Shown: piece after piece, positions 1-34,481 of the stretch
Position numbering within the stretch: position 1 is the stretch's first letter
Layout of the letters: every line of letters begins with the position of its first letter
NCBI GenBank assembly: GCA_015484555.1
Contig: WFMZ01000063.1
Location: forward strand, 1-34,481
DNA: 34,481 nt
Origin: Hydrogenovibrio sp.
Lineage (GTDB): Bacteria > Pseudomonadota > Gammaproteobacteria > Thiomicrospirales > Thiomicrospiraceae
Direction of reading: 5' to 3'
Program-made: the position numbers and the translations under genes
Notes under the pieces: model-generated
Database searches by the model: none
What the model saw: the letters and a program-made list of their open reading frames with translations, nothing else
What the model was told of the DNA's origin: nothing

Positions 1-235
1 ATCCGCATGTGGGTCAACCGTTGTCACATCTGGAGCCGTTTCTTCACTAGCTTCATTCTCTACTACGACGTCTTGGATGGCTACACCATCCGTCTCAGTC
101 ATTTCAACTTGTGTTTCAGCTTGTTCTACTTCTGCTACGGGAACATCTGAACTTTCAATCTTCTTTTCTTCAGTCACTTTATATTCAACTTCTTTTGTTT
201 GAATAAAACGCAGGCTTTAAGCACTTCAATTCCAT
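1..235 (-). CDS. 5' end of an acidic protein gene, truncated by the window edge and apparently frameshifted
   Basis: An open minus-strand frame from about 219 to the left edge encodes a glutamate/valine-rich stretch (for example VTEEKKIESSDVPVAEVEQ), typical of a disordered acidic N-terminus. In that frame there is no ATG, only a GTG at 177 with a poor ribosome site. A very good Shine-Dalgarno (GGCGGTGA, 7 nt before ATG) sits at ATG 235, but that frame stops after 16 codons (TGA at 187-185). Removing one base, for instance in the TTTT run at 205-208, joins the two frames. I cannot tell whether this is a sequence error, a real mutation or a recoding site. Acidic N-termini of this kind occur in FtsY and RNase E among others, but too little is present to name it. 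Confidence 0.5.
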
Positions 236-326
236 ATGCTTTTCACCGCCCTTTTAATGTCCTAAGGCAGGTGATACCAGCTATTTTATATATTAAATAG
301 TAATAAACCCTTTTTCGGGCGGACGT

Positions 327-355
327 ATTATATACCAAATAGGCTTAAGTTTGAC
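327..355 (-). promoter_or_regulatory. putative promoter for the left-edge gene
   Basis: A perfect TATAAT box (minus strand, 332 to 327) lies about 95 bp before the ATG at 235. The matching -35 region (GTCAAA) is poor, so this rests mainly on the -10. The rest of 236-508 holds AT-rich sequence and no gene. On the plus strand, TTGACT at 351 with a weak TATTTA at 373 could serve mltF. Confidence 0.4.
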
Positions 356-508
356 TGTGTTTAAAGCCACTCTATTTATCTTTGGGTTTTTAGCTTAACC
401 TTTTAGTTAAAACTAAAGAAAAACAGCCTGAATTACTCTTTTTTAAGTATGATAAAGAATTTATACATTCAATAAAATAATACTCAAATTTAAAGGAAAG
501 GGGGTCAT

Positions 509-2017
509 ATTTTTTCTCATAAAAACCGAACACCTTTTCCTTTTTTATTAAAAGTACTTGCCCTTTTTTTACTGTTTATAGCAACACCTTTTAACCTGTC
601 TATGGCGGCACCCGAAGACCACCGCCCGAAAATATCCCTGCCCGATAGAATTCAACAGCCTTTCATGGGTGACCTAGATCAACTTAGAAAACGCCGTATT
701 ATTCGCGTACTAATTAGCCATACCAAAACAAACTTCTTTTTAACCTCTAAAGGATTTAGAGGCATTGAATATGACTTACTTAATGAGTATGAAAACTATT
801 TAAACCGAGGCCCACGCCGTCAACGCTATGAAACCCATCTTACCTTTATTCCGGTTCCGTTTAGTGAACTCTTACCCAAACTACGCCAAGGCTACGGCGA
901 CATTGCCGCATCTGGCATTACCATTACGCCTGAAAGGCTAAATTTAGTAGATTTCACCATACCTTATATCACCAATATTCAAGAAATTTTAGTGTCTAAC
1001 CTTAATGCTCCTAAAATTCATAAAATTGAAGATTTAGCGGGCAAACAAGTCGTCGTCGTGGCTAACAGCAGCTATGTTATTCATCTAGCAAAAGCTAACC
1101 AATATTTAGGGTTACTAGGGTTAAGCCCCATTGAAGTGATACAAGCAGACCCCTTACTAGAAGCTGAAGATTTACTAGAAATGGTGAATGCAAAGGTATT
1201 TGATTACACCGTAGTCGATAACCACATTGCCTTGATTTGGGCGAAAGAGCTTGATCAAATTATGGTACAAGAGGACTTTATTTTTTATCAAAATGCCAAC
1301 ATTGCTTGGGCTATCCAAAAAAACACACCCGAACTAAAGGCTTCTCTTGATCAGTTTATTAATAACTACGCAAAGCCTGGACGCTTACTTGGCAACTCGG
1401 TTTATAAAAAATATTTTGAAAACCCTTACTGGATTAAGCAACCCCTAACCCATGACCTACTAAAAAAACAACCTTGCTTACAATATTATTTAGAATATTA
1501 TGGCGATTTTTATGACTTTAAATGGCAACTACTTGCTGCACTGGCCTACCAAGAATCACGATTCAATCAAAACAAAAAAAGCCATGCCGGCGCCACAGGT
1601 ATCATGCAAATAAAGCCTTCAACCGCTAGAGATAAACACGTTAATATTAAGCATATCGATAAAATGAAAAATAATATTCATGCGGGCGTTCGCTACCTTG
1701 CTTTCTTGCGAGACCACTACTTTTCAAGCGAAAAATACACAGAAGAAGAAAGCATAAACTTTGCACTAGCTGCTTACAATGCTGGCCCCAGAAGAGTGCT
1801 ACAACTACAAGCCTATGCTGAAAAAAAGGGGTATGACCCTTATCGTTGGTTCTACAATGTAGAGATTATTGCCCGCCAAAAAATTGGGCATGAAACCGTG
1901 AACTACGTGACCAGTATCCAAAAAATGAAGTTGTTTTTAAAAGCCTCTCACTCTTTAGACCTCAATAGGCAAGAAGTGCTTCAGCAGAGCAACTTAGTTA
2001 TGGACGATAAACCTTAA
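509..2017 (+). CDS. mltF: Membrane-bound lytic murein transglycosylase F
   Basis: This periplasmic enzyme cleaves peptidoglycan glycan strands to 1,6-anhydromuramyl products. Counting from the first ATG (602), residues about 30-270 form a family-3 solute-binding-protein domain. The remainder is a soluble lytic transglycosylase domain with the catalytic Glu at residue 318 in YQESRFN, followed by GIMQI and AAYNAGP, the usual SLT motifs. The first ATG would leave the protein without an export signal. The same frame is open upstream to a stop at 491 and encodes a basic start plus a hydrophobic run (LLKVLALFLLFIATPF) ending in SMA-AP, a good signal peptide. The only initiator that includes it is ATT at 509, just after the purine-rich AAAGGAAAGGGGG. 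With that start the protein has 502 residues, near the roughly 518 of E. coli MltF. The 3' end overlaps convergent thiI by 20 bp. Confidence 0.85.
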   Translation: MFSHKNRTPFPFLLKVLALFLLFIATPFNLSMAAPEDHRPKISLPDRIQQPFMGDLDQLRKRRIIRVLISHTKTNFFLTSKGFRGIEYDLLNEYENYLNRGPRRQRYETHLTFIPVPFSELLPKLRQGYGDIAASGITITPERLNLVDFTIPYITNIQEILVSNLNAPKIHKIEDLAGKQVVVVANSSYVIHLAKANQYLGLLGLSPIEVIQADPLLEAEDLLEMVNAKVFDYTVVDNHIALIWAKELDQIMVQEDFIFYQNANIAWAIQKNTPELKASLDQFINNYAKPGRLLGNSVYKKYFENPYWIKQPLTHDLLKKQPCLQYYLEYYGDFYDFKWQLLAALAYQESRFNQNKKSHAGATGIMQIKPSTARDKHVNIKHIDKMKNNIHAGVRYLAFLRDHYFSSEKYTEEESINFALAAYNAGPRRVLQLQAYAEKKGYDPYRWFYNVEIIARQKIGHETVNYVTSIQKMKLFLKASHSLDLNRQEVLQQSNLVMDDKP

Positions 2018-3434
2018 CATTCTTAAAACCTTCATCTGCCAATAGCTGAGCATGCAACTGACTCATCACCCCTTTTTCGCAATACAGTAAAAAAGATTGA
2101 TCTTGGTTTAACCCTTTAAACTTCTGCTTTAAATTAAAGAAAGGGATTTGCAAACACCCCTCACCTAAATCCACTTTGCTACGCGCGACCTCTTCTGGCT
2201 GACGAATATCAATCACCACTTCATCCCCTAAAACAGAAACTACTTCCACCGCTGCCTTAGCGTTAACATCATTAATAATGGTATGAACAGGGATCGACAG
2301 GCTATCAGTTACCGCTTGGTCAAGCACCGCATAATCAAAACGGGCGGCTTCTTTTTCTACGCGCTTAAAAGAACCATTAATAACCGGATTTTTTGAAATA
2401 ACACCACAATATTCAGGCATACTTTCTGCATAATGACGCGTACCAATTTTATCGGCCATCGCCATAATATCAGGTTTATCCATCATCCCTAAAGGTCGAA
2501 GCACCAGCATATTAGACGCTTTATCTATAATCGCTAAGTTACGCAAAGTTTGACTAGAAACCTGTGCCACACTTTCACCCGTTACCAAGGCATCTATCCC
2601 CATTTCTTCAGCTATTTTTTCCGATGCTTGCAACATAAGGCGCTTTAACATGACGCCCATATAACTTTCATGACAAGAATTAAAAAGTTCTGCTACCACC
2701 GCTTCAAAAGGGACGGTAATAAACTGGACTCGGTGAGAAGAGGCATAGTTTCCCCATAAGTATAGGGCAACCTGCTTCACCCCTATCTCATGAGCATCGC
2801 CCCCTAGGTTAAAAAATATATAATGCGTTTTAATGCCGCGCTTAATCGTTAAATAACTGGCAATAGTAGAGTCAAACCCACCTGACATTAGGGAAAGTAG
2901 TTCGCCTTGTGAGCCAAGTGGAAAACCCCCTAAGCCTTTAAAGCGTTGCTGAATAACGTTCAGTTGATATTGATGATATTCTAGTTCAATTTTAACGTCG
3001 GGGTTGTGCAGATCAACGCCAGTAGGATCGCCTAAACCATAAATATGGGCACCCACAAAACGCTCTATTTCAAAAGAAGTAAAATCATGCGTACCAGTAC
3101 GTTTTGCACGCACAACAAAGGTTTTATCTTTTATTCTTGCCACTGCTGTTTCGGCAACTGTCGCCGCAATTTCTTCTAAGGTATGTGCTTCAGACTGAAT
3201 GGCTTGTAAAACCTGTTCCACTCCTGGCGTTTTTGTCAGTACATTTAAGACGGCATCAGATAAAGCATCATCACAAAAAACTTCAATTTTATCCCAATAG
3301 CGCTTGGTTTCAATCTGATCATTAATTCTTAACAGCTGTGTTCTCAGGTTATCATTTAACTGACTGACCATTTTTTTCTTAACGGCCGTGCCTTTAACCA
3401 TGATTTCAGGGAAAAGTTTAATAATGAATTTCAT
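1998..3434 (-). CDS. thiI: tRNA 4-thiouridine synthetase / thiamine thiazole sulfur carrier ThiI
   Basis: ThiI adenylates U8 of tRNA and replaces its oxygen with sulfur. The C-terminal rhodanese domain also supplies sulfur for the thiamine thiazole in enterobacteria. Visible order: ferredoxin-like and THUMP region (about 1-165), PP-loop SGGFDST near residue 185, the linker cysteine in MPEYCGVIS, and a rhodanese domain whose active-site Cys452 lies in YCEKGVMS. At 478 residues it has the full long form (E. coli 482), so both activities are plausible. The gene overlaps the end of mltF tail to tail, with no terminator hairpin between them. Confidence 0.95.
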   Translation of the reverse strand: MKFIIKLFPEIMVKGTAVKKKMVSQLNDNLRTQLLRINDQIETKRYWDKIEVFCDDALSDAVLNVLTKTPGVEQVLQAIQSEAHTLEEIAATVAETAVARIKDKTFVVRAKRTGTHDFTSFEIERFVGAHIYGLGDPTGVDLHNPDVKIELEYHQYQLNVIQQRFKGLGGFPLGSQGELLSLMSGGFDSTIASYLTIKRGIKTHYIFFNLGGDAHEIGVKQVALYLWGNYASSHRVQFITVPFEAVVAELFNSCHESYMGVMLKRLMLQASEKIAEEMGIDALVTGESVAQVSSQTLRNLAIIDKASNMLVLRPLGMMDKPDIMAMADKIGTRHYAESMPEYCGVISKNPVINGSFKRVEKEAARFDYAVLDQAVTDSLSIPVHTIINDVNAKAAVEVVSVLGDEVVIDIRQPEEVARSKVDLGEGCLQIPFFNLKQKFKGLNQDQSFLLYCEKGVMSQLHAQLLADEGFKNVKVYRP

Positions 3435-3487
3435 AACAATCTCTATGCTTTCTTGTAAAAAATGGTAACGATAAGGTTATATCAAGC

Positions 3488-4327
3488 TTAGTTCAAGCTA
3501 TTTGTCATTAATGACAGTCTAATTTCATCTATATCGGCAGAGTCAAGCATCAACTCAGCAATTGCATTTTCCTTCATCATCGCCACTTCTTCTCCTAAAT
3601 AACTGTTAAACAAAGCTTCGCTGACAATGGTCGTTGCTAACTGAACAACCGCGACTAAAGCGCGAATACGATCATCTTTAACGACCGATATATTTTTCTG
3701 ATGGTGCATTAACATGACCTGCGCATAACGAGACTGTAATTTCCATTCACGCGCTACCAACAAGCCAAACACTCCATGGTGGGTTTGATAGACCTTAATT
3801 TCTTTTGAAAGCCCTGAATAGCAATTGCTAATCGTGTTGTAAAAAATGGGTTCATAATCAGGAAACCTCATCGCCATGATAATGGCACCCGCATTGTGAA
3901 ATAACCCTGCCATGTAAGCATCTTCAGCATCTAAGTTTTCAACCGAAGCGCTCAATTCCACACAAATATTTGCTACTTCTACACTATGGTTAATCAATTC
4001 ATCAAACACATGCTCTGCCACTTGAGTTTTAAACCCGAGTCCAAATATCAATTTTTTAAGGCGGTGTAACCCTAAAGACTCAATGGCTTCTTTCACAGAA
4101 CAGACTTCTGCACTTTCTTCCATTTTAAAACCTATATTATTCGAGACTTTAATAAGCTCTCCCGATAAAACTGTGTTTCGTTCAATGATAGAAGCGACTT
4201 CTGTCAAATCAGGATAATCAGTACTTTCTAATAAAGTCTGTAACGCTATTAACTCTGCCGGTAGCGAGGGGATTTCAAACCCTTTCATCTGCTCATTAGC
4301 CACCCGCATTTGTTCTTTCAACCCCAT
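3488..4327 (-). CDS. HDOD-domain signalling protein
   Basis: HDOD proteins are HD-related domains that usually lack the full metal-binding set and act in signalling. The family signature is seen in IPSLPAELIALQTLL, then IIERNTVLSGELIKVSNN, and a degenerate HD region AGLFHNAGAIIMAMRFP. No second domain is present; the protein is one HDOD unit of 279 residues. I place the start at ATG 4327 because AAAGG lies 8 nt upstream. The longer frame would need GTG at 4363 with a poor site. It stands 53 bp before thiI on the same strand and may be cotranscribed with it. The function of this copy is unknown. Confidence 0.75.
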   Translation of the reverse strand: MGLKEQMRVANEQMKGFEIPSLPAELIALQTLLESTDYPDLTEVASIIERNTVLSGELIKVSNNIGFKMEESAEVCSVKEAIESLGLHRLKKLIFGLGFKTQVAEHVFDELINHSVEVANICVELSASVENLDAEDAYMAGLFHNAGAIIMAMRFPDYEPIFYNTISNCYSGLSKEIKVYQTHHGVFGLLVAREWKLQSRYAQVMLMHHQKNISVVKDDRIRALVAVVQLATTIVSEALFNSYLGEEVAMMKENAIAELMLDSADIDEIRLSLMTNSLN

Positions 4328-4473
4328 TTTATCTACCTTTAATTTGTCGATTACCTGAAACACCTATCAGCTCTAGATAAGTGTAAAATAAAAGCAGATC
4401 AATCACACGCTTAATTGCGTAAGACTGATAGCTTTTTAATTGACAAAAATAAATACCCTCTAACCCTTAGCAC

Positions 4474-4502
4474 TTGAATTTCACCTTGCTCATTGTTATA
4501 AT
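4474..4502 (+). promoter_or_regulatory. sigma-70-type promoter of fbp
   Basis: TTGAAT (4474-4479) and TATAAT (4497-4502) are separated by 17 bp, with TG one base before the -10 (extended -10). The start codon follows 38 bp after the -10. Confidence 0.75.
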
Positions 4503-4540
4503 TATGCGGATTTTTAAATTTCTAACTAAAGAGAATTTCA

Positions 4541-5512
4541 ATGAAAAGATTAGACCAAGTACTATCTGCAGAAGGCGTTAACGCTGAACTAGAACTCGTA
4601 ATCAAAGACATTATGGTTGCTTGTAAGGACATTGACTACAAGTTAGGTCAAGGTGACTTAGCGGGTATTTTAGGCGCTACTGAAGATGAAAACATTCAAG
4701 GCGAGACTCAGAAGCTTTTAGACGTTATCTCTAACGACCTACTAAAGGACACGCTTTGTGCTAACCCATTCGTTCGTGGCGTAGGTTCTGAAGAAGAAGA
4801 TTACACTATCGCTGCAAATGCTGGTGGTAAATACCTAGTCACTTTCGATCCTTTAGACGGTTCTTCTAACATTGATGTTAACCTTTCTGTTGGTACCATC
4901 TTCTCAATACTAGAAGCAAAAGATGATACAGCTGGTGACAACCAAGAAGTATTCCTTCAAAATGGTCGTAATCAAGTTGCTGCAGGTTATGTTCTTTACG
5001 GACCCTCTGCACTACTTGTGATGACAACAGGTAAAGGCGTTAACCTATTCACACTTGATAAGAACATCGGTGAATTCGTTCTAACCAAGGAAGCATTACA
5101 AATTCCTCATGACACTGCTGAGTTTGCTATCAACATGTCTAACCAACGTTTCTGGGAACCAGAAATGAAGCAGTACATTGATGACTGTTTACAAGGTGAA
5201 GAAGGTCCATTAGGCAAGCGTTACAACATGCGTTGGGTTGCCTCAATGGTTGCAGAAGTTCACCGTATCCTTATCCGTGGTGGTATCTTCATGTATCCTT
5301 ACGATAGCCGTGATCCGTCAAAAGCAGGTAAGCTTCGCCTAATGTACGAAGGAAACCCTATGTCTATGATCGTAGAACAAGCCGGTGGTGCTTCTTCAAC
5401 AGGTCGTATGGACATCATGGATGTTCAACCTAAAGGTATTCATGACCGTGTTCCAGTTGTTCTTGGTTCAAAAAATGAAGTTGCTAAAGTGGTTGCCTAC
5501 CACAAGAAGTAA
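4541..5512 (+). CDS. fbp: Class I fructose-1,6-bisphosphatase
   Basis: This cytoplasmic enzyme hydrolyses fructose-1,6-bisphosphate to fructose-6-phosphate in gluconeogenesis and, in autotrophs, in the Calvin cycle. The metal-binding signature DPLDGSSN is at residues 103-110, preceded by the acidic SEEE cluster at 83-86. The C-terminal KLRLMYEGNPMSMI is also typical of the class. At 323 residues it is of normal length. It has its own promoter and terminator and is followed by ppa, so it looks like a single-gene unit. An independent, apparently strong promoter would suit a high-flux role, but the Calvin-cycle assignment is inference. Confidence 0.95.
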   Translation: MKRLDQVLSAEGVNAELELVIKDIMVACKDIDYKLGQGDLAGILGATEDENIQGETQKLLDVISNDLLKDTLCANPFVRGVGSEEEDYTIAANAGGKYLVTFDPLDGSSNIDVNLSVGTIFSILEAKDDTAGDNQEVFLQNGRNQVAAGYVLYGPSALLVMTTGKGVNLFTLDKNIGEFVLTKEALQIPHDTAEFAINMSNQRFWEPEMKQYIDDCLQGEEGPLGKRYNMRWVASMVAEVHRILIRGGIFMYPYDSRDPSKAGKLRLMYEGNPMSMIVEQAGGASSTGRMDIMDVQPKGIHDRVPVVLGSKNEVAKVVAYHKK

Positions 5513-5551
5513 TTTAATACTGTCAGCTTAGTTTTTGATAAGCGGCTATGT

Positions 5552-5582
5552 AACCACCCGCAAATGCGGGTGGTTTAGTTTT
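5552..5582 (+). terminator. Rho-independent terminator after fbp
   Basis: A GC-rich inverted repeat (AACCACCCGC / GCGGGTGGTT) with a tiny AAAT loop is followed by a T-rich tail, 40 bp after the fbp stop. Confidence 0.85.
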
Positions 5583-5610
5583 AACAACACCAATTTAGAA
5601 GGAAGCCCAT

Positions 5611-6138
5611 ATGGGATATTCAGCAGTTTCAGCCGGACAAGATCTACCTAATGATATTAACGTCATTATCGAAATCGCCGCATTCGCAGCCCCTATTAAA
5701 TATGAAGTAGACAAAGATACGGACCTAGTTTGGGTTGATCGCTTACAAAGCGCAACCATGTCTTATCCTGCTAACTACGGTTACATTAACAATACACTAT
5801 CTGATGATGGTGACCCGGTTGATGTACTAGTGGTTACACCACACCCATTGCTAGTAGGTTCGGTTATTCGTTGTCGTCCAATCGGAATTTTTCACATGAC
5901 CGATGACGGTGGAGCAGATGCGAAAGTAATCGCTGTACCCGTTGATAAGCTAACCCCTATTTATTCGGATATTAAGAAAGTTGAAGATATCCCTATGTTA
6001 AAAGATCAAATTGAACACTTCTTCAGTTATTACAAAGATCTTGAGCAAGGAAAATGGGTAAAGGTAGATGGTTGGGGAGATGTTGAAGCAGCTCGTCAAG
6101 AAATTTTAAACGGCGTTAAGGCTTACGAAGCAAAGTAA
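5611..6138 (+). CDS. ppa: Inorganic pyrophosphatase (family I)
   Basis: Ppa hydrolyses pyrophosphate to two phosphates and so pulls biosynthetic reactions forward. The family I signature DGDPVD is at residues 66-71, with YPANYGYI upstream and [14 protein letters not shown] near the end. At 175 residues it is the usual bacterial hexameric size. AAGGAAG precedes the ATG. It lies between the fbp terminator and its own terminator, ahead of the tRNA gene. Confidence 0.95.
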
Positions 6139-6150
6139 GTTAGCGGTTCC

Positions 6151-6180
6151 ACTAGGCTTTATTCTCAAAGCCTAGTTTTC
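6151..6180 (+). terminator. Rho-independent terminator after ppa
   Basis: Perfect 10-bp arms ACTAGGCTTT / AAAGCCTAGT enclose ATTCTC and are followed by TTTTC, 12 bp after the ppa stop. Confidence 0.8.
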
Positions 6181-6186
6181 AAATGT

Positions 6187-6261
6187 GTCTCCTTAGTTTA
6201 ATGGATAAAACTACCGCCTCCTAAGCGGTTGCTACAGGTTCGATTCCCGTAGGGGACACCA
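6187..6261 (+). tRNA. tRNA-Arg (anticodon CCT)
   Basis: A complete 75-nt cloverleaf is present. The acceptor arms GTCTCCT/AGGGGAC pair with one G-T, and the anticodon stem ACCGC/GCGGT carries the loop CTCCTAA, with anticodon CCT at 6220-6222. The T-arm has GGTTCGATTCC and CCA is encoded at the 3' end. It reads the rare AGG arginine codon. Accessory-looking genes follow directly, as is common for tRNA genes used as integration sites, but I see no repeated copy of the tRNA 3' end downstream. Confidence 0.95.
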
Positions 6262-6281
6262 TATTCTCCCTCCCAAAACCT

Positions 6282-6860
6282 TTGAAACAAGGAAACCTTA
6301 ATGCTAAGAATGTTAAAAATGTTAAAAAGTATATTTGGAAAAAAAAGCTTATTCAAGTCTTAAAAAGAATAGAACAACCAGACGATAATGATTATTTAAT
6401 TGAGGCACTAAAAATTTATCCCTTTATTAAGAAAGAGTCTTTTGACATCGTTTTACAACACCTACAAGGCAAAATCAACTTAGCAAAAACAGGAAAAAAA
6501 TTAACCGTTGCTGAAAAAAAATATTTTGGGATAAACCCAAGACTATCGGTTACAAATTCTTTAGTAAATGTCTTAACTGACCTAGGCTTAAAAGAAACAA
6601 AACCAAGAGAGGTATTGTCAAACATATTAAATATAGCTAGACGAAAACAGTATATAAAAAATTCGATAACACGCTTTATTGAAGCTGATATAAAGCAGTT
6701 CACACTATTATCCGTTGATGATGAAAGAGAATGTTCATGGTGTAAATTAAATGCCAATACTAAGATGTCTGTTACTATAGATATTAATAAGCTAATTAAA
6801 GAAAACTGTACCTGTAAAGAAGGTAGTCGTTTAGCTCTTCAAGCTGTGGTAAGATTCTAA
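6282..6860 (+). CDS. Hypothetical protein, possible frameshifted 5' end
   Basis: I do not recognise this family. The frame encodes 192 residues, lysine- and asparagine-rich. The C-terminus has clustered cysteines (ECSWC and, about 25 residues on, CTC) that could bind a metal. Composition is markedly more AT-rich than the housekeeping neighbours, suggesting acquisition. The frame has no early ATG and would start at TTG 6282. A better start, ATG 6301 with AAGGA 7 nt upstream, lies in another frame. It runs into an eight-A tract at 6339-6346, where a -1 slip (A AAA AAA G) would join it to this frame. Either recoding, a slip mutation or a base-call error could explain this. Confidence 0.5.
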   Translation: MKQGNLNAKNVKNVKKYIWKKKLIQVLKRIEQPDDNDYLIEALKIYPFIKKESFDIVLQHLQGKINLAKTGKKLTVAEKKYFGINPRLSVTNSLVNVLTDLGLKETKPREVLSNILNIARRKQYIKNSITRFIEADIKQFTLLSVDDERECSWCKLNANTKMSVTIDINKLIKENCTCKEGSRLALQAVVRF

Positions 6861-6935
6861 CTTAACCTCAACAAGGGTAATCCTTCACAAAAAGTATTAC
6901 CAGTTAATACCATTACTATTTTAAAGGTAAAATAA

Positions 6936-7535
6936 ATGGCTAAGTTGCTAAATTGTAGAACATGCAAGAAAGAAGTTGCAAGAGGGGCTAAAACTTGTCC
7001 ACATTGTGGAGAAAAAAACCCAACCAAAAAAAAGATTAGCTTAAAAGAATCACTTTTAATAATAAGTATTTTCATAGTTGTCGGAATGATATTGAGCCCA
7101 ACCGAGGAAGAGCGTGCCGCAAAAATAAAAGAAGATATTACTAAACTTGAAACCGAACTAAAAACAATACCAGCTAGTCAATACCAAAAAAATTACTTCT
7201 TATACTCTAAACTCGTTGATTTAGCCCCCAAAAATACAAAATATAAGAAAAAGCTTGCCTACTACAAAGTTAGATATGACTTACAAGAAAGTATCTCTTC
7301 AGCATGCATGATAGAGTCTAGGGCAAGAAATAAAGCAGCTTTAAATAACCCCCAAACGTATGACTCTATTACATTTATAGACCAATGGGATAAAAATATT
7401 TATTATTACCAAGAAGAGTTTTTAGGTAAGAATTCATTTGGTGTTGAATCAAAATTTATCTCAAAATTTAGGTGCAGCATAAATAAAAATAAAAGCATTA
7501 ATATAGACAGAATTTTTATCAGAGAATCTCTTTAA
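6936..7535 (+). CDS. Zinc-ribbon membrane-anchored protein of unknown function
   Basis: The N-terminus has a CxxC-x10-CxxC zinc ribbon (Cys7, 10, 21, 24, the last pair in CPHCG). A basic linker, one hydrophobic segment (about residues 38-55) and a charged, probably helical stretch (about 58-80) follow. The remaining 110 residues resemble nothing I know and contain two further cysteines. The layout suggests a cytoplasmic zinc ribbon with a membrane anchor and an extracytoplasmic domain. AAAGG lies 9 nt before the ATG. It is AT-rich like the gene before it, and both sit behind tRNA-Arg, so they may have arrived together. Confidence 0.65.
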   Translation: MAKLLNCRTCKKEVARGAKTCPHCGEKNPTKKKISLKESLLIISIFIVVGMILSPTEEERAAKIKEDITKLETELKTIPASQYQKNYFLYSKLVDLAPKNTKYKKKLAYYKVRYDLQESISSACMIESRARNKAALNNPQTYDSITFIDQWDKNIYYYQEEFLGKNSFGVESKFISKFRCSINKNKSINIDRIFIRESL

Positions 7536-7584
7536 TTTTATTAATATTTTTAAATTTAAGAAACGAATCAGCTATTTCTCTGAA

Positions 7585-7603
7585 ACCTTAAGCTAGCTAA
7601 GGT
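7585..7603. terminator. weak hairpin between convergent genes
   Basis: Arms ACCTTA and TAAGGT with a 7-nt spacer lie between the convergent zinc-ribbon gene and the small membrane-protein gene. There is no good T-run on either side, so terminator function is doubtful. Confidence 0.3.
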
Positions 7604-7626
7604 AACAACGGTTAATAGCGATAACT

Positions 7627-7851
7627 TTACAGTAAATCCAACAACCCAAATAGCGCGATTATCGGCTGTGTTAATACCAGTCTCCAACCATGGGTTAATA
7701 ACCGCTTAGCCCCATATCTTCGATAAAGCTGAAACACATAAAACTCTCTATCTAGTATGATTGAGACCAAAATATTAATTAAAAAAGCACCACCCCATAT
7801 CACTATAATGACAGTTAGCACCATGGAGCCTGCCCAGCTTAACCATTCCAT
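7627..7851 (-). CDS. Small membrane protein coupled to the ABC exporter
   Basis: This 74-residue protein has one clear hydrophobic segment (residues about 8-32) and a second near the C-terminus, with a basic stretch (YRRYGAKRLL) between them. I do not recognise the family. Its ATG overlaps the ABC exporter stop as TAATG, so translation is probably coupled and the two products may act together. It is the last gene of the long minus-strand block. Confidence 0.55.
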   Translation of the reverse strand: MEWLSWAGSMVLTVIIVIWGGAFLINILVSIILDREFYVFQLYRRYGAKRLLTHGWRLVLTQPIIALFGLLDLL

Positions 7852-9629
7852 TATTTATATAACCTTTGATAAGTTCCGCCTGCTTGAATTAAATCTTCAT
7901 GGCTTCCTGTTTCAATAATATGACCATCTTCAAAGACCAGAATGCGGTCTGCTTGTTTGATAGAGCTTAATCTATGTGCAACAATTAGCGTGGTTCTGCC
8001 TTTTAAAAATGGCTCTAGGTCTTCATAAAACTGTCTTTCGGTTTCCATATCTAAGGCAGATGTCGCTTCATCCATGATCACCAACTTAGGGTCTTGCAGT
8101 ATCATTCTTGCAATCGCTAAACGTTGACGTTGACCACCAGAAAGCTTAATACCATTACGCCCTACCACAGCCTCTAGTTTGTCATCTAAGCCCTCTATTG
8201 CCTCTGATAACTGAGCAACTTTTAAAGCATTCCATAACGCTTCATCGGCAATATCTTCGCCCATGGTTAAGTTAAACCGAACTGATTGATGAAATAGCAC
8301 TGGCTGTTGCAACACCGTCGCGACATTTTGTCGAACATGGTCAAAACCTATTTTATCAATCGGCTTATCGTTATAGGTAATCTCACCAGAATCTGGCTGA
8401 TAAAACCCCAATAGCATTTGCACCAAAGTTGTTTTTCCTCCGCCACTTGCACCCACAAAAGCTAGCTTTTCGCCTGGTTTCATTTCAAAAGAGAGGTTCT
8501 TTAAAACAGGCTTGTGTTTACCAGGGTAGGTAAAGTTAAGCTTATTTACTTTGACCGATACAGGCGTTTGTTCAAATGGGTCTTTGCCAACCAAAGAATA
8601 GGATTGCTCTTGCTCTAAATCGAGCACATTATTAATACGCTGCAAAGCACCTGAACCAGCATGATAACTATATTGGATAGCCAAAATTTCTTGTACTGGC
8701 CCCATCATAAACCACAGGTAACCCAATATCGCCATCATCTCACCAATGCTTAAGCCAGAGAAAACCACCATTAACATAGCAACACCACGGAAAATATCAA
8801 AGCCGACCAGGAAGATAAAAAAGGAAATTCGGCTGGCAGCATCGGACTTCCAAGTAAAGGCTTGTGAATGCTTTTTAATAGCAGCTGACTTTTGATTAAT
8901 GCCCTCAAAAAACCGATTAGATTGACTAGAAGCACGTACTTGCTGAAAAGCATCTAAGGTTTCAGATAAGGCTTGTTGAAAAGCATCAATCGCGCTGTTT
9001 TCATCTTTTTTAAGCGTCTTGACCTTGCGCCCCATTCTCATCGTAAAAAAGACCACTAGAGGATTTAGAAACAAAATAAATAGCGCCAATTGCCAATGCA
9101 ATAACAACAGTACTACTGTCACACCAATCAAGGTAATCACTGCAATAATAGCTTTACTGACGGTAGTTCCTAAAAAGTTATCGATGGTATTTACATCGTT
9201 CACTAAGACAGCAGTCACGCTACCAGTACCCATTTTTTCATAACGAGACATAGAAACGCCTTTAATACGATTCACTAAGTCTTGACGAATGCGATGCGTG
9301 ACATCTTTTGAAATTAAGGTGAATTGTTGAACTTGCCATACGCCTAGCAAAATACCCATAAAGCGTAAAAAAATAGTCAGTAGGGTAATAATCGAAATAT
9401 AGCCCAAAGCACTTTGCCAGGTACTAGGCACGATACGATTAAGGGTTTCCACGATCCAACCCGACTGGTGAAGCAACACTTCATCGACCAACAAAGGTAA
9501 TAATAAAGGTAGAGGTACCGTCACTAGCATGGCAAAAAAGGCAATTATATTGGCTTGAATAAGCCGTTTTTTATGTTTGATAACCAGCTGATAAATACGC
9601 TTCCAGCTATAATGTTGAACTTGTTTCAT
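7851..9629 (-). CDS. ABC exporter, fused membrane and ATPase domains (MsbA/multidrug type)
   Basis: This is a half-transporter expected to work as a homodimer in the inner membrane. The first roughly 320 residues are a six-helix type I exporter domain. The ATPase follows with Walker A GASGGGKTT, signature LSGGQRQRLAIAR, Walker B LVIMDEATSALD and the switch histidine in VAHRLSS. The substrate (lipid, drug or peptide) cannot be read from the sequence. True MsbA usually neighbours lpxK, which is absent here, so I leave it unnamed. ATG 9629 is preferred over GTG 9635 because AGGT precedes it by 7 nt. An 18-nt repeat copy lies between this gene and tatD. Confidence 0.85.
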   Translation of the reverse strand: MKQVQHYSWKRIYQLVIKHKKRLIQANIIAFFAMLVTVPLPLLLPLLVDEVLLHQSGWIVETLNRIVPSTWQSALGYISIITLLTIFLRFMGILLGVWQVQQFTLISKDVTHRIRQDLVNRIKGVSMSRYEKMGTGSVTAVLVNDVNTIDNFLGTTVSKAIIAVITLIGVTVVLLLLHWQLALFILFLNPLVVFFTMRMGRKVKTLKKDENSAIDAFQQALSETLDAFQQVRASSQSNRFFEGINQKSAAIKKHSQAFTWKSDAASRISFFIFLVGFDIFRGVAMLMVVFSGLSIGEMMAILGYLWFMMGPVQEILAIQYSYHAGSGALQRINNVLDLEQEQSYSLVGKDPFEQTPVSVKVNKLNFTYPGKHKPVLKNLSFEMKPGEKLAFVGASGGGKTTLVQMLLGFYQPDSGEITYNDKPIDKIGFDHVRQNVATVLQQPVLFHQSVRFNLTMGEDIADEALWNALKVAQLSEAIEGLDDKLEAVVGRNGIKLSGGQRQRLAIARMILQDPKLVIMDEATSALDMETERQFYEDLEPFLKGRTTLIVAHRLSSIKQADRILVFEDGHIIETGSHEDLIQAGGTYQRLYK

Positions 9630-9694
9630 TACCACTACCTACCCAAATAATTCATAGAAAATCAAGCCTCTAAAATAGCGTTTATAGCGCTAAC

Positions 9695-9712
9695 CCACCC
9701 CTGGCGATTTTT
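9695..9712 (-). repeat. Dispersed 3' element, copy 1 (after tatD)
   Basis: Minus-sense AAAAATCGCCAGGGGTGG begins 28 nt after the tatD stop and is oriented with tatD. Flanking ACCTT and the internal GGGGT can pair with G-T wobble. Confidence 0.85.
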
Positions 9713-9739
9713 AAGGTTGGACGACTTTAATATCGTATT

Positions 9740-10522
9740 TTAAAACTGTGTATTAAATAAAGTATTAAAATTCTGTGTAGTTTGTGTGGCAACGGCTTCA
9801 TAGCTTAACCCCTTCAACCTAGCAATTTCTTCTACTACAAATTTTGTATAGGCTGGCTGATTGGTTTTGCCGCGAAAAGGAACGGGGGCAAGATAAGGGG
9901 AATCGGTTTCTACCAATATTCTATCTAAAGGTACTTCTGAAGCAACTGCTTTCACTTCTTTGGCATTTTTAAAAGTAATAATACCTGAAAATGAAATATA
10001 AAACCCAAGCGCCATGGCTTGTTTCGCCACCGCTATATCTTCAACGAAGCAATGCATAATACCGCCTACTTCCTCAGCGCCTTCTTCTTCTAAAATACGT
10101 AAACAATCTGGTGTTGAGTTGCGAGTATGAATCACCAAAGGTTTCTGACATTGCTTGGCTAAACGAATCATTTGTCGAAAACGATTTTGTTGCCAAGTCA
10201 TGTCTTCTTTTTCAATATCAAAATGAAAGTAATCTAAGCCCACTTCGCCAATGGCCAATACTTTGGGATGGCTGGCAGCTACTAACAACTGCTCATCTGT
10301 CACACTCACTTCTTTGGGTTCACAAGGGTGAATACCTACTGCAGCGTAAACTTCATCGTGCTGATCCGCTAGGGTTAAGATATCGTCCCATTGCTCTGGG
10401 TTAATGGCAATGCACATTAACTTAGACACATCATGTTCTAAGGCAGTTTGAATAACCGTTTCAATATTACCCAGCTTGTCTTCGGGTAAGATATTAAGGT
10501 GACAATGCGAATCAATAATCAT
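9740..10522 (-). CDS. ycfH: TatD-family metal-dependent hydrolase (YcfH type)
   Basis: TatD-family proteins are TIM-barrel metallohydrolases; characterised members have DNase activity. The first metal motif DSHCHLN gives His6 and His8. GEVGLDY, PLVIHTRNS, GIMHCF and VETDSPYL supply the other metal and active-site positions. At 260 residues it has normal length. Its position directly downstream of holB matches ycfH in Escherichia. The physiological substrate is uncertain. Confidence 0.88.
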   Translation of the reverse strand: MIIDSHCHLNILPEDKLGNIETVIQTALEHDVSKLMCIAINPEQWDDILTLADQHDEVYAAVGIHPCEPKEVSVTDEQLLVAASHPKVLAIGEVGLDYFHFDIEKEDMTWQQNRFRQMIRLAKQCQKPLVIHTRNSTPDCLRILEEEGAEEVGGIMHCFVEDIAVAKQAMALGFYISFSGIITFKNAKEVKAVASEVPLDRILVETDSPYLAPVPFRGKTNQPAYTKFVVEEIARLKGLSYEAVATQTTQNFNTLFNTQF

Positions 10523-10585
10523 GTTATTTTCCGTGATAATAAGCGAGCATAAAAATTTAAAATAAAGAGGTAACCGCCATTAACA

Positions 10586-11575
10586 CTATACATAAGGGCC
10601 ACGAATATGTGAGCCTTTTAGTAAGTTAAATAGTTCCGAGTTGGGGTCAAAGTCAGGTTGCTGATGCGCTAACCAAGCCAAGCATAGCGATTCTAACAAT
10701 AACTCTTTATTGCCATTTCCTTGCCAAGCTTGTTGCGCTTGCTGAACCCATTTTTGAAACACTGCCCAGTTAGGGTTGTAAGTTATTTTTTTTTGGTACA
10801 GCGCTGCGCGCATAGCACTAACTGTCCACAAATAAAAATAGTTAAAAACAGCTTCTGGGTCTTCTGTTTTCAACCATGTCTCTACAACTTGTGATGCGGT
10901 TTGCCTAGCTTCTTGCAGAGCTTTTAAATCTGATTGCCAGCTGGCTTCCTGCTCAAATTGCTTGTCTTCTATCCACTGTTTGGCTTTGAAAGGCGCGCCC
11001 CAGTTAATTCGTAAGCTTTTCTTTAGCAAGGGTGCATCAACCTGTGGCAAGGCTATTTGCAACCAATCTATTGCCTCTTGTAAAGGCGGTGTAACAAACG
11101 TTATTTGGCGACAACGACTTAAGATAGTAGCAGGCAGTTGGCCAGCTTGGTGTGTGGTTAAAATTAACACCGTTCTTTCAGGCGGTTCTTCTAATGTTTT
11201 TAATAAGGCATTAAAAGAAGCCCTATTCAATTTTTCAACACACTCAATTAAGGCAACCTTATAGCCACCTTGGTGACTGGTTGCGTAGAGCTTGCCAATT
11301 AATTCACGTACTTGGGCAATCGAAATTTCTTTCTTATCTTCTTGTACTTTAAGATGAAAAAAATCAGGATGATTACCTTGTTGTTGTAAATTACAATGCA
11401 CACATTGATAACAGGCGCTAAAGCCATCTTGCTGGCATAATAAGTCTTGAGACATCTGCTTAGCAAAACCAACTATGCCCAAACCTGCCGGGCCGGTTAA
11501 TAGGTAAGCATGACTAAGTCTATTTGCCTGTTTCGTCCATTGTTGCGTTGGACCAACCAGCCAGGGAATGCTCAC
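10586..11575 (-). CDS. holB: DNA polymerase III delta-prime subunit
   Basis: Delta-prime is the non-ATP-hydrolysing stator of the clamp loader that places the beta clamp on DNA. The P-loop is degenerate (GPAGLGIVGFAK), as expected for delta-prime. The zinc-binding cysteines 47, 55, 58 and 61 are present, NALLKTLEEPPE is conserved, and the SRC motif appears in LSRCRQ. It starts at GTG 11575, overlapping the tmk stop as GTGA, which indicates translational coupling. The Pseudomonas-type pilZ gene that often follows holB is absent here. Confidence 0.93.
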   Translation of the reverse strand: MSIPWLVGPTQQWTKQANRLSHAYLLTGPAGLGIVGFAKQMSQDLLCQQDGFSACYQCVHCNLQQQGNHPDFFHLKVQEDKKEISIAQVRELIGKLYATSHQGGYKVALIECVEKLNRASFNALLKTLEEPPERTVLILTTHQAGQLPATILSRCRQITFVTPPLQEAIDWLQIALPQVDAPLLKKSLRINWGAPFKAKQWIEDKQFEQEASWQSDLKALQEARQTASQVVETWLKTEDPEAVFNYFYLWTVSAMRAALYQKKITYNPNWAVFQKWVQQAQQAWQGNGNKELLLESLCLAWLAHQQPDFDPNSELFNLLKGSHIRGPYV

Positions 11576-12213
11576 TTTAAGCCTCGTGTTAGTTTCACAA
11601 GGCTTGCTTCAATTTGTGCCTGAACACCTTCTAATGATTGCCCTGCATCTAAAATGGTATAACGCTTAGGTGACTGGCTGGCACGGTTAAGATAAGCTAA
11701 ACGTACCTTTTCAAAAAAGGTTTGCTTCTCTTGTTCAAATCTATCAGTTGCCTCGCCCCTTGCCTTAACTCTTTTCATACCCTCTTCAATCGTTAAATCG
11801 AAGACAAAAGTCATATTTGGTGCAAACCCTTTTTGAACCCAGTGCTCTAGTTCAGAAATTCGCTGATATTCTATGCCTCTTGCGGCACCTTGATAGGCAT
11901 AAGAAGCATCGGTAAAACGGTCTGAAATAACCCACTTTCCCGCTTCCAATGCAGGGATTATTTTTTCTTGAAGGTGTTGATTACGCGCAGCAAACATTAA
12001 CAACAGTTCTGTTTCCGCCGTCATTTTCGTATGCTCTATATTTAGCAACACGCCTCTTACCGCTTCGCCAATTAAGGTTCCGCCAGGCTCTCGCGTGGTC
12101 ACTACCTCAATCCCTTTTGCCGTTAACCACTGTTCAATATAGGCTAGGTTTGTTGACTTTCCAGCCCCTTCCGTCCCTTCTAGGGTAATAAATTTTCCAG
12201 GATATTGATTCAT
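11572..12213 (-). CDS. tmk: Thymidylate kinase
   Basis: Tmk phosphorylates dTMP to dTDP for DNA synthesis. The P-loop GTEGAGKST is at residues 13-21, the DRF motif is in VISDRFTDASYAYQG, and the lid has arginine-containing VKARGEATDRFE. At 213 residues it is of normal size. Its ATG overlaps the mltG stop as TAATG and its own stop overlaps the holB start, so mltG-tmk-holB are tightly coupled, in the same order as in E. coli. Confidence 0.95.
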   Translation of the reverse strand: MNQYPGKFITLEGTEGAGKSTNLAYIEQWLTAKGIEVVTTREPGGTLIGEAVRGVLLNIEHTKMTAETELLLMFAARNQHLQEKIIPALEAGKWVISDRFTDASYAYQGAARGIEYQRISELEHWVQKGFAPNMTFVFDLTIEEGMKRVKARGEATDRFEQEKQTFFEKVRLAYLNRASQSPKRYTILDAGQSLEGVQAQIEASLVKLTRGLK

Positions 12214-13268
12214 TACTGTGCTCTCAACATTTTAAGGTACTGCCTAACGGCTTTATTATGGTCAACCAATGTATTTGAAAAAGTGTGTTCTCCGTTGCCT
12301 TTGGCAACAAAATACAAGGCTTTGGTTTGGCTAGGTTGCATCACCGCTTCTATGGCTGCACGGCTAGGCAAGGCAATAGGGGTTGGTGGTAACCCATTGA
12401 TACGGTAAGTATTGTATGGTGTTTTAGTTTGTAAATCTTTTTTGCTAATATTGCCCTGAAAACGTTCAGCCATGCCATAAATAACGGTAGGATCTGTTTG
12501 CAACCGCATACCTTTACGTAAACGGTTAATAAATACCCCCGCAATAATAGGACGTTCCGAGGCAACCGCCGTTTCTTTTTCGACAATAGAGGCCAGTATT
12601 AAAGCTTCATATTTATTTTTAAAAGGTAAGTTTTTCTGACGATGTTCCCATAAATTGGATAAGGTTTTTTCAAGTTCAATATGAGCACGCTTTAAAACAG
12701 ATTCAACCGTTCCACCTGCAATGAAAAAGTAGGTTTCTGGTAGCAACTGGCCTTCTAAAAAACTAAATGGCTGACCACTTATAAGAGGCTTATTACCTGG
12801 TGCAATATCTAACTGCTTCGCCAATTGAGAAAAGTCTGCCAAGGGAGAAGCTTGTTTTAGCTTTGTCATACCCGACAGTTTATGTACGGTTTGAGCAAAA
12901 GTATCCCCCGCAATAATGCTAACAGGGTAAGCAACCTGCTCACCTTTCACTAAAGCATCTATTAATTCATAGACATCCCAACGAGGGTCGATGGCAATTT
13001 CACCCGCTTTAATCTCTGCCGTTTTGCCTTCATAAATTAACAACCATTTAAACCAAGTCGGCTCGCGCACCAAATGATGTTCAACTAAAATACTCACCAC
13101 TTTATTAGTGGAAGCACCCTTGGGAATCGTGATAATTGAAATCGCTTTGTTCGACGAAATAGAGGCGGTTAAAAAGTGTTTTAAGGACCAGGCTTCCACA
13201 CTTAACCAAATAACAAAAATGGAAGAAATAAAGGTAATTAAAAATAATTTTATTTTGGCTTTGACCAT
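12213..13268 (-). CDS. mltG: Endolytic murein transglycosylase MltG
   Basis: MltG is an inner-membrane enzyme that cuts nascent glycan strands and so sets their length. One N-terminal membrane helix (about residues 7-25) is followed by a LysM-like region and the YceG catalytic domain. The catalytic Glu230 is in ASIVEKETA, and the strongly conserved INRLRKGMRLQTDPTVIYG follows. It starts 3 nt after the pabC stop. Length (351) is close to the E. coli protein. Confidence 0.94.
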   Translation of the reverse strand: MVKAKIKLFLITFISSIFVIWLSVEAWSLKHFLTASISSNKAISIITIPKGASTNKVVSILVEHHLVREPTWFKWLLIYEGKTAEIKAGEIAIDPRWDVYELIDALVKGEQVAYPVSIIAGDTFAQTVHKLSGMTKLKQASPLADFSQLAKQLDIAPGNKPLISGQPFSFLEGQLLPETYFFIAGGTVESVLKRAHIELEKTLSNLWEHRQKNLPFKNKYEALILASIVEKETAVASERPIIAGVFINRLRKGMRLQTDPTVIYGMAERFQGNISKKDLQTKTPYNTYRINGLPPTPIALPSRAAIEAVMQPSQTKALYFVAKGNGEHTFSNTLVDHNKAVRQYLKMLRAQ

Positions 13269-13271
13269 GAA

Positions 13272-14174
13272 TTAAAGGCTCACTAAGGCTGACATTTGTT
13301 GAGCATGATAGTCTAATGCCAACTGGGTTGAAATTGAAGAGGTAAAGCGGAATATTCTACCACTATCTTCATATTGGATAACGGGCATAATACCCCGAAT
13401 AGCATTACAGAAAAAAACTTCATCGGCCATCTCAATATCATGCAAGGTTAAAGGTTCAACCTGCATTGCTTTACCTTGCGCACTCAGTAAGCGGGCAACT
13501 TGTGCCAAGGCGGTACTTTGAACCCCGGCCGTGATAATCGAAGGGGTTGTAAAAATACCCTTGTGCAAAATACAAATGGCCGACTGCATACCTGAAATAA
13601 TATTTTGTTCGATATCTTGCATAATACATTCATCATACTTTGACATGCTAACATGGGCTTGCGGGGTTTTTAAGACTTGATTCGCTTGTTGTGCCAATAC
13701 ATTTTCCAAACGATTGAGGTGTTTAATACCGGCTAATAAAGGTTGCTTTCCCCACTGTATAGGACTTAAACCAATATTTAACAAGGTCACTTTACCTTTT
13801 ACAATAGGTAAATCAACGGGCGAAACCAAGCAAATAGTATTCAAATTAGGCTTGCTAGCGGGTATATAACCTTGACCGCCTATTCCTCGGGTAATTAATA
13901 TTTTTACCCGTAAACTTTGCTGATACTCTGCACCAACGTCAGTAACCGTTTTTTTAAGCTGCTCTAAAATGGCTTGCTCATTTAAAACGGGAAAACCCAA
14001 TGCTTTAGCCGCCTGCTCTAAACGTTGCCAGTGCCCTGCCCAGTTAGCGATTTGTTGGTTAGTAACCCATAAGGTGGTAAAAAAACCATCACCATAATGT
14101 AAGCCTCTGTCTTGCAAAGACAACGCAGTGCCTTTAGACACTACGTGGCCATTTAAGCTCATGGCTAATGACAT
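13272..14174 (-). CDS. pabC: Aminodeoxychorismate lyase
   Basis: PabC is a PLP enzyme that releases pyruvate from 4-amino-4-deoxychorismate to give p-aminobenzoate for folate. The fold-type IV pattern is clear: GLHYGDGFFTTLWV near the start, the PLP lysine in GIKHLNRLENVLAQ, and a Glu/Thr-rich second half. Three in-frame starts are possible. GTG 14186 lies inside the repeated element and is unlikely. ATG 14174 has AGGGGTGG, itself part of the repeat, 8 nt upstream. ATG 14162 aligns best with the E. coli start but has no ribosome site. I choose 14174. It follows pabB, so the last two steps of p-aminobenzoate synthesis are adjacent. Confidence 0.9.
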   Translation of the reverse strand: MSLAMSLNGHVVSKGTALSLQDRGLHYGDGFFTTLWVTNQQIANWAGHWQRLEQAAKALGFPVLNEQAILEQLKKTVTDVGAEYQQSLRVKILITRGIGGQGYIPASKPNLNTICLVSPVDLPIVKGKVTLLNIGLSPIQWGKQPLLAGIKHLNRLENVLAQQANQVLKTPQAHVSMSKYDECIMQDIEQNIISGMQSAICILHKGIFTTPSIITAGVQSTALAQVARLLSAQGKAMQVEPLTLHDIEMADEVFFCNAIRGIMPVIQYEDSGRIFRFTSSISTQLALDYHAQQMSALVSL

Positions 14175-14182
14175 GGAAGCAC

Positions 14183-14225
14183 CCACCCCTGGCGTTTATG
14201 CCCTTTAGGGTAATTTTTAGGGTTG
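14183..14225 (-). repeat. Dispersed 3' element, copy 2 (after pabB), interrupted
   Basis: The two halves CGCCAGGGGTGG (14194-14183) and AACCCTAAAAAT (14225-14214) are separated by 18 extra bp. The insert contains the small palindrome CCCTAAAGGG. The interruption falls in the middle of the element, in the presumed loop. The half nearest pabC supplies its likely ribosome-binding site. Confidence 0.75.
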
Positions 14226-14252
14226 AAAAGTACAGGGGCTAAATAGTTTAAA

Positions 14253-15686
14253 TTAATCTGCCAAAGCATGAATTAACCCTTTGGCTTTTTGCCTGGCTTC
14301 TTGCAATTCATTTTCTGCAATAGAATCTGCAACAACACCTGCGCCGGCTCGAAAACTAATGGTGTGATCTTGATACATCATCGTTCTAATTAAAATATTG
14401 GTATCTAATGAGCCGTCTAAATTAAAGTAACCTAGACTGCCTGTGTAAGCTTCTCTGGGCATTTGTTCTAGCTCTGCAATAATTTCCATACACCGAATTT
14501 TTGGGCAACCAGTAATAGTGCCGCCTGGAAAAACAGCATGAATAATATCTAACGGACTTTGCTGATGGCTCGGTGCTAATTTACCACGTACATTCGACAC
14601 AATGTGATGCACATGCTTATAGCTTTCAACCGTCATCAGCTCATTCACTTCTACGGTACCTGGTTGGCAAATACGCCCTAAATCATTACGCTCTAGGTCA
14701 ATCAACATAATGTGTTCAGCAATTTCTTTAGGGTGTGAAATAAGCTCTTCAATTAAGGCAATATCTTCTTCAATACATTGGCTACGCTTTCGAGTCCCTG
14801 CAATCGGTCTCGTTTCTACCCAACCCGTTGCTCGACTATATTTAACCAAACGTTCAGGGGAGGAGCTGACAATAGAAAAGCCTTCAAACTGAACAAAAGC
14901 AGAAAAAGGGGCGGGGTTATGTTGACGAAGTGCGGCATACACATCTATTGCACTCGTGTCATTATCTAAAGCAATTTGCCATTGTCTGGACAGGTTTACC
15001 TGAAAAATATCACCTGAGAGAATATATTCTTTTATTTTGGCAATGCCCGACAGATACTTATTTTCTGGCTCTTCTTGCTGTTTAATTTTCTTGTTAACGG
15101 GTGTAGACAATTTGGCCTTAGAAGAATCAACGGCATCAACTGTTTGTTGTAACCACTGTTCCATCTCTACTAGCTTAGATTCAAAAGCCTTTTCCGCCAC
15201 TAGATGAATTAAGCCTTTTTCTTTATCCAAAATAAAAGCACAAGGAACTCTGCTAATCATCGCTAAAGGTGTTTTTGATTGGGGTAAGTTCAAAATAGGC
15301 TCGACCACTTCTGCATAGTCATAACTAAAATAGCAAAACCAACCGCCTTTAAAAGGGAGGTCTATTGAGGTATAACTGTCTAAGTCAATTTTCTGACGTT
15401 GTTGAGAAAATTCTTGATTAAAATCGGTTATAAACTGACTCGAATTCGCTATATTTTCTAATGAATAAGTCTGTTGTGGATAAGCAAAAAGAATGGTGTA
15501 TCTTGCAAGCTCTTCAGGACTTTGAATAGCAGATAGATGACTAGACTTGGCAACACTTTCCAATAAAAAAGGAAAGTCTTGCAAATTAGCCTGTTGAAGC
15601 AGGTGAAGTTCGCCTTCAAAGTGAAAACTTTTTACCTTAAGGTCAGGCGTACTGAGCTTAATATTGGCTTCTTTGAAAGAGAACAA
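14253..15686 (-). CDS. pabB: Aminodeoxychorismate synthase component I
   Basis: PabB aminates chorismate to 4-amino-4-deoxychorismate, using ammonia from a glutaminase partner (PabA, not in this window). The chorismate-binding domain shows GDIFQVNLSRQW, RPIAGTRKR, AEHIMLIDLERNDLGRI and GGTITGCPK in order. The N-terminal 200 residues are the usual variable lobe. TrpE has similar motifs, but the adjoining pabC makes PabB far more likely. The start is TTG 15686, with TTTAGG 7 nt upstream and no alternative ATG nearby. It begins 8 bp after fabF. In Escherichia and Pseudomonas pabB is not part of this cluster. Confidence 0.9.
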   Translation of the reverse strand: MFSFKEANIKLSTPDLKVKSFHFEGELHLLQQANLQDFPFLLESVAKSSHLSAIQSPEELARYTILFAYPQQTYSLENIANSSQFITDFNQEFSQQRQKIDLDSYTSIDLPFKGGWFCYFSYDYAEVVEPILNLPQSKTPLAMISRVPCAFILDKEKGLIHLVAEKAFESKLVEMEQWLQQTVDAVDSSKAKLSTPVNKKIKQQEEPENKYLSGIAKIKEYILSGDIFQVNLSRQWQIALDNDTSAIDVYAALRQHNPAPFSAFVQFEGFSIVSSSPERLVKYSRATGWVETRPIAGTRKRSQCIEEDIALIEELISHPKEIAEHIMLIDLERNDLGRICQPGTVEVNELMTVESYKHVHHIVSNVRGKLAPSHQQSPLDIIHAVFPGGTITGCPKIRCMEIIAELEQMPREAYTGSLGYFNLDGSLDTNILIRTMMYQDHTISFRAGAGVVADSIAENELQEARQKAKGLIHALAD

Positions 15687-15694
15687 GGTGTTGC

Positions 15695-16927
15695 CTAAAT
15701 TTTACCGAAGACCAAAGAGGTATTGGTGCCACCAAACCCTAAAGAGTTAGACATGGCATATTGTAATTTTGACTGACGCGCTTCGCCCGCTACAAAATCC
15801 AAATCACATCCTTCATCAGGATTTTCTAGGTTCATCGTAGGCGTCAACACTTGTTCTTGTAAAGACTTAGCCACAAATACAGCTTCCATAGCCCCTGCTG
15901 CACCCAGTGCATGACCCGTCATTGATTTGGTTGAACTGACAGTTAAATTGTAGGCATGATCGCCAAACACAGATTTAATGGCACCCACTTCACAAATATC
16001 GCCCGCAGGGGTTGAGGTGCCGTGTGCATTGATATAATTAATTTGTTCAGGGTTCAGCTTAGCATTACGAATGGCATTTGAAATACAACGTGCGCCACCT
16101 GCACCACCTGCTGCTGGCTTAGTGATATGAAAGGCATCACCACTCATACCAAAGCCAACGACTTCACAGTAGATATTTGCACCACGGGCTTTCGCTTGCT
16201 CATATTCTTCTAATACCACTGCACCCGCACCATCACTTAAGACAAAACCATCACGGTCTTTATCCCAAGGACGACTGGCTGTGGTTGGATCATCATTGCG
16301 TGTTGATAAAGCTTTAGCCGCTGCAAACCCAGCGACCCCTAAAGGAGTAGTAGCATGTTCAGCCCCACCAGCAATCATGACATCTGCGTCACCCATTTGA
16401 ATCATTCTAAAAGAATCGCCAATAGAATGTGTTCCGGTAGCACAGGCCGTTCCAATTGCCATGTTTGGCCCACGTAAACCGTGCATAATTGAAAAATTAC
16501 CCGAGACCATGTTAATAATAGAACTAGGTACAAAGAAAGGAGACACTCGTCTAGGGCCTGAGTTAGCCAAAATATTAGCTTGCTTTTCAATCGCTTGAAT
16601 ACCACCAATGCCAGACCCTATTGAAACACCAATCATGTCGGCATTTTCTTCGGTCACTTCTAGGCCAGAATCTTTCAGCGCTTCGGTACCAGCAACCAAA
16701 CCATAATGAATAAAAGGGTCCATTTTTCTAGCGTCTTTAGCTGAAATGGTGTCGGTAATATCAAAGCCTTTAATTTCTCCACCGAACTTAACGGCAAAGG
16801 CTTCTGTATCGAAACGCGTTAAATTTGCAATACCACTTTTCCCGGCTAATATCGCCTGCCAAGTTTGCTCAACATTGTTACCTAATGGGGTAACACATCC
16901 TACTCCAGTAATGACCACACGACGCAT
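15695..16927 (-). CDS. fabF: Beta-ketoacyl-ACP synthase II
   Basis: FabF condenses malonyl-ACP with acyl-ACP during fatty-acid elongation. The catalytic Cys162 lies in [12 protein letters not shown], with the histidines in [11 protein letters not shown] and [11 protein letters not shown]. From MRRVVITG the protein has 410 residues, the usual length. An upstream in-frame ATG at 16951 would add eight residues, but AAGGAA lies 7 nt before ATG 16927, so I use that. A strong terminator hairpin separates fabF from acpP, so it may depend on read-through or a local promoter. Confidence 0.96.
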
Positions 16928-17009
16928 AGAAAATTCCTTATTTTTTATCACTAAGTTTTAACCCAGGTTTTGCCTAGGAAAGAGCACTATTTTACAGGTT
17001 CCAGAAACT

Positions 17010-17035
17010 AAAAAAGCCGTAAAAACGGCTTTTTT
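17010..17035 (-). terminator. Rho-independent terminator between acpP and fabF
   Basis: Perfect arms AAAAAAGCCGT / ACGGCTTTTTT around a 4-nt loop end in a T6 tract on the minus strand, 19 bp after the acpP stop. It is symmetric enough to act on both strands, and it probably makes acpP more abundant than the genes after it. Confidence 0.85.
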
Positions 17036-17053
17036 GAGACTTAAGATAAAATC

Positions 17054-17290
17054 TTAGTCTAGGTGAGCAGTCACATAAGCAGTTGCCATTGCTAGAGTAG
17101 AAATCTTCTCTGCTTCTTCATCAGGAATTTCACAATCAAATTCTTCTTCAAGAGCCATTACTAACTCCACTGTGTCAAGAGAGTCTGCGCCTAAATCATC
17201 AATGAATGATGCATCCGCTGTTACTTGGTCTTCTTCAACACCTAGTTGCTCAACAACGATTTTTTTAACGCGATCTTCAATATTGCTCAT
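17054..17290 (-). CDS. acpP: Acyl carrier protein
   Basis: AcpP carries growing acyl chains on 4'-phosphopantetheine attached to Ser37 in the DSL motif ([10 protein letters not shown]). The protein is 78 residues, very acidic and predicted helical, as usual. GGAG lies 7 nt before the ATG. It has a convincing promoter of its own upstream and a terminator just downstream, so it can be expressed as a short, abundant transcript as well as from the operon. Confidence 0.97.
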
Positions 17291-17368
17291 GGAATTTCTC
17301 CGGTTTTGTTTTAAGTTAATTTTTAATTTTCGGTATTTTCGCTTGTACGACCAGTTTTAGCAAGGTTT

Positions 17369-17397
17369 ATTTTAGAAATAATATTAACCTTCATCAA
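17369..17397 (-). promoter_or_regulatory. sigma-70-type promoter of acpP
   Basis: On the minus strand TTGATG (17397-17392) and TAAAAT (17374-17369) are spaced by 17 bp in the 128-bp fabG-acpP gap. This leaves a leader of about 70 nt. Confidence 0.65.
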
Positions 17398-17418
17398 TAT
17401 TGCTTCAAAAACCTCGAT

Positions 17419-18159
17419 TTACACCATGTACATGCCACCATTTACGTTCAAGGTTTGACCCGTAATATAAGCCCCTCCATCACCCGCCAAAAATGTCACC
17501 ATTTTAGCAATGTCTTCTGGCTGACCTAAACGCTTCAATGGAATTTGCTGTGTTAAAGCGGTACGTTGCTCTTCAGGTAATGATTTTGTCATGTCTGTAT
17601 CAATGAATCCTGGGGCAATGGTATTAACCGTTACATTCTTCCCGCCCACTTCTCGCGCTAGTGATTTACTGAAACCAATAATACCCGCCTTAGCGGCCGC
17701 ATAGTTAGTTTGCCCTGCATTACCCATCACACCCACAACAGAAGCGATGTTAATAATAGCACCACCCTTGGCTTTCATCATGCCACGTAAACAAGCTTTT
17801 GACATACGGAAAACAGAACTCAAGTTGGTTTGAATAATATCATCCCACTCATCATCTTTCATTCGCATTAATAAGTTGTCGCGTGTAATACCGGCATTGT
17901 TCACCAAAATAGTTGGCACACCAAACTCAGTGGTTAATTCTGCTAACACGGACTTGATTTGCTCACCATCAGTGACGTTTAGGCATTTACCCGCACCTGT
18001 TGCGCCCGCTTCTTTTAGGTAAGCAGAAATATTATCTGCGCCCGCTGGACTAGTGGCTGTGCCAATAACCGTTGCACCATTTGCAGCTAAATCTAGCGCA
18101 ATCGCCTTACCAATACCACGACTAGCGCCTGTAACCAATGCAATTTTTCCCGTTAACAT
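17419..18159 (-). CDS. fabG: 3-oxoacyl-ACP reductase
   Basis: FabG reduces beta-ketoacyl-ACP with NADPH in each elongation cycle. It is a short-chain dehydrogenase with cofactor motif TGASRGIG near residue 12, NNAG in ILVNNAGITRD, the catalytic Ser in INIASVVG and YAAAK as Tyr-x3-Lys. At 246 residues it has normal length. It is placed between fabD and acpP as in Escherichia. Confidence 0.96.
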   Translation of the reverse strand: MLTGKIALVTGASRGIGKAIALDLAANGATVIGTATSPAGADNISAYLKEAGATGAGKCLNVTDGEQIKSVLAELTTEFGVPTILVNNAGITRDNLLMRMKDDEWDDIIQTNLSSVFRMSKACLRGMMKAKGGAIINIASVVGVMGNAGQTNYAAAKAGIIGFSKSLAREVGGKNVTVNTIAPGFIDTDMTKSLPEEQRTALTQQIPLKRLGQPEDIAKMVTFLAGDGGAYITGQTLNVNGGMYMV

Positions 18160-18213
18160 ACCGAATTCCTATCTTTTAATGTTCAGATTTAAGTTTAAAT
18201 ATTTCGAATCAAT

Positions 18214-19137
18214 TTACAGCTTTTCAACCGCTTTCGCAAGCGTTATGGTGTCATAAACTGGTTGCATACCCATTTTCTTATCAATACGTCTATTCAAGCC
18301 CATTAATACCTTACCCGGTCCAACTTCAAATAATTGATCAACACCTTGTGCTTTCATCGCTTCAACCGTTTTTACCCATTGAACAGGCTTGTACAACTGC
18401 TCGATTAAAGCGTTTTTGACCTCTGCTTGTGCGGTGTAACTTTCAACCGCTGCATTATGGATAATAGGCGCTGAAGCAGGCTGAAAATCTAATGCCTCTA
18501 ACGCTGGTTTTAGTGCTTCTGCCGCAGGCTTCATTAGTGAACAATGAGAAGGCACGCTTACCGCTAAAGGTACAACACGCTTTGCACCCGCTGCTTCAAA
18601 AGCAGGCAAAGCGGCATCAACTGCTGCCTTAGCACCCGCTATCACCACTTGACCAGGCGTATTAAAGTTAACGGCTTCCACCACACCCTCAGACTGTTCA
18701 CAAATATCAATAATTTGCTGATCTTCTAACCCTAAAACAGCGGCCATCGCGCCTTCACCTGCTGGCACTGCAGACTGCATAAGCTGCCCACGTTTTTCAA
18801 CTAACTTCACACCTTGCGCCAAGGTCATGACACCCGAAGCCACCAAAGCAGTATATTCACCCAAGGAATGACCCGCATAGAAACTAGGCGCTAGTGTTTT
18901 CTGAGAAGCCATTACTCGCAACACCGCAATACCTGCGGTTAACATAGCTGGCTGAGTAATATCTGTTTGGTTTAGTTTTTCAGCAGGCCCTTCTGAAACA
19001 ATGGCCCAAAGGTCATAACCTAAAGCATCTGAAGCTTCTTTAAAGGTCGCTTGAACTTCTGGGTGGCTTTCAGCCAAGTCGTTTAACATACCTACTGACT
19101 GCGAGCCTTGCCCAGGAAAAACAAATGCGTATGACAT
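18214..19137 (-). CDS. fabD: Malonyl-CoA:ACP transacylase
   Basis: FabD transfers malonyl from CoA to ACP to supply the elongation substrate. FPGQGSQ at residues 7-13, the nucleophile Ser91 in GHSLGEY and the histidine in VPSHCSLM are all present. The 307-residue length is standard. It lies between fabH and fabG. Confidence 0.96.
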   Translation of the reverse strand: MSYAFVFPGQGSQSVGMLNDLAESHPEVQATFKEASDALGYDLWAIVSEGPAEKLNQTDITQPAMLTAGIAVLRVMASQKTLAPSFYAGHSLGEYTALVASGVMTLAQGVKLVEKRGQLMQSAVPAGEGAMAAVLGLEDQQIIDICEQSEGVVEAVNFNTPGQVVIAGAKAAVDAALPAFEAAGAKRVVPLAVSVPSHCSLMKPAAEALKPALEALDFQPASAPIIHNAAVESYTAQAEVKNALIEQLYKPVQWVKTVEAMKAQGVDQLFEVGPGKVLMGLNRRIDKKMGMQPVYDTITLAKAVEKL

Positions 19138-19196
19138 AATGAAATCTCTATTTTAAATTTGAATAAGGTAAAACGGTATGACTGACAAAGATTAAG

Positions 19197-20186
19197 TTAA
19201 AACTTAATCAAAGCAGAACCCCAGGTAAAGCCGCCGCCAAAAGCTTCTAGCAACAATAGCTGACCACGTTGAATACGACCATCTCGCACTGCTTCATTCA
19301 ATGCCAAAGGCACGGAAGCGCTTGATGTGTTGGCATGGCGGTTAACTGTTACCACGGTTTGATCCGCTCCCAAGCTAAGCTTCTTGGCTGTGGCATTAAT
19401 AATTCTTAAGTTTGCTTGATGGGGCACCAACCAATCTAAATCTTCTTTGGTAATATTATTGGCTTCTAGCGTTTCTGAAGCAATGCGACTAAGCGTATTA
19501 ACCGCAACTTTAAAGACTTCGTTGCCTTTCATGTTCATGGTACGTTCAGCAATATCGTCGGTTTGTGCCACTTTAGACGGCCCAGAAGGCACGTGCAATA
19601 AATCTTCATATTGACCATCTGCATGAATGTGCGTTGATAAAATACCCGCTTCAGTTGATGACTCTAAAACCACTGCTCCTGCACCATCACCAAACAATAC
19701 GCAGGTATTACGATCTGTCCAGTTGGTAATTCTTGATAGGGTTTCCGCTCCAACGACCAATACTTTTTTAGCCATTCCTGTTTTCACAAACTGATCAGCT
19801 ACTGATAAACCATACACAAAGCCCGTACAAACCGCTTGTACATCAAAGGCTGGTGCACCACGATTACCTAGCTTTTGCTGTAGGATGGTTGCGGTACTAG
19901 GAAAAATTTTATCAGGCGTGGTGGTGGCGACAACAATAAGATCTAGGTCTTCTGCCTTCACATTTGCCATTTCTAAAGCCAGTATCGCGGCTTCATAGGC
20001 TAAGTCACTGGTGGTTTGACTGTCCGCTGAAATATGACGTTGTTCGATACCAGTACGATCACGAATCCATTGATCATCAGTTTCTACAATTTTTTCTAAA
20101 TCTTTGTTTGTCATCACGCGTTCAGGCAAGTATCCGCCCGTTCCAGCAATACGACTAAAGATTTTTGATGGATCCGACTGACTCAT
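19197..20186 (-). CDS. fabH: Beta-ketoacyl-ACP synthase III
   Basis: FabH starts fatty-acid synthesis by condensing acetyl-CoA with malonyl-ACP. The catalytic Cys120 is in VQAVCTGFVYG, the histidine in PHQANLRI, and the asparagine in NRHANTSSASVP, followed by the FGGGFTWG C-terminus. At 329 residues it is of normal size. It follows plsX after 72 bp, as in many proteobacteria. Confidence 0.96.
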   Translation of the reverse strand: MSQSDPSKIFSRIAGTGGYLPERVMTNKDLEKIVETDDQWIRDRTGIEQRHISADSQTTSDLAYEAAILALEMANVKAEDLDLIVVATTTPDKIFPSTATILQQKLGNRGAPAFDVQAVCTGFVYGLSVADQFVKTGMAKKVLVVGAETLSRITNWTDRNTCVLFGDGAGAVVLESSTEAGILSTHIHADGQYEDLLHVPSGPSKVAQTDDIAERTMNMKGNEVFKVAVNTLSRIASETLEANNITKEDLDWLVPHQANLRIINATAKKLSLGADQTVVTVNRHANTSSASVPLALNEAVRDGRIQRGQLLLLEAFGGGFTWGSALIKF

Positions 20187-20258
20187 TCATGCCTACTTTG
20201 GTAATTACCAATTAATTCGACAACGACAACAGGCATAAAGACATCAATAAAGGGGACT

Positions 20259-21302
20259 TTACTCTGCGACCGTGTCGGCTTTCTGTTCTATTTTTTGCTT
20301 TTCTAAAATGTCTTGTACGCCTTGAGCAATCAGCTCCGGCACGTTTTTACTGGCTTCCAAGCGAGCTTCTGCAATCGCATAAAAATAAGAAAAGGCATCT
20401 GCGCTGCCGTGACTTTTAATCACAATTTTTCTTAAACCTAGTAAGGAAGCACCATTATAGCGACTTGGATCAACTTTTGCCTTAAAAGCTTTCAGCACTG
20501 GGTAAGCTAAAATAGCCACCGCCATCGTGAAGATATTCTTTTTAAAGGCTAACTTTAAATAATGGCTAATCATTTTAGCCACGCCTTCCGATGATTTTAA
20601 AGCGATATTGCCATCAAAACCATCACAAGAAATAACGTCTACCTCACCTTTAAAAATATCATTCCCTTCTGCATAACCCACATAGTTAATACTAGAACGC
20701 TTCAATATTTCATTGGCATCTTTAATACGCTGATGCCCTTTCATTTCTTCTTCACCAATGTTCAGCAAAGCCACGCTTGGGTTAGGATTGTTATCAACCG
20801 CTTGTACTAACACCGACCCCATTACTGCAAATTGTGCCAAGGATTCGCCGTTTGCGCCAACATTTGCACCCAAATCTAACAAGTGCACATGCCCTTTCAT
20901 GGTGGGCATAGACGTACAAATTGCTGGACGATCAATACCCGGAATAGTCTTTAATACGAACTTAGACACAGCCATTAAGGCACCGGTATTACCCGCACTA
21001 ACACAAGCAATAGCTTCGCCCTCTTTCACCAAATTAAGTGCTAGGCGCATAGATGACTGACGCTTTTTACGCAGAGCCTGGGAAGGTAACTCACACATTT
21101 CAACGACTTGTTCTGCATGATGAACTTTAATACGCTCAACATCATAGATATGCTTAGCCAACTCCTGTTCAATCATTTCCTGGTTACCCACCAAAATAAT
21201 TGAGATGTCTGAAAATTCTTTTAGAGCTTTTAAAGAAGCGGGTATCGTAACGGACACACCGTGATCTCCACCCATTGCATCAATGGCGATTGAAATTGTC
21301 AA
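20259..21302 (-). CDS. plsX: Phosphate acyltransferase PlsX
   Basis: PlsX converts acyl-ACP to acyl-phosphate, the acyl donor for PlsY in phospholipid synthesis. The N-terminus IAIDAMGGDHG is diagnostic, with CVSAGNTGALMA and LLDLGANVGANGE further on, and 347 residues is usual. The start codon is TTG at 21302, supported by AGGAAG 6 nt upstream; the next ATG would cut into the conserved N-terminus. A terminator-like hairpin separates it from rpmF. Confidence 0.95.
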   Translation of the reverse strand: MTISIAIDAMGGDHGVSVTIPASLKALKEFSDISIILVGNQEMIEQELAKHIYDVERIKVHHAEQVVEMCELPSQALRKKRQSSMRLALNLVKEGEAIACVSAGNTGALMAVSKFVLKTIPGIDRPAICTSMPTMKGHVHLLDLGANVGANGESLAQFAVMGSVLVQAVDNNPNPSVALLNIGEEEMKGHQRIKDANEILKRSSINYVGYAEGNDIFKGEVDVISCDGFDGNIALKSSEGVAKMISHYLKLAFKKNIFTMAVAILAYPVLKAFKAKVDPSRYNGASLLGLRKIVIKSHGSADAFSYFYAIAEARLEASKNVPELIAQGVQDILEKQKIEQKADTVAE

Positions 21303-21355
21303 AGCTATCTTCCTAGTATTAAAGAGTATTATTTTTAAGGGCTATAAAAATGCAA

Positions 21356-21388
21356 AAGCCCCTGGTAATAAAAGATTAGCAGGGGCTT
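21356..21388 (-). terminator. Terminator/attenuator hairpin between rpmF and plsX
   Basis: Perfect arms AAGCCCCTG / CAGGGGCTT with a 15-nt loop are followed on the minus strand by TTTTGCATTTTT, 21 bp after the rpmF stop. Because plsX and the fab genes follow directly, partial read-through is likely. Confidence 0.75.
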
Positions 21389-21408
21389 GAGTAAAACGTT
21401 ATTAAAGA

Positions 21409-21582
21409 TTACTTATCTTGAATAACTTTTTTACCTTTGTAGAAACCATCAGCCGTAACATGGTGACGACGGTGAAGTTCACCGGTTGTTTCGTCAACAG
21501 TAAGCGCTGCTGGTGTTAATGAATCGTGTGAACGACGCATTCCACGTCTTGAAGGTGTTTTTCGACTTTTCTGAACAGCCAT
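21409..21582 (-). CDS. rpmF: 50S ribosomal protein L32
   Basis: This 57-residue basic protein of the large ribosomal subunit begins [20 protein letters not shown], the hallmark of L32. The middle has [18 protein letters not shown]. This is the zinc-independent form, lacking the cysteine pairs found in some bacteria. A strong AGGAG lies 7 nt before the ATG. Position between yceD and plsX is the widely conserved order. Confidence 0.95.
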
Positions 21583-21637
21583 AATGATCTCCTGGATTTA
21601 CTTATTTTTCTGAAATGCTTTAAGCAAAACAGAGTGA

Positions 21638-22159
21638 TTACTTTTTTTGTAACGCCTTAAGCGCTGCAAAAGGATTTTCTTTTTGGGTTATTTCGCTTTC
21701 TACCAAAGCAATTTCTTGCTCTGCATTGTCATAAGCCATTTGACGGGTTGAATCAATAGGCGCCATAGGGATATTTAAAAGTAACTCTTCTTCAATAATC
21801 TCATATAAAGATATTTTTCCTCCTACAAACTCATAAACTTCAAAGTCCGAAGGGATATCTTTCGCCATGGCCAGTGATTCAACAAACACTCCTGAAATTT
21901 CAGAGTGTATTGGGTGATCAAATGATTCTAACGAACGCTGACAATTAAGAACCAACGACGTTTCCAACGTTAATTTAAACGCTGGCGCCCTTAATTTAGC
22001 CTGTCGGTAAAACTGAACAGACACTTGAACCAATTTTCCTTCTGATAGAACCTGCTCTCGCAACCTAGGAAATAGCGAGAGTGGAACCGCCATGTCGTAG
22101 AACTTTTCATGCTGAGCAAAATAAATTGGATCGATTAAATCGGGTAGCTTATTTAACAT
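21638..22159 (-). CDS. yceD: YceD, DUF177 protein required for 23S rRNA accumulation
   Basis: YceD/DUF177 proteins neighbour rpmF in many bacteria and plants; family work links them to 23S rRNA processing or accumulation. The protein begins MLNKLPDLIDP, matching the start of the E. coli homologue. It contains LVLNCQRSLESF in place of the usual CxRC (one cysteine is replaced) and ends in NPFAALKALQKK, the family's conserved tail. I choose ATG 22159. The longer frame starting at 22195 would begin inside the promoter. The promoter -10 ends 7 bp before this ATG, so the mRNA is probably leaderless. Confidence 0.88.
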   Translation of the reverse strand: MLNKLPDLIDPIYFAQHEKFYDMAVPLSLFPRLREQVLSEGKLVQVSVQFYRQAKLRAPAFKLTLETSLVLNCQRSLESFDHPIHSEISGVFVESLAMAKDIPSDFEVYEFVGGKISLYEIIEEELLLNIPMAPIDSTRQMAYDNAEQEIALVESEITQKENPFAALKALQKK

Positions 22160-22166
22160 GGCGCGG

Positions 22167-22195
22167 ATTATACTTTTTCTCCTAACCGAAGTCAA
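22167..22195 (-). promoter_or_regulatory. sigma-70-type promoter of yceD and the fab block
   Basis: On the minus strand TTGACT (22195-22190) and TATAAT (22172-22167) have 17-bp spacing. This is close to consensus and the best promoter in the window. Only 7 bp separate the -10 from the yceD ATG. Confidence 0.85.
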
Positions 22196-22300
22196 AGCTA
22201 TTTCGCCACCAAATCGAAGGAAGTATTTTACCCTAAATTTAAAATAAGAACCATTTCTGCGTTATCGCTGATAAAGACCACGTTTAAACGTTTTTTTTGC

Positions 22301-22306
22301 TAAAAT
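22301..22306 (+). promoter_or_regulatory. possible extended -10 promoter of maf
   Basis: TAAAAT is preceded by TGC, an extended -10 arrangement, 40 bp before the maf start. No clear -35 is present. A perfect 10-bp palindrome CGTTTAAACG (22281-22290) lies just upstream and could be a protein site. Confidence 0.4.
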
Positions 22307-22346
22307 TCGGTTCATTAACAACACGATATACCCAAAGGGCTAAACT

Positions 22347-22937
22347 TTGCAAAATACCTTAATACTCGCTTCAACTTCTACTTTTAGAGCCAGCCTATTA
22401 AAAAAGTTACACCTTAATTTTGAAACGGCTAAACCGGATATTGATGAAAGCGTTTTACCCGGTGAAACTGTTGAAGCTATGGTAAAACGTCTATCTCTAG
22501 CCAAGGGACAAAAAATAGCCTGTGACACTCAGGCTAAAATCATTATTTCATCAGACCAAGCCGCTAGCTTTCAAGGTAAGCCTATTGGCAAACCCCTTCA
22601 TTACGACAATGCCGTAATGCAACTTAGTGAGTTTAGTGGCAACACTGTTACTTTTTATACCGGTTTAGCGGTAATTGACCAGGCAAGCCAAAAAATTTAT
22701 CAAGCGATGGACATCACACAAGTTCAGTTCCGCCAGCTTTCACCAGAAGATATTCATAACTACTTAACACTAGAAGAACCTTACCAATGCGCTGGTAGCT
22801 TTAAGTCAGAAGGATTAGGCATTACCTTGTTTGAAAAATTGGTAACACAAGACCCAAATGCGTTAATTGGCTTACCTTTAATTGAGCTTACCAGTATTTT
22901 AAAAAGCATTGGATTACCAATTCCACCCAAAAGCTAA
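22347..22937 (+). CDS. yceF: Maf-like nucleotide pyrophosphatase (YceF type)
   Basis: Maf proteins hydrolyse non-canonical nucleotides; the E. coli YceF branch acts on 7-methyl-GTP. The N-terminal LILASTSTFRASLLKKL, ISSDQAASFQGKPIGKP and CAGSFKSEGLGITLFE motifs mark the family. Divergent pairing with yceD is the same as in Escherichia, which supports the YceF assignment over Maf/YhdE. The start is TTG 22347, with AAAGGG 8 nt upstream. The length of 196 residues is normal. Confidence 0.9.
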   Translation: MQNTLILASTSTFRASLLKKLHLNFETAKPDIDESVLPGETVEAMVKRLSLAKGQKIACDTQAKIIISSDQAASFQGKPIGKPLHYDNAVMQLSEFSGNTVTFYTGLAVIDQASQKIYQAMDITQVQFRQLSPEDIHNYLTLEEPYQCAGSFKSEGLGITLFEKLVTQDPNALIGLPLIELTSILKSIGLPIPPKS

Positions 22938-22987
22938 AATAGCTTACATAACTTAACCATAAACCTCTAGTAAAATACCCCAAAGGC

Positions 22988-23005
22988 AAAAATCGCCAGG
23001 GGTGG
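22988..23005 (+). repeat. Dispersed 3' element, copy 3 (after maf)
   Basis: AAAAATCGCCAGGGGTGG lies 50 nt after the maf stop, in maf orientation, and is the only plus-strand copy. Preceding ACCCC can pair perfectly with GGGGT, and GGC with GCC inside it. Confidence 0.85.
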
Positions 23006-23036
23006 TCTAGAGCTTATTACCAGTTTAAACACCCTT

Positions 23037-23732
23037 TTACATTATTGAATGTGCTGTCAATCGACCCGTTAACCAAGTTTGTAGCTCAGTTAAGTTATCG
23101 CAACTCACCACAGGGTTATATTGCTGCAAGCGTTCAAGCTCATGCACGCCATGACTCATGGCAACAGAATCCATATTAATATTTTGAGCCATTTCCATAT
23201 CAAATACCGTATCACCCACCATCACCGCTTCTTCTGCATCAATACCAAACTCATCTAGTATTTGTTGCAACATTAAAGGACTGGGTTTCGATTCTGATTC
23301 TTGTGGGGTTCGTGTCATATCAAAATAATGATCAAAAGAAACACTTGCCAACACCTTCTCCAACCCCTTGCGGCTTTTGCCCGTGGCAATCGCTAGCTTA
23401 GCGCCTGACTGCTGAATAAATTCTAGCAGTTCAATCACGCCAGGGTAAGGTGACATATCAACTTTTGAATCTATTAAAAAACATTGTGTGTAAGCCGCAG
23501 ACATGACCTGAATAGCCTTAGGGGTAACTGAAGGATATAAGAATTCAATCGCTTTTTCTAAACTCAGACCAATAATCTGCTTTGACTCATCATAAGGCAA
23601 TACAGGGTAACCAGCCTTTCTTGCGGCCTGTTGAATCGCATCCACAATTTTAGCTTCTGAATCCATCAAAGTGCCATCCCAATCGAAAATAACACACTGA
23701 TATTTTTTAGCTGATGATAAATTAGGCTTCAT
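23037..23732 (-). CDS. HAD-family phosphatase (phosphoglycolate phosphatase-like)
   Basis: This is a haloacid-dehalogenase-superfamily hydrolase with nucleophile Asp17 and Asp19 in FDWDGTLMDSE, motif II/III ATGKSRKGL, and motif IV MVGDTVFDMEMA. The helical cap lies between about residues 25 and 90. It resembles phosphoglycolate phosphatases, but the substrate cannot be fixed from sequence. Its start overlaps the rluC end by 11 nt, as for the HAD gene beside rluC in Pseudomonas, so the two are coupled. Confidence 0.85.
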   Translation of the reverse strand: MKPNLSSAKKYQCVIFDWDGTLMDSEAKIVDAIQQAARKAGYPVLPYDESKQIIGLSLEKAIEFLYPSVTPKAIQVMSAAYTQCFLIDSKVDMSPYPGVIELLEFIQQSGAKLAIATGKSRKGLEKVLASVSFDHYFDMTRTPQESESKPSPLMLQQILDEFGIDAEEAVMVGDTVFDMEMAQNINMDSVAMSHGVHELERLQQYNPVVSCDNLTELQTWLTGRLTAHSIM

Positions 23733-24702
23733 TCATTTGCTCTTTTAAATTATGAATCGCTTTTTTAAAGTCATCGCCTAAAGGTGCCTCTATTTTCATC
23801 CAAGCTTCGTCATCATTTTCAATATTTGGATGTCTAAAGCTTAAATATTGCGCATGCAAAGCCAAGCGTTTCATGCCTATCTTTTTAAACTCTTTATTAA
23901 CTTTCTTATCACCATATTTATCATCGCCCATAATGGGGCAACCTTGTGATAATGCGTGCACTCTAATTTGATGGGTTCTACCTGTTTTTAAACGTACGCT
24001 CACTAAGTCTGCATTTTTATAACGCTCGATAACCTTAAAAAAGCTAATCGACTTTTTCCCTTCTGGATCTACCTTCACCATGCGTTCACCCGACTGAAGC
24101 GTGTTTTTCATCAAGGGTAAATCTATTTTTGCTTTATTTTTTGGCCAATGATTCAGCAACAGTGTTAAATATTCTTTAACCGTCTTATCTTCTCTAATTT
24201 GCGCATGAAGGTTTTTTAATACCATCGCTTTCTTGGCAATTAAAATACAACCCGACGTGTCTCTATCTAAACGATGCACCAATTCCATTCTTTTCGCCAA
24301 TGGACGCATCGCACGTAAAATCTCAATCAAACCAAACTGAATACCACTACCGCCATGTACCGCCACACCAGAAGGCTTATTAATAACCATCAAGTCATTA
24401 TCTTCAAATAAAATATTATTTTCGATACGTTGCATTTGCCCTAACGGAATATCATGCTCTGTTTTTTCCGCCACTCTAATAGGCGGTATGCGTACCATAT
24501 CCCCTTCATTCAAACGAGTGCTTTGTTTAACACGACCTTTATTCACCCTTACCTCACCCTTACGAATAATGCGATAAATAAGCGTTTTTGGCACTTGACG
24601 ATAATGACGCATTAAAAAATTATCGACACGTTGCCCCACATCTTCAGATGTGGCTTCAATGTATCGAACAAATGTTTTAGGGGTGGGCGATGACTCTGAC
24701 AT
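23722..24702 (-). CDS. rluC: 23S rRNA pseudouridine synthase (RluC type)
   Basis: RluC makes pseudouridine at three positions of 23S rRNA (955, 2504 and 2580 in E. coli). An S4 RNA-binding domain covers about residues 23-85. The catalytic Asp146 is in HRLDRDTSG, with GRTHQIRVH near residue 245. Divergence from rne is the conserved E. coli arrangement and supports RluC over other RluA-family members. The length of 326 residues is typical. Confidence 0.93.
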   Translation of the reverse strand: MSESSPTPKTFVRYIEATSEDVGQRVDNFLMRHYRQVPKTLIYRIIRKGEVRVNKGRVKQSTRLNEGDMVRIPPIRVAEKTEHDIPLGQMQRIENNILFEDNDLMVINKPSGVAVHGGSGIQFGLIEILRAMRPLAKRMELVHRLDRDTSGCILIAKKAMVLKNLHAQIREDKTVKEYLTLLLNHWPKNKAKIDLPLMKNTLQSGERMVKVDPEGKKSISFFKVIERYKNADLVSVRLKTGRTHQIRVHALSQGCPIMGDDKYGDKKVNKEFKKIGMKRLALHAQYLSFRHPNIENDDEAWMKIEAPLGDDFKKAIHNLKEQMNEA

Positions 24703-24772
24703 GAAATTCTCATAAATTATTGTAATTTTGAGCGTAGTTTACCCCTAATACCTCCCTATGTCTAAGTTAGCA

Positions 24773-24801
24773 TTGCAACACTAGCTAACTAATGGTATAT
24801 T
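24773..24801 (+). promoter_or_regulatory. sigma-70-type promoter of rne
   Basis: TTGCAA (24773-24778) and TATATT (24796-24801) are 17 bp apart, with TGG directly before the -10 (extended -10). It would give a leader of roughly 480 nt. Confidence 0.65.
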
Positions 24802-24807
24802 CAAGAG

Positions 24808-25291
24808 GATTTCAAGTTTTAAGTAACTGATAAAGTTGGTTTTAGACAGCTAAAACCGCAATAAACCGAATTCAAACACATGGTTCAAAATATTATTTTG
24901 GACTTTACTTAACGTAGTAATGCGAAAGCGTTAGTGTCGATTTTGAAGAAAGTATATTAATAAACGCAGCCGCCAAAACAGGCGAAGTTCATAAGACGCT
25001 TCATTAATAATACGGGTTGAATAGAGAATTAAATAGACCTTGGTTAATGATATAAACCAGGGTTGGCTAAAAGCTAAGACTGCACTAATGTGTTAGCTTG
25101 AAAAACAATTGCAAAGTACATAACCGCATCATATTGATGGGTTTTATAGGTTTTGACACTAAGTTTAAAATAGCGAATTTGCGCTATTGGTTATGTCACT
25201 TTTTTGCACAAAAAAGCTTCTCTTCCCCCGTCACTTCTCCTTCTTTTTCTACCCAAACAGCGCATTACTCTATTTTATAAAAGAGAAAAGC
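24808..25291 (+). promoter_or_regulatory. Long structured 5' leader of rne
   Basis: No convincing gene lies in these roughly 480 bp. Instead there are at least five local stem-loops: 24838-24857 (GGTTTTAG/CTAAAACC, perfect), 24918-24933 (GAAA tetraloop), 24971-24984 (CGCC/GGCG), 25038-25062 (CCTTGGTT/AACCAGGG) and 25071-25099 (AAGCTAA/TTAGCTT with an inner CAC/GTG). In E. coli the 361-nt rne leader binds RNase E and lets the enzyme limit its own mRNA. The same position and style suggest the same role here, but I see no obvious sequence identity to that leader. Confidence 0.6.
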
Positions 25292-27472
25292 ATGAAAAGA
25301 ATGCTGATTAATGCAAGCCAACCTGAAGAGGTTAGAATTGCACTGGTCGATGGCCAAAAGCTATACGATCTTGATGTGGAAACCCCCCATCACCAAAAGA
25401 AAAAAGCCAACATTTACAAAGGTACAATCACGCGTATTGAGCCTAGTTTAGAAGCGGCCTTTGTAGATTACGGTTCTGAAAGACACGGATTCCTACCTTT
25501 TAAAGAAGTGGCTGAAGAATACTTTCCAACCGATTCTAGCAAAAAGCACCCTAGTATTAAGGAAGTGCTAAAAGAAGGTCAGGAAATTATTGTTCAGGTT
25601 CAAAAAGAAGAACGTGGCAATAAAGGCGCAGCGCTAACCACTCAAATCACCCTAGCGGGACCTTATGTGGTGATGATGCCAAACAACCCTAAAGCCGGTG
25701 GCATCTCCAGACGTATTGAAGGCGATGATCGTTCAGATACTCGCAGTGCTTTATCTAATATTGACCTACCTGATGGTATGGGGTTAATTATCCGTACCGC
25801 AGGCGTTGGCAAAACTTCAGAAGAATTACAGTGGAGCATCAGCTACCTAGTTCAACTTTGGGATGCCATTAAAGTCGCTTCTGAAGACAAGCAGGCGCCA
25901 TTCTTAATTCATCAAGAGTCAGACATTGTGACCTTGGCAATTCGCGATTACCTAAGACAAGACATTGGTGAAATCATCATTGACGATATGGAAACTTACC
26001 ATAAAGCCAGAGATTTCATTCAACACGTCATGCCTCATCAGGTATTTAAGGTTAAGCCTTACCAAGACACGATTCCTTTATTTACACGTTTCCAGATTGA
26101 ATCTCAAATTGAATCTGCTTACATGCGTGAAGTGAAGTTACCGTCTGGTGGCGAAATTGTGATTGATATCACGGAAGCCATGACTTCTATCGACATCAAC
26201 TCTAGTCGCTCTACCAAGGGTGGAGATATTGAAGAAACTGCCTATCACACCAACCTAGAAGCCGCTTGCGAAATTGCACGCCAACTACGTTTGCGTGATA
26301 TTGGTGGCCTAGTGGTTATCGACTTCATCGATATGCATTCAAACAAGCACCAGCGTGATATTGAAAACAAAATGCGTGATGCGGTGAAGCCTGATCGTGC
26401 AAGAGTTCAAATTGGTAAAATCTCTCGATTTGGCCTATTAGAAATGTCTCGCCAACGTTTACGCCCTTCTATTGAAGAATCCACCCAAATTGTCTGCCCA
26501 CGCTGTAAAGGTGTGGGTGTCATCCGAGGTGTTGAATCTTTAGCATTAACTATTCTTCGTTTGCTTGAAGAAGAAAGCATGAAAGAAAATACACGCCGAG
26601 TAACGGTTCAGTTACCTGTTGATGTTGCGACTTTTATCTTAAATGAAAAACGTCACCAAATTATCAGTATTGAAGAGCGCCAAGGTATGCACGTCATGAT
26701 TGTGCCAAACGAGCACCTTCATACACCGCATTACTTAATTGACCGTGTGAGAAGCACAGAAGAATTACCTGTTGGTTCTAGCTACAAAGCAAAAGAAGTT
26801 ATTAAAGAAACGGCAGAACAAATTACACAGGCACCCAAGCTTAACAAAGAAGAGCCTGCTGTTAAAAATGTTCAGCCTACTACACCACCACCTGCTGTTG
26901 CTGTTGAAAAGCCTGCTGAAAAAGTGGTTGTGGCAACCAAGCAAGAAAAATCAGACAAGCCAGGGCTAATCTCTCGTGTATTCAAATCTTTATTTGCCTC
27001 TACAGAACCCGCTGAAGTAGTTGAAGAGAAGAAAAAGTCTGAAAGACCTTCTAACAACAACCGTAACAGAAACCGCAATCGTAACCGTCGTCGCAATCAA
27101 TCTGAAAAAAATGATAAAGATGAAAATAGGTCGAATGTGGCTAAATCTGAAGGTCGTGAAAATAATTCTAACCGTGGTGGACGCAATCGTAACCGCAACC
27201 GTAACCGCAATGAAAAGCCTACTACGGATGATAGCCGTGCTAACAAAGCACAAACATCAAGTAACAACGATTCTGCTGGTCCAGCTAATAACGACAAGAA
27301 GTCTTCTTCAAATCGTAATGAGAAGCCAAGACGCAGAAGCCGTTACAACACCAGAAGTTATAACGGACGCAGACGTAAGCCTGACAATGCTGAAAGCCTA
27401 TCTATCCATTCTCTACCACCCGTTGCAAAAGCAACACCGGTAGAAAAAGCAGAGACTGATAATAGCCAGTAA
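25292..27472 (+). CDS. rne: Ribonuclease E
   Basis: RNase E is the endonuclease that starts bulk mRNA decay and processes rRNA and tRNA precursors. The start [21 protein letters not shown] is the conserved N-terminus, so ATG 25292 is used rather than any upstream codon. The S1 domain spans about residues 35-125. The catalytic aspartates lie in [10 protein letters not shown] and [11 protein letters not shown], and the zinc-link in CPRCKGVG. After about residue 500 the protein becomes disordered, with two arginine/asparagine-rich tracts ([10 protein letters not shown] and [10 protein letters not shown]). The total of 726 residues is well short of the 1061 in E. coli, so the degradosome scaffold is reduced. 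Confidence 0.96.
27058..27210 (+). repeat. Arg/Asn-codon low-complexity tracts in rne
   Basis: Two short tandem tracts of alternating CGN and AAY codons (about 27058-27098 and 27182-27210) encode the RN repeats of RNase E. They probably bind RNA and may vary in length between strains. Confidence 0.7.
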
Positions 27473-27490
27473 AACGACTATTCTCTCTCA

Positions 27491-27525
27491 CAATAAAAAA
27501 CCAGCGTTGAGCTGGTTTTTTATTG
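27491..27525. terminator. Bidirectional terminator between rne and the bufferin operon
   Basis: Perfect 15-bp arms (ending CCAGC / GCTGG, flanked by A6 and T6) enclose GTTGA. It lies 18 bp after the rne stop and about 40 bp after the convergent DUF2063 gene, and can serve both. Confidence 0.9.
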
Positions 27526-27567
27526 TCTACAGGTTTTATACATAAAACCAATTACTTTCGATTACCG

Positions 27568-28329
27568 CTATGACGTGGCCAACATCTCAATAGAGCCTTG
27601 TTGCAATCCAGTTGCAAACAGGTCATTAAACCCTTCAAAATTTTCTTGTAGCGACCACAGTGCAAGAGGTTTATTTAATTGACTATGCCAACGATAGGCC
27701 TCTTCTGTTAAGACTTGACTATGAATATTCACGCCATTACGCCATAACAAAAGCTGAGTGTCTTCTAAATCCATCGCCACTTCTTGCCAATCATCCAACC
27801 AGTACATTTCTAGTAATTTTTGAACGGGATAGGCTAGCGATAAAACAGCCAATCCTGGAATATTGACAAGACTAATCGATAAAGGATCTACCTCACCACT
27901 TTCCATCTTTTGCAAGACAACCGCATTATTATCTGGCGCTACATCCTTCGCATGAAAAACTTGATGAACCTGCCATTCTAGTGTTGCCATATCTGGTAAA
28001 TAAGGCAGGGATTGTACTGGCGCAAAAGTTGGTAGAAAAAGAGAAAATGATTCGCCATAATCATCCAACCTATCTTTTGTAGGACGATGAGATTTAATAT
28101 AGCTTTCCGCCATGGCTTCAAAAAAAGCATCGCCTACTAGGCTTTTACAAACCGGGAAAATTTCTCCCAAGGCTTTCATTACGTTGGCTAACACACTACC
28201 AGAATAAATTTTGATACTTAAAGCGGCGGGTAAGTTATGTGTCGAGTTTAATCGCTGACTAAACTGGTCATCTTCTTCAAAAACAGCAGCTAAAAACTCC
28301 GTTTGCAAAGCAAAAATATCATTCTTCAC
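27568..28329 (-). CDS. DUF2063 protein, bufferin maturation partner (BufC-like)
   Basis: DUF2063 proteins accompany DUF692 enzymes and are thought to bind the precursor leader and present it to the enzyme. The N-terminus (LQTEFLAAVFEEDD) and the region SIKIYSGSVLANVMKALGEIFPVCKSLVG fit the DNA-binding-like helical start of DUF2063, followed by YIKSHRPTKDRLDDYGESF. It overlaps the DUF692 gene by 11 nt, so the two are translationally coupled. It is the last gene of the operon, ending at the shared terminator. The domain assignment is from memory of the family. Confidence 0.8.
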   Translation of the reverse strand: MKNDIFALQTEFLAAVFEEDDQFSQRLNSTHNLPAALSIKIYSGSVLANVMKALGEIFPVCKSLVGDAFFEAMAESYIKSHRPTKDRLDDYGESFSLFLPTFAPVQSLPYLPDMATLEWQVHQVFHAKDVAPDNNAVVLQKMESGEVDPLSISLVNIPGLAVLSLAYPVQKLLEMYWLDDWQEVAMDLEDTQLLLWRNGVNIHSQVLTEEAYRWHSQLNKPLALWSLQENFEGFNDLFATGLQQGSIEMLATS

Positions 28330-29176
28330 ATTTAACTTCCTGGCTAGTAAGTTTAAGCTCTAAGACTTGTTGGCGAATAGCATCTGCTCTGGCTTTCTCT
28401 GCTATCAAGCAATCTAGGTTAGGAATATCGGTATCCCACTCTATTAAAGTCGGCACATCGCCCACTTTGGCTAAAGCTTTTTGATACAACTGCCAAACAG
28501 CGGGATAAACCTGTGCGCCATGCGTATCTAACAAATAGCCATCTTGCTCTTCATAACCCGCTAGGTGTATTTCTTGCACCCGCTCTGCGGGGATATTGTC
28601 TAAATATTCTTCAGATGAAAAACCGTGGTTATAGGCACTGACATAAATATTATTTACATCAAGTAAAATGCCACAATCTGCTCGTTTGGCAACCTCTGAA
28701 ACAAAGTCCCATTCATTCATATCAGATTGTTTAAAGGTCAGATAGCTAGAGAGATTTTCAACCAATATCTGCCGACCCAAACCCTCTTGAACCTGCTGAA
28801 TACGTTCAACAAAGTGTTGAACCACCTGCTCTGTATAAGGCAAAGGCAATAGTTCGTGACTGTTATGTTGAGGAGATTTTGAAAAACTAAGATGATCAGA
28901 AATAAGCGTTGGCTCATAACGATTAATAAGCGCTTTTAAACGCTGTAGATAATTGGGGGATAAAGGCTGACCGCCCCCTAAAGATAACCCTACTCCATGA
29001 AAAGTAATGGGGTAATCTTGCCTAACGGCTTCTAAATAAGCGTGTGGTTGTCCGCCTGCACCCATATAGTTATCAGTCATCACTTCAAACCAGGGAATAT
29101 CAGGTTTTTCGGCAAGAATAGTTTGGTAATGATCACTGCGTAAGCCGAGACCCGTCCCTTGAATTTGGTATTTCAT
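28319..29176 (-). CDS. DUF692 multinuclear iron oxygenase (MNIO), BufB-like
   Basis: MNIO enzymes are TIM-barrel di/tri-iron oxidases that modify cysteines of ribosomal peptides. For bufferins the known outcome is thiooxazole formation. Metal and active-site motifs follow in order: FEVMTDNYMGAGG, ITFHGVGLSLGG, LISDHLSFS, LVENLSSY, ILLDVNNIYVSAYNHG, EIHLAGYEE, DTHGAQV and LIEWDTDIP. At 285 residues it matches the family. It lies 75 bp after the small precursor gene and overlaps the DUF2063 gene. The exact modification here is inferred from relatives. Confidence 0.88.
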   Translation of the reverse strand: MKYQIQGTGLGLRSDHYQTILAEKPDIPWFEVMTDNYMGAGGQPHAYLEAVRQDYPITFHGVGLSLGGGQPLSPNYLQRLKALINRYEPTLISDHLSFSKSPQHNSHELLPLPYTEQVVQHFVERIQQVQEGLGRQILVENLSSYLTFKQSDMNEWDFVSEVAKRADCGILLDVNNIYVSAYNHGFSSEEYLDNIPAERVQEIHLAGYEEQDGYLLDTHGAQVYPAVWQLYQKALAKVGDVPTLIEWDTDIPNLDCLIAEKARADAIRQQVLELKLTSQEVKCEE

Positions 29177-29251
29177 ATAAAAATTGTAGAGCCTAATTTC
29201 TAAGATATTTTAAACCTCAAAAGACCTTAAAAAACTAGGTCACTATATTGG

Positions 29252-29527
29252 TTAGTGCTTAACCTTACCGCCGGTAATTCTCTGACAAGTACCTATGGGA
29301 ACATATATCCAATCTTCTGGAGAGTCATTGTGCTTAGACTGCCCAGCGCAAGCATGCTGACTCGTACCGCAATCATTCATGCCCTTCTTAACAATGCCCA
29401 TGCATTTTTCCATACCAGGCTTAGCGGCCATAACAGAACTTGCACCTACTGCGGTTAATGTCGTTGCCACTACCACCACTGCTGATTTTAAAAACATACG
29501 ACGTGCTTCTAACTTAGAATTATCCAT
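29252..29527 (-). CDS. DUF2282-like bufferin precursor peptide with four cysteines
   Basis: This 91-residue precursor has an N-terminal export signal and a short core. AAGGA lies 7 nt before ATG 29527, so the 16 residues further upstream in frame are untranslated. Residues 9-15 are RRMFLKS, a twin-arginine-like motif, followed by a hydrophobic stretch (16-31) and a likely cut after Ala34 (VMA-AK). The exported part has Cys42, 53, 60 and 81 in the order EKC, NDC, HAC and GTC, spaced 10, 6 and 20 residues, as in DUF2282/BufA1 precursors. In studied bufferins the middle two cysteines are oxidised by the MNIO enzyme and the product binds copper. That chemistry is assumed here. Confidence 0.87.
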   Translation of the reverse strand: MDNSKLEARRMFLKSAVVVVATTLTAVGASSVMAAKPGMEKCMGIVKKGMNDCGTSQHACAGQSKHNDSPEDWIYVPIGTCQRITGGKVKH

Positions 29528-29539
29528 GATATCTTCCTT

Positions 29540-29571
29540 ATGATAGACAGGTAAAATTACCTGCTTATCAT
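29540..29571 (-). promoter_or_regulatory. 32-bp imperfect palindrome before the bufferin operon
   Basis: Two 15-nt arms match at 13 positions around a 2-bp centre; the inner part CAGGTAA-TT-TTACCTG is perfect and the outer ends are ATGATA / TATCAT. It ends 13 bp before the start codon, directly against the Shine-Dalgarno, and overlaps a possible -10 (TATGAT). It could be a repressor operator or an mRNA hairpin gating translation. Confidence 0.7.
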
Positions 29572-29672
29572 ACAAGACCGCACACTAAGGAAAAACTTTC
29601 AATTTTTTAAAAATTAATATTTAGAAAAGACGAACAAAAAAACCTTTCATACATAAAGACCCAAATAGCTAC

Positions 29673-29690
29673 CCACCCCTGGCGATTTTT
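29673..29690 (-). repeat. Dispersed 3' element, copy 4 (overlapping the EEP gene stop)
   Basis: Minus-sense AAAAATCGCCAGGGGTGG shares bases with the TAA stop (29691-29689) of the EEP-family gene. The preceding ACCT can pair with GGGT. Confidence 0.85.
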
Positions 29691-30420
29691 AGGTTTTAAA
29701 GGTTGCATAAATGGGGTTGTGGTCTGATATATTTTGCGTATCGATTGCTTCTGACTTTAATAAGGTTAAGTCACGATAATAAAGATGATCAAGCGGTTTA
29801 TCAAATACTTTTTTAATATGTTGTTGGCTTTCAATCAATGCTTTTTTAAGCCCTAGCTCTAATTGAAACTTATGCAGAGCATTTACTCTTTGCAGATTCC
29901 AATTGTTAAAATCTCCCGCTACAATCATTGGCCCTGCACAACCAAACAACTTCTTTTGAATTTTACTTAATGCCTGTTTAAAAATATTACTTGAAACAAA
30001 GTTAATGGCATGCAAATTTACCACATGCAACACCTTGCCATTACTCAGTTTATGTTGAGTTAACAGCAAACTTTTCCGAGTCGCTATGCCCAACTCTTTG
30101 TAATCTGTTAAGAGCGTATCAATCTTTTCAAAACCAACTTGAGAAGCCGTTAAAACACCAAAAATATTATTAACTGTTTCTATATTACTGGCGACTGCGT
30201 AACAGTAATTTTCCAGCACATAAGGCGAAGCCTTTTGATATTTTACTTCTTGAAAAAGCAATAGTTCATAAGGTTTATTCGCTAACAAGGTACTTAGCTT
30301 AGCTTGAAAAGCAGCTTGCTGATTCTCTTTATGGATATTCCAAATCAACAGTGAAAACGCTTCCGGCAGAGCGAAAGCATTCTGTTTAATATTCCTAGGA
30401 AAGGTTTTAGGGGTAAACAT
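29689..30420 (-). CDS. Endonuclease/exonuclease/phosphatase (EEP) family hydrolase
   Basis: This is a member of the DNase I-like metal-dependent phosphoesterases. Asn28 in LLIWNIHK, Glu58 in LLLFQEVK, GDFNNWN and the terminal SDHNPIYATF give the expected Asn, Glu, Asp/Asn and Asp-His active-site set. No signal peptide is apparent. At 243 residues it is a single catalytic domain; the substrate (nucleic acid, phosphoinositide or other) is not readable. It begins 11 bp after cardiolipin synthase and its stop lies inside a repeat copy. Confidence 0.8.
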   Translation of the reverse strand: MFTPKTFPRNIKQNAFALPEAFSLLIWNIHKENQQAAFQAKLSTLLANKPYELLLFQEVKYQKASPYVLENYCYAVASNIETVNNIFGVLTASQVGFEKIDTLLTDYKELGIATRKSLLLTQHKLSNGKVLHVVNLHAINFVSSNIFKQALSKIQKKLFGCAGPMIVAGDFNNWNLQRVNALHKFQLELGLKKALIESQQHIKKVFDKPLDHLYYRDLTLLKSEAIDTQNISDHNPIYATFKT

Positions 30421-30431
30421 CTTGACCTTGC

Positions 30432-31835
30432 CTACATTTGAGGGGCTAAAATTCGCATAAAGTTTTCAGAAACTCGTCGAAGAGTTGAGGCTTCAGGCAT
30501 TTCATGGTCTGCATCTTTAATAAAGAGACTCATCCAAACCTCTACCTCCTTCACAATATCCTTTGAATAGGCAAAGCTAACCACTTCATAATTTATCAAT
30601 AGAGAGCGATTATCTAAATTAGCCGAGCCAATCATCACCGTATTATCATCTAAGAGTATCGCTTTAGCATGTAGCATACCGCCCTTATACAGCACAAGAT
30701 CAACCTCATTTTCAGCCAACTCACGCATATAAGAACTTCGGCTTAAATCTGCAAGAATATGGTTTGAGAACTTAGGAGTAATTAACTTTACATCTAACCC
30801 TCTTCGCTTAGCCATTTTCAAGGTACGATTCATCATCTCATCAGGAACATAATAAGGAGTCACTATCCAAACACGTTCTTTTGCCATAGAAATAGCATTA
30901 ATAAGGCCTTCAAACAAAGCGTCCCCTTTAATGTCTGGCCCTGATGGAACGACCTGCATAGAACTATTGCCACACTTAATACTTTCGGGCTCTTTTACCT
31001 GCCGAATAGGCTGGCCAGTAGCATAAGACCAGCCACTTTCAAACACCTGACTATATTGGTAGGTGGAACTGCCTTCTGTTTTAAACAGAACATCCTTCCA
31101 CCTATGTATCGATTCTTCTGGCCCCATATATTCTTCCGCTAAATTCATCCCGCCTGTCATCAAGGTTTTTTCATCAAACAGATAAATTTTTCGGTGGTTG
31201 CGAAGGTTAATATAGTTTTGATAAGGTAGGCGAAATAAAGGCATAAAAAATGCGACTTCCCCTCCCGCTTTGCGCAGTGGACGAAAGATGCCTTGCCAAA
31301 AGTATAAGTGAGAAGAGCCTAGTGAATCTAACAGCAACCTGACCTTTACTCCTTGTGATGCTTTTTGGGTTAAGGCCTCCAAAATGGCTTTAGTTACACA
31401 ATCCCGTTTAAAAACATAGGTGCTCATACTAATGCTTTTTTCGGCATTATTAATTTCGGCCATCATCTTATTAAAAGCTCCGACGCCATCGGTGATTAGC
31501 TCGAAATTATTATGCTGACTCACCCCAGAAATACCATTAGAACGTAAAATTCTATCGGTACTATTGATTTCTACCTGACTAACATCACCCCCTTCTTTTA
31601 AAGACAGAGCAGAATTATTATTTTTAGTGAGTTGTTTTCGCGCCCCAATGAGAAAATAAACCACGACGGCGATATAGGGGACTAAAATAATAAAGAGTAA
31701 CCATGAGATTATACTAGTTGGCGAACGCCTTTGATAAAGCATATGCAACAACGTTAATATGATCAGAAAACCGCCCGCTAAAAATCCGCTATTAAAAATA
31801 AAAAAGTTTAATAGACCTAAAAAGTCATTCTTCAT
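30432..31835 (-). CDS. cls: Cardiolipin synthase (phospholipase D family)
   Basis: Cls joins two phosphatidyl groups to form cardiolipin in the inner membrane. Two N-terminal membrane helices lie within about residues 1-65. The two HKD motifs are HRKIYLFD (followed by MTGGMNLAEEY) and HAKAILLD (followed by MIGSANLDNRS). I use ATG 31835 (467 residues), which begins 22 bp after the patatin gene stop. A longer frame to 31925 would overlap that gene by 68 bp. The ribosome site is weak, so coupling to the upstream gene is possible. Confidence 0.9.
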   Translation of the reverse strand: MKNDFLGLLNFFIFNSGFLAGGFLIILTLLHMLYQRRSPTSIISWLLFIILVPYIAVVVYFLIGARKQLTKNNNSALSLKEGGDVSQVEINSTDRILRSNGISGVSQHNNFELITDGVGAFNKMMAEINNAEKSISMSTYVFKRDCVTKAILEALTQKASQGVKVRLLLDSLGSSHLYFWQGIFRPLRKAGGEVAFFMPLFRLPYQNYINLRNHRKIYLFDEKTLMTGGMNLAEEYMGPEESIHRWKDVLFKTEGSSTYQYSQVFESGWSYATGQPIRQVKEPESIKCGNSSMQVVPSGPDIKGDALFEGLINAISMAKERVWIVTPYYVPDEMMNRTLKMAKRRGLDVKLITPKFSNHILADLSRSSYMRELAENEVDLVLYKGGMLHAKAILLDDNTVMIGSANLDNRSLLINYEVVSFAYSKDIVKEVEVWMSLFIKDADHEMPEASTLRRVSENFMRILAPQM

Positions 31836-31857
31836 CGACAACAACCATATAACATCA

Positions 31858-32763
31858 TCATTCCACGTCCTTTTCTTGAGATAGCCTTCCCAAGCTTTCT
31901 TCAGCCTTTTGGTAGCCCAAAGCAATCATTTCTGATGCTAAATTAAATTCTAAAGTACCACAGGCATTGCGAGCAATTTCTATAAAGTAATCAGGCGGGT
32001 AAGCGGCTAGCTTTTGCCTTGCAATCGTGCTTTGCATGGCATCAAATGCCTGGGTTGCTACGTCATAAGCGCCCCACTTACTATCAATATTACTTGCCGA
32101 TGACTCCGTAAATTTGGTCACAAATTCAGTTATTTTTTTAGAAAAATACCTCGTGGATAGTGAGCTATCCTGTTTATTTTTAACCAACAATTTGGCCGTA
32201 TCAATTTTACCCCCTAGGTTCACTGCAAGGGTAAAATCGGTGGTATCGGTAAAGGTTGGTGCAATAGGGACGGGATTTAAAACACCACCATCAATTAAGT
32301 TGACGCCCTTGTAGTTAAAAGGGGTGAAAAATAATGGCAATGAAATCGAGGCTCTAATAGCATCAAATAAGCTACCAGAATTAATCCAGATCTCTTTCTC
32401 ATTCAATATATCCGCAGCAACCGCAGTGTATTTAATGGGCAAGTCCTCAATCGCAACCTCTTCAACCAACTGTTTTAAAGTATTGATGATTTTATCACCC
32501 TTAACCAACCCACTCGATTTCCAAGAAAAATCTAACAAGCTGATAATATCTAACTTGCTAATATCACCAACCCAGGCTTCAAACTCATCTAATTTGCCCG
32601 CAGCATACATACCCCCAATTAAAGCCCCCATAGAACAACCCGAAATAGACTCAATTTGATAGCCATTTTCTTCAAGCCAATGAATCACCCCAATATGAGC
32701 CAAGCCACGTGCGCCCCCGCTCCCTAAAACAAGTGAAACCGTCTTTTTGTGTTTATCTGACAT
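31858..32763 (-). CDS. Patatin-like phospholipase (RssA/YchK type)
   Basis: Patatin-family serine acyl hydrolases use a Ser-Asp dyad. The oxyanion motif GSGGARGLAHIG is at residues 14-25, the nucleophile Ser44 in GCSMG, and the aspartate Asp158 in DGG. There is no signal peptide, so it probably acts in the cytoplasm on membrane lipid or lysolipid. Adjacent cardiolipin synthase suggests a shared lipid context, but no substrate can be assigned. Length is 301 residues. Confidence 0.85.
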   Translation of the reverse strand: MSDKHKKTVSLVLGSGGARGLAHIGVIHWLEENGYQIESISGCSMGALIGGMYAAGKLDEFEAWVGDISKLDIISLLDFSWKSSGLVKGDKIINTLKQLVEEVAIEDLPIKYTAVAADILNEKEIWINSGSLFDAIRASISLPLFFTPFNYKGVNLIDGGVLNPVPIAPTFTDTTDFTLAVNLGGKIDTAKLLVKNKQDSSLSTRYFSKKITEFVTKFTESSASNIDSKWGAYDVATQAFDAMQSTIARQKLAAYPPDYFIEIARNACGTLEFNLASEMIALGYQKAEESLGRLSQEKDVE

Positions 32764-32803
32764 TCATTTTTCCTTGTTCTGGAGACAACTTAAAAGGGCT
32801 AGA

Positions 32804-32821
32804 CCACCCCTGGCGATTTTT
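32804..32821 (-). repeat. Dispersed 3' element, copy 5 (after glnE)
   Basis: Minus-sense AAAAATCGCCAGGGGTGG begins 19 nt after the glnE stop. The preceding ACCC can pair with GGGT. It shares the extension TCTAG with copy 3. Confidence 0.85.
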
Positions 32822-32839
32822 GGGTTTGAAACGAACACT

Positions 32840-34481
32840 TTATTCAGCCATCATCATACTCTGCCAAATATTAGAAACCAACTGTATTCGTCCCACTACC
32901 TTTTTAATATCTACCATTGAACCGGTTTGTTGTAGCGCTAGCTGATGGTAAAGCGCTCGATAAAACTGATAATTTTCCTCCAGGGCATTTACCTGCGCTG
33001 AATCGATTATTCCCAGGGTTTTAATGAGGTCTAATAATCGAAGATTATCTGGCCACTTTGAGAGTTCAGGATACTGGTGGGCATGAGCTAATACAATATA
33101 TTGCACCATAAACTCTATATCGACAATTCCGCCCTTCCCTTGCTTTAAGTCAAACTGTTGTTCGTTGGTTTTATCTAAGCTTGCTCGCATAGTTTGGCGC
33201 ATATCTGCCACTTCTTTCTTTAAAGCGGTGACCTCTCTAGGCTGCTGAATGAGTGCTTCTTTAAATGACTGAAATAGCTTTTGACTACGTTCATCTGCGA
33301 TGATGGCGCGCGTGCGAACCAGGGCTTGATGCTCCCAGCACCAGGCTTTATTTTCTTGATAGGCTTTAAAAGCGGCTAAATCATTAACCAACAAACCACT
33401 GTTGCCATTCGGGCGCAGACGGCTGTCTATTTCATACAAATAACCACTAGGCATATTCACTGTCATCAGCGAGATGAATTTTTGCGCCATTCTAGTGAAA
33501 TAAATGCTGTTTTCAAGTGGACGCTTACCATCTGATAAGACCGATTTTTCCATGCCTTCGTACAAGAAAACCACATCTAAGTCCGAACTATAACCTAGCT
33601 CAATACTGCCTAATTTTCCATAACCAATCACCATAAAAGGTCGGTTTTGTTGATTTTTTTCAACCACTCTTTCTGACAAACCACCTGGCAAACCATGCCT
33701 TCTTTGCATAAAGTGCCAAGCAAATTCAGTGACCGATTCTGCCACCGACTCCGCTAACCAAGTTAATGAGTCACTGACTTTCATCACAGGTAAATTACCC
33801 ACAATATCAGAAGCCGCAACCTTAAATATCTGGCTATTTTGCCATTCGCGCAGGCTATTCATAAACCCTTCATCATCAGTTTGATAGGCTTCAAAAATAG
33901 CCATGGATTCCGTTTGTAAGTTACCCTTATTTAAAGGCTGATAAAGCTGTTTTTCATTAATCAGTTGTTCTAATAATAAAGGGGTTTGAACCAATCTATC
34001 GGTTAACCACTGACTACGTGAACATAGACTCACCAAGCGTTTAACCGCTTGAGCATTTTCTAGCAATAACACTAGGTAAACACTACGTTGAATAATGCTT
34101 TCAAATAGTTTAACTAAGCGTTTCATGGTTTCTTTCGGCTCGGCTAAAGCGGTTAATTCTGCTAAAACCGTTGGCAATAAGCGATTAAAACGGTCAACAG
34201 AATCTTCACTGGCTCGTTTAAAATTAGGGGACACTAAAAAACCATCAATAAGCTCTTTAACTTCTTCTGCCTGTTCAAGCCCTATATTTTGCAACGTTGC
34301 TAAGGCAAGCCCTTTGTCACAAGAGGTAATAGGTTCTTGTTTTTTTTCAGGTTTCATGACCAAACCAGACATATCTTTGCCAGCAAAAACAATATCAAAA
34401 TTTTGTTGCACCACTTCACGGTGTTTCTCTAAGCACGCATAAAAAATTTCATAGGTTTCAAACCCCATGCTGTTTGATAGG
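32840..34481 (-). CDS. glnE: Glutamine synthetase adenylyltransferase, C-terminal part
   Basis: GlnE adds AMP to and removes it from glutamine synthetase in response to PII and glutamine. The frame stays open through the right edge (LSNS before MGFETYE), so about 547 C-terminal residues of a protein usually near 950 are present. The C-terminal nucleotidyltransferase domain shows GKLGSIELGYSSDLDVVFLYE, with the catalytic Asp-x-Asp in SDLD, and GKGGIVDIEFMVQYIV. This half carries the adenylylating activity in E. coli. The deadenylylating N-terminal half lies outside the window. It is the first gene of the minus-strand group leading toward the bufferin operon. Confidence 0.93.
   Translation of the reverse strand, partial: LSNSMGFETYEIFYACLEKHREVVQQNFDIVFAGKDMSGLVMKPEKKQEPITSCDKGLALATLQNIGLEQAEEVKELIDGFLVSPNFKRASEDSVDRFNRLLPTVLAELTALAEPKETMKRLVKLFESIIQRSVYLVLLLENAQAVKRLVSLCSRSQWLTDRLVQTPLLLEQLINEKQLYQPLNKGNLQTESMAIFEAYQTDDEGFMNSLREWQNSQIFKVAASDIVGNLPVMKVSDSLTWLAESVAESVTEFAWHFMQRRHGLPGGLSERVVEKNQQNRPFMVIGYGKLGSIELGYSSDLDVVFLYEGMEKSVLSDGKRPLENSIYFTRMAQKFISLMTVNMPSGYLYEIDSRLRPNGNSGLLVNDLAAFKAYQENKAWCWEHQALVRTRAIIADERSQKLFQSFKEALIQQPREVTALKKEVADMRQTMRASLDKTNEQQFDLKQGKGGIVDIEFMVQYIVLAHAHQYPELSKWPDNLRLLDLIKTLGIIDSAQVNALEENYQFYRALYHQLALQQTGSMVDIKKVVGRIQLVSNIWQSMMMAE

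Follow-up and report, generated by a model that had tools for sequence, protein, structure and literature searches.

The window, i.e., the whole stretch of 34,481 nucleotides from Hydrogenovibrio sp. that was analysed, carries on its minus strand three genes in the order bufABC, which almost certainly constitute a Buf1-type bufferin operon. They lie between an EEP gene, placed upstream on the same strand (NF003842, 259 vs. 144 bits), and rne, which is downstream and convergent. The features of the locus are the following:

27568–28329, minus strand: bufC, DUF2063 partner (PME-type 1) of 253 aa with an RRE-type C-terminal half (PF09836, 72.2 bits, cut-off 27.2; fold matches)
28319–28329, minus strand: overlap of bufB and bufC, 11 nt (from the ORF coordinates)
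28319–29176, minus strand: bufB, MNIO (DUF692) bufferin maturase of 285 aa (PF05114, MbnB_TglH_ChrH/DUF692, 365.6 bits, cut-off 25; NCBIfam MNIO_BufB, NF050167, 382 bits, cut-off 310)
29252–29527, minus strand: bufA, DUF2282 (Buf1) bufferin precursor of 91 aa (PF10048, 82 bits, cut-off 22.4)
29255–29425, minus strand: predicted mature core of BufA, 57 aa, conserved across relatives, with sites assigned by analogy with Buf1 (PMC12452194)
29426–29527, minus strand: leader/signal peptide, residues 1–34, MDNSKLEARRMFLKSAVVVVATTLTAVGASSVMA, its AxA-like end VMA-AKPG judged by eye
29486–29503, minus strand: twin-arginine motif RRMFLK, residues 9–14
29539–29572, minus strand: hairpin/palindrome of 34 nt directly 5′ of the bufA ribosome-binding site, with the centre CAGGTAAAATTACCTG at 29548–29563
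29654–29662, minus strand: GGGTCTTTA, candidate promoter element upstream of bufA

Much of this arrangement had been proposed in an earlier note on the same DNA. The minus-strand operon of a four-cysteine precursor, a DUF692 MNIO enzyme and a DUF2063 partner was found at the place given there, next to the neighbors named there; the precursor has its cysteines at positions 42, 53, 60 and 81, the overlap of the last two genes is exactly 11 nt, and the assignment to the three families and to the bufferin type is confirmed by the profiles listed above. The span given for the operon, 27568–29571, is right as to the genes, and its end takes in 44 nt of the 5′ leader, for bufA starts with the ATG at 29527, upstream of which AAGGAAG serves as the ribosome-binding site. 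The start codon of bufC is a GTG located inside the end of bufB, and in Marinobacterium jannaschii (L070) the two genes also overlap by 11 nt (bufB end 4831, bufC start 4821).

The minimal gene set, which the earlier note put forward as unusual, with no DoxX and no dedicated regulator adjacent, has to be viewed differently. Locally the description is accurate: no DoxX (BufD) gene, which is frequent but non-obligatory in Buf1 operons, and no regulator was found among the ORFs adjoining the operon. Genome-wide it does not stand, since an ECF sigma/DUF3379 anti-sigma-like pair, unlinked to buf, is present on contig C7 (L197:1486-2786). Minimality as the novelty of the operon was rejected, because three-gene sets devoid of DoxX have already been described, i.e., CC2907-CC2906-CC2905 of Caulobacter, which is expressed under metal stress (PMC3511200), and fonABC, picked by its own authors as the minimal case (PMC13097082). 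The Caulobacter vibrioides loci CC3254-3257 and CC2907-2905 (Buf1, bufA1B1C1D1) resemble the window operon in gene order, in the four-cysteine DUF2282 precursor, in the BufB-type MNIO and in the PME-type 1 partner. They differ in that the Caulobacter buf genes depend on sigma-F (GTAACC-N16-CGAA), whereas the window has no sigma or anti-sigma gene adjacent to the operon.

The closest relatives of BufB in the scans run (60–62%) come from Marinobacterium jannaschii (L070) and from Neptuniibacter/Oceanospirillaceae (L071, L075), and these operons share with the window the twin-arginine leader as well as GGGTCTTTA upstream of bufA. In contrast to the window, L070 and L075 have divergent genes for an ECF sigma factor and a DUF3379 anti-sigma factor next to buf, and carry DoxX behind the buf genes; the sigma factor of the C7 pair is 37–41% identical to theirs, and its DUF3379 match reaches 107.8 bits. 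A second DUF2063 gene, likewise absent from the window, follows the first bufC in L075 (6180-6983, behind DoxX) and in L071 (3974-4774). The hairpin at 29539–29572 is a candidate operator or mRNA hairpin. Its centre has a single perfect copy in the genome, with one single-mismatch site (contig C13) and 15 two-mismatch sites, and the reversed-pattern control gave 2 matches; the RNA fold of 111 nt around the hairpin has a z of -2.97. As the operator of a regulon the palindrome is at most a candidate, for there is one perfect site only, and no link to the second captophorin operon of this genome (L082, see below) emerged. Rfam gave no match in 27000–30500, and the count of sigma-70 promoters was not above that in shuffles.

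One may ask if the operon, once acquired, is decaying or inactive, having lost DoxX and the regulator, and makes no product. No other member of the genus has bufABC, and the sigma/anti-sigma genes and DoxX of L070 and L075, as well as the DoxX of L199, are missing from the window. Against this, the three ORFs are intact, the putative metal-ligand residues of BufB are conserved, the ribosome-binding site, the gene overlap and the structured 5′ leader are kept, and the Caulobacter set without DoxX is expressed under metal stress, so that decay appears very improbable.

The alignment of BufB with five relatives revealed conservation of H60, H95, E140, N141, D173, N175, N176, H204, D217, H219, E246 and D248, which we take to be the expected MNIO metal-site residues and putative ligands, and in a tree of MNIO enzymes BufB sits among those associated with Buf1 precursors. 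The AlphaFold2 model of BufC (mean pLDDT 86) matched in Foldseek the PME1 structure 3DEE (TM 0.71 by target) and also the MNIO partner TglI (chains 8hi7/8hci); the NCBIfam HvfC profile is not reached by BufC (41 of 142 bits). The conserved residues of BufB and the fold match of BufC together imply that the window holds a complete modification set. As for the substrate, the four cysteines of BufA align with those of its relatives. Buf1 chemistry consists of a 5-thiooxazole at each of the two central cysteines and a disulphide joining the outer two (PMC12452194), and by analogy Cys53 and Cys60 are expected as thiooxazoles and Cys42 and Cys81 as a disulphide. The loss of about 4 Da per two modified cysteines expected in the earlier note is wrong by a factor of two, as thiooxazole formation removes 4 Da for each modified cysteine (PMC13097082); the change computed for BufA with two thiooxazoles and the Cys42–Cys81 disulphide is about -10 Da, from 6125.90 to 6115.83 Da for the mature peptide on the assumption that the leader is removed behind Ala34. 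Judged by homology, this chemistry, together with copper binding and the periplasmic site, would apply to the window BufA.

The most distinctive feature of the window operon, missed by the earlier note, is the twin-arginine leader. The leader of BufA starts with MDNSKLEARRMFLK-SAVVVV, and the Tat consensus (S/T)RRxFLK is present before an uncharged h-region, EARRMFLK-SAVVVVATTLTAVGASSVMA, with agreement at five positions (R, R, F, L and K) and with A, not S/T, at position -1. The leaders of Caulobacter and other described Buf1 precursors, on the contrary, are Sec-type, and published surveys call such precursors Sec-exported. The window BufA looks like a Tat substrate and may work like one; TatC is encoded in the same genome (223.6 bits). 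In the openly accessible literature, to which the search was confined, nothing on Tat export of any such RiPP was found, and the term Tat is absent from the two main bufferin/captophorin papers.

To place this leader, DUF2282 precursors were sampled class-wide (matches in 98 of 369 genomes), phylum-wide (103 of 398) and in the order of the window (5 of 63); further ones came from the nearest BufB relatives in GTDB and from two more region sets, and the leaders were then typed. Exactly six out of 106 distinct DUF2282 (Buf1) leaders contain the pattern [KR][KR]-x-[FALIVM]-[LIVM]-K, namely those of the window (RRMFLK), of Marinobacterium jannaschii (RRDALK), of Neptuniibacter and an Oceanospirillaceae MAG (both RRDAIK), and of two genomes from another order (KRTFLK and KRAFLK), which gives RR in four of the six and KR in two. 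Arginine makes up only 17% of the basic residues in n-regions of the DUF2282 leaders, so RR is not the default there. In L023, L029, L074, L089, L106 and L110 an apparent RR was rejected, as it lies upstream of the likely start methionine. A maximum-likelihood tree was built from 108 MNIO enzymes, with the precursors left out, and in this tree the six motif-bearing operons form exactly one clade (bootstrap 99, SH-aLRT 93); on it the leader motif requires one change, compared with 4–6 in 500 label shuffles of 78 Buf1 operons. The confinement of the motif to one enzyme clade, with a single change, indicates that the leader type is inherited with the system and is not scattered noise; by the same single origin the six carriers cannot be counted as independent events. 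Taken together, the motif and the clade lead us to lean, with modest confidence, towards export of the window BufA by Tat.

Tat signal h-regions tend to be less hydrophobic than Sec ones. The h-region of the window leader has a hydropathy of 1.74, and Sec-type relatives have a mean of 1.56 (sd 0.29), thus the two are not separated. The window precursor has no match to the Tat profiles PF10518 (TAT_signal) or TIGR01409, and its relatives score 14.2 (L070), 13.8 (L015) and 8.1 bits (L071) with TAT_signal, all below 22.7. These results fit an ordinary Sec-exported Buf1 bufferin, in which RRMFLK is a mere positively charged n-region and the product is a periplasmic copper-binding thiooxazole peptide as in Caulobacter. 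All family profiles are consistent with it too, and according to PMC12452194 experiments have demonstrated that a bufferin of Caulobacter is exported by Sec. It explains less well why, where arginine is rare in n-regions, a pattern of two basic residues, any residue, two hydrophobic ones and lysine should be limited to one enzyme clade. We consider such an ordinary bufferin a serious possibility, short of an even chance.

A related proposal, which overlaps with ordinary Sec export, is that RR-x-F-L-K is the site by which BufC and BufB recognize the leader (binding to the RRE), with export by Sec. A recognition role would give a reason for conservation of the motif under Sec export; the motif tracks the enzyme clade, and preliminary results mentioned by the authors of PMC12452194 make the signal peptide a part of BufB-BufC recognition. 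Yet, at R, R, F, L and K the motif agrees with the Tat consensus, and the same motif occurs on precursors of a different MNIO clade, those with EGKCG repeats in the window's family, which pass the Tat profiles. A recognition site is therefore, in our judgment, unlikely to be the explanation.

The EGKCG captophorins/oxazolins (fontiphorin, HvfA) share with the window operon the combination of MNIO and PME1, 5-thiooxazoles derived from cysteine, and copper, but differ by a repeat precursor in place of the four-cysteine DUF2282 fold and by a separate MNIO clade. The window genome has such an operon on contig C45 (L082:5238-7989), where an EGKCG-repeat precursor, DoxX, MNIO and PME1 are found together. 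Its precursor (L082:7570-7989) has the leader MAKQSRRNFLKMAGAVAVATVSGSAVA and passes both Pfam TAT_signal (24.9 vs. 22.7) and TIGR01409 (22.8 vs. 16.7), as does a precursor of a sister species, whereas published EGKCG captophorins are described as Sec-type. The tree includes 14 typed EGKCG-type operons from the window's family, 13 of which have RRxFL leaders and one of which does not, and RRGFI is found in L190, an additional precursor from this family; in a class-wide search for this leader motif no typed precursor outside the family had it after the start methionine. RR leaders are thus present in two MNIO clades, one Buf1-type and one EGKCG, of each of which the window genome has a member. 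The perfect Tat leader on the other captophorin of this genome suggests that the lineage uses Tat for such peptides, which speaks against an ordinary Sec-exported bufferin. For the loci L063 and L064 (genomes G003 and G007) no precursor was found within the DNA fetched around them. About 6 kb from the L082 operon a multicopper oxidase with the Tat-like leader MKRRTFLQ is encoded. In three members of the genus (G001, G011 and G004; loci L076, L077 and L080, respectively) the repeats are mostly GNCG, i.e., Asn-Cys for Lys-Cys, and these precursors carry SRRxFLK leaders; GNCG repeats may represent a substrate variant for thiooxazole-forming MNIOs.

Among 12 members of the genus, it is in the window genome alone that a DUF2282 gene is accompanied by its own MNIO set. 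The only other DUF2282 gene in the genus, that of G008 (L081:2688-4118), encodes a stand-alone precursor with a leader different from that of the window; behind it come genes for an ECF sigma factor and for a protein that matches no Pfam family, and no MNIO was found in this 82%-complete genome. Conservation of the buf operon across the genus was accordingly rejected. In the DNA fetched for other genus members the EEP gene is not beside rne, and a plasmid search returned only distant DUF2282 relatives. In the MNIO tree the window BufB groups with Oceanospirillaceae and not with Buf1 operons of its own family (L116, L118 and L119), and horizontal acquisition would be the simplest reading of these gene comparisons.

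Tat export is post-translational and prefers folded cargo. The explanation that we favor, by a small degree of confidence, is a bufferin operon of the Buf1 type with a Tat-like leader. Here BufC would present BufA to the iron enzyme BufB, which, in the cytoplasm, would turn Cys53 and Cys60 into 5-thiooxazoles. The finished BufA would then exit via the twin-arginine route, not via Sec, lose its leader, form the Cys42–Cys81 disulphide and buffer copper in the periplasm. Because Tat acts post-translationally and prefers folded cargo, BufBC would gain time to act and only the finished peptide would be exported. A bolder proposal, which we regard as improbable, is that Tat exports the peptides of one bufferin clade and also, independently of these, the EGKCG captophorins found in the family of the window, both already folded and metal-loaded, as disposable carriers. 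If this is true, they would load copper or another metal while still in the cytoplasm and bring it out, and would not be only periplasmic buffers filled after Sec export. An analogy is provided by the cupins MncA (Tat) and CucA (Sec), in which the export route sets the folding compartment and hence the metal acquired (PMC8867077); these are cupin proteins, not RiPPs, and the comparison with the window bufferin is limited to that analogy.

Copper peptides modified by MNIOs are very widespread, and how an export-tagged precursor stays in the cytoplasm for modification is an open question; the Discussion of PMC12452194 argues that some mechanism must keep the unmodified precursor from being exported too early by Sec. 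A Tat leader, if it works as such, would be one natural answer to this problem. Surveys that select by a predicted Sec signal peptide, e.g., the 2025 landscape study, could then under-count such precursors. A clade that has apparently moved to Tat makes the retention question testable via leader swaps between sister operons, and the choice between Tat and Sec would determine the compartment of metal loading.
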